Under the pieces are notes generated by a model. That model had not been told where the DNA came from, searched no databases, and saw only the letters and a program-made list of their open reading frames with translations. 50,762 nucleotides of DNA from a virus, in IMG/VR virus record IMGVR_UViG_3300023104_000006, positions 1 to 50,762 of that record. One strand, given 5' to 3'. How positions within the stretch are numbered: the first letter of the stretch is position 1; every line of letters begins with the position of its first letter. Below, piece after piece: positions 1 through 50,762 of this stretch. Both the position numbers and the translations under genes were made by a program.

Positions 1-11
1 TTGATGGTCTG
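1..11. repeat. Terminal direct repeat, left copy
   Basis: The first 11 bases (TTGATGGTCTG) are identical to the last 11 bases of the window. Joining the ends through this overlap gives one uninterrupted terminase large-subunit reading frame, so the overlap most likely marks circular closure of the assembly rather than a biological repeat. Confidence 0.9.
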
Positions 12-662
12 TTAGATCCGATACGACTTGGCCGGGATGTACTTAACGAAATGGCTATAACATTGGGCAGCTATGGTTATGCCGGGCAAATACAGCAAAC
101 GCCTGCGCCAGAAAACGGGGCTATATGGGATAAGAACTGGTTTATTGTTGTGCCGGACAGCGAAATGCCATCTCCGTCAGAATTGGAAGCCTATGGCACA
201 GATTGGGATTTAGCTTATACAGCTGACGAAATGAACGCGGCCAATGCCTATGTTACTGCTGGTAAGAAAGATGGTAAGATGTACGTGGACTACATTGATT
301 TTGAATGGCTTGAATTTCCAGAGCTAATTGCCTTTATGAAGAAACAAGCTGAGCCACATTTTATTGAGGCTAAAGCTTCAGGTAAGAGCGCTAAACAATC
401 TCTTACCAAACAAGGCATCCCGGCCATTGAGATTAAAGTAGATGGTGGGGATAAGGTAGCCCGTACTAAAATGGTTACACCTTATGCGGAGGCTGGCATG
501 ATATGCGTTCGTAAATCCCAAATCGATAAACTACTACATGATGATCGACAGGGAATACTCAAATTCCCAAATGGCAAGTTCAAGGATTTAAATGATGCGT
601 TCGGGCAAAGCATTAGCCGGTTAATGAGTAGAGTTATTAAAGAAACAAGTTTTGGCTGGTAA
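1..662 (+). CDS. terL: Terminase large subunit, C-terminal part (gene continues from the right end)
   Basis: This is the C-terminal part of the packaging motor, which carries the nuclease that cuts concatemeric DNA at the capsid portal. The frame is already open at base 3 and continues that of the gene starting at 49983. The joined protein is about 476 aa, a usual terL length. Just after the join it has the conserved GSYGYAGQ segment that links ATPase and nuclease domains. TDWDLAYT is a candidate first acidic motif of the RNase H-like nuclease, and later acidic residues follow at EAKASGKS and KVDGGDK. An internal ATG at 51 is not the true start. The next gene begins 27 bp downstream. Confidence 0.93.
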   Translation, partial: DGLLDPIRLGRDVLNEMAITLGSYGYAGQIQQTPAPENGAIWDKNWFIVVPDSEMPSPSELEAYGTDWDLAYTADEMNAANAYVTAGKKDGKMYVDYIDFEWLEFPELIAFMKKQAEPHFIEAKASGKSAKQSLTKQGIPAIEIKVDGGDKVARTKMVTPYAEAGMICVRKSQIDKLLHDDRQGILKFPNGKFKDLNDAFGQSISRLMSRVIKETSFGW

Positions 663-681
663 AATAAAATCAGTATATTCG
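651..681 (+). promoter_or_regulatory. Predicted Bacteroidota-type promoter
   Basis: TTTG at 651-654, a 19-bp spacer and TATATTCG at 674-681 fit the TTTG-N19-21-TAnnTTTG promoter with one change in the -7 box. It lies over the terL stop codon and ends 8 bp before the ATG of the next small gene. Confidence 0.5.
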
Positions 682-689
682 TACATACT

Positions 690-869
690 ATGGATATAAT
701 AAGCGAAATCAAGTCGGGTAAGTATAATTACAAGTACATAGCATTACGTTTGTACCCCGACAAAGCGGATAATGTGGCAATGGCTACCTTTAGCAATAAG
801 ATCAACGGAACCCAAAACCGTAAGTTCACTCAATCTGAAATTGATCAGATAAAAATTATTTTAAAATAG
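690..869 (+). CDS. Small conserved-looking protein of unknown function, 59 aa
   Basis: This is an open frame from ATG 690 to TAG 867-869. The protein begins MDIISEIKSG and has a basic middle and a C-terminal helix-like stretch (FTQSEIDQIKIIL). I do not recognise the family. Its size and its place between terL and another small-gene pair suggest a regulatory or accessory protein, but this is inference. A promoter-like sequence ends 8 bp upstream, so it may be transcribed with almost no leader. Confidence 0.6.
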   Translation: MDIISEIKSGKYNYKYIALRLYPDKADNVAMATFSNKINGTQNRKFTQSEIDQIKIILK

Positions 870-872
870 TTC

Positions 873-903
873 TTGTATATCTGAATATACAATTGTATCT
901 TTG
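873..903 (+). promoter_or_regulatory. Bacteroidota-type promoter
   Basis: TTG at 873-875, exactly 20 bp, then TATCTTTG at 896-903: a full match to the -33/-7 consensus. It is followed by an A-rich 21-bp leader before the ATG at 925. Confidence 0.75.
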
Positions 904-924
904 TTTAACAAAACAAACAGAGAT

Positions 925-1053
925 ATGAAAACTTCAAAAAACACTTACACAAATCAACTTGCAGCCGTAATGAACGCCGCTGACAAAAAGAAACTACCCG
1001 CTCAAATTTCAGCATTAGCAGCGTCTTTAGTGCGCGGAAAGGATTTGAAATAA
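925..1053 (+). CDS. Small basic protein, 42 aa
   Basis: It starts at ATG 925, behind a consensus promoter and A-rich leader, and ends with TAA sharing one base with the next ATG (TAATG at 1051-1055). The sequence is lysine- and alanine-rich and probably alpha-helical. The family is not recognised. The one-base overlap implies translational coupling to the SH3-like protein that follows, so the two probably act or are regulated together. Confidence 0.6.
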   Translation: MKTSKNTYTNQLAAVMNAADKKKLPAQISALAASLVRGKDLK

Positions 1054-1343
1054 TGAAAAGGCGAGTAATGTTAACAGCATGGTCAGTAGCTGACAAGTTC
1101 AATTCTTTTGCAGATGCTTTGGTGTATGCCTGGCGTGTAATCAAATTACAAATAGCCCTATTGTGTGGAGTTGTTGAATTTCAATACCGTAAGGTTGATG
1201 GTTCGGTTCGTAAGGCGGTTGGAACGCTTGATATATCTTATGAGCGTAAAAGTTCACAGACTTCCAAACGCGGTGCGTTTACTTATTGGGATATTGAAGC
1301 TGGTGGTTTTAGGAGTTGCAGGATTGAATCGTTAATATTTTAA
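1053..1343 (+). CDS. DUF2693-like (SH3 beta-barrel fold) protein, 96 aa
   Basis: The C-terminal half has the pattern of the small DUF2693/SH3-barrel proteins common in Bacteroidota mobile elements: a VVEFQYRKVDGSVRKAVGT strand pair, an aromatic FTYWDIE strand and a closing WRS/FRSCRIE-type motif. The first about 40 residues are helical. The molecular function of this family is unknown; DNA or protein binding is likely from the fold. It is translationally coupled to the 42-aa protein upstream and is the last gene before a long non-coding stretch. Confidence 0.7.
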   Translation: MKRRVMLTAWSVADKFNSFADALVYAWRVIKLQIALLCGVVEFQYRKVDGSVRKAVGTLDISYERKSSQTSKRGAFTYWDIEAGGFRSCRIESLIF

Positions 1344-1662
1344 GATATACTCGCAAGGGAGCCATTTTCAGACATGGTAGAGTAGCGAGTCAAATGCTGG
1401 ATTAATATGTTTTGCCCTGATTTTTACCAGCCCCTACATTGAAAACAGAAGATATATGTCTGATATATTGAGTTTTTAGTGTAGGGAACAACAGGGATTT
1501 TAATAACCCATTTATCCGGTTAGGGTCGGCTATTTATAAAAGATTGATGATAAATTTGTATCTTTATAATGTAGGGTTGCAGCTACAATTAAACACATTA
1601 AAAAAACTTAGCCTATTGGTTAGTACCGACTGCAACCGGGAAAGCCAGTAGGTTTTTTATTT
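1344..1662 (+). other. 319-bp non-coding stretch with several possible RNA hairpins
   Basis: No convincing gene is seen here. It holds an inverted repeat ACTCGC/GCGAGT near 1351-1392, CCCTACA near 1432 pairing with TGTAGGG near 1480, a TAAATTTG box at 1551-1558 that could be a -7 element (no clear -33), and a leader of about 100 nt before the endonuclease gene. In the leader GGTTGCAG (1575-1582) can pair with CTGCAACC (1630-1637), and CCTATTGG (1612-1619) with CCAGTAGG (1645-1652). The two helices interleave, so they form either a pseudoknot or alternative structures. Confidence 0.5.
1612..1658 (+). terminator. Terminator-like hairpin abutting the endonuclease start codon
   Basis: The stem CCTATTGG/CCAGTAGG (one G-T pair) is followed at once by TTTTTT and then by the start codon at 1663. 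It resembles the other intrinsic terminators in this genome, which also end in TTTTTTATT. It may terminate upstream transcription or attenuate the endonuclease gene. Confidence 0.5.
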
Positions 1663-2310
1663 ATGGAAGATTTGAAAGGGTTGATTTTTGGTAAAGTAAT
1701 AGTACTTGAATATGATAAGCCAATATACGTTACTGACAAGAACGGTGTATCTATTAAAAAAAACTATTGGTTATGTAAATGCGATTGCGGATACATCTTT
1801 TCAAGACTTGCAGGTCTAATAAAGAATAGAACTAAGGCATGTAAAAAATGTAGTAGAAAAAAGGAAAAGCTAAGTATTAAAAAAAGCAGTTCATACGCTT
1901 TTAAAAAATCTAAAGTAATTCCCGAAGACAAAGAGCTTTATAAATTAATTCAAATTAGATACCATGGAATGATTTACAGATGCTATAACAAAAATCATAA
2001 TTCTTATAAATATTATGGAGAAAGAGGTATATCAGTATATAATCCATGGAAAACCAGTATTTATTTGTTTTATATTTGGTGTGTAAATACTGGTTTTAAT
2101 AAAGATCTAACATTGGATAGGATAGATGTAAACGGTAACTATTGCCCTGAAAATTGTAGGTGGGTAACGCCAGAATTTCAGCAGAATAATAGACGATGCA
2201 ATATTAAGAGGGTGTTTAATGGTTTACTTTTAACATCATCTGAGATTGCAAAAATAACTGGTCGTTCTTATATGCAGGAACGGGTATTAACTAATAGAGC
2301 AAATAAATAA
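1663..2310 (+). CDS. HNH/AP2-type homing endonuclease
   Basis: Residues about 100-170 carry the signature of phage AP2/HNH homing endonucleases: a helix with RYHGMIYRCYN, the YKYYGERGI segment, then DRIDVNGNYCPENCRW and a Q..NNRR end. The N-terminal part has a zinc-ribbon-like arrangement (CKCDCG and CKKC). Such enzymes nick or cut a specific target and spread themselves by repair. The gene stands alone between the terL-proximal regulators and the portal gene, has A/T-rich codon use and is bracketed by terminator-like hairpins, which suggests an inserted selfish gene. 215 aa is normal for the family. Confidence 0.85.
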   Translation: MEDLKGLIFGKVIVLEYDKPIYVTDKNGVSIKKNYWLCKCDCGYIFSRLAGLIKNRTKACKKCSRKKEKLSIKKSSSYAFKKSKVIPEDKELYKLIQIRYHGMIYRCYNKNHNSYKYYGERGISVYNPWKTSIYLFYIWCVNTGFNKDLTLDRIDVNGNYCPENCRWVTPEFQQNNRRCNIKRVFNGLLLTSSEIAKITGRSYMQERVLTNRANK

Positions 2311-2334
2311 TTTTTCATATCAGTTTTGTTTTGA

Positions 2335-2368
2335 ACGGGAAAAGCGCCAGGCTTTTACCCGTTTTTTT
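2335..2368 (+). terminator. Intrinsic terminator after the endonuclease gene
   Basis: The stem ACGGG-AAAAGC / GCTTTTACCCGT (one bulged base) with loop GCCAG at 2335-2361 is followed by seven T residues. Confidence 0.8.
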
Positions 2369-2386
2369 ATTTGCGTAGAAATTACC

Positions 2387-2394
2387 TACATTTA
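2387..2394 (+). promoter_or_regulatory. Possible -7 element fused to the portal start codon
   Basis: TACATTTA ends four bases before the portal ATG at 2399. Similar boxes sit at the same distance before other operon-first genes. No clear TTTG is found 20 bp upstream, where the terminator T-run lies. Confidence 0.4.
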
Positions 2395-2398
2395 CAAC

Positions 2399-3766
2399 AT
2401 GGGAATTGTAAGTGCATTATTCGGGGCGGCTATACAGAAAGAGGCTAACGAAGCAATAGCGAAACGTGCTGCTAATCAAATGGCAAATAATGTGAGTTTG
2501 ATCAATATAGGACTTAACTCATCATTACCGGCAATCAATCCCGATGCAGCGGATTACCAAAACATATTTAAAACGATTGGTGCTGTTTACGAAGTAACCG
2601 ATAGTATCACTAAGAAAGTATTGAACTGCCCATTTGTATTTTACAAGGTTAAGGATAAAGCAAAACTGCAAAAGTCAAAGCAGGTTCAAAAACACGATTC
2701 CGTTCAGGCTTATATTCTAAAGATGCAAGCTATTGAGGAAGTAGATAATAGCGAACTACTTGCCCTGCTTACCAACGGCAAAGCTAACCCATACCAAAAC
2801 GGGTACCAGGTAATGTGGACTGCTATACTATCTTATTTGTTGCAGGGGAATACATATTTGCACGGTGTGCCAGCAGGCAGTAAGATAAAAGAATTATACT
2901 GCTTCCCTAATATGGAGATCAATGCCGATTCGGAAGACTTACTGGATCCAATACGTGGATATACTTTACTGACTGATAAGCGTCCCAAGTTTGAAATCGA
3001 CGAAATACAACATATTAAAACAGGCAATCCATGCCCGGTTGATATCACCATGCAATATTTGTACGGTGTTGCTCCATTACGCGCTTATCTGGAGCCGGTA
3101 CGTTCTATCAAGGAGGGTAAATCACAGGGCAGCAAGCAACTTCGTAACGGTGGTACGTTCGGTATACTTTCGCCACGTGACAAAGAAGACCAGTTAGACA
3201 CCGACCAAAAGAACCAGCTCAAAGAAAAGATGATTGAATCCCGTAGGTCGGATGATGAATTATCGAGGGTATTCCCCTCATCTATTCCGCTAATGTGGCA
3301 AAGTATAGGGTTACCTGTTGGAGATTTGAAACTGTTGGAGATTGTTAGCGCAAGCGAGGAAGATATTTACCGGGCATTTCACTGGCCGTTGCAGTTCCAT
3401 AACCAAAAGGCGAGTACAAGTAACAACCAAGCTACCGCAGTTAAGCAGGCTATTTATGATGCAGTGGCACCAGTGTGTGATGTGATAGGCGAGGCATTAA
3501 CTTCATTCCTGGGTAAAGGATTTGGCGGTATAACTATTGAATTGGACTATACGCAACTCCCCGAAATGGCTGTTAATATGAAGGATGTAGCGGCTTATCT
3601 TTCAGCACTACCAAAAGGAATACTGACCCCAAATGAGATGAGGTCAGTATTGCGATACGGTGAGAAGCCAGAAAAGTATATGAGTGAGCATTACGTAGAG
3701 TCAGGACTTACCACCCTTGCTGCTGTATATCAATCCTCTATTCAACCACAGGCAACAGGTGAGTAA
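2399..3766 (+). CDS. Portal protein (HK97-type)
   Basis: This 455-aa protein has the order and motifs of HK97-family portals: an N-terminal region with NANPYQNGYQV and a tryptophan before the core, a central strand-rich domain, and the C-terminal helical stem with AFHWPLQFHNQKAS and ATAVKQAIYDAVAPVCD. Twelve copies should form the ring at the capsid vertex through which DNA is packaged and ejected and which docks the terminase. Length is normal. The last 29 bp overlap, in antisense, the end of the leftward glycosyltransferase gene. Protease and capsid genes follow after the leftward cassette. Confidence 0.9.
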   Translation: MGIVSALFGAAIQKEANEAIAKRAANQMANNVSLINIGLNSSLPAINPDAADYQNIFKTIGAVYEVTDSITKKVLNCPFVFYKVKDKAKLQKSKQVQKHDSVQAYILKMQAIEEVDNSELLALLTNGKANPYQNGYQVMWTAILSYLLQGNTYLHGVPAGSKIKELYCFPNMEINADSEDLLDPIRGYTLLTDKRPKFEIDEIQHIKTGNPCPVDITMQYLYGVAPLRAYLEPVRSIKEGKSQGSKQLRNGGTFGILSPRDKEDQLDTDQKNQLKEKMIESRRSDDELSRVFPSSIPLMWQSIGLPVGDLKLLEIVSASEEDIYRAFHWPLQFHNQKASTSNNQATAVKQAIYDAVAPVCDVIGEALTSFLGKGFGGITIELDYTQLPEMAVNMKDVAAYLSALPKGILTPNEMRSVLRYGEKPEKYMSEHYVESGLTTLAAVYQSSIQPQATGE

Positions 3767-4310
3767 TGTCTGTCAGTGGCGTATCGCTACCTGTACGGTA
3801 TAGGTGGTACACATAAACACCTAACATTAACCCTAATTTCATACCCATTGCTCGTGCTTTGATGCTAAATATGGAATCAAATTGCAATGATTTTTCCTCA
3901 AAACCCCCAAGTGCCTGCCATGTACGAACCCGAAAGCACAGACAACATGCAGCAAGAATATTAGTATAGGGTTCAACCTCGCTATACGCCATGTCCCGCC
4001 TACTCTTAGCCACCTCTATATGATGCCTAATATCGTAAACATCAAACATGCCTTGGTGTAATTGATAAGGCATAGCCAAGCGGTTTGTTGTGGCACCTAA
4101 TAAGTCGTAATCAGTGGTGCTGAGTATGTGTTCAACCTGTGCTTTACTATCGGCCAGAAGCCACAAAACGTCATAATCTGTCAACACGATCCAATCTTCG
4201 CTATTGGCTGCCAGTTGAGTGATCGCTTTGTTGATTGAGCCTCCAATGTTTTTGGATGGCGATGAATCGAATGGACTGATATAGTGTGCTTTTACTTGTG
4301 CTTCCACCAT
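3738..4310 (-). CDS. Glycosyltransferase, GT-A fold (GT2-like), 190 aa
   Basis: A DxD-type metal and nucleotide-sugar motif occurs in LTDYDVLW (residues about 43-50). It is preceded by KNIGGSINKAI, as in GT2 enzymes that read the acceptor side early, and followed by a GGFEE segment (about 137) resembling the GT2 acceptor loop. The protein lacks a full N-terminal nucleotide-binding half, so it is short for the family. It starts 19 bp inside the upstream two-domain glycosyltransferase gene, and its end overlaps the portal gene in antisense. A role in glycosylating virion, host surface or modified DNA is possible; substrate unknown. Confidence 0.75.
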   Translation of the reverse strand: MVEAQVKAHYISPFDSSPSKNIGGSINKAITQLAANSEDWIVLTDYDVLWLLADSKAQVEHILSTTDYDLLGATTNRLAMPYQLHQGMFDVYDIRHHIEVAKSRRDMAYSEVEPYTNILAACCLCFRVRTWQALGGFEEKSLQFDSIFSIKARAMGMKLGLMLGVYVYHLYRTGSDTPLTDITHLLPVVE

Positions 4311-5608
4311 GCCGTTAAATTATTTTCTTCATACCCCTTAAACACTGTATTCACATGCGCCCCCTGCTCAAACCTGCCCTTAAAATCAATATAAGCAGTA
4401 TAATTAAACATAGCCATATCGGTTAGCTGGTTTTCTAATCCCGACCGTTCGCACATGATATTGCAAAACTCTAATACCGTGTCACGGTTACCACCACATA
4501 TGCCAGCATTCAGTAAAGGTAATGGCGTATCAAACATTTCATTGTAAAACTCGTGCATGTGGTGATTTCGTAACCAGGGGTGTGTAAGGTTCGAGACAGC
4601 CTCGTTACCAACATACAATACACCCCACTTCATATGGGGGAATGGATTGCGCAGCATAGTAACATCCGTTCCATCTGTGAGCCATACGTAGCACAATGGG
4701 TCAAGTGAGGCTACGTAGTCGCGGTAATAAAACCAACGGGCAAAGTAGGGGTTGGTATGAGTTTGAACGGCAGCGTCACGCAACACTATGGGGGCAACCC
4801 CAGATACATCCAACACCGACTGTTCCCATAGTGAAGTTTCCACCATGTCCCGCTTAAACCCGTATTGCGGATCTACCAATTCAGTGATTGCACACGTAGC
4901 CGCATATCCCGGCACCGGCTTGAATGGTATAAACTCTTTACTATCTCTTACCCTTGTAAGATGGTTGTAATTAGCTGCAATATACAACGCGCGGTTATCC
5001 TGTACCGATGATAATGTTTCCATAGCCCAATCCATTGAGTGGAATAATTCCAGGGAGTTCGGCACATCCTGAAACTTGTATGTGGTTAAACCGGCATTGT
5101 ATATGCGGTTACTCCATTCCGCATGCTCGTGGGAGTAGACAAGGAAGCGAGGGTCGAAACCACCTACTTTGTCGAGCGCGGATTTGTGAACGTATAAGAG
5201 GCATCCGCATGGATTTTGGTACTCTATGAGTTCGCCGGTGTTTACGGCTATGCGGTTTCCGTTCGGCCTCCCGTCCTTCAACTCTGAAAATGTGAACATC
5301 AAATGCGGTTCTGGACTGTTAACGTAGGGTTGCCACCAATTTTTAGTTATCGGCCAGCAATCGTCGTCGCTGAGAAATATGTCAGTGCAGCCAGCATCGG
5401 TTAAAAGTTCAAGGCACTTGTTTTTAGCAACCGATATTCCTTGTGCTTTTTCAAACCTGAAATCAGCACCGGGGAACGGAACTTCACTGCCATCATCTAC
5501 TATAACAAGCGTTGCGCCTTTAGGTAGATGTTTGCGCCAATTCTTTACAGCTATAGTTGCTGATTCATGGCGATTGTGAACTGATATTGCAATTCCTATT
5601 TTAACCAT
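4292..5608 (-). CDS. Two-domain glycosyltransferase, 438 aa
   Basis: Residues 1-220 form a family-2 GT-A domain: AISVHNRHE strand, VIVDDGS nucleotide site (36-41), a SDDDC metal motif (80-84) and GGFDPRF...EHAEWSNRI acceptor loop (149-169). Residues about 235-438 look like a second nucleotide-sugar transferase domain with LTDGTDVTML (310-319) and LNAGICGG plus a TDMAMFN segment, as in GT-A enzymes that place a DxD-like motif after a hydrophobic strand. The fusion suggests two sequential sugar transfers. It overlaps both neighbours in a leftward cassette within the head genes. Confidence 0.82.
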   Translation of the reverse strand: MVKIGIAISVHNRHESATIAVKNWRKHLPKGATLVIVDDGSEVPFPGADFRFEKAQGISVAKNKCLELLTDAGCTDIFLSDDDCWPITKNWWQPYVNSPEPHLMFTFSELKDGRPNGNRIAVNTGELIEYQNPCGCLLYVHKSALDKVGGFDPRFLVYSHEHAEWSNRIYNAGLTTYKFQDVPNSLELFHSMDWAMETLSSVQDNRALYIAANYNHLTRVRDSKEFIPFKPVPGYAATCAITELVDPQYGFKRDMVETSLWEQSVLDVSGVAPIVLRDAAVQTHTNPYFARWFYYRDYVASLDPLCYVWLTDGTDVTMLRNPFPHMKWGVLYVGNEAVSNLTHPWLRNHHMHEFYNEMFDTPLPLLNAGICGGNRDTVLEFCNIMCERSGLENQLTDMAMFNYTAYIDFKGRFEQGAHVNTVFKGYEENNLTAWWKHK

Positions 5609-5931
5609 GTGCTTCCTTTCACAATTGGTATAAATTCTATTACGGAAGTTATTTTATTGTCTATAAAATTACCATTCAAGTTGCCCATTTTAATAAATAT
5701 AGTTCCAATATGATTCCCATCGGCCATTAACTTAGTTTGATTACTATCGTTGTTGGATATTAATCCAAATCGATGTTTGTCTATTTCTGGATTAAACTCT
5801 CTGCCCAAGTAAATTTCAAGGGTTACAGATAGAACATCGTGCCATTTGTTTAAAAAGTCTACTTTAATAGTATTTGTTAGATATGAAACATCTGAAACGT
5901 CGTAATCAGTCCAGCTTTTTATTCTTTTCAT
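5596..5931 (-). CDS. Hypothetical protein, 111 aa
   Basis: The family is not recognised. The predicted content is mostly beta strand, with a hydrophobic GTIFIKMGNL strand in the second half and no membrane segment. It overlaps the following glycosyltransferase gene by 13 bp and the preceding ribbon-helix-helix-like gene by 4 bp (ATGA), so it is an integral member of this leftward cassette and may support the sugar transfer pathway. That role is inferred from position only. Confidence 0.65.
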   Translation of the reverse strand: MKRIKSWTDYDVSDVSYLTNTIKVDFLNKWHDVLSVTLEIYLGREFNPEIDKHRFGLISNNDSNQTKLMADGNHIGTIFIKMGNLNGNFIDNKITSVIEFIPIVKGSTWLK

Positions 5932-6101
5932 TTCCCCTCCTCCAGTTTTACATCCTTAACGGCTTGGTAAATCAAGTTATTAACTAAGTATGAAATGGAA
6001 CGGTCTTGCCCATCGGCCAATTGCTTTAACTTTTGATAAGTTAGCCAGTCAGGGTAAGCTTGTACTTTTGCCCTGCTGGGGTACGTGTGTTGTTTGGCCA
6101 T
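5928..6101 (-). CDS. Probable ribbon-helix-helix DNA-binding protein, 57 aa
   Basis: The protein begins MAKQHTYPSRAKVQAYPDWL and continues YQKLKQLADGQDRSISYLVNNLIYQAV. A short beta strand, a helix with QKLKQLA, then a turn rich in polar residues and a helix starting SISYLVNNL is the CopG/Arc-type ribbon-helix-helix pattern. It likely binds operator DNA as a dimer, perhaps autoregulating the leftward cassette whose promoter lies 290 bp upstream. Start ATG at 6101 shares one base with the upstream stop (TAATG), and the stop overlaps the next start (ATGA). Confidence 0.65.
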   Translation of the reverse strand: MAKQHTYPSRAKVQAYPDWLTYQKLKQLADGQDRSISYLVNNLIYQAVKDVKLEEGK

Positions 6102-6388
6102 TATAAACCAGCCTCCTTTTTTAATTCTTTAGCATTGTTGAAAATATAGTCGCCAATGCGTTTGTGCATTTGAGATTGATCTTCATTATCAAACCCTCTA
6201 AACTTAACACGTGCCGGATAGCATTTAATAACCGGCGCATCATCGCCTAATTCTTTGTAGTTATCTACCTCAACCACCAACGCCCACCCGAAGGCGTGCA
6301 ATAAGGTATTGACAAACATAAATAAACCTGTTTTACGGAACTCATCCCACGACTTTGGATCAACCCATTTAATATCTTTCTTTTTCAT
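6101..6388 (-). CDS. Hypothetical protein, 95 aa, first gene of the leftward cassette
   Basis: A hydrophobic LFMFVNTLLHAFGWALVVEV stretch (residues about 22-41) is followed by a soluble charged C-terminal half (RVKFRGFDNEDQ). Proteins of this look are common in Bacteroidota phage head modules, but I know no function. It is read from a consensus leftward promoter whose -7 box ends 4 bp before the ATG. Confidence 0.65.
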   Translation of the reverse strand: MKKKDIKWVDPKSWDEFRKTGLFMFVNTLLHAFGWALVVEVDNYKELGDDAPVIKCYPARVKFRGFDNEDQSQMHKRIGDYIFNNAKELKKEAGL

Positions 6389-6392
6389 GAAG

Positions 6393-6423
6393 TAAATTAA
6401 CGCATATTAATTTGCAATCGCAA
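6393..6423 (-). promoter_or_regulatory. Promoter of the leftward glycosyltransferase cassette
   Basis: On the minus strand, TTG (6423-6421), a 20-bp spacer and TTAATTTA (6400-6393) lie 4 bp before the ATG at 6388. Spacing is ideal; the -7 box has two departures from TAnnTTTG. The transcript would have almost no leader. Confidence 0.55.
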
Positions 6424-6454
6424 CCGGTTTTATAACTATTCCGCTCGCTTATAC

Positions 6455-6462
6455 TATTTTTA
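6455..6462 (+). promoter_or_regulatory. Possible -7 element for the protease-capsid unit
   Basis: TATTTTTA lies 7 bp before the ATG at 6470, in the 81-bp gap between divergent units. No good -33 element is seen at the usual distance. Confidence 0.3.
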
Positions 6463-6469
6463 CACCAAC

Positions 6470-6592
6470 ATGCAAGACAAAAACAACGATTTAGATAAGT
6501 TGAAGCAATTGCAAACAAAGCCATTGCCTGAAAAAGCACGTAAAGCGATCAACGAAAAGGTAAAAGGCCACCAGAAAGAGGTTAAGAAATGA
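6470..6592 (+). CDS. Small charged protein, 40 aa
   Basis: ATG 6470 opens a lysine- and glutamine-rich, helix-forming peptide (begins MQDKNNDLDKLKQLQ). Its stop overlaps the prohead protease start as ATGA (6589-6592). The family is unrecognised. Because the overlap implies coupled translation, it may be a leader for the protease gene or a small head-assembly protein. Confidence 0.6.
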   Translation: MQDKNNDLDKLKQLQTKPLPEKARKAINEKVKGHQKEVKK

Positions 6593-7431
6593 TATTAAAA
6601 ACAAAGTATTTTCCAGAAAAAGAATTTGCAAGCAAAGAAGAATTGTTTGCGGATTTCAGGAAAAACTATCAGGACTTCATATCATTTAAAAAAGGTGACA
6701 TACAAAAAGGCTGTGAAAAGGGTGCTCATGTAACCTGTAAGTTAATTAGCCCCACCCGATTGCATGAAACCAACAAGGCTATTGCTACCGATGAAAGCAA
6801 CTACTATATTGTAGTGAACACCACCGGTATATTGGATAGCCACGAAGATTTGCACGTAAAGGGCATTTGGAATAAATCTGTAAAAGAACAACAAGGCCAA
6901 AATTACCTTACTGTAGACCACCAACTAACCATTGAAGGGATTGCTGTTCGCAAGGAATATGTGCAAATGATGGTTGCAACTGTGCCGTTTAGCATGTTAG
7001 GTAAATCTTATACTGGAGATACCGAAGCATTAATATACGTGGTGCCAAAAGATAAATTCATTCATACTAAGGCTAAGGAATGGCTCGAAAGTGGCGATGA
7101 AATACAGGCATCAGTGCGTATGTTGTACGTCACTGTGCTATTCGGCATGGATAGCAACGATCCCGCTGATGCGGAGTTGAAAAAGAACTATGATGCCTAT
7201 ATTGGTCAGGTTGCCAACAAAGACGAATTTGAATATGTGCCTTACTTCTTTGTTATCAAAGAGGCTAAGAACGTCAAAGAAAGCGCACTTGTTGTTTATG
7301 GCAGCAATCACGTTACAGGAAATGTATTTAACATGAAGCCGGAAGAAAAATCCACTTCACAGGAAAATAAGTCAGAACCCGCAGAGAGCAGTTCTACTAC
7401 AAAATCAAATTATTACTCACTAATTCACTAA
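6589..7431 (+). CDS. HK97-family prohead protease
   Basis: It lies immediately before the major capsid gene, as usual for this serine protease, which cleaves the delta domain of the capsid protein during maturation. A His in LTVDHQ (H111) and a Ser in QASVRM (S175) match the catalytic His-Ser arrangement of the HK97/herpes protease fold, with the expected strand pattern between them. It has a Ser/Glu-rich tail (about 250-275) typical of a disordered end. 280 aa is somewhat long for the family because of an about 50-residue N-terminal extension and the tail. Confidence 0.82.
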   Translation: MILKTKYFPEKEFASKEELFADFRKNYQDFISFKKGDIQKGCEKGAHVTCKLISPTRLHETNKAIATDESNYYIVVNTTGILDSHEDLHVKGIWNKSVKEQQGQNYLTVDHQLTIEGIAVRKEYVQMMVATVPFSMLGKSYTGDTEALIYVVPKDKFIHTKAKEWLESGDEIQASVRMLYVTVLFGMDSNDPADAELKKNYDAYIGQVANKDEFEYVPYFFVIKEAKNVKESALVVYGSNHVTGNVFNMKPEEKSTSQENKSEPAESSSTTKSNYYSLIH

Positions 7432-7433
7432 AA

Positions 7434-8720
7434 ATGAACTTAAAAGATTTTAAAGTATTGTCCAAAGAGGCATACGAAGCTCTCTCGGAAAGAGAACAAG
7501 TAAAGTACGAGATCAACCTGGAGGCTTACAAAGAAGCTGAAAACACCAAGTTGGTTAATGAGGCCGTGAAATTGGCTATTGAAGCACAGCGCGAAGAAGC
7601 AAAATCGGAGGTTGAGAAACTTATTGCCGCTATTAAGTCGGAAAACAAAGAAGAACTTGACAAATTATCCGAGGCCAACAAAGCCAAGTTAGAAGAAGTT
7701 GAAGCCGCTATGAAGCGTGCTAAAATTGGCGAGGCTAACATCCGCATGAAGGGTTTTAGCGAGCATATCATTGAAAAACTTTCTACTGATGAAGGTGAAG
7801 CAATGATCAAGGCTTTCTTCTCTGGCCAGCGCGAAAAGTTCAACATGGAAATGAACGATGGAGAAATCAAAGCTCTTGGTGTGCCAACTGGTGGAACCGC
7901 ACCGCAGTTTACTTCTATTGTAGGTCCCGGCCACGATGATTTTCACGCACGCCAAATTATACCTGTTTTTCCAACAAGTACCGACCTCGTAAAGTTCATT
8001 CAGTACGTGGTTGATGGTTCTGCAACAGGTTTCGCTACAGTTGCTGCTGGTGGTCAAAAGCCGTTTACGGGTTACATTGGCACTTCAAAAGAAGCTCCTG
8101 TTCGTAAAATTGCAGGGTTGCTCGACGTACAGGACGAGTTGATGGATGACGTTGTAGGTTTCCGCGCTTGGATTGCTTACGAGCTACCAAAGGCTTACAT
8201 GGATGCTGAAGATTTGCAAATATTCAAGGGTGATGGCACCGGGACTAACCTATTAGGCTTATGGACACAGGCTGGTGCGCAAACATTCCCACAAGGAACC
8301 GTAACAGCGGCTTCTAATGCTATCGATAAAATAATTGCAGGGATCACACAGGTTCGTAAATTAAAACGCGGCACATCGGCTGTAACAATTTCTGCCGTGC
8401 AATGGCAAGAAATTTTGATCAACAAGAGCACAACCAAAGAATACACCTATCCAATTGTTTTAGATGCTAACGGCGTTATGCGCATCGGTGGCGTGCCTAT
8501 CTTCTGGTCAAACGTATTCCTTGATAACGAAGGCTTAGTAGGCGACTTCGCGCGTGGTACTGCTATTTTCCAACGCAAAGCCATGACAATTGGTTACTTT
8601 GATCAAAACAAGGACAACGTGGAGAAAAATGTGGTGACAATTCGTTTGGAAGGCCGTATCGCCCTTCCTATTTACTTCCCTGAAGCATTCAAAAGGTTAT
8701 CGTTTACCATTACCACTTAA
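7434..8720 (+). CDS. Major capsid protein (HK97 fold)
   Basis: Residues about 10-100 are a charged coiled coil (delta/scaffold domain). Residues about 140-428 have the HK97-fold pattern: VPTGGTAPQF before the core, the N-arm with FPTSTDLVKF, then KIAGLLDVQDELMDDV and a glycine-rich GDGTGTNLLGL loop, and a C-terminal VTIRLEGRIALPIYFPEAF. This shell protein assembles with the portal and is trimmed by the adjacent protease. It follows the protease gene by 2 bp and ends at a strong terminator, so it is probably the end of a head transcript. Confidence 0.93.
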   Translation: MNLKDFKVLSKEAYEALSEREQVKYEINLEAYKEAENTKLVNEAVKLAIEAQREEAKSEVEKLIAAIKSENKEELDKLSEANKAKLEEVEAAMKRAKIGEANIRMKGFSEHIIEKLSTDEGEAMIKAFFSGQREKFNMEMNDGEIKALGVPTGGTAPQFTSIVGPGHDDFHARQIIPVFPTSTDLVKFIQYVVDGSATGFATVAAGGQKPFTGYIGTSKEAPVRKIAGLLDVQDELMDDVVGFRAWIAYELPKAYMDAEDLQIFKGDGTGTNLLGLWTQAGAQTFPQGTVTAASNAIDKIIAGITQVRKLKRGTSAVTISAVQWQEILINKSTTKEYTYPIVLDANGVMRIGGVPIFWSNVFLDNEGLVGDFARGTAIFQRKAMTIGYFDQNKDNVEKNVVTIRLEGRIALPIYFPEAFKRLSFTITT

Positions 8721-8744
8721 TCTTCTGTTGTAGTTTTCATATAG

Positions 8745-8774
8745 CCCTGGTAGTTAATTCTATCAGGGTTTTTT
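8745..8774 (+). terminator. Intrinsic terminator after the capsid gene
   Basis: The stem CCCTGGTAG / CTATCAGGG (one G-T pair, loop TTAATT) is followed by six T residues. Confidence 0.85.
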
Positions 8775-8776
8775 AT

Positions 8777-8784
8777 TACATTTG
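8777..8784 (+). promoter_or_regulatory. -7 element fused to the connector start codon
   Basis: TACATTTG matches TAnnTTTG and ends 4 bp before the ATG at 8789, directly behind the capsid terminator. The expected -33 position holds no TTG. Confidence 0.45.
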
Positions 8785-8788
8785 AATA

Positions 8789-9259
8789 ATGAACGAAGGA
8801 CAGAACGTAATATCATTAGATGCTGCAAAGAATGTACTTGCAGTTGACTTTAGCGACGATGACGAGCAAATAGCTTTGTTGATTGATACCGCCGTTTCTA
8901 TGGTTGAGAAATACACGGATCATATGCTTTATTGGCGTGAAAAAACATGGAATGCTACATCTCGTGAGGTTTGTATATCCTCTTATCCTATTAGGGACAT
9001 ATCTGCTACCTATAATGATGAACCAACTGTATTCGGAATACGGTACGGGTCGTTAACCACATATGTAAGTTGCCAGTGCGGTTCAATAATATCAGCTACG
9101 GTCGGATATGAAGACATTAGCCAAATACCATCACCGTTAATATCTGCATGTTATAAGATAATAACTTATTTGTACCAGAATAAAGATAATTACACCGCTA
9201 CATTGCCAACCGATGTGCAAATATTATTAAACCAATGGCGCAGATCCGCAACAATATAA
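8789..9259 (+). CDS. Head-tail connector (gp6-like)
   Basis: The protein starts with a helical segment of the form ISLDAAKNVLAVDFSDDDEQIALLI-type spacing followed by VEKYTDHMLYW, the recognisable start of gp6/gp15-like connector proteins that form a ring under the portal. The rest is mixed, with a C-terminal helix. 156 aa fits the family. It opens the neck gene run (connector, adaptor, gp10-like) in the order usual for siphoviruses. Confidence 0.8.
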   Translation: MNEGQNVISLDAAKNVLAVDFSDDDEQIALLIDTAVSMVEKYTDHMLYWREKTWNATSREVCISSYPIRDISATYNDEPTVFGIRYGSLTTYVSCQCGSIISATVGYEDISQIPSPLISACYKIITYLYQNKDNYTATLPTDVQILLNQWRRSATI

Positions 9260-9597
9260 AGTCATACGATCCGGGATTATTCCGGTTTGCCATAGAGTTT
9301 TGGGCGCACGATGCTATTCCTGATGATAGCGGTGGCACAGACTTAACATTTAACGGGTTATTACGAACCCGTGCCGTACGTGAAGAAATAAGAGAGGGCA
9401 GTCAATTAGCTATTGTGGCAGGGGCATCTTTACTTAATCAGGATTGCTACTTTGTTATTCGCAACCGCAAATGGTTCTACCCGGCTAAAGACATGCAAAT
9501 TAGGGTAGATGGCGAAGCTTATGTGCTTAGTGCGGTAGTGCCAATAAACAATCCAGTTACTTATCTGAAGTTATTGTGCATTAAAACACCTATATGA
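9235..9597 (+). CDS. Head-tail adaptor / stopper protein
   Basis: This 120-aa, strand-rich protein has the shape of phage head-tail joining proteins (SPP1 gp16-like): an N-terminal FRFAIEFWAHDAIPDDSGG strand-turn, and a later AGASLLNQDCYFVIRNR pair. It should seal the connector and bind the tail. It begins 25 bp inside the connector gene at ATG 9235 and ends 4 bp inside the next gene, so translation is coupled. Confidence 0.75.
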   Translation: MAQIRNNIKSYDPGLFRFAIEFWAHDAIPDDSGGTDLTFNGLLRTRAVREEIREGSQLAIVAGASLLNQDCYFVIRNRKWFYPAKDMQIRVDGEAYVLSAVVPINNPVTYLKLLCIKTPI

Positions 9598-10004
9598 ATA
9601 TTACCGGTATAGATAAAGCAATGCGTGACCTGCAAAAGTTAGCAGAGGGAGCGCAAAGAGCCCAGCGCGCAGGTGAGAAACGTATAGCTGATAAGATTGC
9701 AGCAGAGGCGCAGGTGGCAGCACCGGGGTCACTTAGCGCAAAGATCAATGTAACACAAACAGAAACAAAAACTACTATTAACGGTGGTGATGATTTCAGC
9801 GCATGGGTAGAGTTTGGAACAGGTGAGAATGCAGCGTTGTTCTTAGCCAGCCAACCGCCCGAAGTTGTGGAAGAAGCGCGTAAGTTCTTTGTGAATGGGA
9901 AAGGACGCGGTGCAGCTAAGCCTTTTTTCTTTCCTTCTGTGTTTAGAAATATACCAAACTTGATACCGGCTGTAGAGGAGGAGTTGGGGAAGTTGCTTAA
10001 ATAG
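9594..10004 (+). CDS. HK97 gp10-like tail-completion protein
   Basis: The protein begins with a GIDKAMRDLQKLAE helix, continues with the AAPGSLSAKINV segment, then FSAWVEFGTG, the hallmark of HK97 gp10-like proteins, and ends with PFFFPSVFRN and a helical tail. These proteins take part in joining tail and head. 136 aa is typical. It is the last gene before a gap carrying the 22-bp repeat and a promoter box. Confidence 0.85.
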   Translation: MNITGIDKAMRDLQKLAEGAQRAQRAGEKRIADKIAAEAQVAAPGSLSAKINVTQTETKTTINGGDDFSAWVEFGTGENAALFLASQPPEVVEEARKFFVNGKGRGAAKPFFFPSVFRNIPNLIPAVEEELGKLLK

Positions 10005-10026
10005 GTCATGATAAAAAGTTATAATG
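10005..10026 (+). repeat. 22-bp dispersed element, copy A
   Basis: The core ATGATAAAAAGTTATA (10008-10023) and three flanking bases on each side are identical, in opposite orientation, to 39728-39749. The core also occurs at 21998-22013. Here it lies 26 bp upstream of a TATATTTG box, exactly as in the tRNA-like gene promoter. Confidence 0.75.
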
Positions 10027-10049
10027 ACAAAATATTGATTTAAGCCTCC

Positions 10050-10057
10050 TATATTTG
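10050..10057 (+). promoter_or_regulatory. -7 element downstream of the dispersed repeat
   Basis: TATATTTG is a perfect -7 box but lacks a TTG 20 bp upstream; instead the repeat core ends 26 bp upstream. The first gene of the unit starts 35 bp further on. This layout suggests an activator-dependent promoter. Confidence 0.55.
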
Positions 10058-10092
10058 TCATAGGCAATTCAGCCAAATTAAAAGTTACGATA

Positions 10093-10386
10093 ATGCCAGA
10101 AAAGGTAAAGTTAACAGACCAGCAGGTCACTATTAATAAGTTCGCATTCTGCTTACTTAAACATTTCTCACCGAAAGTAAAGGTGCAGGATACACAGATT
10201 AAAATTCATGTAGAACAGTTGTCCACACAGGACTTTGAGTTCTTGGTTGATCTTAATAAATCTACAGGTGGATTGTTAGGGTTAAATGTTTCCCGCTCGG
10301 CAAAGGGCTTGTGTTTGTTAATTGGGGTCGCTCAATTGCAAGACGTACCTGATTTTTTGATGAAGTATAAAAGGGAGGGTAAGTAA
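10093..10386 (+). CDS. Hypothetical protein, 97 aa
   Basis: The family is not recognised. It has mixed alpha/beta content with no membrane segment or known motif. It is the first gene of a three-gene group of small soluble proteins inserted between the neck and the tail genes. The stop overlaps the next start by one base (TAATG). Confidence 0.65.
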   Translation: MPEKVKLTDQQVTINKFAFCLLKHFSPKVKVQDTQIKIHVEQLSTQDFEFLVDLNKSTGGLLGLNVSRSAKGLCLLIGVAQLQDVPDFLMKYKREGK

Positions 10387-10625
10387 TGATAACAGCAGTA
10401 AGAATAAACAGTAAAGAGCAATTCGACATAGTAGTTGATTATAACGACAGTAACGGGTTTAAAATGATTGGGGGCGTAAATCATATTTACCATGTCAATC
10501 GTAACTGTGTTGAAATCGGGTCTCACTTTCAATGCTTTAATGAGTGGTTGTCTCCATTGTCTTTTGATAGGCATATCATAAGTTTTACAGCTTTTGAAGC
10601 TGCTTGTTTAACCTTAATGAATTAG
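10386..10625 (+). CDS. Hypothetical protein, 79 aa
   Basis: A short strand-rich protein with several His and aromatic residues (NHIYHVNRNCVEI). No family is recognised. It is coupled to the preceding gene by a one-base stop-start overlap, so the two may work together. Confidence 0.6.
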   Translation: MITAVRINSKEQFDIVVDYNDSNGFKMIGGVNHIYHVNRNCVEIGSHFQCFNEWLSPLSFDRHIISFTAFEAACLTLMN

Positions 10626-10629
10626 AAAC

Positions 10630-10872
10630 ATGTCTAAGAAATCAATTATTGAAAGAGATAAAACAGCAAGGTACACTTCAAAACTGAACCAGATCTACGG
10701 TAAAAATGACGAACAGAAAGAAGAAGAAATGATTTTTTGGGGTCATGCTCCATCAGCCAATTCAATTCCTTATGAGGAACGTATTTGTGGTGAAAATTGC
10801 GACTGTAAAACTGGTGAAGATTGCTACGGCGATGCTGCTTTAAATCTAATCAAAAAATTGGAAAATAAATAA
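10630..10872 (+). CDS. Hypothetical Cys-rich protein, 80 aa
   Basis: It has an N-terminal basic stretch, an acidic middle, and a cysteine cluster CGENCDCKTGEDC near residues 53-65 that could bind a metal. The spacing does not match a zinc finger I know. It is the last gene before a strong terminator, closing this small accessory unit. Confidence 0.6.
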   Translation: MSKKSIIERDKTARYTSKLNQIYGKNDEQKEEEMIFWGHAPSANSIPYEERICGENCDCKTGEDCYGDAALNLIKKLENK

Positions 10873-10901
10873 CATACATTTTTCTTAATTTTTAAAGGGT
10901 G

Positions 10902-10936
10902 AGCCGTACAGTCGTGATGATTGAACGGCTTTTTTT
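10902..10936 (+). terminator. Intrinsic terminator
   Basis: The stem AGCCGT(A)CAGTC / GATTG(A)ACGGCT with loop GTGAT (10902-10930) is followed by a run of T residues. Confidence 0.85.
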
Positions 10937-10954
10937 ATTTCAATCATTTTTTAC

Positions 10955-10962
10955 TACATTTA
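10955..10962 (+). promoter_or_regulatory. Possible -7 element fused to the tail-unit start codon
   Basis: TACATTTA ends 4 bp before ATG 10967, the same arrangement as before the portal gene. Confidence 0.4.
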
Positions 10963-10966
10963 CACC

Positions 10967-11392
10967 ATGCCAATACTTAATCCGAATAAATACCTACGCA
11001 CCGCCTATGTGGAAGCACTGCGGCCGGCGTTAACGGGTGTTAATGTATGGGCTAAGAAAATACCCAAGGATGTAAAGCCGGTGCCACAGAGGTACGTACT
11101 CATAACCAGCCAAACAAAATCCCGTACTGAAGTTAGTAAAGGTTGTTACGAATGGTTGTGTAGTATCACTGTAGATGTTGTTAACGTTAATTTGGCCGGT
11201 TATGCTAAGCCAGAGAATAACGATGATTACGAAGAAACGATAATTGACACAATTGAATCAGGTATAGTGGTGCCATTCTTTCAGGTAAAATCTTATGACT
11301 TTATAGATAGCATAGATTTGGATATTGAAACACCAGCACAGAGTTTAGAGAGGCGTGTTATAGTTTATCAACATTGGTTATGCCAGCGGTAG
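10967..11392 (+). CDS. Tail terminator / tail-completion protein
   Basis: It begins with a NPNKYLRTAYVEALRPAL helix and continues with alternating strands (RYVLITSQTK, CYEWLCSITVDVV), an arrangement like DUF3168/gp17-type tail terminators that cap the tail tube and join it to the head. 141 aa fits. Position before the tail-tube and tape-measure genes supports the call. Sequence identity alone is not decisive. Confidence 0.6.
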   Translation: MPILNPNKYLRTAYVEALRPALTGVNVWAKKIPKDVKPVPQRYVLITSQTKSRTEVSKGCYEWLCSITVDVVNVNLAGYAKPENNDDYEETIIDTIESGIVVPFFQVKSYDFIDSIDLDIETPAQSLERRVIVYQHWLCQR

Positions 11393-11862
11393 CAGGGAGT
11401 ATATTAGGGCTTAAAGCCAACGGTGCGTTTGTTAGTTGCGAACTAAGTTGTTCGATCAACTTTGACCGTGAATTATTACCAGCAACCGCAGTTGATAGTG
11501 GTGGATGGAAAGAGTTTATATATTCTGTTCGGTCGTGGTCTGTTAGCGTGAATGGTAACCTATTGCTTGAAGCAGTGGGAAGCGATATAAAGTCATTCCT
11601 AAATGCAGGTTATTTCGAGTCACGTACCATTTACATTCAATTCAGTACACGGCCATCGAGCGATATACAATTAGTGTTTTCGGGAACTGCTTTGTTTCAG
11701 TCTGCAGATATAACAGGCGCGAATACAGGTAAAGCGAATTGGAATGCAAAGCTACAGGGAAGCGGCAAGTTGGCAATGACATTTCAGGATTATTCTTTGT
11801 TAATTGATGCTATGCCTCCGGAATCCGATTACCCGACTACAATAGATCAAGATGTAATATGA
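11380..11862 (+). CDS. Tail-tube-like structural protein
   Basis: It begins MPAVAGSILGLKANGAFVSCELSC, with ATG 11380 as start inside the previous gene. It shares its layout with the protein at 12205: a short N-terminal GxxxGL/V segment, then SCELSCSINFD-type strands, a SW-(S/D)-V-(N/D)-(V/G) strand, and a late VFSGTALFQSADITGA / YSGAAILTSFNITAGA strand. That pattern fits a phage major tail protein. With the second copy downstream it may be the tube protein or a paralogue such as an Ig-like decoration. Confidence 0.65.
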   Translation: MPAVAGSILGLKANGAFVSCELSCSINFDRELLPATAVDSGGWKEFIYSVRSWSVSVNGNLLLEAVGSDIKSFLNAGYFESRTIYIQFSTRPSSDIQLVFSGTALFQSADITGANTGKANWNAKLQGSGKLAMTFQDYSLLIDAMPPESDYPTTIDQDVI

Positions 11863-12200
11863 TAGGCTCTGCATTCATACTCCACACCAATACATGGTCA
11901 TGCAGCAACGATGTAACTTATTCAGTCACTAATACTCCAGTGTTTGCTAAGCCCGGCGATATGGTGCCAGTATCGGTAAAACAGGGTCAGGAAATTAAAG
12001 TACGTGGACTATTCAGCCCTAACCAACCAATGCAAAAAGGCGAGCAGGTTGAGATAGCATTCAAAAACGAAGCAAACGAATCACAATATGCTTTCTCAGG
12101 CGAAGTGCAACATATTGGCGATGTATACACTATCATAAAAATATTCACAAAAACAGATAGAATTAAAGAAATATTGAGTAATATTACATTCAAAAATTAA
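11859..12200 (+). CDS. Hypothetical tail-region protein, 113 aa
   Basis: This strand-rich protein lies between two tail-tube-like genes and overlaps the first by 4 bp (ATGA). A run of beta segments (VPVSVKQGQEIKVRGLF, GEQVEIAFKN) suggests an Ig-like or carbohydrate-binding-like fold. No family is recognised. It may be a tail surface decoration. Confidence 0.6.
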   Translation: MIGSAFILHTNTWSCSNDVTYSVTNTPVFAKPGDMVPVSVKQGQEIKVRGLFSPNQPMQKGEQVEIAFKNEANESQYAFSGEVQHIGDVYTIIKIFTKTDRIKEILSNITFKN

Positions 12201-12204
12201 AGAC

Positions 12205-12678
12205 ATGGCAGATAGCAAAATACCAGGTAGTGTTTTTGGCGTTCAAATTGGCAATAAATGGCTTCAGTGCCAAGCAGAGGCTACTTTAAACACCACAGTT
12301 AACGTAACTGAAGATGAACTTTGTAAGGACTTTAGCGGCACATCAGGTGCAGATGCTATTCCATTTTTAACCCGCACTGCCGATTCAAGAGATTGGAGTA
12401 TTGATGTAAGTGGAGCTTTACTGAAAGATAGCTTTGCTGCAGCTAATGCTGATGTTGATTTGGGTAAGTTGTTCGTGGATGGTGCTGTCTATGTGGATAA
12501 TGTTTTATTCCGAACCGCGCTCAACCAAGACTCTGTTGATCACGATGTTATTTATTCGGGTGCCGCAATTTTAACGTCTTTCAATATAACCGCAGGAGCA
12601 ACCGGCGCAAATACCACTGCTGCTACGTTTACCGGAAATGGCGCGTTAACCCGTACTGTTACACCAGTAACCACATAA
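12205..12678 (+). CDS. Major tail protein (tail tube)
   Basis: 157 aa with the pattern of phage major tail proteins: N-terminal GSVFGVQIGNKWL, acidic TEDELCKDFSGT, a SRDWSIDVSG strand, and C-terminal YSGAAILTSFNITAG with a Thr-rich end. Hexameric rings of this protein should stack into the tail tube. It precedes the chaperone and tape-measure genes, as expected. Confidence 0.75.
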   Translation: MADSKIPGSVFGVQIGNKWLQCQAEATLNTTVNVTEDELCKDFSGTSGADAIPFLTRTADSRDWSIDVSGALLKDSFAAANADVDLGKLFVDGAVYVDNVLFRTALNQDSVDHDVIYSGAAILTSFNITAGATGANTTAATFTGNGALTRTVTPVTT

Positions 12679-12679
12679 T

Positions 12680-12859
12680 ATGAATACCTTAGTCGGCGTA
12701 ACAAAGGTTCGTAATGGCGTTTGGCATATTGCCTATGACCATTCATGTGAATGCGGATGTACTAAAAAGCGTTACACATTTACCATTAACCAAAAATCAG
12801 AACCAGCAAGGGCTACAGCGCAAAACAAAGTAGACGAACACTACAACCTGAATAAATGA
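12680..12859 (+). CDS. Small protein with a Cys motif, 59 aa
   Basis: It starts at ATG 12680, right after the tail-tube gene, and overlaps the next gene as ATGA. It has a HSCECGCTKKRYTF segment whose clustered Cys could bind a metal, and a basic C-terminal half. The family is not recognised. Confidence 0.65.
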   Translation: MNTLVGVTKVRNGVWHIAYDHSCECGCTKKRYTFTINQKSEPARATAQNKVDEHYNLNK

Positions 12860-13221
12860 ATATCACTATAAACAGTAATGAATACCCGCTTCAATGGGGT
12901 ATGGGTGCAATTGAATTGTATTGTGAAAAGATGGATTGTGATATTGATGGTTTATCATTGATAGACAATGCCCCCTCTCAAAAAGAAAGCGCAAAAGCTA
13001 TTGTTACATTGGTATTGTCTGCTATTCAAAATGGATGCGAGTTGGCCGGTAAGCCTTTCTCTGTAACATACCGCCAACTACAAGCCGCCTTTGATGAAAT
13101 GCCGCAGGATGATTTTAAGCTGATTATGGAGGATTTTACCAAAAGTAAATATCTGGGTAAAACTATACTGGAACACCTTTCCGCATCTGTTACTGAATCT
13201 GATAAAAAAAAAGAAGCGTAA
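12856..13221 (+). CDS. Tail assembly chaperone, short form (gpG-like)
   Basis: 121 aa with an N-terminal strand (ITINSNEYPLQWGMGAIELYC) and several helices, in the slot just before the tape measure where siphoviruses encode the chaperone that coats it. Near its end the codons AAA AAA AAA (13204-13212) form a slippery run. A -1 shift there keeps the frame open into the gene at 13254, giving a fused long form of about 219 aa, as in lambda G/GT. The short form ends at TAA 13219-13221. Confidence 0.82.
   Translation: MNITINSNEYPLQWGMGAIELYCEKMDCDIDGLSLIDNAPSQKESAKAIVTLVLSAIQNGCELAGKPFSVTYRQLQAAFDEMPQDDFKLIMEDFTKSKYLGKTILEHLSASVTESDKKKEA
13204..13212 (+). other. -1 programmed ribosomal frameshift site (A9)
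   Basis: Nine A residues in frame as three Lys codons give an A-AAA-AAA slippery heptamer. After a -1 slip the next codons are AGA AGC GTA ACA TTA and the frame stays open for 303 bases through the downstream chaperone part. Confidence 0.8.
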
Positions 13222-13253
13222 CATTATCTCAAATAATCCTGTATTGTTATGAA

Positions 13254-13514
13254 ATGAAAATGAAGCCTTTAGAAGTAAAGGCTTTGTTGTTGAAAGACTT
13301 TAACCTAATGCTAACAGGCTACATGCGTGCGGAGGAAAGAGAGTGGAACCGTACTCGTCACCTTATGAGTTTCATCCTTAATTACGGCGGTATGGGCTCT
13401 AAAGACTATCATACTCCACAATCAATCATGCCGTTAGATATGGACGCGGAAAACACCAAACGTATGATAACAACCATGAAGCAAGCTATTCAATTATTCA
13501 AAGAATTTAGGTAA
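13254..13514 (+). CDS. Tail assembly chaperone, frameshift-encoded C-terminal part (T-like)
   Basis: This frame is in -1 phase to the preceding gene and has no stop between the A9 slip site and position 13514, so it is most likely translated mainly as the C-terminal half of a G-T fusion. The part after the shift continues with a hydrophobic TLSQIILYCYEMKMK stretch. An ATG at 13254 could also permit separate translation. The protein is helical and ends 9 bp before the tape-measure gene, whose product the long form should recruit to the tail tube. Confidence 0.78.
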   Translation: MKMKPLEVKALLLKDFNLMLTGYMRAEEREWNRTRHLMSFILNYGGMGSKDYHTPQSIMPLDMDAENTKRMITTMKQAIQLFKEFR

Positions 13515-13523
13515 GTTTACAGC

Positions 13524-16500
13524 ATGGCAAAATTGGTTTATGAGATAGTCGGTGTAAATAGCCTCGGGCAGGCTACAAAGCAGGCCAATGCCGATTTATA
13601 TTCATTAGAACAATCCGCTGCGCGCACGAATGCCGCGATAGGTAAAGATATAACCTCTATTGCGCAACTTAAACGTGATATAGTTGAACTTAACAGGCAA
13701 AAGGTTAACATTATCGACGAGTCAAAACTTGCGCGTCAAAACAAACTTATACAGGAACTTGAGGCCGAATTAAAAAGGGCTGAAAACATAGGCAAGGTTG
13801 GTTTTGACAATGTTGGTGTTGCCATTAAAAAAACCGGTGATGAAGCAGAAAGAACACGGGAAAAGTTCAGGAAAATATATGAGCCAGGTGCATTTAAGGG
13901 GGTAACAACTGAGATACAAGGCGCCTCTAGCGAAGTAAAGGGCCTTGGAGGTGTATTTGGAGGACTGAGTGGAAGTATTCTAGGTTCTCTTGCACCACTC
14001 GCGCTTCTTACAGCAGGATTGGCGGCGGCAAAAGCTGTTTTCACTAATAATGTAAACCTTTCAGATGAGTTCGTTGACGTACAGCGTACTGCAAAATTGT
14101 CTGCTGAAGAGGTAGATGCGTTAGGCGATGCCCTTAAGCGAATAGACACACGTACGCCGCTTGCCGGTTTGCTTGATATAGCCTTCATTGGTGGTAGATT
14201 AGGAGTAGCTAAAAATGACATGGTGGGCTTTGTTACCACCGTAGATCAATTAGCAGTTGTTTTAAAGAAAGAGTTTCCGGGCGGAGCCGAAGCGGTTGCT
14301 AACTCTTTAGGTAAAATCATATCGGTTTATAAGATTACTCAACGCGAAGGTATAACGCTAGATCAGGCTTTAAAGAATACAGGTTCTGCATTTTTAGAGC
14401 TTGCACATAGTGGACAAGTAAACGTTCAATACCTTCAAGACTTTGCTCTTAGAACAGCGGGTATAGCTCAAATAGCTAAAATTTCCTTGCCCACAATGCT
14501 GGCTTACGGGGCTGTTTTATCCCAGGCTGGTATATCCGCACAAGTAGCTGGAACATCGTTAACTAGGTTAATATCAAATTTATCCACCAAAAGACAGGCA
14601 TTTTTTGCAATTGCTCAATTAGGAGATTCGACCTTAACAATTGAGAAATTTACAAACCTGATAAATACCGATACAAAAGCAGCGTTAGAGAGCTTTTTTA
14701 AAGGATTAAAGGCCGGTAATCCAACTCAAACGGAGTTCTCAGATCGTTTAAAAACACTCTCACTTACTACAGGCGCTGCAAAAAATGCTGTAATAGCATT
14801 AGCAGAGAATCAGGACGTATTATTTCAAAAAACTGCGCTTGCTAATAAAGCAAATGCAGAAGGAACAAGTGTGTCTCATAATTTTGAGTTGGCAAACAAT
14901 AGTCTTGCAGCTAGCATTGATAAAATTGGCAATTCCATTTCAAATGCTTTTACGAGTTCTTCTTTCGCCAGGTCAATTGCTAGTTTTTTAAACAGTATCA
15001 CATCTACTAAAAGTGAGGCTGCTGAGTTGGCAGAAGTCTTACAAAGAAACAAGCATGCAAATGAACAATTAGAGGCTTCTCTAAAGCCATTAGTGAATCG
15101 GTATGACGAACTAAAGGGGAAAAGTAAACTAACTACTGCTGAACAAACGGAATTACGAGATATTACAGCGAAGATTGGTGTTTTATTACCCAACGTAACC
15201 ACTAAATTTGATGAGTACGGAAACTCTCTTGATATTAACCGCAAAAAAATTAACGATTTAACAAAAGCGCAAAGAGAACTACTTTTAGCGCAAAACCGTG
15301 GAGTTGTTAAGAAAGCAAACGATTTATTTAATGTACAGGAACAGCCAAAGGCCATTATTCAAAACGCCCTTGCTGGTGCCTTTGGTGAAGATGATAAAGG
15401 AAGATTAAGAGATCAATTAATCCAAGTATTAGGCAGACAATACGAACTAGCTAAAACAATACGTGACGTTGGTGGAAAATTAACTAAATCACAACAAGGC
15501 GTAATTGATTATTTTGAAAAATTAGATAAAGCACGAAAGCCGACTAAAACAACACCTACTATTACGGGAGATGGCACAGAAACAATATTGCCAGATGATG
15601 GTGTAAGAACTATAGATGATATTAAAGCCGATATTAAGCGTGTTACTGACTTAAAAAAACCACTTGATGTTGCTTCTAAACAATACAAAGAATATTTATT
15701 ACAACTTAAGGGGTTCAAGGCTGAACTAAAGGCGGCAATGGGCTCCGATCTGGGATCCGGTAGGGTTCAACAAACAATAGTTAAAGAAGTAAACCTTAGG
15801 CAGCAGTTAGATGATATAATAAACAAAGCTAAAACATCAGCTACTGAATCAGGATTAACGGGCTATGCTTTAGAAATTAAACAGATTGAGAACAGATACC
15901 TATCTCTTAATCGTGAAATTAATAAATTTATCACAAACGTTCAGGCTCAAGAAAGGCTTTATAAAAAAACAGGTGGTAAACAGGGTATATCAAATAGTGC
16001 GGGAAACGCGCTTATATCTGAAGCACAATCGACTAAGGCAGGCCTTGTTTCACCTTTTAACAAAGAGATTGGCGATGCGTCCATCAAAGAAGCCGAACGG
16101 GTCGCCAATGAGATACAGCGCATTAATAATGAGTTTGGCGTTAAATCGCAAGAGAGCAAAGGGCGTGAATTAGCTGTAATACAAGCTCGTTATGATGCAG
16201 AAGTTGTAAAAGCTAAAGGCAATGCTGAAATACTAACCGCTCTGGATGCTGGCCGATTAACGGCTATTGAAGCTATTAACGCTAAGTATGAAGCCATACA
16301 AGCCGATCTCCAAAGTAAGATATTAGGCATTCAAGAAACTACCATAGCTACACTCACCGGCCGCGAAGAAGAACAAACCACTAAAATACAGAAAGAGTGG
16401 GAAACTAGAAGGCGGGCATTAAATGGCTACTATGCCGATTTATTAAAGATAGCGAGTGCGAGTAACTTTAACGTAACCGGTGCGGGTGTAAACCTGAACG

Positions 16501-17258
16501 GTGTTGTTGCGGGTGCCATATCCGGACAGCAGGCTAAAGACAATGGCAATATCGATAGTGCAGGAATAAGGGCGGTAAACAACTACCTGAACAAAGATTT
16601 TAACAACGCGTTAAAGGGAGTTACACGGGGTTTTGTTAGTGATCTAACCAATGGCTTATTCAATGCCAGTTCTCAGGCTAATTACAGTTTTCAATCGGTG
16701 TTTTCTAACATTACCGAATCGTTTAATAAAACTATCCAAAATGGTGTATTTAACGTTATTCAATCTCAATTAGAAAAGAAGTTACAAGCTGGAATTGATG
16801 GTGGATTAGGTGGTCTAAGTACTAAATTGCAGGGAATTATTGGTGGCCTCGCAGTAGCAGGCGGATTAGTTTCGGGACTCACTCCAAAAACATCAGTAGC
16901 TGGACAAGGCTTGGGTGGTGCCTTGTCTGGTGCCGCAAGTGGTGCCGCATTAGGAAGTATTATACCAGGTTTGGGTACTGTTGCCGGTGGCGTTGTAGGT
17001 GGTGCTATTGGGTTAATAGGTGGTATATTGGGAGCTAATAAGGCTCAGAAAGAACTGCAAGCACAACAATTAGCAGAGCAGAAACAACAAACAGACCTAT
17101 TAAGGCAATCAATAGCCTATACCGCTTCTGTAATAGGACGGATGACTAATCAAGGCGTAGTAGCTGGTGTAGAAGTTGGTGCATTTGGCGACCTTACTAC
17201 ACGTATTTCAGGGCAGGATATAGAAATTGTATTGAACAGAAGAACAAGAACAAGATAA
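13524..17258 (+). CDS. Tape measure protein
   Basis: At 1244 aa it is the largest protein here. It has N-terminal coiled coil (to about 120), a hydrophobic GLSGSILGSLAPLALLTAGL region (about 148-170), the TP901-type tape-measure core (about 180-400, with SLGKIISVYKI and LPTMLAYGAVLSQAG), long coiled coils, and a Gly-rich hydrophobic segment near the C-terminus (GAASGAALGSIIPGLG). It sets tail length and is ejected with the DNA. By the usual about 1.5 angstrom per residue the tail would be roughly 180-190 nm. It follows the chaperone pair directly. Confidence 0.95.
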   Translation: MAKLVYEIVGVNSLGQATKQANADLYSLEQSAARTNAAIGKDITSIAQLKRDIVELNRQKVNIIDESKLARQNKLIQELEAELKRAENIGKVGFDNVGVAIKKTGDEAERTREKFRKIYEPGAFKGVTTEIQGASSEVKGLGGVFGGLSGSILGSLAPLALLTAGLAAAKAVFTNNVNLSDEFVDVQRTAKLSAEEVDALGDALKRIDTRTPLAGLLDIAFIGGRLGVAKNDMVGFVTTVDQLAVVLKKEFPGGAEAVANSLGKIISVYKITQREGITLDQALKNTGSAFLELAHSGQVNVQYLQDFALRTAGIAQIAKISLPTMLAYGAVLSQAGISAQVAGTSLTRLISNLSTKRQAFFAIAQLGDSTLTIEKFTNLINTDTKAALESFFKGLKAGNPTQTEFSDRLKTLSLTTGAAKNAVIALAENQDVLFQKTALANKANAEGTSVSHNFELANNSLAASIDKIGNSISNAFTSSSFARSIASFLNSITSTKSEAAELAEVLQRNKHANEQLEASLKPLVNRYDELKGKSKLTTAEQTELRDITAKIGVLLPNVTTKFDEYGNSLDINRKKINDLTKAQRELLLAQNRGVVKKANDLFNVQEQPKAIIQNALAGAFGEDDKGRLRDQLIQVLGRQYELAKTIRDVGGKLTKSQQGVIDYFEKLDKARKPTKTTPTITGDGTETILPDDGVRTIDDIKADIKRVTDLKKPLDVASKQYKEYLLQLKGFKAELKAAMGSDLGSGRVQQTIVKEVNLRQQLDDIINKAKTSATESGLTGYALEIKQIENRYLSLNREINKFITNVQAQERLYKKTGGKQGISNSAGNALISEAQSTKAGLVSPFNKEIGDASIKEAERVANEIQRINNEFGVKSQESKGRELAVIQARYDAEVVKAKGNAEILTALDAGRLTAIEAINAKYEAIQADLQSKILGIQETTIATLTGREEEQTTKIQKEWETRRRALNGYYADLLKIASASNFNVTGAGVNLNGVVAGAISGQQAKDNGNIDSAGIRAVNNYLNKDFNNALKGVTRGFVSDLTNGLFNASSQANYSFQSVFSNITESFNKTIQNGVFNVIQSQLEKKLQAGIDGGLGGLSTKLQGIIGGLAVAGGLVSGLTPKTSVAGQGLGGALSGAASGAALGSIIPGLGTVAGGVVGGAIGLIGGILGANKAQKELQAQQLAEQKQQTDLLRQSIAYTASVIGRMTNQGVVAGVEVGAFGDLTTRISGQDIEIVLNRRTRTR

Positions 17259-19252
17259 TGGGCGTTAAATATACCATACCATTTAAATCTGATGATAATG
17301 CGTCGTGGCGTGTTGACGTATCATTGGACACTTGGACTACAGAGCCCATAACAGTTCGTGGCGTAGGCAGGCAATGCGCAACATTGTCACGGGATCCCGA
17401 CAGTATAGATGATCCCTACTCTGTTTTTATTAAATCGTTTTTAACGGTTAATCTATACAATCAGGGAGAAATAGATGTCAGGGAACTACAACGTGCAACA
17501 GATAAGCAATTTGTAGTTACACTATATAACGACGAAACTATAAAGTTCATTGGCTACTTAGATGCCGAGGGAATACAACAACAACTTAAAACCAATGCAA
17601 CCGTTCAATTGGTTTCAAAGGATGGATTAGGCATGTTGGAGGACATATCTTATACACATAAAGATTTACCAGGGACAACAGCAACAACAAGTCGCTGCGT
17701 AATGAATTACATACGCCAAATATTGTTCGCCACTGAAAATTTGGGTTTGCCACTGCCAATTCGCTGGACTAATTACTTAGAATGCACCGCATTCCCCGGT
17801 GAAGATATAATGACGGGCGGTGTGCAATGGTCACCCAACGGGGAGGGTTATTATAATTCAATATCTGGCGAGAGCAAGTCATGCGCACATGTATTAGAGG
17901 GCTTGCTTAAATCTATGCAATGCAGGATAGTACAGGATAATGGCATGTGGATAATATCCCGCATAAACGATATATCAACTGGTTATGTTACCTACAAGCG
18001 TATTGCTGGCGATTTGGGTCGAATGCAGATATTGTCAGGTACTGAAAATATTACTCGCCAAATTGGCCGAAATGGTTATAGATTTGTCGATGAAACAGAT
18101 GTAATTATTAATAAATCCGGTGCTAAAACAATTAAGGCCGAATACAAGGCCGATGTAAAGGAGAATATATTACCTAATGGTGACTTTGATAATGTAATTG
18201 CAAGTAGTAGCATATTGGGGACAGATTTCTTGTATTGGGGGACTATAGGCAATCAACCAATGAGAGCCGACATAATGCCACCGCTCGATGGCAGAAAAGG
18301 TAATTCTGCAAAATTAACCCCGATTGGCGGTTCGGCAGAGCAGCCGTTTTTTTACTACGGCTTACTAAATCCATTGCCGATTGATTCTAATACACTCGTA
18401 CCACGCATAAGTTTTTCTTTTTTATTCTCACCAGTAATTTGGTATACAACCAGATTCGATTCGGATGGTAATCCTTATAATAATGGCATTGTAAACTTCG
18501 AGGCATCGCCATTTCATTTGCAGGTAATTTACAGAGTAGCAGGACAAATATATTATCTTAATGATTACGGTTATTGGACTACCGATGACACTGAAATAAA
18601 CATCGTGATTGATGGTATTAAGTTAGGTGAAGTAGCAAGGGTAGCTTTTGATAAATTTCAGGGTATTATATTACCGGCTCCTCCAAATCAACCTCAGCCG
18701 GGTGATATAAATGATATACAAATTATTTTCAGGGCAATTGGCTTAGGTTCTGGATCTGTTGGAGATCAGATTTATATCATAGACAATGTATCTATAACCA
18801 TAGAAGACAATAACGATATTTATGAAATAACTGAAACAACAAGCAAAAACACACTCAAGGAGACGGTTGAATTAAATATAAGCAGTTCGTTTAGCGGATA
18901 TATGTCAAGCAACCTAATGACTGCTTATTATAATTCACCAAATGAATTTTACTTTAAAGATGGGCAATTCTACACCGGTTCACTAACTGCTATTACAGCT
19001 GCAGCCGTTCTTAGGTTCAGGCATTCTCCCTCGCTAATATATACGGGTTCTGTTTACGTTGGGAATAAAGACTATTCATACAACGAAATATATCTCATTG
19101 ATAGCTTAGGACAATCACGCTTCATGCCAATGCAGTCATCTTACAATATCGAAACATGTAAAGTAACCCTTACGGCTATTGAATGTAGAAATGATAATGT
19201 TATATTTACAGAAAAGTTCTACGGCAGTAACGATAAAATATTAAGTAACTAA
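17258..19252 (+). CDS. Distal tail / baseplate hub-type protein
   Basis: This 664-aa protein is the first gene after the tape measure and overlaps it by one base. The N-terminal about 250 residues resemble the conserved tail protein of Bacteroidota siphophages (VTLYNDETIKFIGYLDAEG and the following CRIVQDNGMWIISRI segment). Residues about 300-530 look like a beta-sandwich carbohydrate-binding region (NGDFDN opening, then DYLYWGT-like and IYIIDNVSIT strands). It likely forms the tail tip and may contact host glycans. Confidence 0.7.
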   Translation: MGVKYTIPFKSDDNASWRVDVSLDTWTTEPITVRGVGRQCATLSRDPDSIDDPYSVFIKSFLTVNLYNQGEIDVRELQRATDKQFVVTLYNDETIKFIGYLDAEGIQQQLKTNATVQLVSKDGLGMLEDISYTHKDLPGTTATTSRCVMNYIRQILFATENLGLPLPIRWTNYLECTAFPGEDIMTGGVQWSPNGEGYYNSISGESKSCAHVLEGLLKSMQCRIVQDNGMWIISRINDISTGYVTYKRIAGDLGRMQILSGTENITRQIGRNGYRFVDETDVIINKSGAKTIKAEYKADVKENILPNGDFDNVIASSSILGTDFLYWGTIGNQPMRADIMPPLDGRKGNSAKLTPIGGSAEQPFFYYGLLNPLPIDSNTLVPRISFSFLFSPVIWYTTRFDSDGNPYNNGIVNFEASPFHLQVIYRVAGQIYYLNDYGYWTTDDTEINIVIDGIKLGEVARVAFDKFQGIILPAPPNQPQPGDINDIQIIFRAIGLGSGSVGDQIYIIDNVSITIEDNNDIYEITETTSKNTLKETVELNISSSFSGYMSSNLMTAYYNSPNEFYFKDGQFYTGSLTAITAAAVLRFRHSPSLIYTGSVYVGNKDYSYNEIYLIDSLGQSRFMPMQSSYNIETCKVTLTAIECRNDNVIFTEKFYGSNDKILSN

Positions 19253-19254
19253 TT

Positions 19255-20292
19255 ATGCCACCACCATACGAAGTAATATTAGCCAGGGTTAAGCAAAAAA
19301 TCGCCACAGAGAGCGAATGGCTATTGGTGGAAGATGATTTAGGCGTGCTGTTTGAAGGCGAACAGGCTTTTGTTGTTGACGACAATGGACTACCGGTTAA
19401 CTTTAAAATAGGAGATGGTACAAAGAAGTTTAGTGAATTACCCTATTTCTTAGCTTATTACGATGGGATACAGTCTCAAAAAAGACTTATATTTCCACTA
19501 CAATCAACAGACATTACTATTGCGAATACCTTTCGTAATAACTCCAGTTTGTATGACCTCATATTTAATAACACGTCCGGTGGAGAAATAGCCCTACGGA
19601 TTGGAACTACTGTGGGTGGCAATGAGGTTGCCGAATTTGATGTGCCAATTGGTCTAAGCACTATTTCGCTTAAACAACTGTTTAACGAAAGCGTAACCTT
19701 GTACTTTAGCGGGTTAGCCGGTAACTCTTATTCCCTCACCGTTATCTATTACCAATATGACGAAAGTCCGGTTATACCAGCACCGGGACAGGGTAGTGGT
19801 AATTCGTTTTACAAAAAGGGTACTATGGGGATGTTTGTATCATTGTACGACGGGCACGAAAACGATGTTTGGGACTTCTTAACAGGATTGGGGAAGCCGG
19901 GTAGTGGCTATGATAATTGCGCGCTCATGGGTACAAACCAGTTGCCAAGCATGGCGAACATGTATCCAGTTGGTGCGTCCACAGGCGAAACTATAGGTGC
20001 CAGAAAGGGCAACACCGACAATACAGCCCCGATAGGTGTAACTAATCTACCTGCCTCTGGTGTAGGCTTGTTCAAACAACAAATAGGAACAGTAGGGGGA
20101 GATGTTCCGGCCGAAGGTGACAATATATCTCGGGCGCGCTTGATACCTGGTAGTGATCTAAACTACGAAATCGTAAGGTCAACATCGCCAACGGCTGCAT
20201 TCGTTGGCAAGTCTGCTAATTTAGGGGATGGCACCGAATTGAATATTCAGCCCGATTCAAGAATAGTTTTATACTTTATAGCAATAGAATAA
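19255..20292 (+). CDS. Tail fibre / tail tip protein with GDG repeat
   Basis: 345 aa. Near residues 50-65 it has VNFKIGDGTKKFSELPY, the short hydrolase-type motif found at the N-terminal region of many phage tail fibres. A central beta-rich part follows, and a C-terminal half rich in Gly and Asn. No catalytic motif is recognised. Its place between the tail hub and another fibre-like gene supports a role in host contact. Confidence 0.7.
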   Translation: MPPPYEVILARVKQKIATESEWLLVEDDLGVLFEGEQAFVVDDNGLPVNFKIGDGTKKFSELPYFLAYYDGIQSQKRLIFPLQSTDITIANTFRNNSSLYDLIFNNTSGGEIALRIGTTVGGNEVAEFDVPIGLSTISLKQLFNESVTLYFSGLAGNSYSLTVIYYQYDESPVIPAPGQGSGNSFYKKGTMGMFVSLYDGHENDVWDFLTGLGKPGSGYDNCALMGTNQLPSMANMYPVGASTGETIGARKGNTDNTAPIGVTNLPASGVGLFKQQIGTVGGDVPAEGDNISRARLIPGSDLNYEIVRSTSPTAAFVGKSANLGDGTELNIQPDSRIVLYFIAIE

Positions 20293-20699
20293 TGGCAAAT
20301 CATATAGAAGCGTTAGATATACTGGTTTCCAAATTAAAGGGTGTTGCTATTAAGGTTAGGAGCAAACTTGCAAGTTCTGTTTCGTGGAGTTTAGCCGACT
20401 TTGAAGATGATGAGTATATAACTAAAAGGGCAGCTTTAGAATTAACGTCCGGTGGCTCTGCATCCATTATCACCTACCAATCCGGTACCTCACAAGTTGC
20501 CATATTAGGCGATGACATACAGGTAATATTTACCGAACCATATCAGTCAGTTACGGGTGTCCAGGTGGTTAGTGGTGATATAACTTATGAGGGGTTAAGT
20601 AAGCAGTATCAAACGGGTGGCGGGGCTATCAATGGGTTCTTAATCATTGGAGGTGGTAGCATTCCAACACCTTTTAGGGTTGACTTTGTAGCCCAATAA
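20292..20699 (+). CDS. Probable tail accessory protein, 135 aa
   Basis: It has a helical N-terminus, then a beta-rich segment with two GG(S/G) turns (TSGGSASIITYQSG and GGGAINGFLIIGGG). No family is recognised. It shares one base with the preceding fibre gene, so it is likely an added tail-fibre subunit or fibre chaperone. It is the last gene of the rightward structural unit before convergent genes. Confidence 0.55.
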   Translation: MANHIEALDILVSKLKGVAIKVRSKLASSVSWSLADFEDDEYITKRAALELTSGGSASIITYQSGTSQVAILGDDIQVIFTEPYQSVTGVQVVSGDITYEGLSKQYQTGGGAINGFLIIGGGSIPTPFRVDFVAQ

Positions 20700-20730
20700 A
20701 AAAGCGCACTACCGGGATGGTGAGTGCGCT
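20697..20730 (-). terminator. Terminator between convergent genes (leftward T-run)
   Basis: A strong stem AGCGCACTACC / GGT(G)AGTGCGCT (20703-20730) is followed on the minus strand by six T residues, ending leftward transcription of the 20755 gene. On the plus strand there is only the hairpin. Confidence 0.75.
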
Positions 20731-20754
20731 CGCTCGCTAAGAATAGCGACAAAC

Positions 20755-21198
20755 TTAACGAAAGTTCTTAAATGATTTTTCGCCGCCTTTATTATCCTGT
20801 TCAAACCATTTCAATACCGCCCTTTTTGCCTCGCAGCTATCACCAAACAATTTAGGTTGCGACTCAGGCCGAACACTTTCAGCAAGCATTCCTCCATAGT
20901 GGCCATCATTGCCATATAAATAACCTTTCCCATATTCACCCCAAACTTCAACCAGGTATTTAGAACCATCTGTTTTGATTTTAATACTGGGTGGCATTTT
21001 TGCTATGCAAAACGCAGAATAATCAGTGGGCTTGTATTGTAATTTTAATAAATTTTCGTCATTACTCTTAATGCTTTCTTTTAAGAATCCTGGCAATATG
21101 TACATTAAAAAAGAGCCCAAAACCATTCCTAATAAAATAAATGGGATGTGAGATTCTTGTTTTAAATCCTCTTTTACATTTTCGTTTGTAGTATTCAT
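20755..21198 (-). CDS. Single-pass membrane protein of unknown function
   Basis: 147 aa. A short charged N-terminus, one membrane segment (residues about 18-38) and a soluble domain of about 105 residues with two cysteines. The orientation rule (charged N-terminus inside) would place the domain outside the inner membrane. Such anchored proteins in phages can block superinfection, but no family is recognised. It is the last gene of a leftward group. Confidence 0.65.
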   Translation of the reverse strand: MNTTNENVKEDLKQESHIPFILLGMVLGSFLMYILPGFLKESIKSNDENLLKLQYKPTDYSAFCIAKMPPSIKIKTDGSKYLVEVWGEYGKGYLYGNDGHYGGMLAESVRPESQPKLFGDSCEAKRAVLKWFEQDNKGGEKSFKNFR

Positions 21199-21231
21199 AT
21201 TTCGCTATTTTTCCGGCACCATTGCCACCTC

Positions 21232-21259
21232 AAAACCCCGCATACCGGAGCATGCAGGG
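21232..21259 (-). terminator. Possible weak terminator
   Basis: On the minus strand the stem CCC(T)GCAT / ATGCGGG is followed by GTTTT, downstream of the 21286 gene. The T-run is short, so the call is tentative. Confidence 0.35.
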
Positions 21260-21285
21260 TGAGTCCGCAAGAGCTTAGCGGGAAC

Positions 21286-21765
21286 TTACGGGAGGGTGTT
21301 AATGTCTATCGCGAGCCCAGCGGTAATTAAACCGAATACATCGAAGTGGTATTCAAACATCCACCAGTTAATTTCCGTTATTGGCACAAATGCTTTTGGT
21401 GATTCTCCATAATAAGCATCGTAAACATCACAAAAACACCCCTCATCTATTCTTAAATCGTGTCGGCTATAAAAAACGACCACTTCATCATTTATTAAAA
21501 TCGGTTTTTTAATATCAGACAAAGGCCTAAGAATAGGTTTTAACAATAAATCAGCATCCTTTCTTATTTCGAAATCGACAACTGAAAAAGTGCCGCCAAG
21601 TTTAGACCGAACACGACCGGACATTATTGCGTTACCGTTAAGTCCTTTAGATAATTTGAACAATTCATATTGAGCATCTTTAATGCCAAATATTTTATTT
21701 TCCGTGCCTTGTAGTTTTAATCCGTAAGGTAGATACGGGGCTAAATGTTTAAGTTCTAATTTCAT
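21286..21765 (-). CDS. Conserved Bacteroidota phage protein of unknown function, 159 aa
   Basis: It begins MKLELKHLAPYLPYGLKL and carries KPILRPLSDIKKPI and a C-terminal YHFDVFGLITAGLAIDINTLP. I know this pattern (LPYGLK... ILRPLSDL... HFDVFGLI..GLAIDI) from many uncharacterised Bacteroidota phage and prophage proteins. No function is established. I chose the ATG at 21765; a longer frame extends into the tRNA-like gene and is not credible. It lies 42 bp downstream of that RNA. Confidence 0.8.
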   Translation of the reverse strand: MKLELKHLAPYLPYGLKLQGTENKIFGIKDAQYELFKLSKGLNGNAIMSGRVRSKLGGTFSVVDFEIRKDADLLLKPILRPLSDIKKPILINDEVVVFYSRHDLRIDEGCFCDVYDAYYGESPKAFVPITEINWWMFEYHFDVFGLITAGLAIDINTLP

Positions 21766-21807
21766 TTTTACTGCTAAGCTTTTAATTCGTTCACCATTAT
21801 ACAAAAG

Positions 21808-21956
21808 TGAGTATGGCAGGACTCGAACCTGCATGATAGCTTTTAATCTACGGGCAGCAGCCTAACTGACTTCCCCCTTACGGTTCCCATGTACCTACGT
21901 ATCGCCGAGTCGTATCTATCTTAAGTCAAAGCGTCTACCAGTTCCGCCACATACTC
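21808..21956 (-). tRNA. tRNA-Leu-like RNA, 149 nt, with a large insertion in the anticodon/variable region
   Basis: On the minus strand, the 7-bp acceptor stem GAGTATG/CATACTC is perfect, with discriminator A and no encoded CCA. It has TG at 8-9, a Leu-type D arm (GCG GAACTGGTAGA CGC, with G18G19) and a perfect T arm (GCAGG TTCGAGT CCTGC). Between D and T arms are 98 nt rather than the usual about 32. CTTAAGA could read as a UAA anticodon loop, but its 3' stem is not adjacent. Alternative pairings are TTGACTT with AAGTCAG, GATAG with CTATC, and GCTTT with AAAGC. Its own consensus promoter ends 7 bp before the 5' end. It may be an intron-containing tRNA or a tRNA-like RNA with a new role. Confidence 0.7.
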
Positions 21957-21963
21957 AACAAAA

Positions 21964-21994
21964 CAAATATACTTTGGGTTATGTATCTTTCCAA
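21964..21994 (-). promoter_or_regulatory. Consensus promoter of the tRNA-like gene
   Basis: Minus-strand TTG (21994-21992), 20 bp and TATATTTG (21971-21964), 7 bp before the RNA 5' end, which places the transcription start at or near the first tRNA base. The dispersed repeat core lies just upstream. Confidence 0.8.
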
Positions 21995-22013
21995 CACTAT
22001 AACTTTTTATCAT
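21995..22013 (-). repeat. Dispersed element, copy B (core plus one mismatch)
   Basis: On the minus strand the 16-base core ATGATAAAAAGTTATA is identical to copies at 10008-10023 and 39731-39746. The following bases are GTG instead of ATG. It abuts the -33 element of the tRNA-like promoter, 26 bp before the -7 box. Confidence 0.75.
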
Positions 22014-22036
22014 AGGTTGGTGAGTTTGGTTATAAT

Positions 22037-22063
22037 AAAAAAAGGCCATCCGAAGCCAGCCTT
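22037..22063 (-). terminator. Intrinsic terminator of the methyltransferase gene
   Basis: On the minus strand AAGGCTGGC-TTCG-GATGGCCTT forms a stem with a cTTCGg tetraloop, followed by seven T residues. Confidence 0.8.
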
Positions 22064-22091
22064 ACGCCTCAACTAAGGTTATCTCACTAAC

Positions 22092-22967
22092 TTAGTGAGG
22101 GATATTTTTAAAAAACTCTACTATTGTATCTACTTGCCATCCATTACCCAGGGCGTGATAACGTGCAGAATCGCTACCAAAAGTATAATCATCTTTTATA
22201 CCCTGCAATCTTTCATATTCATTTGGTGTAAAGTACCTTGGGCCCGCACTTGTCATTACTGATTGAACGCGTCCACCACCCTGTGATGTATCGATTGCCT
22301 CCGTTTTGCCATTGGAATCAAATACCTGATTATTACGCCTAAAGCTTTTATTGTGAAATAATATTTTAATTAACTTATCCTGATTTGTGCCAGATGGTAC
22401 TAATTTGTTAATTACTATCTTAGATAGGTAATATTTTACTTTTACCTTGTCTTGTATAATATCACGAATCAATACACCTTTATCTTCAGGCATGACAAAA
22501 CCGGGAATATTAGTCCAGTATAATCTTTGCCTATTTTGCGCGCTAACTAAAGCAGAATTAACAAAAACGGGTTCCACTCCTAAATATTTGCTAATAACAT
22601 CTTTGCTTTCCTTTGCCATCCTGACATTCTCTAAAAAGAAATACTTTGGTTGTAATTCTTCACGTAACCTAACAAACTCGAAAAACAGTTTACTACGTGG
22701 GTCATTGAAATTCAACTGCTTACCGGCAAAAGAAAAACCCTGGCATGGACTACCTCCTATCAATAGATCAATAGGAGACATAAAATGCTCTTTTCGTATC
22801 TTTGTTACGTCCCCGAACTGAATTGTTTTCGGCCAATTACGTTGCGTTACCTTAACAGCACGTTGATCAATTTCGGAAGCATAGTATTTATTAATCGGGA
22901 TTCCTGCTCTATGCAGTGCAACTTGACCGCAGCTTATCCCGTCAAAGAGTGATAGTACGTTATACAT
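22092..22967 (-). CDS. DNA (cytosine-5) methyltransferase, orphan
   Basis: All main C5-methyltransferase motifs are visible in order: SAM-binding LSLFDGISCGQVAL (I), catalytic GGSPCQGFS with Cys75 (IV), FLENV with Glu113 (VI), SAQNRQRLYW (VIII) and GNGWQVD near the C-terminus (X). The target-recognition region is short (about residues 160-240), and 291 aa is small for the family. It transfers a methyl group from SAM to cytosine in a specific site. No restriction enzyme is beside it, so it likely protects phage DNA from host restriction. It is read from a perfect leftward promoter with a 16-bp leader. Confidence 0.93.
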   Translation of the reverse strand: MYNVLSLFDGISCGQVALHRAGIPINKYYASEIDQRAVKVTQRNWPKTIQFGDVTKIRKEHFMSPIDLLIGGSPCQGFSFAGKQLNFNDPRSKLFFEFVRLREELQPKYFFLENVRMAKESKDVISKYLGVEPVFVNSALVSAQNRQRLYWTNIPGFVMPEDKGVLIRDIIQDKVKVKYYLSKIVINKLVPSGTNQDKLIKILFHNKSFRRNNQVFDSNGKTEAIDTSQGGGRVQSVMTSAGPRYFTPNEYERLQGIKDDYTFGSDSARYHALGNGWQVDTIVEFFKNIPH

Positions 22968-22983
22968 TGTGAGATTTTATTTC

Positions 22984-23015
22984 CAAATATACCCACTCTC
23001 CACCCACCCCGCAAA
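22984..23015 (-). promoter_or_regulatory. Consensus promoter of the methyltransferase gene
   Basis: Minus-strand TTTG (23015-23012), exactly 20 bp, TATATTTG (22991-22984): a perfect match, 16 bp before the ATG. Confidence 0.85.
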
Positions 23016-23041
23016 TCACAAATAGTTATACCTGACACACT

Positions 23042-23073
23042 TTTGGTTATAATGCCATTAAATACTATATTTG
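23042..23073 (+). promoter_or_regulatory. Consensus promoter fused to the fibre start codon
   Basis: TTTG (23042-23045), 20 bp, TATATTTG (23066-23073), then AAC and the ATG at 23077. Transcription should begin at or next to the A of the ATG. It diverges from the methyltransferase promoter, with a 26-bp gap between the two -33 boxes. Confidence 0.85.
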
Positions 23074-23076
23074 AAC

Positions 23077-25650
23077 ATGATTCGTAAGTTACTCTTATTC
23101 TTACTACTCCCGTTCGCTACGTATGCACAGCAAACAGGATCCCCTGCAACAGGTGGCTACGTAGTCAAACCGCAGAATACGGCATATATAAAAGGAATGG
23201 GTATTGAGGCGCAAATGCGTGTATATTTTGGCAGTAATCAGTACTTTGACATACCTACACTAAAGCAAACGCAATTCAAAGTTGATAGCTCTGGTGCTTT
23301 AAAGTTTCCGATACAGAGACCGATTACAGATATGAATACTATTAGCCAAAACAGTGGTTATAATATATTTTACTCAAACATGAATCCAGCAAACGGATTT
23401 AGTAATTCATATTATCAGGGTATACAATTTTCGGCCGATCAAAACCCGTTGTTTAGGAATCAATTATTTTTCGATACAAATGGTGGTTTATATACTAGGT
23501 CTATGTTCAACGGAAACTGGCTTCCCTATAAGCAAATAATTAACCGTGATGATTTAACAAACTACCAATTAATACCAGATGGATTACAAAGCGTTAGTAG
23601 TATAACACAATCAGGCAATATAGTTACTGTAAATAATGCCGTATGGAGAATAAACCAAGTTAATTACACAGCGCCGGGGGCTGTTAATTTAACTATTGCC
23701 GCCGCAACTACAGGATTTAAACGAGTTGATTTGATAGTAGGTAATACAAGTAATCAGTTAACTGTGGTGCAAGGTGTTGAAAACGCTACTACAGCGGTAG
23801 AGCCAAACCTGCCAGCTAATACAGCGCGTATAGCACCTGTGTATGTAAACGGCACAACAGTTTCGCCACCGCAACCAGACCTAAACGAGTACGCAAAGAA
23901 AAGCGAGGTTGTTCCAAGACAAACACAAGTAACGGACTTGAATAACGTAACCAATGCAAATAGTAATTTCGGGTTCTTTTACTCCAGCGGTACAGCCGCA
24001 AATACGCCGTTTGGAACTTCCTTTAATCAGGGTATACAAGTTTCGGCCGACCAGAACCCGCAATTTCTTAATCAGTTAAGTTTTGATGTTACCGGGGGTT
24101 TATTTACTAGGACAAAATTAAACGGTGTTTGGGGTACATGGAATAGACTAGGAACGGGCACGGTTAGTTCGGTGGCAAGTGCAAATACCGATATATCTGT
24201 GACAAACCCGACCAGTACCCCTGTAATATCTTTAGATAATGTGAATGGTATAACCAAATCTTTTTACGATCCCACAAGCAGTATTCAAGGACAATTAAAT
24301 AATCGGGTGACGTTAAACACCACGCAAACAATACCGGGCTATAAGGTATTGGGAAGGGTGGATGTGCGTGGTTCTGATACAACCCTTGCAACGGGTGTGA
24401 CTGGATACGCGTCAACTGTAGTTACCAGGCGTTCGATATTCAACAGCAATAACAACGAAACAGTGTTAATGTCTTTCAGGCCACTATCTACTACCAATAC
24501 AGACCCCGGCACAAGTTTGCCGTACACTGGAAATAATGCTAAGGCGTTTGATTGGACAGGTGATATATCAGGGCCTGTATCTGGAACGGCTACTATTGGT
24601 GGTACAAGGCCTATAAATTCATTGACGGCAAACGCTGTTACGAGTAACGGGAACCTAACAGGGCTTACCCTGAACAGCTTGAATAACTTACCGATTGGTT
24701 TTGGCGCAGGTAGCCAGTTTGGATTTATGGATGTTTCATCGAATGGAACGCAACGGAATAGGTTTGTGTGGGGTAACGCAACTGCATTAGCAGAGGCTAA
24801 AATGGCGGTTAATAATTCTAACTTATATGCTACAGGTGGACAGGTTAGCGGAATTAGGAATGAGGGGAATCTAAACGCCTCTGTTGATAATGATTTGTTA
24901 GTTGGATTCAGATCTTCAGCTACGTACGGACTTGGGACTACCGCTATTTCAACTTTTACAACTTCTTTTTCAGGTACAGGCACGCCAGCAGCAAATAGCC
25001 AATACACATTTACAGGCGGTTCGGGGTCGGGGGCTATATTTTCAGTTTCTTTCGCTAACAACGCTACATCTGCAACAATCACAAGGGTTAGTGGCGGAAC
25101 AGGTTATACAGTTGGAAATGTTTTAACACGTACAATAAATGGGCTTACTATAAATATAACTGTTACAGCGGTAGGATTAACAGGTGTAAAAGCATATTCT
25201 TTTTATGCTGAGAACGCACCTTTATATATTAGTAATAGCGCAATCAACACAGCAACAAGCTCAGCAACTGTTTTAATGCGCGAAACGGATGGGACGGTGA
25301 CACAAACGGCAAGCAATGCACGTATTCCCTTAGATGTTACTGCCAATGCAACAATGGCTTTAAACCGGGATTACTTAAATAAAACAGCAACCCAATATAC
25401 ACTAACATTGCCACCTTGTAACGATTGGAATGTAGATGGTAGCAAGATTATAACCGTTTTGGCTACTGGAACAGGTGGAGTACGTATTTCTGTACCATCG
25501 GGTTATTCATTACAGGCAGGCACCATATTTGCCACAACAACAGGTAGCGGCGGAGCAACACTTACACAAGGTCAAAAGGTACAATTAGTGCCGGTTGGCG
25601 TTAATGCATATTCACTGCAAGCATTTAACGGAACAGTAACGGTTAATTAG
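23077..25650 (+). CDS. Tail fibre-like protein with a Sec signal peptide and pyocin-knob-type repeats
   Basis: 857 aa. The start at ATG 23077 (after AAC) is set by the promoter; a TTG two codons earlier is less likely. Residues 1-18 (MIRKLLLFLLLPFATYAQ) are a clear Sec signal peptide ending in AQ, as in Bacteroidota exported proteins. Two related segments, about 90-160 and about 290-360, share a GIQxSADQNPxFxNQLxFDxxGGLxTR-type pattern like the pyocin-knob domain of tail fibres. The rest is Gly/Thr/Asn-rich beta structure. It should be a host-contact fibre; export across the inner membrane is unusual. Confidence 0.8.
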   Translation: MIRKLLLFLLLPFATYAQQTGSPATGGYVVKPQNTAYIKGMGIEAQMRVYFGSNQYFDIPTLKQTQFKVDSSGALKFPIQRPITDMNTISQNSGYNIFYSNMNPANGFSNSYYQGIQFSADQNPLFRNQLFFDTNGGLYTRSMFNGNWLPYKQIINRDDLTNYQLIPDGLQSVSSITQSGNIVTVNNAVWRINQVNYTAPGAVNLTIAAATTGFKRVDLIVGNTSNQLTVVQGVENATTAVEPNLPANTARIAPVYVNGTTVSPPQPDLNEYAKKSEVVPRQTQVTDLNNVTNANSNFGFFYSSGTAANTPFGTSFNQGIQVSADQNPQFLNQLSFDVTGGLFTRTKLNGVWGTWNRLGTGTVSSVASANTDISVTNPTSTPVISLDNVNGITKSFYDPTSSIQGQLNNRVTLNTTQTIPGYKVLGRVDVRGSDTTLATGVTGYASTVVTRRSIFNSNNNETVLMSFRPLSTTNTDPGTSLPYTGNNAKAFDWTGDISGPVSGTATIGGTRPINSLTANAVTSNGNLTGLTLNSLNNLPIGFGAGSQFGFMDVSSNGTQRNRFVWGNATALAEAKMAVNNSNLYATGGQVSGIRNEGNLNASVDNDLLVGFRSSATYGLGTTAISTFTTSFSGTGTPAANSQYTFTGGSGSGAIFSVSFANNATSATITRVSGGTGYTVGNVLTRTINGLTINITVTAVGLTGVKAYSFYAENAPLYISNSAINTATSSATVLMRETDGTVTQTASNARIPLDVTANATMALNRDYLNKTATQYTLTLPPCNDWNVDGSKIITVLATGTGGVRISVPSGYSLQAGTIFATTTGSGGATLTQGQKVQLVPVGVNAYSLQAFNGTVTVN

Positions 25651-25651
25651 T

Positions 25652-26245
25652 ATGAAGAAAGTAATTTATATAGCAGGGTTGATTTGCATAATCGCTACAA
25701 CACACGCGTTGCGGCTGAACGCAACGGCACAAGCACAGTCTCAAAAGATAACTTCACCTATGGGTGGCATTATCTCTATATCTCCAGGTACAGCTATAAC
25801 TCAGGCAAGTCCCGCTACGGTGTTTTATAGTGAAGTCATACCAGCAAATACCTTAATGCCTAATAGATGGTTTACTCTTAAGCAATCTTTTAAACTAACT
25901 ACGCCTGCATTAGTGGGCATTCCAGGTATTTCTATTACGGTACAGTTCGGGAGCCAGACCTTTAATATAATGAGTTCCGCACCGCTTATAGGGGGAGCAA
26001 ATGGCGGACTGTTTAAAATAGAATTTAACCTTATATCAGTGACTAACAGTAGTCAAATGTTGGAAGCTATAGTGACACAACCGAATGGCTCGCTTATTAC
26101 ACTTGGATCAGGCTACACACCGGTTGGCAGTTTTACAGTAAACAATGCCATAGATAATAACTTCATAGTGACCATATCATTTACTGGTGTAAGCTTAGGA
26201 ACATCGCAATTAATCAATTACTGGAATTTAAGAGATCCTTATTAG
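25652..26245 (+). CDS. Secreted beta-rich protein, 197 aa
   Basis: It has an N-terminal signal peptide (MKKVIYIAGLICIIATTHA, cleavage likely after an Ala near residue 19-28), then a strand-rich domain with TLKQSFKLTTPALVGIPGI and repeated Gly/Asn turns. No catalytic motif or family is recognised. It begins one base after the fibre gene stop, so it is co-transcribed and probably assembles with or modifies the fibre outside the inner membrane. Confidence 0.65.
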   Translation: MKKVIYIAGLICIIATTHALRLNATAQAQSQKITSPMGGIISISPGTAITQASPATVFYSEVIPANTLMPNRWFTLKQSFKLTTPALVGIPGISITVQFGSQTFNIMSSAPLIGGANGGLFKIEFNLISVTNSSQMLEAIVTQPNGSLITLGSGYTPVGSFTVNNAIDNNFIVTISFTGVSLGTSQLINYWNLRDPY

Positions 26246-26246
26246 T

Positions 26247-26612
26247 ATGCCATTTACAGAACCACAAACATTAACTATTAATGTTACACTTGCTGATATT
26301 CAGGCAAGTACAGCAACCGCGCTTAATTTAGCCGCTAACGTTTATGTAAACTCATTAGCACAATGCCTAAAGCGTCTAGCATTAGCTAAGCAATTACCGG
26401 GGATGGAACAAGACACCGAACAACAAAGTTGCGTGTTTTATGCAGAAACGGGTGTTCGCTTGCAAAACGGTAAATTAGTTTCTATCCTCGATGTATCCGT
26501 GTGTACTGCGGTATATGCCGGTGATGAACAAACTGCTATTTTGATTGCTTTGGAAAATATATCAGGGATTAAACCGACCGCTGGTTATACTGTTAATTTG
26601 GTAAAGGCGTGA
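26247..26612 (+). CDS. Hypothetical protein, 121 aa
   Basis: This soluble, mixed alpha/beta protein has a helical LNLAANVYVNSLAQCLKRLA segment and a strand-rich C-terminal half. It follows the secreted protein by one base and carries no signal peptide. No family is recognised; a fibre-assembly or tail accessory role is possible from its place. Confidence 0.6.
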   Translation: MPFTEPQTLTINVTLADIQASTATALNLAANVYVNSLAQCLKRLALAKQLPGMEQDTEQQSCVFYAETGVRLQNGKLVSILDVSVCTAVYAGDEQTAILIALENISGIKPTAGYTVNLVKA

Positions 26613-26628
26613 TAATAAATTATATTTG
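26597..26628 (+). promoter_or_regulatory. Consensus promoter fused to a small gene
   Basis: TTTG (26597-26600, inside the preceding gene), 20 bp, TATATTTG (26621-26628), 4 bp before ATG 26633. A perfect promoter inside the fibre-lysis cluster. Confidence 0.85.
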
Positions 26629-26632
26629 GGAC

Positions 26633-26782
26633 ATGGAAGAAATGTTAGAATTAGAGATTCCGGTTATGGATATGCCGAATGAAAACCAACCTGGAGAAAC
26701 AAAAAAACAAAAGTGTGAACGATTGCATCATGGCGAAGTTGGCACCTGTGACGAGGATGGCAATTTCACACCTGCGGTATAA
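26633..26782 (+). CDS. Small acidic protein, 49 aa
   Basis: It starts at ATG 26633, directly behind a perfect promoter, and shares one base with the next start (TAATG). The N-terminus is rich in Glu, Met and Leu; the C-terminus has Cys-His-rich KCERLHHGEVGTC. The family is not recognised; a regulatory or membrane-associated role is possible. Confidence 0.6.
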   Translation: MEEMLELEIPVMDMPNENQPGETKKQKCERLHHGEVGTCDEDGNFTPAV

Positions 26783-27162
26783 TGAATAAATTAGCAATAG
26801 TCGGATTTTCTATAATCGTTGCCAGGTTAATTTATTCAGAATTAATAACAGGCATTTATGAAGACAGTGGATTGGCCGCTTTGCGTATTCAGTACACTTT
26901 AAATTCGTTTGATTATGTTCTTTGGGCTATTGTGTTTTGCATTTGTTTAAATCATGTTTCTGTGTGTTATATACCATTAATGAAGTGTAGTATAGCATTC
27001 TTCTTATCCATGTCAATACTCTCGCTGTACGTATGGCTTCCTGCTACAATCAGGACTCAAATTAAGGATGTTAGTAATCCGTTCTATGCGGTTTGGTGGG
27101 CTTTATCTATAGCTATGGCAGTTTATTACTTTTTTTGCAGGAAAGGAAGGTTAATAGCATGA
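26782..27162 (+). CDS. Four-helix membrane protein, 126 aa
   Basis: Hydrophobic segments lie at about residues 3-20, 43-62, 66-86 and 100-118 with short loops and a basic C-terminal tail (CRKGRLIA). No family is recognised. Position directly before a candidate spanin and another membrane protein suggests a lysis or membrane function, possibly holin or antiholin; this is inference. Confidence 0.65.
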   Translation: MNKLAIVGFSIIVARLIYSELITGIYEDSGLAALRIQYTLNSFDYVLWAIVFCICLNHVSVCYIPLMKCSIAFFLSMSILSLYVWLPATIRTQIKDVSNPFYAVWWALSIAMAVYYFFCRKGRLIA

Positions 27163-27770
27163 ATATTGTAGCAACAGTTCCCAAAGGGGGATATATGATT
27201 GCATTGATTTTTTGCTTTATCATTTCGTGCGGAACGATTAAAGAAGGTGTAAAGCCAACACATAACAGTATGTTTACGGGCGCATTGCCCTCTATACCCT
27301 TCCATCAATATAAAGCTGATACCCCTAAAATCAAACAACCGTCCTTTGATACAAAGCAAATTCAATCAGTATTAAACCGACTGCCTATAGCTATGGATAG
27401 GTTGGATAAAGTTTCCGATCGGGTAGATGGTGTTTCTTTACAACTTGATTATTTCATTAAATCACAGGCTATTAAAGATAGTCAATTTAATATTATGTTT
27501 AATGTGGCTAACTCCAGACGCAAGCAAATAGCTAACATGAAAGCTGATAGTGTTCAGAAAGAGGGGCAGATTTTAGCTGCAATCAAAAGAATGTCCGATG
27601 CAGCGGAAAACGACCGTAAATACAAATCCAAAATAGCTATTGAAGAAAGAGTAGACACCAATATTGTTTTATTTACATGTATAGCCACTTTAGTAATAGG
27701 ATTTCTATCTAATCTGGATAAGTTAATACTTTTTTGGAACAGGATATTTAAGAAAAAATCTTATGCATAA
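27159..27770 (+). CDS. Candidate unimolecular spanin (u-spanin)
   Basis: 203 aa. The N-terminus has a lipoprotein signal (MIALIFCFIISCG, candidate lipidated Cys24), and the C-terminus has one membrane segment (about 169-184) with a basic tail ending KKKSYA. Between them lies a long helical, coiled-coil-prone region. An outer-membrane-anchored lipid end plus an inner-membrane helix in one polypeptide is the architecture of u-spanins, which fuse the membranes in the last step of lysis. I chose ATG 27159 (ATGA overlap); an alternative start is at Met13. Confidence 0.6.
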   Translation: MNIVATVPKGGYMIALIFCFIISCGTIKEGVKPTHNSMFTGALPSIPFHQYKADTPKIKQPSFDTKQIQSVLNRLPIAMDRLDKVSDRVDGVSLQLDYFIKSQAIKDSQFNIMFNVANSRRKQIANMKADSVQKEGQILAAIKRMSDAAENDRKYKSKIAIEERVDTNIVLFTCIATLVIGFLSNLDKLILFWNRIFKKKSYA

Positions 27771-28085
27771 ATGGTACAACGCAAAGAGAAAACAACATGG
27801 GATCAACGGGTGCAAAAACGCTTGTCGGTATGGGCTGTTTGCTGTATCGTTATATTCTACGTTCTAAAAAGACCTGATGTACATACAGGATTGGGCGATT
27901 GGCTTTGGGGCTATTTTAATCGGGGTGTAATTGTATCTGGCATAATATCTTTTTTAATATCAGGATCTATTGGACTAAATGAGTTATCAAAGCGGTTTAA
28001 CTGGAAAGGTGCCGGTATAAAATTCATACAAGCATTATCTGAGGTAAAAGATAAAGAGAACGATTCAGATAATCCCAATAATTAA
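27771..28085 (+). CDS. Small two-helix membrane protein, holin-like
   Basis: 104 aa with hydrophobic segments at about 18-34 and 52-70, a basic N-terminus and a charged, hydrophilic C-terminus. This is the size and topology of class II holins, which form inner-membrane holes to release the endolysin. It begins directly after the candidate spanin gene. Another holin-like gene at 31833 lies nearer to the peptidase, so the roles are not resolved. Confidence 0.5.
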   Translation: MVQRKEKTTWDQRVQKRLSVWAVCCIVIFYVLKRPDVHTGLGDWLWGYFNRGVIVSGIISFLISGSIGLNELSKRFNWKGAGIKFIQALSEVKDKENDSDNPNN

Positions 28086-28086
28086 C

Positions 28087-28094
28087 TATATTCG
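28087..28094 (+). promoter_or_regulatory. Possible -7 element before a fibre gene
   Basis: TATATTCG is 3 bp before ATG 28098, one change from the TAnnTTTG box; no TTG is seen at the usual upstream distance. Confidence 0.35.
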
Positions 28095-28097
28095 CAC

Positions 28098-28844
28098 ATG
28101 GCATTACCCATAGTAAAAGTTTACGCACAGGATGGCAGTATCATTATTGATATGGGTAACGGTGTTGCTATTACTGCTGCACCTGTAAACCTTGTAGCGA
28201 AATACATCCGTCGATTACCCTCTACCATTTACGATGATCGGGTTTCGTTGTTCGTAGTAGGACAACAGTATGTGGGATTTCAAGACAAATTACCCGATAC
28301 AATACGGGATCAGAATGGCGACAAGTTGGTGACGAGTCGTGCGCAAACTATAGATGATGTTGAAGATTATTTTACCTCATTAGGGATCGGGCAATCATCG
28401 GGGGGTAGTGTTGATTTGTCGGACTACTATACTAAAGAGCAAGTACAGGCGGGGTTTGTAAGCCTATCTCAATTCAATACATACGTAGCATCGCAACAGA
28501 CAATTAACGACCAGATATTTGCAGCTATTGGTGTTACGCAACTTGATTCACCAACACTTATAGCAGGAACACCGACAGAAAACAGTGTCCCCCTTGTTAT
28601 CGGTAGTGTAGCTAATGCAACATCTTATGTGCTTAGCCGGGATGGGGAGGTTATTTATACAGGTGTATCGGGTATGTATAACGCAACCGGCTTAGCCCCC
28701 GATACAGAATATACCTTTTCGGCGGTGTCTAAGGGCACAGGCTTTATTGATAGCGCACCGACATTTGTAACTATTACTACAGCGGGTGGTATTACGCCGC
28801 CTCAAAATACACTCCCATATACATTACCGTTTATATTATCATAA
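28098..28844 (+). CDS. Tail fibre-like protein with C-terminal fibronectin-type III domain
   Basis: 248 aa. The C-terminal about 90 residues form an FnIII-like sandwich (a VANATSYVLSRDGEVIYTG pair, then TGLAPDTEYTFSAVSKG). The N-terminal about 100 residues are beta-rich and a helical linker (about 115-145) contains YYTKEQV. FnIII modules on phage surfaces bind weakly to host glycans or proteins. The gene is followed by a second fibre gene with a one-base overlap. Confidence 0.7.
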   Translation: MALPIVKVYAQDGSIIIDMGNGVAITAAPVNLVAKYIRRLPSTIYDDRVSLFVVGQQYVGFQDKLPDTIRDQNGDKLVTSRAQTIDDVEDYFTSLGIGQSSGGSVDLSDYYTKEQVQAGFVSLSQFNTYVASQQTINDQIFAAIGVTQLDSPTLIAGTPTENSVPLVIGSVANATSYVLSRDGEVIYTGVSGMYNATGLAPDTEYTFSAVSKGTGFIDSAPTFVTITTAGGITPPQNTLPYTLPFILS

Positions 28845-30040
28845 TGGCAACAAAAATTACATACGCTGATAAGGTTACAGGCGACTCGGTTTCGGCCAGT
28901 GATATGAACTCTATTAAAGTAGCGGCTAATGGTGCTATTGACGATGCAGCCACCGCTATAAATTCAGCAGGTACAGCGCAATCTTCGGCAACAGCGGCAC
29001 AACAAGATATTGATACCCACGAAGCGAGAGTAGATAACCCGCATGCGGTTACAAAGGCGCAGGTTGGATTAAGCAACGTTAATAATACTGCCGACGCTAA
29101 TAAGCCGATTAGTGATGCTACTCAAACAGCATTGGACGCTAAGGTTCCCACATCAAGAACCGTAAACGCTAAACCGCTATCAGGCAATATAACGCTTAAC
29201 CAAGACGATATTGCAGCCGGTACAACCTATACTCAATATTCCAAAACAGAGCAAACTAACTTAGCAGGGGTTGTTACTGACTTTGTATCGCTCCCTTTTG
29301 CATCTACCATTAATTGGGATATGCAAAATCAAAAATCGCCCTTAGCTAAATCCACGATAACGGCAAGCTTCAGCCTGGTTATAAGTAATTTTAGATCAGG
29401 TGGGAAGGCTGAATATAAAATTACTGTAAATACAGGTTCACAAGTTACAATTGCATTAACTGGAACTGGACTTACTTTCAGTATGGCAAATACATCATTA
29501 ACGTCTTATGCTTTGCCGATAGGAACGGGTAAAACATATTTCATTAAACTTACTAATGATGGTGGATTGGTAAATGTTGTGATAGAAGATTATAGTGTTC
29601 CATTGAATGCTATAAACTTTACTAAAGCCAGCAGGACAACAGCACTATCAACGGCCACGGGGGTATATGTTCCAATTCCACTTGAAACACCCGATTACAA
29701 CCCGATAAACAACTGGTCTGCTGCGAATCCAACTCGTTTTTTGATTCCAGGGACTGGACGTAAATTGATTACGATTACTGTTTATGCAAAGCATTTAGCA
29801 AATGCTACAGCATCTACAAGAAGGGTGGGTGCATCGGTAAATGGTGTTCAAATACCAGAAATAGATAGTATCCCAGCAGTAGTTTCTGGGGGTGCAGATT
29901 CGTTTAAGACATCAACATTTCAAGCTATCATAAATACCACCGGCACCGATTATGTTGAAGGTCTGGCTTTTCAAAATACTGGAGCTTCATTAAACTTGTT
30001 AGCCGCTTCTGTCTCGGTTAAAATAGAGGATTTGGCATGA
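28844..30040 (+). CDS. Tail fibre protein with P2-type fibre repeat
   Basis: 398 aa. After an Ala-rich helical start it has HAVTKAQVGLSNVNNTADANKP, the short repeat of P2-like and Mu-like tail fibres, then SRTVNAKPLSGNITL. The C-terminal half is a beta-rich domain (about 160-398) that ends in the host-contact region. The last bases overlap the esterase gene, so the two are made together. Confidence 0.8.
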   Translation: MATKITYADKVTGDSVSASDMNSIKVAANGAIDDAATAINSAGTAQSSATAAQQDIDTHEARVDNPHAVTKAQVGLSNVNNTADANKPISDATQTALDAKVPTSRTVNAKPLSGNITLNQDDIAAGTTYTQYSKTEQTNLAGVVTDFVSLPFASTINWDMQNQKSPLAKSTITASFSLVISNFRSGGKAEYKITVNTGSQVTIALTGTGLTFSMANTSLTSYALPIGTGKTYFIKLTNDGGLVNVVIEDYSVPLNAINFTKASRTTALSTATGVYVPIPLETPDYNPINNWSAANPTRFLIPGTGRKLITITVYAKHLANATASTRRVGASVNGVQIPEIDSIPAVVSGGADSFKTSTFQAIINTTGTDYVEGLAFQNTGASLNLLAASVSVKIEDLA

Positions 30041-30900
30041 GTTACAGACCTAACATATCCAATATAAACAACTTCCCTATTATTGTTTTCATTGGGGATA
30101 GTACAGCGCATGGTAATGGTTTAATTAATAGCTATTCGGATGGGATTGATCCTAAATATATGGTTCCATCATTGAAGTTATTTAATTATTACAAACCTGA
30201 TCGAACAAGTACTAATAATGGGAATTGGGAACTTTACGACCCGACTATAGCCAACGGGAAGTGGAATAGCACTTCTGGATATGCAAGGCCAACGTCATTC
30301 CCTTATGAAATGGGGCCCGATGCTGGATTTATGTATCGGATGCAAGAGTTAGGAAACCAGCCATTTTTAGTGATTAAATGGGCTTTGGGCGGCACACGAT
30401 TAATAGGCGACTGGTTAAAATCTAATAATTACATGTACCAGGGGCTTATCGACTACAGCTACAAAATAGCTATGCAAAAATTACAGCCTTTAGGTGTTAG
30501 GAACCCGGTAGTTAAAATAGTAGATGTATGCTTAGTTACTAACGATGTATCTTCGACCGATTGGAACGCGGCAACGTTCTCTGCCGGAATACAACAAATT
30601 AATTCTGATCTTAGAAAGGATTTTAATAATCCTTTGTTAAACATGTTCTGGACACAAGTTAGGACAGATTTATCAACAACAACAGCCTTTCCTACTCCCC
30701 CAACACCGGCAAAAATAGCTGAGGCACAGGCTTGCATAAACAACTGTCAAGACATTAGTAATCCTGCTTATATTAAAAACTTTACCGTATTTAATGGATT
30801 TCAGAATCTACCTTTACAATCTGATATTGTACATTACACAAGTCAAAGCTACATTGATATAGGAATAACCAAAGCTAACACATTTTATCCTTTGTTATAA
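30037..30900 (+). CDS. SGNH-type esterase, likely tail-associated
   Basis: 287 aa. Block I is FIGDSTAHG (Ser22), a later ALGGT supplies the block II Gly, VTND is the block III-like segment, and DIVHY near the C-terminus (Asp about 263, His about 266) is the catalytic pair of block V. SGNH esterases remove acetyl or similar groups from polysaccharide. Coupled to a tail fibre gene by an ATGA overlap, it probably deacetylates host capsule or O-antigen during adsorption. Confidence 0.78.
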   Translation: MSYRPNISNINNFPIIVFIGDSTAHGNGLINSYSDGIDPKYMVPSLKLFNYYKPDRTSTNNGNWELYDPTIANGKWNSTSGYARPTSFPYEMGPDAGFMYRMQELGNQPFLVIKWALGGTRLIGDWLKSNNYMYQGLIDYSYKIAMQKLQPLGVRNPVVKIVDVCLVTNDVSSTDWNAATFSAGIQQINSDLRKDFNNPLLNMFWTQVRTDLSTTTAFPTPPTPAKIAEAQACINNCQDISNPAYIKNFTVFNGFQNLPLQSDIVHYTSQSYIDIGITKANTFYPLL

Positions 30901-30928
30901 TTCTCACCAAATAGCCCTCCTTTCACTT

Positions 30929-30959
30929 TTTGTTATATCGTGTGGGAGTTGTATATTTG
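30929..30959 (+). promoter_or_regulatory. Consensus promoter of a short transcript
   Basis: TTTG (30929-30932), 19 bp, TATATTTG (30952-30959). No normal ATG gene follows; a terminator lies 160 bp downstream, so the product is a transcript of about 185 nt. Confidence 0.8.
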
Positions 30960-31006
30960 TAAATCCTGCTTGAAGTCAAATAGTATTAGAATCCGTAAAT
31001 TAAGCC

Positions 31007-31102
31007 GTGACTATTACAGCTATACCAGTAGCGTTATTTGATGGAGAGGTATTATACAGAAGTGCCACAGGAAGAAACGGTGGTGATATTCTACTCTGGT
31101 AG
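31007..31102 (+). CDS. Possible 31-aa peptide from a GTG start, or non-coding RNA
   Basis: Between a perfect promoter and a terminator, the only plausible frame runs from GTG 31007 to TAG 31100-31102, encoding a peptide starting (M)TITAIPVALFDGEVLYRS and ending GGDILLW. Its composition looks protein-like. If not translated, the about 185-nt transcript is a candidate small RNA. An in-frame stop lies just before the GTG. Confidence 0.4.
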   Translation: MTITAIPVALFDGEVLYRSATGRNGGDILLW

Positions 31103-31118
31103 GTAGACAGGAATAAGA

Positions 31119-31148
31119 GCGATTGGCTTAATAGCTGGTCGCTTTTTT
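31119..31148 (+). terminator. Intrinsic terminator
   Basis: The 10-bp stem GCGATTGGCT / AGCTGGTCGC (three G-T pairs, loop TAAT) is followed by six T residues; the next promoter's -33 element overlaps the T-run. Confidence 0.8.
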
Positions 31149-31176
31149 GTTTTGTGATTATGGAGTTGTATATTTG
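31146..31176 (+). promoter_or_regulatory. Consensus promoter fused to the peptidase start codon
   Basis: TTTG (31146-31149), 19 bp, TATATTTG (31169-31176), then GGT and ATG 31180. It follows directly on the upstream terminator. Confidence 0.8.
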
Positions 31177-31179
31177 GGT

Positions 31180-31650
31180 ATGTTAACACAGGCACAAATC
31201 GAGGCAAAGTACGGCAAGGCTAATCCAACTGGCAGGGGCTACCTGGTAACATTAATATTGCCATTCCCCATGCGCCTATCATGGGAACGTCAAACCAAAA
31301 TCAAATCATTTCAATGTCATAGGTTAATTAAGGATAGGCTATTAATGGTTTATACCGATTTATTACTACACTATGGCTATGATAAACTTGTTGAACTTGG
31401 TATAGATATTTATGGTGGTTGTTTCAATTACCGGCTCATGCGTGGAAGCAACAAGACATTGTCTCATCATTCATGGGGTATTGCAGTAGACCATGATCCC
31501 GATCGTAACCTACTACATGAAACAGCCCGCACGGCTCGCTTTGCACGACCTGAATATAAGCCAATGATTGATATTTTTTACAAGCATGGTTTTAAAGGAT
31601 TAGGCCCTGAAGAAAATAGAGATTGGATGCACTTCGAGATTGGCTCATGA
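31180..31650 (+). CDS. M15-family peptidase, candidate endolysin
   Basis: 156 aa with the zinc-binding signature of M15 D-alanyl-D-alanine peptidases: SHHSWGIAVD (Ser95, His97, Asp104) and DWMHFEI (His151). These enzymes cut peptide cross-links of peptidoglycan. There is no signal peptide, so release would need a holin. The start is ATG 31180, set by the promoter box 3 bp upstream; an in-frame ATG 33 bp earlier is less likely. A holin-like protein follows two genes on. Confidence 0.88.
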   Translation: MLTQAQIEAKYGKANPTGRGYLVTLILPFPMRLSWERQTKIKSFQCHRLIKDRLLMVYTDLLLHYGYDKLVELGIDIYGGCFNYRLMRGSNKTLSHHSWGIAVDHDPDRNLLHETARTARFARPEYKPMIDIFYKHGFKGLGPEENRDWMHFEIGS

Positions 31651-31829
31651 TTACCCTCGCTCCTGGCACTAAACTAAGGGCAAGATATAGCCTGCCTGAA
31701 TTTAATATAGTTGGTAATATGCTATATCAAGTTGGTTATCATGGTGACAGAGTTGGTATACGTGTACTTAATACTGTTTTATACCTTGACAACCTTATGG
31801 AAGATGAATTAAAGGTATTTGGATTATAG
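31647..31829 (+). CDS. Hypothetical protein, 60 aa
   Basis: A soluble, strand-rich peptide beginning MITLAPGTKLRARYSLPEF. It starts inside the peptidase stop (ATGA) and ends 3 bp before the holin-like gene. No family is recognised, though its place suggests a regulator of lysis. Confidence 0.6.
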   Translation: MITLAPGTKLRARYSLPEFNIVGNMLYQVGYHGDRVGIRVLNTVLYLDNLMEDELKVFGL

Positions 31830-31832
31830 ATT

Positions 31833-32075
31833 ATGGAACAACAAACCAAATTCGGAATAGGACAAATCGGTAACGAAACACCTCAGTTTGCTAAAAACGC
31901 TTTTCGAATCTATTTCTTTGCCAGTAAAGCTTTAATTGGCTGGTTTGCTTATACTAAACTGTTCCCGCCTGAATGGATATATGAAGCAATGGGTATAGTT
32001 ACTTTGTTATTAGATCCAATTGTTTACGGGTTGTCTAAAATGGTTGGTGTAGTGCCTGAGAAAGATGAGAAATAA
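31833..32075 (+). CDS. Holin-like membrane protein
   Basis: 80 aa with two membrane segments (about 25-42 and 49-66) and a charged C-terminal tail (VPEKDEK). This is the usual size and topology of a class II holin and it lies two genes after the M15 peptidase. It would form the inner-membrane lesion that lets the peptidase reach the wall. No family-level motif is visible. Confidence 0.6.
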   Translation: MEQQTKFGIGQIGNETPQFAKNAFRIYFFASKALIGWFAYTKLFPPEWIYEAMGIVTLLLDPIVYGLSKMVGVVPEKDEK

Positions 32076-32078
32076 ATA

Positions 32079-32108
32079 GCGCGACTTATTCGGATTGTCC
32101 GGGCGCGC
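32079..32108. other. Palindromic hairpin between convergent operons
   Basis: GCGCG (32079-32083) pairs with CGCGC (32104-32108), and CGGA (32091-32094) with TCCG (32098-32101). No T-run follows. It may act as a two-way transcription stop. Confidence 0.45.
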
Positions 32109-32121
32109 ATGTGTGGGGTGG

Positions 32122-32313
32122 TTACCTTCTCATGTTTGCCAATACAAATATAAATCCCTCATCTATGCATCCCAAATATGTATCAGTCGGTGTGGCTACA
32201 ACCTGCGCATGATATTTTAATTCATCATCATCATTCCCGATAAACGTAACAGTTCTTTGTCTATCAGTTTCGCTTAGTTTTTGTAATCTGTCAATCAATT
32301 CCTGTACTTTCAT
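32122..32313 (-). CDS. Hypothetical protein, 63 aa, last gene of the leftward operon
   Basis: It begins MKVQELIDRLQKLSETDRQR, an N-terminal helix, followed by a beta-rich half with FIGNDDDEL. Such an ELIDRLQKL-type start is common in small phage proteins of unknown function. It overlaps the 31-aa membrane peptide upstream by 4 bp. Confidence 0.6.
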   Translation of the reverse strand: MKVQELIDRLQKLSETDRQRTVTFIGNDDDELKYHAQVVATPTDTYLGCIDEGFIFVLANMRR

Positions 32314-32405
32314 CTTCCTAATACTAAATAATCTAATGTTAAAAACAATATTACCAGCCCACCCAATAAGTAGGTGAGCCAGTGTTTGCGGAGGTGGTTA
32401 ATCAT
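32310..32405 (-). CDS. Tiny membrane peptide, 31 aa
   Basis: ATG at 32405 overlaps the upstream stop (ATGA) and the TGA overlaps the next start (ATGA), so the peptide fits between two genes with four-base overlaps on both sides. Residues about 12-29 form one membrane helix. No family is recognised. The coupled arrangement argues that it is translated. Confidence 0.6.
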   Translation of the reverse strand: MINHLRKHWLTYLLGGLVILFLTLDYLVLGR

Positions 32406-32869
32406 ACCTTAACCTTATTTTTCACATACGTATCATAAACGTACTTCAATAACCCTAAAGCGATAGCCTCCCAGTTAATATCGCTTACTATAAAAGCCAA
32501 TGCGTTACTTAATCCGCTGAAGAAGCCAACTCGACCGGCCTTGCTGGTTAATGCGCTCATATCAGCCCATATCAGGCCAAATGCCTCTTGTAAGTTATCT
32601 ACCTGATGTCCGACACCCTCAAAGTACTCTTTTAGCCAAGCAAAGATAGTAGCTTCATTTACTCCGGTCTTTTGCTTAGCTATTTCTAAGGCTTCAGGGA
32701 ATGGTTTTCCCGCGGTTAGCTTAATTACTTCTACCAGCTTTGATATTTGTATTAGCTTCATTTGTTGATCTTGTGGCAACTTATTAAAGCTATCCCGTAC
32801 AGCGTTTCTTAATGCAGGCAGGATAAATAGTATTACTTTGCCTAAAATGGTATTCCAAAAGTTTGTCAT
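32402..32869 (-). CDS. Hypothetical helical protein with membrane-like segments, 155 aa
   Basis: It has an N-terminal hydrophobic stretch (LGKVILFILPALR) followed by amphipathic helices and further hydrophobic helices (LSNALAFIVSDI and ALGLLKYVYDTY). It could be a membrane-associated phage protein, perhaps of the LLH-type, but no clear family is seen. It is part of the leftward early-type operon. Confidence 0.55.
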   Translation of the reverse strand: MTNFWNTILGKVILFILPALRNAVRDSFNKLPQDQQMKLIQISKLVEVIKLTAGKPFPEALEIAKQKTGVNEATIFAWLKEYFEGVGHQVDNLQEAFGLIWADMSALTSKAGRVGFFSGLSNALAFIVSDINWEAIALGLLKYVYDTYVKNKVKV

Positions 32870-32881
32870 ATTGTTTATTGT

Positions 32882-33079
32882 TTAATCGTTATTAAGTAAA
32901 ATTAAATGGTTTTCTGAATGAGGGCTATTCAGGTTATGAATCTCTACCAATTTTCTTATAAGATTTGGTAAGTCATAAATTAAAACCTCTTTGTACTCCA
33001 TGTCTTTAATGAAGCAAACTCCAGCATCATCGACTAAAAGTTCTTGAGTTGATGATATACTAATTCTCTGTGTTATCAT
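32882..33079 (-). CDS. Hypothetical protein, 65 aa
   Basis: Short mixed alpha/beta protein beginning MITQRISISSTQELLVDD. No family is recognised. A TACCTTTA box about 15 bp upstream of the ATG could be an internal promoter element, though weak. Confidence 0.5.
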   Translation of the reverse strand: MITQRISISSTQELLVDDAGVCFIKDMEYKEVLIYDLPNLIRKLVEIHNLNSPHSENHLILLNND

Positions 33080-33112
33080 AATATAGTTTAATTATAAAGG
33101 TAGTGAATAATT

Positions 33113-33397
33113 CTAAAACGGGGCCTTGTTATCCCATACATGCCAAACAAGGCTATTGCTCATTACAACCGTATCGATATATTCCCAATACTCAAATAAT
33201 TGGTTAGGTTCATCTATTGGATTACCGGTGCCAATGATATGAATTTGTGCGCCAGATATTGGGTTTTCATTATCCACCAAAGCCCACAATATAATTTCGC
33301 CATGTTGTTCTTTAGCTGATAATAGTTTGTAGTCGTCAGGCATTCTTATAAATTGCCGGTCTTTTATTTCCAGTGGGTATTTTAGGATTCGTTTCAT
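33113..33397 (-). CDS. DUF7352-like phage protein, 94 aa
   Basis: It begins MKRILKYPLEIKDRQFIRMP, continues LSAKEQHGEIILWALVD, and has an IIGTGNPID segment: the pattern of a small family seen in many phages and mobile elements (LKYPLE...MP...LSV..Q.G...LWALVD). Function is unknown. It lies 6 bp upstream (in transcription order, downstream) of the HNH gene. Confidence 0.75.
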   Translation of the reverse strand: MKRILKYPLEIKDRQFIRMPDDYKLLSAKEQHGEIILWALVDNENPISGAQIHIIGTGNPIDEPNQLFEYWEYIDTVVMSNSLVWHVWDNKAPF

Positions 33398-33403
33398 GTG
33401 TTT

Positions 33404-33814
33404 TTAATTGTTAAATGTTAGTTCGGTGCCGGTTAATGATTCAAAGTAGAATGTTATTCGTTTAGGTTTACACTCAATTAAACCAAACCTTTCGGCTAAT
33501 TTGAATGTAGGCTTATATTTTCTCAATCGCTCTACCTGAGCCTCCAATTCAGACCTGAAACTTTCCAAATCATAAGCTGATTTAAACTTATTACAACCCC
33601 TGCATGATGGCATTAGGTTATCAAAGTGGTTTAAATGGCTTAATGTTAAGTGAGATAAATGTGGTGGTATTTTGTGTTGATTACGTATGTGCCATTCAAA
33701 ATTACGCTGTGATATACAGTGATCAACCTGCATATCTTTTATTGCTAAGTCATTGCCACAATATGCGCATTTACCACCATACTTTTGATGGACTATTGCT
33801 CGGTTAATTTTCAT
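33404..33814 (-). CDS. HNH endonuclease, 136 aa
   Basis: It has the HNH order: zinc pair CAYC (Cys16, Cys19), then the VDHCIS catalytic His strand, then the LMPSCRGCNKFKS helix with the second Cys pair. The C-terminal half is a helical-to-strand extension of unknown role. Such nucleases serve in phage DNA processing or homing. The start at 33814 is set by an ATGA overlap with a small upstream gene; a longer in-frame start is not supported. Confidence 0.85.
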   Translation of the reverse strand: MKINRAIVHQKYGGKCAYCGNDLAIKDMQVDHCISQRNFEWHIRNQHKIPPHLSHLTLSHLNHFDNLMPSCRGCNKFKSAYDLESFRSELEAQVERLRKYKPTFKLAERFGLIECKPKRITFYFESLTGTELTFNN

Positions 33815-33894
33815 TTTAAATTCAAATAAACAGCACCGCCAACATAGCAGAACCAGGTGAGGAGGAATAGGGTGGTGTGGAGGGTGTGCTTCAT
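33811..33894 (-). CDS. Tiny membrane peptide, 27 aa
   Basis: ATG at 33894 and TGA at 33813-33811 each overlap the neighbouring genes as ATGA. The sequence starts MKHTLHTTLFLLTWFCYVGG and forms one hydrophobic helix. Translation is supported only by the double overlap and by similar tiny membrane peptides in the same operon. Confidence 0.55.
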   Translation of the reverse strand: MKHTLHTTLFLLTWFCYVGGAVYLNLK

Positions 33895-34226
33895 AATGTA
33901 GTACCAATCTGTCTTTTAGCTGAGTTTAGCATATGTATATACCTAAGAGGGTCAGCATCAACCAGACTTTTGCATCTTGAAAGCTTTATTTTACTTTGTG
34001 ATTTGCCATTAACCTTAACTCGTGACTTTCTATCAATTGAACTGACTATGTTTGAAAAGGTAGGTCTCATGTCATAAGTGAATATCTGAATAAACAATTG
34101 GAATTGCCTAATTCCCTTTTTAATATCCCAAATTCTAAGACCGAAATATTCTGCATGTTCGTCCTTGCAATTTATATATCTATTAATAAATATTTCTCTG
34201 TTTTTAAGATATGTTTCTAACTTCAT
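33891..34226 (-). CDS. Hypothetical protein, 111 aa
   Basis: A basic, mostly helical N-terminal half and a Lys/Ser-rich C-terminal half (KVNGKSQSKIKLSRCK). Its basic charge would suit nucleic acid binding, but no family is recognised. It is followed by the tiny membrane peptide with an ATGA overlap. Confidence 0.55.
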   Translation of the reverse strand: MKLETYLKNREIFINRYINCKDEHAEYFGLRIWDIKKGIRQFQLFIQIFTYDMRPTFSNIVSSIDRKSRVKVNGKSQSKIKLSRCKSLVDADPLRYIHMLNSAKRQIGTTL

Positions 34227-34233
34227 TCTCTTT

Positions 34234-34578
34234 TTACTTTTCTTGGTTTATAGGTGGGGATGGTATTTCAAAGGCTCCAATAGCTTCAGCAAAAGGCCAA
34301 TTTCGACCATAGAATAATATTTGACCGTTATCGAATAGTATTAGTGTCCTATCTTGATCTATGCTGTTTAAGTATGCAGGATTCGCCTTTATATCAACCC
34401 ACACAGGCACCAACGCCCTCAACCTGTCTACTTCGGCTTGCAGGGTGGTGATGGTGGATTTCTGCTCTGCTCTCTGCTGCTTCTGCCACTCGCAGTAGCC
34501 TTGAAGCACTTCATATGCATGTTTCAGCACATCGTAGTTGGTTTCCTCCGCTGCCTGTTCTGTTGTTTTTGAGTTCAT
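34234..34578 (-). CDS. Hypothetical protein with coiled coil, 114 aa
   Basis: The N-terminal about 55 residues are a charged coiled coil (LQGYCEWQKQQRAEQKSTI, TLQAEVDRLRAL). The C-terminal half has PVWVDIKANPAYLNSID and a strand-rich end, resembling the common phage DUF551-like pattern in part. No function is known. Confidence 0.6.
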   Translation of the reverse strand: MNSKTTEQAAEETNYDVLKHAYEVLQGYCEWQKQQRAEQKSTITTLQAEVDRLRALVPVWVDIKANPAYLNSIDQDRTLILFDNGQILFYGRNWPFAEAIGAFEIPSPPINQEK

Positions 34579-34591
34579 TTTTGGTTAGGGG

Positions 34592-34777
34592 TTAATCGTG
34601 ATTGTGTGGCGTTTGGTTTAAAGCGTGTATTATTTCATCGTATAGTAACCATTCGCTACAGTCATCACCGGATGCGGTTGACATTTTCCAAAGGCCACAA
34701 ACATTGCGCGAGTTGTCAATCATCCATTCTATTCCGTTCTCCTCGAGAACTTTTATTTTTTCTATTTTAGTTGCCAT
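34592..34777 (-). CDS. Hypothetical protein, 61 aa
   Basis: I chose ATG 34777 because an A-rich leader (AATAAAGAGAAAATT) precedes it; an in-frame ATG at 34807 would add 10 residues. The short protein has helix-strand content and two Cys and a Trp-rich patch (GLWKMS). No family is recognised. Confidence 0.5.
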   Translation of the reverse strand: MATKIEKIKVLEENGIEWMIDNSRNVCGLWKMSTASGDDCSEWLLYDEIIHALNQTPHNHD

Positions 34778-34819
34778 AATTTTCTCTTTATTAAAATCCC
34801 GCTTCATGAGGGGTGGGGG

Positions 34820-36181
34820 TTAAAAAACCGACTCTATTTTATCAATAATAACTTGAGCATCATCTCGGTATCGGTCATTAAGTATGCCATACTCAATAAG
34901 TGTACTATAGCCATTGGATGCATATTTTAACATGTTTTCCAATTTAGATACCCGCTCTTTCAAGTCCGCTATTTCTTTGGCGGTGTTTTGGGCTTGCCAT
35001 TGTGCGCCAGATATGAAATCCCTAACAGTTGTTGGGTTGGTGTCAACCTTTCGTCCCCATTTACTTTCTGCATACTTCAAAGCTGCTTCCTCTATCCTTT
35101 CCTTACCCTCACTTAACAGGGTGGTAGGGGTGGTGGATGCTGTTTCAAGTTCAAAATCTTCTACAAATTTCTCGAAAGTGTAGCCGTTTTCACTATCGAG
35201 GTAATCTTTAATTGCTTCCTTGTATCGATACAACTCGGCAGATGAATTAAGCCAACAGTTTTTTATAAGTTCTTTATGCTGGTTGGTTCTAATTAACTGA
35301 CTTTTTAACTGCTCAACACTTTCTGTAATTGGCTTGCCAACAACGGACGTTTCAATACTTTTATTACCGGTGGTAATGATTGATAAACCCCTGAACCTGT
35401 TAAGCAAAATAGCAACCTTATAAAATGGTATCTCACCGTGCTTATCTTTCCAGTCGTGCGCTATTAAAAATTTCTCTGCTTCCGCTGTATTATTGAACCA
35501 TTCTCTGGTTTGTTCGGGTTTTTCCTTACCCTCTAATGGGCTGGCAGGGGGTGTAACTTGTCTGTACATAATTTTACGATAAGATGGGTTGTGTTTATTG
35601 TAATCCTGCTCGGTGGTTGGTTCCCATTTTACGGGGTCAGTAGCCACGTTATAGCCGGTGTTTTTATAGTACACCTTTACGAACTTTGATTGATGGGCTT
35701 CCGTCAGTTTATAATACTCGTCAAGTGTTAAATCCTTACTACCGTCAAGACCGTATATATCTGTAATGGAGGTGTTGAAATCTTGAACTGTGTATTCTTC
35801 CTTCAAGGCAGCGGGTGTAACTTCAGCAACTGGTATAGTCTTAACCACAACTGAATCTGATTGCTTAATCAACCAATGGTTTCTGTACTCCTTATAGTCC
35901 GTAGCGGTGTACTCGGTAATAAAAAACCCAAAATCTTCAAGCCTTTCAATGTCTTTTACGGGAAACCATAACAATAGTTCGTCAATGGTTTTAGTAGCTG
36001 ATAAATATCCTACTACATTTTCATCAAATGGCATTTGTAGTTCTTTGTTGGCGCAAAAATTTAGTTGGCCATGTATCAGGCCAGTAAACTCTCCGGTTGA
36101 TTTATACCATAAACCCTGGCCTGTGATGTCGTGTGCTACTCGGTAAAATGTAGCAGGGGGTGTAACTTGTTTATCTTGCAT
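34820..36181 (-). CDS. Large multi-domain protein of unknown function, 453 aa
   Basis: Residues about 10-110 form a domain (FYRVAHDITGQGLWYKSTGE, then LQMPFDENVVGYLSATKT and WFPVKDIERLEDFGF) that I associate with uncharacterised phage proteins. Two further segments follow, each preceded by a QVTPPA-type peptide (near residues 5 and 210), and the C-terminus is a coiled coil (KEIADLKERVSKLENML). The repeated peptides come from an 18-bp DNA repeat. The mosaic make-up suggests assembly from shuffled pieces. Confidence 0.6.
   Translation of the reverse strand: MQDKQVTPPATFYRVAHDITGQGLWYKSTGEFTGLIHGQLNFCANKELQMPFDENVVGYLSATKTIDELLLWFPVKDIERLEDFGFFITEYTATDYKEYRNHWLIKQSDSVVVKTIPVAEVTPAALKEEYTVQDFNTSITDIYGLDGSKDLTLDEYYKLTEAHQSKFVKVYYKNTGYNVATDPVKWEPTTEQDYNKHNPSYRKIMYRQVTPPASPLEGKEKPEQTREWFNNTAEAEKFLIAHDWKDKHGEIPFYKVAILLNRFRGLSIITTGNKSIETSVVGKPITESVEQLKSQLIRTNQHKELIKNCWLNSSAELYRYKEAIKDYLDSENGYTFEKFVEDFELETASTTPTTLLSEGKERIEEAALKYAESKWGRKVDTNPTTVRDFISGAQWQAQNTAKEIADLKERVSKLENMLKYASNGYSTLIEYGILNDRYRDDAQVIIDKIESVF
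35543..35561 (-). repeat. In-frame short repeat, copy 1
   Basis: The plus strand reads GCAGGGGGTGTAACTTGT; on the coding strand it encodes part of a QVTPPAS peptide. Copies 2 and 3 lie at 36153 and 36361. Confidence 0.6.
36153..36170 (-). repeat. In-frame short repeat, copy 2
   Basis: Identical 18-bp sequence to copy 1 (GCAGGGGGTGTAACTTGT on the plus strand). It encodes KQVTPPA near the start of the 453-aa protein. Confidence 0.6.
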
Positions 36182-36767
36182 AATAGTTGTTCATTATAAG
36201 ATTAGCTAATTTAACGGCTTGATGCTCTGACAGGTTTAATACAAAGCCATATTGGACTATGGTAGTAGTGTTATCCTCATAGTCAAAGTTTACTTTAACC
36301 GGATCTCGCTCACTATCGGTTATTATAATTTCTTCCGACATGGTATCAGTAGTACTGAGGGCAGGGGGTGTAGCTTGTGTTTCGGCAATGGCGATCATCT
36401 GGCGGGTTTCAATTCCGGTCTTATACTTTGCCTTATTATGGGTATCTAAATAATCTTGAATACTATCAAAAGATTCAAGATACTCCATTTCTTCATCTTG
36501 CCATTCCTGTTCATGAATGCGCCATTGTGCTTTAAAAACCAATTCGCTCGACTCATGGGTGCCGTTGGGTATTCCAAGGGTGGGATAGGTGTGTTGTTTG
36601 GCGAACTTGTCGAAGTCGTTATGTTCCCAATCATTTAAGCCAAAGAATGTACCATTTTCGGCACGTCCGTCAAGTTGGTGCGGATTTTTCGGCCTCGCCT
36701 CGCCGTTTATAACTTCCCATTGGCTGGGATGGATGCTGGCAGGGATTTCTTTATTTATATTCTTCAT
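36171..36767 (-). CDS. Hypothetical protein, 198 aa
   Basis: The N-terminal two thirds are soluble and acidic, with FGLNDWEHNDFDKFAKQ. A QATPPAL linker (from the 18-bp repeat) follows near residue 131, then a short beta-helix end (LNLSEHQAVKLANLIMNNYY). It overlaps the 453-aa gene by 11 bp and the upstream zinc-ribbon gene by 17 bp. The family is not recognised; a DNA- or protein-binding accessory is possible. Confidence 0.55.
   Translation of the reverse strand: MKNINKEIPASIHPSQWEVINGEARPKNPHQLDGRAENGTFFGLNDWEHNDFDKFAKQHTYPTLGIPNGTHESSELVFKAQWRIHEQEWQDEEMEYLESFDSIQDYLDTHNKAKYKTGIETRQMIAIAETQATPPALSTTDTMSEEIIITDSERDPVKVNFDYEDNTTTIVQYGFVLNLSEHQAVKLANLIMNNYYAR
36361..36378 (-). repeat. In-frame short repeat, copy 3
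   Basis: It differs from copies 1 and 2 at one base (GTAGCTTGT instead of GTAACTTGT). It encodes QATPPAL in the 198-aa protein. Confidence 0.55.
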
Positions 36768-37083
36768 CGAAATAATTGTTTAAATGTTCATCACACGGTT
36801 TACAAACTAAATACCCGTGTCCATTGTAATCGGTTATGGCTTCACGACGTTTACACTCATGGCATATAACCTCATGGTTCATCATAGAACAATACCACTC
36901 TGCTTTTTCTTTGTTCACGGTTTCGGACTTCATCCAATCGCCAACGAATTGCCATGCTAACATATCGTTGTTCCATATACCGAAATATAATTCGCCCTTT
37001 GGTCGGACTTCGAATTTGACTGGCGTTTCATCTTTCTTCATAACAAAACTATTTTGCGTGTATTCTTTGGTGATGGGGATCAT
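36751..37083 (-). CDS. Zinc-ribbon protein, 110 aa
   Basis: The C-terminal part has the four-Cys ribbon ICHEC...VCKPC that should bind zinc; the N-terminal part is beta-rich with KFEVRPKGELYFGIW. It may bind DNA, RNA or protein. It is coupled by overlaps to both neighbours (37083 with 37080; 36751 with 36767). Confidence 0.6.
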   Translation of the reverse strand: MIPITKEYTQNSFVMKKDETPVKFEVRPKGELYFGIWNNDMLAWQFVGDWMKSETVNKEKAEWYCSMMNHEVICHECKRREAITDYNGHGYLVCKPCDEHLNNYFDEEYK

Positions 37084-37235
37084 AATTTACTTTTGGCTAT
37101 TTGATGATGAACTACAATTAATAATACTGAGATTATAATCGAGTCTATTATTAAAATTAATCCGCCTATTCCAAAAAACCTGTTCAGTATTAGGATAACA
37201 AATATGGCGGTAAGATTTCGTATGCTGGCACTCAT
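37080..37235 (-). CDS. Small membrane protein, 51 aa
   Basis: ATG at 37235; TGA overlaps the next start as ATGA. Two hydrophobic stretches (about 9-18 and 22-43) suggest two short membrane helices. No family is recognised. The overlap supports translation within the operon. Confidence 0.6.
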   Translation of the reverse strand: MSASIRNLTAIFVILILNRFFGIGGLILIIDSIIISVLLIVVHHQIAKSKL

Positions 37236-37240
37236 CTCCC

Positions 37241-37516
37241 CTATCCCTCCTTTATATCATTTTTCAATTCGGACAGGATGGCGGCGGGGTCAAGTGTGGC
37301 AATGCTCATCTGGGCATGCCCTGAGGTTTTGGTTAAGCACTTCTTCAAAGCCAATTCAATACCGGCTATGGTTTGGGCGTCTTTTACAATGTTGGCCCAT
37401 TCGTCCATGCAAGCTATAACATCGTTACCCGTTATCATTACAGACTCAGGACTACTTGTATCAAAAAGTAAGCACGAAGGGATGTGCTTGTCCATTATTT
37501 CCTCTTTTGTGGCCAT
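37241..37516 (-). CDS. Hypothetical protein, 91 aa
   Basis: It begins MATKEEIMDKHIPSCLLF and is helical, with no recognised family or motif. It lies 2 bp after the Cro-like regulator in transcription order, so it is probably among the first products of the leftward unit. Confidence 0.55.
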   Translation of the reverse strand: MATKEEIMDKHIPSCLLFDTSSPESVMITGNDVIACMDEWANIVKDAQTIAGIELALKKCLTKTSGHAQMSIATLDPAAILSELKNDIKEG

Positions 37517-37518
37517 AA

Positions 37519-37749
37519 TTACTTTGCTAAAAGTTTACTAACCTTGCCGCCCTCGATAAGTTCTGATAGTGGCTTATTTAATGCCTGAACTAAATAATTA
37601 ATAAAGTTCAGTTCGGTTAACCTTTCGCCATCGCTATCAAGATACTTATTCATTGTAGCCTGTTTAACATTTAAGATCACGCATCCTTGCACAAATATGC
37701 CAGGGTTACTTTTAATTGTTTTTTTTGTTTCGTTGCTTAATAGTATCAT
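37519..37749 (-). CDS. Putative Cro-like helix-turn-helix regulator, 76 aa
   Basis: Residues about 20-70 fit an HTH with helix 2 CVILNVKQATMNKYL, a turn and the closing ALNKPLSELIEGGK, a pattern of Cro/CI-like repressors (KATV..YL and ALNVSLSELIEG). It starts at ATG 37749, not the longer frame. As first gene of the leftward operon, next to the divergent promoters (37773-37804 and 37868-37899), it probably controls one or both. The protein is short of the usual first helices, so the HTH call is moderate. Confidence 0.55.
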   Translation of the reverse strand: MILLSNETKKTIKSNPGIFVQGCVILNVKQATMNKYLDSDGERLTELNFINYLVQALNKPLSELIEGGKVSKLLAK

Positions 37750-37772
37750 GTATTTCTTTTTAATTGACACCT

Positions 37773-37804
37773 CAAAGTAACGGATAATAAATATTATATG
37801 CAAA
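37773..37804 (-). promoter_or_regulatory. Leftward early promoter
   Basis: Minus-strand TTTG (37804-37801), exactly 20 bp, TTACTTTG (37780-37773): spacing ideal, -7 box one base from consensus. It is 23 bp before ATG 37749. Confidence 0.65.
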
Positions 37805-37867
37805 TAAAAATGTAAATAATTATTATCACATATAAAATCAGATAGTGAAAATAAAAATAAAAATAAA

Positions 37868-37899
37868 TTTGCGCGTCCCATTTCTTATACCGTTATTTG
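37868..37899 (+). promoter_or_regulatory. Rightward early promoter (weak -7)
   Basis: TTTG at 37868-37871 (end of a TAAATTTG), exactly 20 bp, GTTATTTG at 37892-37899, then a 23-bp A-rich leader to ATG 37923. TAAATTTG itself (37864-37871) could alternatively be the -7 box. Confidence 0.5.
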
Positions 37900-37922
37900 T
37901 TCCAACAAAAAGAAAAGAAAAT

Positions 37923-38012
37923 ATGAAAACAATATTAATCAACACAGCCGCTTACTCATTAAGCGCACTTGCAGGAGTAGGTTTTATTTTAGCAATTATT
38001 AACTCTTTATAG
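37923..38012 (+). CDS. Tiny membrane peptide, 29 aa
   Basis: ATG 37923 to TAG 38010-38012. The N-terminal MKTILINTAAYSLSALAGVG runs into a hydrophobic GFILAIINSL end, one membrane helix. It is the first gene of the rightward early operon behind an A-rich leader, a usual place for small toxic or host-takeover peptides. Confidence 0.55.
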   Translation: MKTILINTAAYSLSALAGVGFILAIINSL

Positions 38013-38014
38013 AT

Positions 38015-38278
38015 ATGAAAAGCGATAACTTACAAATCCACCGCATTACAAAATCAGGCAACAAGTTCGAAGTAGACTTTACAGTATTTGATGGCGAGTC
38101 ACAATCAGATTGCACCATGCCGGTTACTCTTAAAACCTTAGTAGCGCATGCACAAGACAACGCTATGAATGTTTGGAACGATGGGGAGGCGCAAATTACT
38201 GACGACCTGCTTACTTACGTAGGCGACAACTACGAGTTGGTTATTGAGGATTTATTATTGAGTACTGTAGTAGCGTAA
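38015..38278 (+). CDS. Hypothetical protein, 87 aa
   Basis: This acidic protein begins MKSDNLQIHRITKSGNKFE and has a beta-rich N-terminus, then two helices. No family is recognised. It lies 2 bp after a tiny peptide at the head of the early operon. Confidence 0.6.
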   Translation: MKSDNLQIHRITKSGNKFEVDFTVFDGESQSDCTMPVTLKTLVAHAQDNAMNVWNDGEAQITDDLLTYVGDNYELVIEDLLLSTVVA

Positions 38279-38282
38279 TAAC

Positions 38283-38462
38283 ATGAAAAACAAACAAAAA
38301 ATCCGATTAACAAAAGATAACGAAACCGAACCTGATTACGGAGTTACTTTAAAATGTATTTATTGCGACATGTACCATGCGGTAAGTGGGCAATGGGCCG
38401 ATTTTAATGAGGTAGATAATACGAACTTCGTATGTCATGATTGCCAATACTTATGCGATTAA
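38283..38462 (+). CDS. Small zinc-binding protein, 59 aa
   Basis: ATG 38283 to TAA 38460-38462. It has a four-Cys pattern KCIYCDMYH (residues 25-28) and VCHDCQYLC (51-54), consistent with one treble-clef or ribbon zinc site. It is the third of a run of small early genes; function unknown. Confidence 0.65.
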   Translation: MKNKQKIRLTKDNETEPDYGVTLKCIYCDMYHAVSGQWADFNEVDNTNFVCHDCQYLCD

Positions 38463-38486
38463 CTAACCCCCTTAACTGATTGAAAT

Positions 38487-38672
38487 ATGAAAACGGAATA
38501 CAAGAACTTAACAACAGCAGTATTTTTATCTGCTTTATTAATTTATCTATTAGGGTCTTTTGCATCTGCTGACTTTAATATTCAGCACTGGAGTGAATTA
38601 GCAAGATGGGTTATAGCATGTATTATGCTATGTGTTATAGTTATTATAATTGGTGCAACAATCAATCCTTAA
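38487..38672 (+). CDS. Small two-helix membrane protein, 61 aa
   Basis: Hydrophobic segments at about residues 10-28 and 40-59, with a short acidic loop and a Lys/Glu N-terminus. No family is recognised. Early position is consistent with a host membrane effect. Confidence 0.6.
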   Translation: MKTEYKNLTTAVFLSALLIYLLGSFASADFNIQHWSELARWVIACIMLCVIVIIIGATINP

Positions 38673-38677
38673 AGAAC

Positions 38678-38818
38678 ATGCCCCGAACCCAACAACTAAA
38701 CACCATGTATGACAGGGCATTCGAATTAGGATGCTTACTGGATGGCGCAATCGGTTTTAAATACCTCGGCATCGCAGCCCGAATAAGCTGCTGGTTAATT
38801 GAAAATTCACATAGATAA
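38678..38818 (+). CDS. Hypothetical protein, 46 aa
   Basis: The start at ATG 38678 is set by AAAGAAC upstream; the longer frame inside the previous gene is not used. It is helical, with Cys and aromatic residues in the second half (GIAARISCWLIEN). No family is recognised. Confidence 0.5.
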   Translation: MPRTQQLNTMYDRAFELGCLLDGAIGFKYLGIAARISCWLIENSHR

Positions 38819-38825
38819 ATAGAAT

Positions 38826-39173
38826 ATGAAAACACAAATTAAAAAACTATCAAACACACCAAAGGCGTATCAATATACAGCCGAAGATGTATGCAAAATT
38901 ATGAACTTATTTATCGAAGCTAATTATGGCGAAAAGGCGGGTAAATTTGAAAGTAGTTTTATAAATATTTCAAGCGATGGCAATTTAGAGGTTAGTGGAT
39001 TTGCTAATCCTAAATTAAGCAGAGGTGTATTTGCGTTGCTATTTACACTTGACACAGAATGTGATGATAATATCATTTACACAAATCTTAGCAGGAATTT
39101 AAAAATTATCCTCCATGATAAAAAAACATGGAATGACGCTTATATAGAAGTTTACAAAGCTTTATACGCTTAA
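38826..39173 (+). CDS. Hypothetical protein, 115 aa
   Basis: A soluble, mixed protein with an N-terminal basic stretch (MKTQIKKLSNTPKAYQYTAEDV) and an end of helix-strand-helix. No family is recognised. It is in a dense rightward early gene run. Confidence 0.6.
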   Translation: MKTQIKKLSNTPKAYQYTAEDVCKIMNLFIEANYGEKAGKFESSFINISSDGNLEVSGFANPKLSRGVFALLFTLDTECDDNIIYTNLSRNLKIILHDKKTWNDAYIEVYKALYA

Positions 39174-39175
39174 CC

Positions 39176-39448
39176 ATGAACAACCAAACACAACAATACA
39201 TCGATTACATTAAAAACCACTTTGATATGGAAGAAAGGAAAAGGCAACTCGAGCCACTAAAAGTTGATCTGATTGACTTTAGCAATCGTAATCATCACGG
39301 ATACTTAATTAGTGATAGTGCAGAGCATCAGGACGTGAACAGCGGTATTAGGACGGCTATTATTGCCGTGACAATCCTTTTGTTAGTTGCCATCGCCTGG
39401 TATTACTCACCGGCTATTAATTATGTGCTTCAGGGGGGCCGGCCATGA
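39176..39448 (+). CDS. Single-pass membrane protein, 90 aa
   Basis: A charged helical soluble N-terminal half (residues 1-55) is followed by one membrane segment (about 57-77) and a short C-terminal tail. Type IV-like topology would place the N-terminal domain in the cytoplasm. The family is unknown. It overlaps the next gene by 4 bp. Confidence 0.6.
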   Translation: MNNQTQQYIDYIKNHFDMEERKRQLEPLKVDLIDFSNRNHHGYLISDSAEHQDVNSGIRTAIIAVTILLLVAIAWYYSPAINYVLQGGRP

Positions 39449-39714
39449 AAACTAAAAACTACCCTTGGGTACTAAGGTTAAGTATCTCAATTCGAAAAGA
39501 CTGGTTTTCTTATTGGTGGAAAACAAGAGGTTCAAATTACCTTGAAATGCAGATTTGGATTTTCAGAATAAATATCGGCATGCCGTGGTTGCCTTATGTA
39601 CTTGAAGGTAAAATTAGAGATTATGGTAGCCTTGATGATGCAAGACGGACTAATGATAGCTTCATTAAAAATGGGATAGGTGTATTGATAGGAAAATACC
39701 CTGACTCCCTATAA
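39445..39714 (+). CDS. Hypothetical basic, aromatic protein, 89 aa
   Basis: This Trp-rich (KDWFSYWWKTRG, PWLPYV) basic protein has no family match that I recognise. It is the last gene of this first early group; the following 161-bp gap carries a copy of the dispersed repeat. Confidence 0.55.
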   Translation: MKTKNYPWVLRLSISIRKDWFSYWWKTRGSNYLEMQIWIFRINIGMPWLPYVLEGKIRDYGSLDDARRTNDSFIKNGIGVLIGKYPDSL

Positions 39715-39727
39715 CCAAATCCACACC

Positions 39728-39749
39728 CATTATAACTTTTTATCATGAC
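39728..39749 (-). repeat. 22-bp dispersed element, copy C (inverted relative to copy A)
   Basis: On the minus strand it is identical over 22 bp to 10005-10026. In the rightward direction, a TATATTTA box lies 20 bp after it (39770-39777) and could be a -7 element for the next group. Confidence 0.75.
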
Positions 39750-39875
39750 AAACGCGGTGTATTTAGCCGTATATTTACAGTCAGAGTTAAGACGCTGCCA
39801 CGTCACATAATTAACTTAAAAACATTGGCCTTTGATGGCGGTTGGCAGACCGTTGTTGGGGGCTTTCTTATTTTT

Positions 39876-40154
39876 ATGGAAAGAGAAAATTTCACACTCG
39901 AAACAGAAGAGGCACAAGAAATCGTATCACGCGATCACCGCGGATATGAAGTAGTATCAGAAGAAACAACTGGCAATAGCCGTTGGAGTATCCACAGAAA
40001 GATTATTGTAAAAAGGATATCTGATGGTTTATTCTTTGAAAGTAATTACTCAGAGGGTGCTACTGAAATGCAAGATGAGGCACCTTATGAATATGGGGAT
40101 GCTGATTTTAACCAAGTGTTTCCAGTTGAAAAAACAGTAATAGTGTACGAATAA
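39876..40154 (+). CDS. Hypothetical protein, 92 aa
   Basis: Start ATG 39876 (MERENFTLETEE). The protein is acidic and beta-rich in its second half, no family recognised. Upstream, a 160-bp leader has GC-rich pairs (a CGGT/ACCG hairpin) and a T-rich stretch, suggesting a regulated leader. Early-middle position before the recombination genes. Confidence 0.6.
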   Translation: MERENFTLETEEAQEIVSRDHRGYEVVSEETTGNSRWSIHRKIIVKRISDGLFFESNYSEGATEMQDEAPYEYGDADFNQVFPVEKTVIVYE

Positions 40155-40159
40155 TTCAC

Positions 40160-40212
40160 AAGCCTTGCTTTAAGTGGATTAGTTGACGCTGCCGCTTATT
40201 GTGAGGCTTTTA
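40160..40212 (+). terminator. Terminator-like nested hairpin
   Basis: AAGCCT (40160-40165) pairs with AGGCTT (40204-40209), and inside it AAGTGG (40172-40177) with CCGCTT (40192-40197); TTTTAA follows. It could be a leader or partial stop between two small genes. Confidence 0.4.
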
Positions 40213-40224
40213 ACGTAGGAAAAT

Positions 40225-40428
40225 ATGATAACACAACAGCAAGCAGAAAACATGGTTCATGAATCTTTATTGACTGATTATACCGAACAAGAAATTAAAC
40301 AAATGCCATATAGGGTCACAGTAAACAACTACGAGGTTATAGTAACTGGCGATACTTCCACAGGTAAACGTTGGACTGATAGGTATAAGATAGAAATGAT
40401 GCCTCAGCTAATATTAATAGGCCACTAA
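40225..40428 (+). CDS. Hypothetical protein, 67 aa
   Basis: Begins MITQQQAENMVHESLLTDYTEQEIKQ, with an N-terminal helix and a beta C-terminal half. No family is recognised. It lies just before the DNA recombination genes. Confidence 0.55.
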   Translation: MITQQQAENMVHESLLTDYTEQEIKQMPYRVTVNNYEVIVTGDTSTGKRWTDRYKIEMMPQLILIGH

Positions 40429-40475
40429 AGCCCGCTTTGTCGCCTAACCCACACAAAAATTAACTTAAAATAGAT

Positions 40476-41150
40476 ATGTCAAACACAACAGTTGCCACTA
40501 CCAAAGACAAGCCAGCAACCATTCAGGCACTATATAAAAATCCTGAATTACAACTTGACCGCGATAAATTAATCACATTCCTTAATCAAGATCCACCAGT
40601 TGCATGGGTAAAAGAACACCCTTATATAAAAGGTCATAAGTACTTACCTATAGAAAAGGTTGAGTTTATGTTAAAGCGTTTCTTCAAGGACTATAAAATT
40701 AAAGTCAAAGACTACAAGCAAGTTCTAAACGCCATTACATGTAGCGTTCGTGTAAAGTACCGTGACCCTGTAACTGAAAAAATGACTTGGCACGATGGGG
40801 TAGGGGGATGTGAACTGCAGACTGTAAAAGATAGCGGTAACTTAAAATTAGATGCCAGTAACATAAGCAAAGGAGCTGTTCCAATGGCTTTAGGTATCGC
40901 TAAGACAATTGCAGTTAAAGATGCATGCGATCACATCGGAAATATCTTTGGTGCCAATCTTAACCGTAAGGATGTACTTCCGGTTAAAGCAGATGATAAC
41001 CTTAACGCTATTGTTGAAACTAAAGAGCATCAGCGTATGGTAAAACTTATTGCCGCCGCAAAAGACAGGCAAACTCTTGAATCATTACGTGACCATTTAA
41101 CAGAATTATTAACACCAATATTTGAGAAAAGATGGAACGAATTAAGTTAA
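40476..41150 (+). CDS. Rad52/Sak-like single-strand annealing protein
   Basis: 224 aa. The central part has FMLKRFFKDYKIKVKDYKQV, then LNAITCSVRVKYRDPVTEKM and a DGVGGCELQ segment, and finally AVKDACDHIGNIFGANLNRKD: the pattern of the phage Rad52-like (Sak-type) annealing proteins. These bind ssDNA and pair homologous strands in phage recombination and replication. It partners an adjacent exonuclease (19-bp overlap) and an SSB-like protein. Family assignment by pattern, not by alignment. Confidence 0.72.
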   Translation: MSNTTVATTKDKPATIQALYKNPELQLDRDKLITFLNQDPPVAWVKEHPYIKGHKYLPIEKVEFMLKRFFKDYKIKVKDYKQVLNAITCSVRVKYRDPVTEKMTWHDGVGGCELQTVKDSGNLKLDASNISKGAVPMALGIAKTIAVKDACDHIGNIFGANLNRKDVLPVKADDNLNAIVETKEHQRMVKLIAAAKDRQTLESLRDHLTELLTPIFEKRWNELS

Positions 41151-42013
41151 CACCTCAAGAAATTGCAGCGCGGTTTAAAATTCGATGTTCGGCCATTCTT
41201 GATATTTGCGCTGGTGAAATTGGATTGACTGAAAAGCAACAGTTAAAATATGATACCCTTATTCAGCGAGCAAAAGATTTCAAGAATGGTGTCGCGAAGG
41301 TTAAAGACCTTACTGATATAATGAAATCGGAACTTTCTGAACTGCAATTCAAGAAAGATAATCCCGAATTGCCGGAGGGTGCGAAAACTTATTGCAAAAA
41401 ATGGCTTAAAGAGTTTTTATACAAACGCCGCGCTGAAATTAAAAGCAAGTATCTTGATAAAGGCAACCAGTGTGAGGAAGATGGTTTTACGCTTATGTGC
41501 CTGGAACTTAATTTAGGTATGGTTTATAAGAATACTGAATATTTTGAAAACGAATATATTTGTGGCACGCCAGATTTATTTGTACGCAAGATTGTCTACG
41601 ACAATAAATGTTCTTATTCACTCGATACATTTCCAATGTTCGAAACTGAAAATCCTAAGCCTGAATATGAGTGGCAATTAAACGGATATGCGGAACTTTT
41701 AAAGACTGATGATGCAGTATTAGCGTACACTTTAATTGATGCGCCTAATGATATTATATCGCGCGAGGTTAAGTGGTTAATAGACCCGAATGATATTTAC
41801 AATAAGCTTTGTGATCTTATTTACACAAAAGACAATTTTGTCAAAGCTGTTTCAGAATATTGCCCGGATTCAACCGCCGATCACTTCATTGAAATTCCGC
41901 AAGAAGAAAGAATTGTAAAGTTTGAATTTAAAAAAGACCAGTCTAAAATTAACAAAGTAAACGAACGTGTGCCAATGTGCCGCGAATATATTATTTCACT
42001 TTTAACTAAATAA
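41132..42013 (+). CDS. YqaJ/lambda-exonuclease-like PD-(D/E)xK nuclease
   Basis: 293 aa. Catalytic motifs: an acidic CEEDGF (about 114-118), GTPDLF (Asp148), VYDNKC (Asp157, Lys159) and EWQLNGYAELL (Gln181). Together they form the YqaJ/lambda-exo fold, a 5'-3' double-strand exonuclease that makes single-stranded tails for the annealing protein encoded just before it. The overlap with that gene is 19 bp. Confidence 0.83.
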   Translation: MERIKLTPQEIAARFKIRCSAILDICAGEIGLTEKQQLKYDTLIQRAKDFKNGVAKVKDLTDIMKSELSELQFKKDNPELPEGAKTYCKKWLKEFLYKRRAEIKSKYLDKGNQCEEDGFTLMCLELNLGMVYKNTEYFENEYICGTPDLFVRKIVYDNKCSYSLDTFPMFETENPKPEYEWQLNGYAELLKTDDAVLAYTLIDAPNDIISREVKWLIDPNDIYNKLCDLIYTKDNFVKAVSEYCPDSTADHFIEIPQEERIVKFEFKKDQSKINKVNERVPMCREYIISLLTK

Positions 42014-42015
42014 CA

Positions 42016-42312
42016 ATGGGAAAACCACTACAGGGGAGCATAGACTTCACCGTTTTAATGGACGCTGCAAAAGCAGCTCACACCGCTTTTAGCAGGTCTG
42101 AAAAGAATCAACATGTTTACGGTAATGTAACATTGTGGTTTAATGATGAACCGGATAAATTCGGCAATACTGTTTCAATTCAGCTTAATCCTAAAAAAGA
42201 TACTCAGGATAAAAAATTATACTTTGGTAACTTTAAGGGTGATATTGAAAAGCAAAAAACAGGGGATGCAAATGTAACTCAACTACCTGATGACTCAGAT
42301 TTGCCATTTTAA
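42016..42312 (+). CDS. Candidate single-stranded DNA-binding protein
   Basis: 98 aa, beta-rich (HVYGNVTLWFNDEPDKFGN, SIQLNPKK) and ending in an acidic tail LPDDSDLPF, close to the DDDIPF tip by which SSB proteins contact partner proteins. The gene lies immediately after the exonuclease. The OB fold itself is not obvious from sequence, so the call is based on tail and position. Confidence 0.62.
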   Translation: MGKPLQGSIDFTVLMDAAKAAHTAFSRSEKNQHVYGNVTLWFNDEPDKFGNTVSIQLNPKKDTQDKKLYFGNFKGDIEKQKTGDANVTQLPDDSDLPF

Positions 42313-42403
42313 TCATGAGGTTTGGACTGTAAGTGACTCCTGCCCTCACACATGGGACTTCAGGATTCACGGTCAAGACTGCCCGTATTGCAAACAAAAT
42401 TAA
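42290..42403 (+). CDS. Small Zn-ribbon-like protein, 37 aa, overlapping the SSB-like gene
   Basis: ATG 42290 to TAA 42401-42403 in a different frame from the SSB-like gene, overlapping its last 23 bp. It has CPHTW...GQDCPYC, a Cys-pair pattern of short zinc ribbons found in many phage proteins. A downstream GC-rich hairpin (42409-42431) separates it from the next gene. Confidence 0.55.
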   Translation: MTQICHFNHEVWTVSDSCPHTWDFRIHGQDCPYCKQN

Positions 42404-42445
42404 TAACTCCCCCGGCTGATTGGGCTGGGGGTAAAAAGGAAAGAA

Positions 42446-42811
42446 ATGGAACAGAAACCCATAAGAATACAAAGAAAGCGAACTAAAGGATGGAAAATGC
42501 CCGAAAATACAGTTTCGGTAACAAGGCCTGGCAAATATGGAAACCCGTTTAAAGTGGGTAGATATTACAAAGTTTTCGCGAATGGATGGTTTTCTCCATG
42601 CCATCCTAAAAGCATAGAAGAGGCTTTGATTGATCCAAGTTATACTTTAATTAATTCAAATGAAGATGCGGTAATAATGTATAAAAAATATCTATCTGTT
42701 TTAGAAACCAAACCTGATTTTAGTGAATTAAGAGGTAAGAATTTGGCATGTTTTTGCGCTCTTCAAAACGCGTGCCATGCTGACGTGCTATTGGAGGTGG
42801 CTAATTCATGA
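42446..42811 (+). CDS. DUF4326-like protein, 121 aa
   Basis: The motifs RIQRKRTKGWKMPENTVSV, RPGKYGNPFKVG and the C-terminal LRGKNLACFCALQNACHADVL are those of the small DUF4326 family widespread in phages. Function is unknown; it has conserved Cys and His that could bind metal. It overlaps the next gene by 4 bp. Confidence 0.85.
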   Translation: MEQKPIRIQRKRTKGWKMPENTVSVTRPGKYGNPFKVGRYYKVFANGWFSPCHPKSIEEALIDPSYTLINSNEDAVIMYKKYLSVLETKPDFSELRGKNLACFCALQNACHADVLLEVANS

Positions 42812-42957
42812 CCACTCTACACACCCTAACCCGCGAATACATCGCCGCCGTTAAAGCGTTCGATAAGTCGGCAACACGTGACCGACGAGCCAAGATGCTC
42901 ATGTGCCTGGCTAAACTGGAGAAAGAATTGGATAAGGAGGGGAAAGATGGTAAGTGA
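42808..42957 (+). CDS. Small helical protein, 49 aa
   Basis: ATG 42808 overlaps the preceding stop (ATGA) and the TGA at 42955-42957 overlaps the methyltransferase start region by 11 bp. It is basic, helical and coiled-coil-like (CLAKLEKELDKEGK). The family is not recognised. Confidence 0.6.
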   Translation: MTTLHTLTREYIAAVKAFDKSATRDRRAKMLMCLAKLEKELDKEGKDGK

Positions 42958-43633
42958 GGTAACGAACGAGGACAACATGGCCATGATGAGCCGGTATCCT
43001 AATAAGTTTTTTGACTTGGCAATAGTTGATCCGCCTTATGGCATCGACTTTGGAAAGTTCAATCGCACCAACACTGACTCAACAGGCGTTAAAGTAAAAG
43101 CCAATAAATACAAACAGGCTGATTGGGATACCGGAATTCCCAATCAGGAGTATTTTGATGAGTTAATGAGAGTAAGTAAAAACCAAGTTATATGGGGTGG
43201 TAATTATTTTCCTTTACCGCCAACACAATGCTTCATATTTTGGTATAAACAAAATCCAGTTGCTAACTTTAGCGATGGTGAGTTAGCATGGACTTCATTT
43301 AAGAAACCGGCGTTATGTTTTGATTATCGATACTATGGCAATTTAAGTGGCAATACTTCAGCAGAGGCAAAACATCACCCTACACAGAAGCCAATTGCTT
43401 TATATGATTTCGTGTTAAAGAAGCTTGGAAAGCCAGGACAATCAATACTTGACACCCACCTCGGCTCAGGTTCATCACGTATAGCCGCCTATGATTTAGG
43501 ATTTGATTTTTATGGATGTGAGCTTGACCCGGATTATTACAACGCCCAAGAAAAACGTTTCGCCACCCACATAGCTCAACAAAAACTATTCGCACCACAA
43601 CAACAGATATGCACACAAACCAGCCTACTGTAG
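42947..43633 (+). CDS. DNA methyltransferase, beta-type (N6-adenine or N4-cytosine)
   Basis: 228 aa. DPPYGID (motif IV) is near the N-terminus, and SAM-binding LDTHLGSGSS plus GCELDPDYY (motif I region) are near the C-terminus: the order of the beta class. DPPY favours N6-adenine, though N4-cytosine is possible. I chose ATG 42947 (an upstream frame extension is weak). It probably protects phage DNA from host nucleases. No cognate restriction enzyme is near. Confidence 0.88.
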   Translation: MVSEVTNEDNMAMMSRYPNKFFDLAIVDPPYGIDFGKFNRTNTDSTGVKVKANKYKQADWDTGIPNQEYFDELMRVSKNQVIWGGNYFPLPPTQCFIFWYKQNPVANFSDGELAWTSFKKPALCFDYRYYGNLSGNTSAEAKHHPTQKPIALYDFVLKKLGKPGQSILDTHLGSGSSRIAAYDLGFDFYGCELDPDYYNAQEKRFATHIAQQKLFAPQQQICTQTSLL

Positions 43634-43776
43634 ATTTTTTAACCCGCGACCTCACCCTCCAACAGGCCAAAGAGAAACGCCTGCAGGAAGAACTAACCGA
43701 ATGCCAAAACACCATCGCCAGCCACCAGGCGGTTATTAAATTGATTGAAGAAAATGAGCTATCAACTAATAAATAA
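43609..43776 (+). CDS. Small coiled-coil protein, 55 aa
   Basis: ATG 43609 (25 bp inside the methyltransferase gene) to TAA 43774-43776. A helical, charged coiled coil (TLQQAKEKRLQEELTECQNT) is the whole protein. No family is recognised. Confidence 0.6.
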   Translation: MHTNQPTVDFLTRDLTLQQAKEKRLQEELTECQNTIASHQAVIKLIEENELSTNK

Positions 43777-43999
43777 TCCATACCTGGATAGACCGGCGAA
43801 GCCAAATATAATATATAAGAAAGCGAATAGATTACCAAGGGCTAAGCAAGCAATACCAGAACTTATTGAATGGCCTAAATGCCCACAGGCATACATGAAT
43901 GTTAACAACTTCAAAGACATGCCTTTATCAAATCCTGATTATGAATGCGATAAGCCTGATTGCTTGTATTGCTATTGCATGCGTGAAGGTGTAAAATAA
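43754..43999 (+). CDS. Cys-rich hypothetical protein, 81 aa
   Basis: Start at ATG 43754 (MSYQLINNPYLDRP), overlapping the previous gene by 23 bp. The C-terminus has CDKPDCLYCYC, a compact Cys cluster of possible metal binding; the rest is basic and Pro-rich. No family is recognised. It is followed by a terminator. Confidence 0.6.
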   Translation: MSYQLINNPYLDRPAKPNIIYKKANRLPRAKQAIPELIEWPKCPQAYMNVNNFKDMPLSNPDYECDKPDCLYCYCMREGVK

Positions 44000-44006
44000 T
44001 TTCCAC

Positions 44007-44034
44007 AAGCCGGTTGAAATATATCGGCTTTTTT
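44007..44034 (+). terminator. Intrinsic terminator
   Basis: The stem AAGCCG / CGGCTT (44007-44030) is followed by T residues. The -33 element of the next promoter begins 4 bp after the T-run. Confidence 0.75.
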
Positions 44035-44037
44035 GTA

Positions 44038-44068
44038 TTGTTTATTAACTTTAATATATGTATATTTG
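44038..44068 (+). promoter_or_regulatory. Consensus promoter fused to the HTH start codon
   Basis: TTG (44038-44040), exactly 20 bp, TATATTTG (44061-44068), then AAT and ATG 44072. A perfect promoter whose transcript would start at about the ATG. Confidence 0.85.
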
Positions 44069-44071
44069 AAT

Positions 44072-44239
44072 ATGGAAGGTAAAAACCTTAAATTAATCCT
44101 TAAAGAACGTGGTGTAAAGCAAACATGGGTTGCTGATAAACTAAAAGTTAACAAAGCCCAGGTAAACCAATGGGTTAACGGTGTATATCCTATACCGGAT
44201 AAATACAAGATTGAGCTTAAAACTTTATTAAGCGTTTAA
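44072..44239 (+). CDS. Cro/CI-type helix-turn-helix protein, 55 aa
   Basis: A full compact HTH: LKLILKERGVKQTWVADKLKVNKAQVNQWVNG, with helix 2-3 at GVKQTWVADKL and KAQVNQWVNG, then a short PIPDKYK end. The start at 44072 is set by the promoter 3 bp upstream; a longer frame is unlikely. As first gene of the replication unit it probably regulates this promoter or the early region. Confidence 0.8.
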   Translation: MEGKNLKLILKERGVKQTWVADKLKVNKAQVNQWVNGVYPIPDKYKIELKTLLSV

Positions 44240-44274
44240 TCTTATTGCTAATAACTTTTAACAAAAGTAAATAA

Positions 44275-44637
44275 ATGGGAGAATTACTTAACGAAAGACT
44301 AAAGAAATATAACCGTTTTGCATTTGAACTTACGAATTGGAATCAGGCACCGGACTGTGCTGGTGTCTATTTTATAGTAGATGAATTAGACGACCAATGT
44401 TTGATTCAGTATATAGGAAGTAGCAAGTGCTTAATTGATAGAATTAGAAATCATGAAATTATCAGGTCAATTAAAAAGAAAGGACATTTTTACTTTACTA
44501 AGATATATATCGTGCCAATGAACCTAAAAGACTACCGACCTGCTGAGGCTTTTTTCATTCAAGAATTTAAACCATCACTTAATAAAAACAAACCAGATTA
44601 TCATTCTTGTTTAAGAAGGGAACATGAAAATGTCTAA
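44275..44637 (+). CDS. GIY-YIG nuclease domain protein
   Basis: 120 aa with the GIY-YIG order: GVYFIVD (30-36), QYIGSSKCLIDRIRNHE (45-61, Arg in the conserved helix) and Glu91 of AEAFFIQEFKPSLN with Asn103. Such domains occur in homing endonucleases and in phage DNA repair enzymes. It has no added DNA-binding domain. It overlaps the next gene by 14 bp. Confidence 0.85.
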   Translation: MGELLNERLKKYNRFAFELTNWNQAPDCAGVYFIVDELDDQCLIQYIGSSKCLIDRIRNHEIIRSIKKKGHFYFTKIYIVPMNLKDYRPAEAFFIQEFKPSLNKNKPDYHSCLRREHENV

Positions 44638-45100
44638 AGATACTTTTTACTTCAGCCATGACTACAATGCTAGACACGATCCTAAAATAAAAAAACTGAT
44701 TATAAAGCACAGTTTTGCTGGTTTGGGTATGTATTGGTACATAATTGAAATGCTTTATGAGCAGAACGGTTATTTGCTTATATCAGATTGCGAAGGCATT
44801 GCATACGATATGCGAACGAAATGCGACCGCATAATGAGCGTAATAAATGATTTCGGATTATTTAAAAAAGATGATGAGAAATTTTGGTCTGAGAGTGTGC
44901 TTAGACGTTTAGACTTACGGAAAGAGAAATCCGAAAAGGCATCAAAATCAGCACGTTACAGATGGAATAATGCGAACGCACAGCAATCGCAATCCGGTGG
45001 CAATGCTATAAAGGAAAATAAAATAAATAATAAGCCTAAAACCGCTGCTCCTAACGGGCAGCTATCGGATAGGAAGAACAACCTTAACCCCCACTTTTAG
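44624..45100 (+). CDS. DUF4373 (Lin1244/Lin1753-type) replication-associated protein
   Basis: 158 aa. FYFSHDYNARHDPKIKKLI, GLGMYWYIIEMLYEQNGYL and the C-terminal KSARYRWNN are the hallmarks of DUF4373/DnaD-like N-terminal domains common in Bacteroidota phage replication loci. The end is disordered, rich in Asn/Gln/Lys. It precedes the helicase gene and probably helps load it. Start could be 44624 or 44630. Confidence 0.85.
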   Translation: MKMSKDTFYFSHDYNARHDPKIKKLIIKHSFAGLGMYWYIIEMLYEQNGYLLISDCEGIAYDMRTKCDRIMSVINDFGLFKKDDEKFWSESVLRRLDLRKEKSEKASKSARYRWNNANAQQSQSGGNAIKENKINNKPKTAAPNGQLSDRKNNLNPHF

Positions 45101-45102
45101 CC

Positions 45103-46095
45103 ATGCCAATCAAAAACATAATGGATTATCTCCCCGAAATTGAAAAACTACGAAACGAGGGATTAACCAGGGGATTTAACACCGGCTTTAAATGCTTAGA
45201 TGAACTTTACAGCATAAAATTAGGATCGTACACTACTGTATTAGCAGAGCCAGGTCACGGAAAGTCAGAATTTATACTGGAGGTATGTTTAAATCAGGCA
45301 ATTAAATTCAATCACGTCAGCCTTATTTGCTCACCTGAAACAGGCAATCCAGAGCAGATAGTTGCTGAGTTGATACATAAGTACACAGGTAAAAGCATGT
45401 TACTTTCTGACTACAACCCAATACCGGAAAAAGAGTTTTATATAGCACTGGAATGGCTTAACCAGTTCTTTGTAATACCGACCGACACAAAAGGTTATTC
45501 GATTGAAGAATTATTCCAGTATGCCGATGATTGGCAAAAGGAAAATGAGAGAAAAATACATATCATAGTTGGTGAGCCTTACAACGAATTAGAACATGAT
45601 ATGCGTAAATTCGGAACACGTCAAGATCTTTATATTGAGTGGTTATACTCATGGTTTAGACGTGAATGCCGTAGAACTAATCGCCACTTCTTTTTAAGCA
45701 TACACCCTACAAGCCAGCAAGCAATAACTGAAAAGGGGTTTACTTACTACCCTAAACCATTACCTAGGCAAGCGGCAGGTGGTCAAGCAGCATTTCGTAA
45801 ATCAATGACATGGATTACCCTTTGGAGGCCACCTTCACAATTAGCTGATAGTTCGGGTTGGCAGTATAGAGAAAACGAATTGCACGTGTTCATTGATAAA
45901 GCTAAACCTAAAGGCGTTTCATTTAAGGGCATGTGTAAATTATATTTTGACTGGAAGCGTAACAGGTACTATGAAGAAATAGACGGTAAGCCCTTTTACG
46001 GATTTGAACACGAAAGTTTAAATATACCTCCTGAAACAAAAGATTTTACTATGCCTTTAAGCAGCAATTTTGACGATGAAGAACCTCCTTTTTAA
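45103..46095 (+). CDS. DnaB/Twinkle-like replicative helicase
   Basis: 330 aa. Walker A AEPGHGKS (48-55), Walker B-type IIVGEPYNEL (154-163) and FLSIHPTSQ later are the RecA-like helicase signature; the GEPYNE in place of a DPWNE-type segment is close to phage Twinkle-like helicases. There is no primase domain. The last residues NFDDEEPPF resemble an SSB-like acidic tip. It should unwind the phage fork, with the preceding DUF4373 protein as likely loader. Confidence 0.85.
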   Translation: MPIKNIMDYLPEIEKLRNEGLTRGFNTGFKCLDELYSIKLGSYTTVLAEPGHGKSEFILEVCLNQAIKFNHVSLICSPETGNPEQIVAELIHKYTGKSMLLSDYNPIPEKEFYIALEWLNQFFVIPTDTKGYSIEELFQYADDWQKENERKIHIIVGEPYNELEHDMRKFGTRQDLYIEWLYSWFRRECRRTNRHFFLSIHPTSQQAITEKGFTYYPKPLPRQAAGGQAAFRKSMTWITLWRPPSQLADSSGWQYRENELHVFIDKAKPKGVSFKGMCKLYFDWKRNRYYEEIDGKPFYGFEHESLNIPPETKDFTMPLSSNFDDEEPPF

Positions 46096-46561
46096 TAACA
46101 ACGAACCCAAATACAGCCCATCACTGATTTTGCCGTTACCTGGTAAAGATGAGCGATTAGAAACTGTTAGCCAATTATCATTATACAACGGCTTGCAAGG
46201 TGAACCGGATAAAGACTTGGTTAATCATTACAAAACTGTATCTGAAATATACGCCCTTAACTTTGACAACACTGTTGAATCAACAGAGGCACTTATAAAC
46301 TCAGACGGTGCTATTGCTGAAATGTACATGGACGTTATTAAGCATGAACAGGATAAAGGCGAAAGCCCAAGATCTAAGCAACAGAAAGGACGGTTAGTAA
46401 TTATACAGAGATCAATTGAATTGCTCCGTAAATACTTTAATAAGTTTGAACAGGCAAAGCACATGTTAAAATTAAGTATCGATGAGCGTACCCGGATGTT
46501 AGTTTATATCAAAGAATTGAAAGAAGAAAACGAGAAACTTAAAAAACAGTTAAAATTTTAG
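46076..46561 (+). CDS. Hypothetical helical protein, 161 aa
   Basis: Start at ATG 46076, overlapping the helicase gene by 20 bp. It is soluble and helical, with a C-terminal coiled coil (MLVYIKELKEENEKLKKQ). No family is recognised. A role with the helicase is possible from the overlap. Confidence 0.6.
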   Translation: MKNLLFNNNEPKYSPSLILPLPGKDERLETVSQLSLYNGLQGEPDKDLVNHYKTVSEIYALNFDNTVESTEALINSDGAIAEMYMDVIKHEQDKGESPRSKQQKGRLVIIQRSIELLRKYFNKFEQAKHMLKLSIDERTRMLVYIKELKEENEKLKKQLKF

Positions 46562-46600
46562 GCCTTGATTTAGCCGATTATTTATTAAGATAGAAAGATT

Positions 46601-46810
46601 ATGAAAGCGATAGATTACGTAAAAGAAAATTATCAGGATGCTGTATGCGAAAAGCATAGAACAAGTGGTCCGATGGGAAGCCGTCATTACTTTATTTACA
46701 CCACATTTAAACAGTCTGCAAAACAACTGATCGGAGATGGTGAAACAGAAAGTAAAGCATGGGTTGATGCCAAATTGAATATTTTAGAAAGCAAAGACAA
46801 TGAGCGTTAA
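46601..46810 (+). CDS. Hypothetical protein, 69 aa
   Basis: It begins MKAIDYVKENYQDAVCEKHR and has a helix-strand-helix layout, no family recognised. Its last 11 bp overlap the Mom-like gene, suggesting that the two are made together, so it might be a partner of the modification enzyme. Confidence 0.6.
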   Translation: MKAIDYVKENYQDAVCEKHRTSGPMGSRHYFIYTTFKQSAKQLIGDGETESKAWVDAKLNILESKDNER

Positions 46811-47378
46811 GAATTACAAACCATCACTTTGCCATCGATCAGACATTAAAGATTTTATTGAAACCTGGCACTATTCCAAAAACGTCAATGGCCTTACGAT
46901 AGATTATTGTTTTCGGTTAGATGATGAAAACGGCAATTTGATTGGAGCGATGATCTACGGTAAAATAGCAATGGCTAATGTTTGGAAAAAATATACCGAA
47001 CAAGAATCCGAGTTAATAGAACTTAAAAGGTTGTGCTGCATAGACGATACACCTAAAAATACGGAGAGTTATTTTATTGGATGGACAATCAGGTATCTTA
47101 AAAAGATAAAGTCTATTAAAACGATTATAAGCTATGCTGACATGACATATAACCACGCTGGTACTATCTACAAAGCGTCAAATTTTAAACACTATGGCTT
47201 TACAGCTAAAGGTAGGGTGATTATGTATAACGATAAACGCTATCATGATAAGACTATCAGAACAAAATATAAAGGCGAATTAAAGCCTTTTGCCAGACAG
47301 ATAGCCGATGCCTTAATTGATGGATCTGCGAAATATGTAGAGACTAAAGGTAAACACGTTTATTTATATTCATTATGA
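46800..47378 (+). CDS. Mom-like (GNAT fold) DNA-modification protein
   Basis: 192 aa. The segments RLCCIDDTPKNTESYFIGW, IKTIISYADMTYNHAGTIYKASNFKHYG and the C-terminal RYHDKTIRTKYKG follow the pattern of phage Mu Mom and relatives: acyltransferase-fold enzymes that add a carbamoylmethyl-type group to adenine and make DNA resistant to restriction. It lies in the replication operon and overlaps the gene before it by 11 bp. Chemistry here is inferred from family. Confidence 0.75.
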   Translation: MSVKNYKPSLCHRSDIKDFIETWHYSKNVNGLTIDYCFRLDDENGNLIGAMIYGKIAMANVWKKYTEQESELIELKRLCCIDDTPKNTESYFIGWTIRYLKKIKSIKTIISYADMTYNHAGTIYKASNFKHYGFTAKGRVIMYNDKRYHDKTIRTKYKGELKPFARQIADALIDGSAKYVETKGKHVYLYSL

Positions 47379-47602
47379 AAAGTAGTAATAATTATTTAAT
47401 TGAAATCTGTAAGAGGTTTAAAATAGATAGGAGGTTAAAGCCTTTCTTTTACAATGGGGATTTGGTTTGTAATGATAAGTTTACCGGAATATGTACTGGC
47501 TGTGATGGGGTAGGATGCTCTGAATGTGGCTATAGAGGTAAACGAATTGTTTATTTTCCTAATCTACTCGTATCAAGAGAAGAAATAAATGCCACCCCGT
47601 AA
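47375..47602 (+). CDS. Small zinc-ribbon protein, 75 aa
   Basis: A DnaJ-type cysteine motif CTGCDGVGCSECGYRG (residues about 40-55) binds one zinc. The rest is basic. Such proteins can bind nucleic acid or partners. It overlaps the Mom-like gene and the following gene by 4 and 14 bp. Confidence 0.65.
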   Translation: MKSSNNYLIEICKRFKIDRRLKPFFYNGDLVCNDKFTGICTGCDGVGCSECGYRGKRIVYFPNLLVSREEINATP

Positions 47603-47786
47603 GATCCACGCCAATGGAAATCTATTTGAAGACCAATTAGGCAAAACTAAATACAAAGCCAAACCCCGGGAATACATCCCACCCGAATGGCTAACCGAAT
47701 ACCTACGCAAACGGGATAAAGTAATTAACCTCTTACATGAGGGTTATACAGTTGAACAGATTAAAGTAATGATGAAAGTAAAATGA
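47589..47786 (+). CDS. Hypothetical basic protein, 65 aa
   Basis: Begins MPPRKIHANGNLFEDQLGK and ends in a basic helix. No family recognised; may bind nucleic acid. Overlaps both neighbours. Confidence 0.6.
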   Translation: MPPRKIHANGNLFEDQLGKTKYKAKPREYIPPEWLTEYLRKRDKVINLLHEGYTVEQIKVMMKVK

Positions 47787-48040
47787 TTAGTAGTAAAAAA
47801 ATAGCGGAACGGGCAATACAATGCTATCCCGACAATGAGAACGAAAAAAGCGCATACATACAAGGCGCATCAATGGTAAAAGCTACATGGTGTAAATTAC
47901 AAGAAGAAGATGTAAAGAAAATGGCTAAGTGGTTCCTTCAAGGTAGCGACTTTCAAAACTTTTCTGATTTCTTAGACGAACGAGATAGGATTGAGTGCTT
48001 AAAGGAATTTTATTATTATTTAAATTCAGACGCGCAATGA
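47783..48040 (+). CDS. Hypothetical acidic protein, 85 aa
   Basis: A helical protein with DVKKMAKWFLQGSDFQNFSD and Cys. It overlaps both neighbours by 4 bp (ATGA). No family is recognised. Confidence 0.6.
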   Translation: MISSKKIAERAIQCYPDNENEKSAYIQGASMVKATWCKLQEEDVKKMAKWFLQGSDFQNFSDFLDERDRIECLKEFYYYLNSDAQ

Positions 48041-48606
48041 ATAATCTATCCAACAAACAACTATCCACCATCATGCCAGGCTACGCGCTGCCGGTTAAGA
48101 AACGTGCTAAACCCTCACGAAAGGAAGAACACATACAAACAGCCTTTTCTAAGTGGTTTAAAAGCCAATACAGAGATTTTCCATTTAAATGCGATGAAGT
48201 AGTACATAAAAGGTCTTTCGCCGCTCAGAACGTCTTAAAAAGCCAACAGTTTAAACCTGGCCATCCGGATATAAACATCCAGGTGATGCGTATGGGTTTT
48301 GGCGGGTTATATATCGAGCAAAAAAAATCATTCGAGGAACTATTCTACATAGAGAAAGAGCGATATGGTATGATGCGCCCTGGCAGTAATAACCACTTCA
48401 TTGACCAGGAAATTTACATGTGTCATTTGCGCGAACAAGGTTACTTTGCTACCTTTAGCACATCGTTAGAGCAGAGTATCTACTTCGCAGACAGATATAT
48501 TAAGGGGTTATTAATCGTGCCGCTTCCAGTTAAGTATGAGTATAACGCCAAGACCATGATGGAATATATGGGTTGTAAGCACTTTAAGCCGGTCGACTTA
48601 TTTTAA
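48037..48606 (+). CDS. VRR-type (PD-(D/E)xK) nuclease, 189 aa
   Basis: The start at ATG 48037 is set by an ATGA overlap. Segments KEEHIQTAFSKWFKSQY, then KPGHPDINIQV, GGLYIEQKKS (PD...ExK core) and a C-terminal EYNAKTMMEYMG fit the VRR_NUC fold, structure-specific nucleases of phage and host repair. Probably processes recombination or replication intermediates. Confidence 0.7.
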   Translation: MNNLSNKQLSTIMPGYALPVKKRAKPSRKEEHIQTAFSKWFKSQYRDFPFKCDEVVHKRSFAAQNVLKSQQFKPGHPDINIQVMRMGFGGLYIEQKKSFEELFYIEKERYGMMRPGSNNHFIDQEIYMCHLREQGYFATFSTSLEQSIYFADRYIKGLLIVPLPVKYEYNAKTMMEYMGCKHFKPVDLF

Positions 48607-48636
48607 CACCACATCACACCAAATAACACAAACAAG

Positions 48637-48825
48637 ATGAAAAATTACTACGAACGGGCAATAGGAAGACGCGAAGCTATATACTATTGTCAACATAAAA
48701 CAGCATGGGGATCTGGCTATAAAAATGTATTGCCGGGTGGATTGACCGAAAAAATGCTAATCCAAATGAGATGGAAATTAGTTGGGTATTGTGTTTTACG
48801 TAAATTAAATTATGGATCAGTATAA
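48637..48825 (+). CDS. Hypothetical protein, 62 aa
   Basis: A basic Tyr-rich peptide (MKNYYERAIGRREAIYYCQH), no family recognised. It overlaps the next gene by 14 bp. Confidence 0.55.
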   Translation: MKNYYERAIGRREAIYYCQHKTAWGSGYKNVLPGGLTEKMLIQMRWKLVGYCVLRKLNYGSV

Positions 48826-48982
48826 TCAAACCGGGTATCAATACAAAATAAATGAACCCGTAATTTTAAATGGAGTAGAAACTGTTATAAGTTATATTAT
48901 AAATGATGCTGTAGATGAAACATCTTATCTTATTGATGATTTCTGGTATAGCGAATCAGATTTTTCAAGAATAAAATCATAA
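48812..48982 (+). CDS. Hypothetical acidic protein, 56 aa
   Basis: ATG 48812 to TAA 48980-48982. The protein (MDQYNQTGYQYKINE start) is acidic and strand-rich, DETSYLIDDFWYSESDF. No family is recognised. It overlaps the preceding gene, so translation is likely coupled. Confidence 0.6.
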   Translation: MDQYNQTGYQYKINEPVILNGVETVISYIINDAVDETSYLIDDFWYSESDFSRIKS

Positions 48983-48983
48983 C

Positions 48984-49340
48984 ATGAAGCCACTAAAAGT
49001 AAAAATGACAACAGAGGAACTAATAACCAAAGTAACCCAATGGGCTAACGATAGAAATATTATTGATGGATGCCCACCAATTAAGCAGGCTTATAAGACT
49101 CTGGAGGAATGTGGGGAGTTGATTGAGGCGGTAGCAACACAAAACGCATCAAGGGCTGTTACTGAAGCTTTACTATCTAAAGAGCAAATCAAAGACGCTA
49201 TAGGCGACATAACCGTTACCTTAATCATCCAATGCGGTATGCAAGGCGTTGACTTTATCGAATGCCTTGAGGGTGCTTACAATGAGATTAAGGATCGTAA
49301 AGGCAGGTTGGTTAACGGGCAGTTTCAGAAAGAGGGTTGA
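48984..49340 (+). CDS. MazG-like nucleotide pyrophosphohydrolase
   Basis: 118 aa. A helical protein with LEECGELIEAV (EExxE type metal site) and later KDAIGDITVTLII (GD metal ligand), the alpha-helical NTP-pyrophosphatase pattern of MazG. Phage MazG enzymes hydrolyse NTPs or ppGpp and may prevent stringent shut-off. It follows a small gene by one base. Confidence 0.8.
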   Translation: MKPLKVKMTTEELITKVTQWANDRNIIDGCPPIKQAYKTLEECGELIEAVATQNASRAVTEALLSKEQIKDAIGDITVTLIIQCGMQGVDFIECLEGAYNEIKDRKGRLVNGQFQKEG

Positions 49341-49341
49341 T

Positions 49342-49632
49342 ATGAAAAAAGAGAACGTTACAAAAGTTATTTTTACAGTCGGGATTATTCCGGTGCTATA
49401 TATTTTAAAGGACTTGGAAAAGAAAGAAAGATATGAAGATTGCGCTGTTATTAAGTCTGTAATAGACAACTTTAACTATTCTTACAATGAAACCATACCA
49501 ACTACCATAAACGGTTTAAACGTTGGTAAGTTTATCAATGGGAATGGGCTGAGGTATGATAGTTATAAGTCTTTACTGCCGGGGTATATAACCAAGGCTT
49601 GCCTATTGCTAGAGGTACCGGTCGTTGATTAA
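49342..49632 (+). CDS. Hypothetical protein, 96 aa
   Basis: I chose ATG 49342 (an earlier in-frame start would overlap the MazG-like gene). The protein begins MKKENVTKVIFTVGIIPVL, with a hydrophobic start and basic, helical middle. No family is recognised. It is the last gene before the terminase promoter. Confidence 0.55.
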   Translation: MKKENVTKVIFTVGIIPVLYILKDLEKKERYEDCAVIKSVIDNFNYSYNETIPTTINGLNVGKFINGNGLRYDSYKSLLPGYITKACLLLEVPVVD

Positions 49633-49647
49633 TAAATAAATTGTATA

Positions 49648-49680
49648 TTTGAACTAAATTCGAAAATTACGATAAATTTA
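49648..49680 (+). promoter_or_regulatory. Promoter before the terminase genes
   Basis: TTTG (49648-49651), 21 bp, TAAATTTA (49673-49680), 4 bp before ATG 49685. The TTTG is itself the end of a TATATTTG box at 49644-49651, so two overlapping promoters may be present. Confidence 0.65.
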
Positions 49681-49684
49681 CGGA

Positions 49685-49993
49685 ATGGCACTATTCGAAA
49701 AGGGCAACCCTGGTAAACCCAAAGGTGCCGTAACAAAATCAACAAAGTTAGTTAAAGAAGTGTTCGCAGAGGTTTTTGCGGCACTTCAAGATGGTGGACC
49801 TGCATCTTTAGAAAACTGGGCTAAAGAGCAACCCACTGAATTCTATAAACTCGCCAGCAAACTAATCCCGACACAAATCAGCGGCGACCCTGATCAACCA
49901 TTGGAGATAAAAACAGACCTTTCCAAGCTATCTACAGAGGAACTATCCGCGTTAGCTACGGCTGTGGTTAAGTTAAGACCCGATGCAGATTGA
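49685..49993 (+). CDS. terS: Terminase small subunit (likely)
   Basis: 102 aa. The N-terminus FEKGNPGKPKGAVTKSTKLVKEV is the common opening of phage terminase small subunits that recognise DNA for packaging, and a helical middle and acidic C-terminal tail follow. The gene overlaps terL by 11 bp, as is usual for this pair. Confidence 0.78.
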   Translation: MALFEKGNPGKPKGAVTKSTKLVKEVFAEVFAALQDGGPASLENWAKEQPTEFYKLASKLIPTQISGDPDQPLEIKTDLSKLSTEELSALATAVVKLRPDAD

Positions 49994-50762
49994 TCTTAAC
50001 CGACTACCATCGCTATCATCTATCAAAGGTGAACTATGCAAGCGCAGGTTCTTCTACTTTGTGCAGGAGTTCTGGGAAATTATAATACCCGAAAGCGCGG
50101 TTTGGAACTGGCATATTGAGTATATATGTGACGAACTGCAAGAAATGGCATTTAGAATACGTGATAGGCAACCAAAGCTACACGACCTAATCATTAACGT
50201 GCCTCCTGGTAGCTCTAAAAGCTCTATTGTAACACAATTATTCCCTGCATGGTGTTGGACTATAGATCCGACAATACGTGCGCTTACAGGGTCTTATTCT
50301 GCGTCATTATCAACAGATCACGCCGTTAAGAGCCGGGACATCATTAAATCGGATAAATTTAGAGCGTATTTCCCTAACATTGCCATTAAACAAGATCAGG
50401 ATAATAAGACTTATTACAAAAACACTCACAACGGCGATAGATATTCAACTTCTGTAGGCGGTACGGTTACTGGTTTTCATGCTCACTTGATCGTTGTAGA
50501 TGACCCATTAAATCCAAAACAGGCGGCAAGTGAGGTTGAATTGACCAGCGCAAACCAATGGATGGATGTAACGCTATCTACTCGGAAGGTAGATAAGGCC
50601 GTTACGCCTACCATCCTGGTCATGCAGCGGCTGAGTGAGAATGACTGCACAGGTAATTGGTTAAGTAAAAAAGGCAAGTCAATAAAACACATCTGCCTAC
50701 CTGGTGAATTGAGCGATGGTGTGCGCCCGGTTGATTTAAAAGAGAAATATGTTGATGGTCTG
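49983..50762 (+). CDS. terL: Terminase large subunit, N-terminal (ATPase) part; continues at base 1
   Basis: 260 codons to the window end. Walker A VPPGSSKS (residues 73-80), Walker B LIVVDDPL (169-176), then the coupling region (LVMQRLSENDCTG). The frame continues at base 12 of the window, giving a 476-aa protein. The motor packages DNA through the portal and cuts it with the C-terminal nuclease. Start ATG 49983 is inside the small-subunit gene. Confidence 0.95.
   Translation, partial: MQIDLNRLPSLSSIKGELCKRRFFYFVQEFWEIIIPESAVWNWHIEYICDELQEMAFRIRDRQPKLHDLIINVPPGSSKSSIVTQLFPAWCWTIDPTIRALTGSYSASLSTDHAVKSRDIIKSDKFRAYFPNIAIKQDQDNKTYYKNTHNGDRYSTSVGGTVTGFHAHLIVVDDPLNPKQAASEVELTSANQWMDVTLSTRKVDKAVTPTILVMQRLSENDCTGNWLSKKGKSIKHICLPGELSDGVRPVDLKEKYVDGL
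50752..50762. repeat. Terminal direct repeat, right copy
   Basis: Identical to bases 1-11. See the left copy; the repeat marks where the circular map was opened. Confidence 0.9.

What the first reader, a model, noticed from the sequence alone, without database searches (positions are those of the whole stretch)
21808..21956. A 149-nt tRNA-Leu-like RNA with an extra about 65 nt and a dedicated consensus promoter
The minus-strand RNA has perfect acceptor (7 bp) and T stems, a canonical TTCGAGT T loop and a Leu-type D arm, but 98 nt lie between D and T arms. It is too short for a standard self-splicing group I intron plus tRNA. Several pairings fit the insert: TTGACTT with AAGTCAG (7 bp with one G-T) and GATAG with CTATC (5 bp), which cross and would form a pseudoknot, or GCTTT with AAAGC. 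A perfect promoter starts transcription at about its first base. It could be an intron-bearing suppressor-like tRNA, a decoy for tRNA-cutting host defences, or a tRNA-shaped regulator. These roles are inference.
Basis: partly seen in the sequence, partly recalled or inferred. Interest (0 to 1): 0.85.

Follow-up and report, generated by a model that had tools for sequence, protein, structure and literature searches.

The report
Phage tRNA mimic without an anticodon
A virus of bacteria makes a small RNA that keeps the top half of a transfer RNA but has a changeable folded insert where the anticodon should be; it belongs to a large, apparently undescribed family of phage RNAs, probably used to act on host machinery rather than to build proteins.

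Summary
Minus-strand 21956-21808 is a 149-nt RNA gene with a 7-bp acceptor stem, A73, a Leu-type D arm, a canonical T arm and a 98-nt interior. Rfam tRNA matches it at 37 bits; ARAGORN misses it. An intrinsic terminator lies upstream, and a Bacteroidota-type promoter ends 7 nt before its first base.

It is not an odd tRNA on its own. Pattern scans of IMG/VR (row-capped) gave hundreds of relatives with the same top half and interiors of about 17-125 nt. Acceptor stems covary: 90 distinct 5' strands in 190 RNAs. Removing an insert does not restore an anticodon arm, although it does in about half of a class-I tRNA control set. In 143 RNAs chosen only by their 3' end, 2 have an anticodon arm. Interiors form A-B-A'-B' pseudoknots more often than shuffles. 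They are swapped between phages (L122/L124: flanks 97-99% identical, interiors unrelated), recur in different frames, and occur up to six per few kilobases.

Best reading: an anticodon-less tRNA(Leu)-like chassis carrying an exchangeable structured domain, acting in trans as a tRNA mimic. Function is inferred. The leucine-identity elements known to suffice without an anticodon arm are kept. Closest known RNA: T4 rnaC (species 1), function unknown.

The parts
21808..21956 (-). 149-nt anticodon-less tRNA(Leu)-like RNA, G1 at 21956 to A73 at 21808
   Evidence: Rfam tRNA 37 bits; structural scan
21950..21956 (-). acceptor stem 5' strand GAGTATG
   Evidence: 7/7 pairs with 21815-21809; stem covaries in the family
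21931..21949 (-). U8-G9 and Leu-type D arm TGGCGGAACTGGTAGACGC (A14, A15, G18G19, A20a)
   Evidence: the same elements in most RNAs chosen by their 3' end only
21833..21930 (-). 98-nt variable interior replacing anticodon arm and variable arm, ending in U48
   Evidence: no restorable anticodon arm
21923..21929 (-). helix A 5' strand TTGACTT, predicted to pair with AAGTCAG at 21872-21866
   Evidence: p about 0.05 for a helix this strong starting at 26/27
21866..21872 (-). helix A 3' strand AAGTCAG
21916..21920 (-). helix B 5' strand GATAG, inside the loop of helix A
   Evidence: helix B enriched in the family with two-sided compensatory changes in several families
21835..21839 (-). helix B 3' strand CTATC, ending 2 nt before the T stem (the family's preferred spacing)
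21816..21832 (-). T arm GCAGG-TTCGAGT-CCTGC
21808..21815 (-). acceptor 3' strand CATACTC and discriminator A73; next base is C74, no CCA encoded
   Evidence: C74 is frequent in the family and in normal tRNAs of the same loci
21964..21994 (-). Bacteroidota-type promoter TTGG-N19-TATATTTG
   Evidence: same position enriched in the family
22042..22063 (-). intrinsic terminator after the methylase gene, separating it from the RNA's promoter
21286..21765 (-). downstream gene, phrog_10841, unknown function, ATG 42 nt after the RNA (context)
   Evidence: homologues in L122 and L124 also follow a tRNA-like RNA directly

Best explanation
The locus encodes a stable, anticodon-less tRNA(Leu)-like RNA. 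A dedicated promoter starts it at about its first base. Host tRNA-maturation enzymes (RNase P or the transcription start itself at the 5' end; RNase Z or exonucleases and the CCA-adding enzyme at the 3' end) should give it tRNA ends. Acceptor, D and T arms form a normal tRNA elbow, so tRNA-binding host proteins can recognise it, probably including LeuRS, which does not need an anticodon. It cannot decode. The interior is a pseudoknotted 'cargo' domain exchanged between phages as a module. It most likely acts in trans as a tRNA mimic that occupies or misleads a host factor, such as a tRNA-targeting defence enzyme, LeuRS or EF-Tu, with the interior setting the target or blocking normal use. Shown: anatomy, family, covariation, lack of an anticodon arm, module exchange. 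Inferred: maturation, charging, target, decoy role.
For: Acceptor stems in hits not selected for pairing: 190 of 214 have at least 6/7 pairs, 90 distinct strands, mean 6.94 pairs against 4.30 when strands are permuted. Contiguous anticodon arms: 2 of 143 RNAs chosen only by 3' end, 81% of normal-size tRNAs in the same loci. No arm restored by removing an insert. Among those 143, A15-U48 in 99 of 130 scorable, A20a in 99 of 130, G15 tends to go with C48 (Fisher p 0.006). A review (PMC9976931) states that E. coli tRNA-Leu lacking anticodon and variable arms is still leucylated if A73 and D/T-loop contacts are kept, and lists A15-U48, G18G19 and A20a as essential. Pseudoknot: (32% against 10% of shuffles at score 26); compensatory changes in helix B of several families, in A and B of L035/L073. 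Swapping: L122/L124, L066/L214; same interior in different frames; multiple copies. No conserved gene neighbour. Viral bias: few real hits in 257 Gb of bacterial genomes, one in a prophage context (Alistipes L427).
Against: No transcript, processing, charging or phenotype data exist. The query's own pseudoknot is weakly supported, and no close relative of its interior or frame was found. Anticodon-less hits also occur with class-I D arms, so leucylation cannot be the whole story. A short gene follows in the query, so a cis role is not excluded. First scans were anchored on a Leu-type D arm and all were row-capped, so abundance and D-arm conservation in those sets are partly by selection.
Confidence: 0.55

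Rival explanations
1. tRNA-scaffolded small regulatory RNA: the tRNA top half only protects and trims the ends, and the interior base-pairs with mRNAs or binds a regulatory protein.
For: Interiors vary greatly and move as modules; the RNA is an independent unit; no partner gene.
Against: The query interior pairs with the phage's own start regions no better than shuffles (p 0.11). Leu-type identity elements are kept beyond what end protection needs. Host targets not tested.
Confidence: 0.2
2. Cis-acting processing element: the tRNA-like fold marks cleavage sites that set the 5' end of the following mRNA (tRNA punctuation).
For: No terminator after the RNA on its strand; a gene starts 42 nt downstream, and its homologues in L122/L124 follow a tRNA-like directly. 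62% of Leu-type long RNAs have an ATG ORF within 150 nt against 40% at random.
Against: Other homologues of that gene (L121, L123, L125-L128) lack the element; neighbours are not conserved; a large structured interior that is exchanged is not needed for cleavage; several copies occur in tRNA clusters.
Confidence: 0.12
3. A translating tRNA-Leu(AAG) interrupted by a mini-intron of about 47 nt in the anticodon loop.
For: Helix A starts exactly at position 27 and the loop could be read UUAAGAA with anticodon AAG. Phage tRNAs with 40-50-nt inserts that restore an anticodon arm do exist (L464, L467, L498, L525), and L004 and L095 look like tRNA-Leu(UAA) with inserts in the loop.
Against: The 33-nt variable region is more than twice the Leu size; restorable arms in the Leu-type family do not clearly exceed shuffle rates; the query does not carry the ACAGCAA-type insert.
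Confidence: 0.06
4. A decayed tRNA gene with no function.
For: No anticodon arm; interiors differ widely.
Against: Perfect acceptor and T stems with strong covariation, conserved tertiary pair 15-48, compensatory changes in interior helices, promoter placed at the 5' end.
Confidence: 0.03

Closest known systems
T4 rnaC (species 1 RNA, 139 nt) and relatives in T4-like phages
   Same: Phage-encoded stable RNA of similar size beside tRNA genes; canonical T arm CCGGG-TTCGAAT-CCCGG and a tRNA-like acceptor that is 7/7 paired in Yersinia phage TG1. Expressed late, function unknown (PMC9697503, PMC3014915).
   Different: No canonical D arm found; acceptor has two U-U mismatches in T4; conserved at 95% identity or more in most matching records instead of exchangeable.
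Minimal E. coli tRNA-Leu lacking anticodon and variable arms
   Same: Keeps acceptor stem, A73, D arm and T arm; still charged with leucine (review PMC9976931).
   Different: Engineered deletion; no large structured interior; charging of the phage RNA is untested.
tmRNA
   Same: tRNA-like ends, no anticodon, pseudoknots in the inserted part.
   Different: No Rfam or ARAGORN tmRNA match; full D arm here, Leu-type rather than Ala-type; far shorter; no tag reading frame recognised.
Theta (HDV-like) ribozymes of gut phages
   Same: Phage, tRNA-associated, nested pseudoknot topology (PMC10879173).
   Different: Those cleave next to tRNAs; here the pseudoknot is inside the tRNA fold, spacings are variable, and no Rfam ribozyme matches.
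Phage tRNAs used against tRNA-cutting defences (T5 tRNAs, T6 tRNA-Tyr against Septu)
   Same: Phage tRNA-shaped RNA proposed as decoy or supplement (PMC13096335).
   Different: Those are complete decoding tRNAs.
Cas12a3 tRNA substrates
   Same: The enzyme grips acceptor stem, T arm and CCA tail, the parts kept here (PMC12851939).
   Different: Only a possible target; no link to these phages was tested.
Irregular allo-tRNA-like polycistrons from soil metagenomes
   Same: Non-translating tRNA-like sequences in arrays, function unknown (PMC7609411).
   Different: Built on 8/4 or 9/3 acceptor branches with anticodons; not described as phage RNAs with exchangeable interiors.

Membership tests
tRNA (Rfam RF00005), as a fold | acceptor, D and T arms with tRNA consensus | tested here: met
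   37 bits, above the gathering score
tRNA-Leu (decoding) | anticodon arm with 7-nt loop and U33 | tested here: not met
   no contiguous or insert-restorable arm with a normal variable region
tRNA-Leu (decoding) | long variable arm of about 11-18 nt | tested here: not met
   33 nt from the end of helix A to the T stem
tRNA-Leu (charging by LeuRS) | A73, A15-U48, G18G19, A20a | tested here: met
   sequence of 21956-21808; elements as listed in PMC9976931
tRNA-Leu (charging by LeuRS) | accepts leucine | not testable with these tools
   needs biochemistry
Group I intron in tRNA-Leu(UAA) | intron of 200 nt or more with P3-P8 core | tested here: not met
   98-nt interior in all; no Rfam intron match
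tmRNA | tmRNA covariance match with tag reading frame | tested here: not met
HDV-like (theta) ribozyme | match to a described HDV-like family | tested here: not met
   no Rfam ribozyme match in 21700-22100 up to E 5; self-cleavage not testable here
T4 rnaC family | sequence similarity to species 1 RNA | tested here: not met
   rnaC matches are, by organism, almost all phages of enterobacteria; the query finds nothing in phage records
Phage anticodon-less tRNA-like chassis family (described here) | intact acceptor, D and T arms, A73, U48, no anticodon arm, enlarged structured interior | tested here: met

The most novel reading that the evidence does not exclude
Phages carry a modular RNA platform: a tRNA(Leu) chassis, matured and perhaps leucylated by the host, that displays exchangeable pseudoknotted domains, several per genome, each aimed at a different host factor such as a tRNA-targeting immune enzyme.
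Probability: 0.3. Interest if true: 0.93.

Novelty: new variant of a known kind. Interest (0 to 1): 0.8.

Why it matters
Phage tRNA annotation relies on finding an anticodon, so these RNAs are passed over (ARAGORN gave none here), although they are common in viral contigs. If they are tRNA mimics with swappable domains, they would be a broad RNA counterpart of anti-defence proteins and would give a general handle on the long-open question of what stable phage RNAs such as T4 rnaC do. They also offer natural examples of a tRNA chassis that tolerates inserts of up to about 125 nt, useful for RNA engineering.

Tried and rejected
Intron reading: tested against shuffles and a class-I control set; rejected for this family. 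Group I intron, tmRNA, ribozyme: no Rfam match. Hidden anticodon loop upstream of helix B: individual sequences looked promising (L017 CTCATAA, L060 CTGATAA) but hairpins with anticodon-like loops are only slightly enriched (8.5% against 3.9%). Partner gene: none recurs. Antisense to the phage's own start regions: not better than shuffles. Whole-RNA MFE: uninformative. Same frame as the query elsewhere: none, by D-arm side or 3' side. Nucleotide match in annotated phages: none. Literature: nine searches of open papers found no description of the family; closed papers were not searchable.

Full report
1. Observation. The minus-strand sequence 21956-21808 reads GAGTATG (acceptor), TGGCGGAACTGGTAGACGC (U8, G9, D arm), 98 nt of interior, GCAGGTTCGAGTCCTGC (T arm), CATACTC (acceptor), A73. 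Rfam's tRNA model matches it end to end with 37 bits, placing 52 nt in the anticodon loop and 30 in the variable region. ARAGORN reports no tRNA in the window. The 7-bp acceptor, 5-bp T stem and 3-bp D stem are perfect. For this one sequence they are modest evidence (p 0.15 to 0.011 depending on how tightly the geometry is fixed).

2. Surroundings. Upstream, on the same strand, a C-5 cytosine methylase gene (22967-22092) ends, followed by an intrinsic terminator (22063-22042). A Bacteroidota-type promoter follows (TTGG-N19-TATATTTG, 21994-21964) that ends 7 nt before the RNA. No terminator was found between the RNA and the next gene (21765-21286, phrog_10841, unknown function), so the RNA opens an operon. 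The portal protein is closest to those of Cellulophaga and Flavobacterium phages (26% identity), in line with a Bacteroidota host (inference). The structural scan found no other tRNA or tRNA-like RNA in the 50.8-kb record.

3. Relatives. In 214 distinct hits of the first two scans, where the acceptor was not part of the pattern, 190 have 6 or 7 of 7 acceptor pairs, with 90 different 5' strands. Mean pairs are 6.94, against 4.30 when 3' strands are permuted. The same pattern in 257 Gb of bacterial genomes gave 91 stretches, most of them tandem, truncated or gapped tRNAs; about 18 look real by eye. Among the named ones, the Alistipes sp. dk3624 copy sits in a prophage (anti-repressor, Erf, repressor).

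4. No anticodon arm. I asked whether removing one contiguous insert gives a perfect 5-bp, 7-nt-loop arm with U33 and R37. In a control set with class-I D arms this works for 46% at the strict score against 0% of shuffles, so the test has power. In the Leu-type set it stays at or near shuffle rates. L004, L095 and L047 look like real tRNA-Leu(UAA) genes with inserts. A sample chosen only by T arm, CCTGACT acceptor and A73 (143 distinct RNAs) has an anticodon arm in 2, against 81% of normal-size tRNAs in the same loci. In that sample A15-U48 is present in 99 of 130 scorable RNAs, A20a in 99 of 130, and G15 tends to pair with C48 (p 0.006); bodies run from 38 to 137 nt, and some have the insert in the D loop (L599, L652, L639). 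Anticodon-less hits also occur with class-I D arms, so the chassis is not always Leu-type.

5. Interior structure. In 200 non-redundant interiors, a strong helix whose 3' strand lies next to the T stem occurs in 40.5% against 12.4% of dinucleotide shuffles. A crossing pair of helices (A-B-A'-B', score 26 or more) occurs in 32% against 9.7%. The 3' strand of B prefers to end 2 nt before the T stem, as in the query. Pairs of related interiors show changes on both sides of helix B (L038/L078, L151/L223, L163/L213, L168/L191, L141/L145) and of both A and B in L035/L073. Most families have only two members, so these are counts, not a calibrated test.

6. Modularity. L122 and L124 are near-identical over 400 nt upstream (99-100%) and in the first 200 nt downstream (97%), yet carry unrelated interiors of 80 and 36 nt. 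Both lie directly before a homologue of the query's downstream gene. The L124 interior matches 35 of 36 bases of one in L086, in a different acceptor frame. Other interior families also recur in different frames (L132/L230, L135/L178, L078/L266). L066/L214 repeat the flank-conserved, interior-swapped pattern. Several phages carry many copies with identical ends and different interiors: L119, L113, L039, L065 and L586 with six matches in 5 kb. No neighbouring gene family recurs.

7. Function. That the RNA is matured like a tRNA is inferred from its fold, A73 and the C74 that it shares with normal tRNAs of these phages. Charging by LeuRS is inferred: a review of tRNA identity states that E. coli tRNA-Leu needs A73, A15-U48, G18G19, A20a and D/T-loop contacts but neither anticodon arm nor variable arm (PMC9976931), which is what the query keeps. 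A trans-acting, host-directed role is inferred from fast exchange, multiple copies, independence of neighbours and viral restriction. The decoy idea is consistent with enzymes such as Cas12a3 that grip acceptor, T arm and CCA tail (PMC12851939), but no target was tested.

8. Known things. T4 rnaC is the closest described RNA: stable, tRNA-like 3' end, function unknown. In Yersinia phage TG1 its acceptor is fully paired, but it has no canonical D arm and no sequence link to the query. tmRNA, group I introns and theta ribozymes were tested and do not fit. I therefore call the RNA a new variant of a known kind (phage tRNA-like stable RNA), belonging to a family that I could not find described in the open literature.

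9. Limits. The first scans select for a Leu-type D arm. There is no expression or biochemical evidence. No close relative of the query's own interior is known.

Noticed in passing
L464, L467, L484, L498, L512, L525 (phage contigs): Ordinary-looking class-I phage tRNAs with 40-50-nt inserts near positions 28-30 of the anticodon stem; removing the insert restores a perfect anticodon arm, and many inserts share ACAGCAA. Possible undescribed mini-introns.
   Followed up: partly
L418 (Prochloron didemni), L363 (Trichormus), L375 (Paraprochloron), also L509, L503: A second insert family with GGGCCGAAG...GGTTATC; several insert-bearing tRNAs lie in one 8-kb stretch of the Prochloron genome.
   Followed up: partly
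L004, L095: tRNA-Leu(UAA) genes with hairpin inserts of about 47-55 nt between U and AA of the anticodon, the classic group I intron site but far too small for one, with CCA encoded.
   Followed up: no
L006, L177, L324: A complete tRNA or tRNA-like RNA appears nested inside the interior of another tRNA-like RNA.
   Followed up: no
L002, L007, L050, L090, L093, L233, L380, L401: A hairpin of the form GCCGGGAAAGACCGGC sits directly upstream of the tRNA-like RNA in several contigs.
   Followed up: no
L519, L532, L542, L555, L568: Class-I chassis RNAs without an anticodon arm share a conserved interior motif CATGGYnAAGGRCC, a distinct family.
   Followed up: no
L599, L639, L652: AGTCAGG-type RNAs with the extra sequence inserted in the D loop instead of the lower half.
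   Followed up: no
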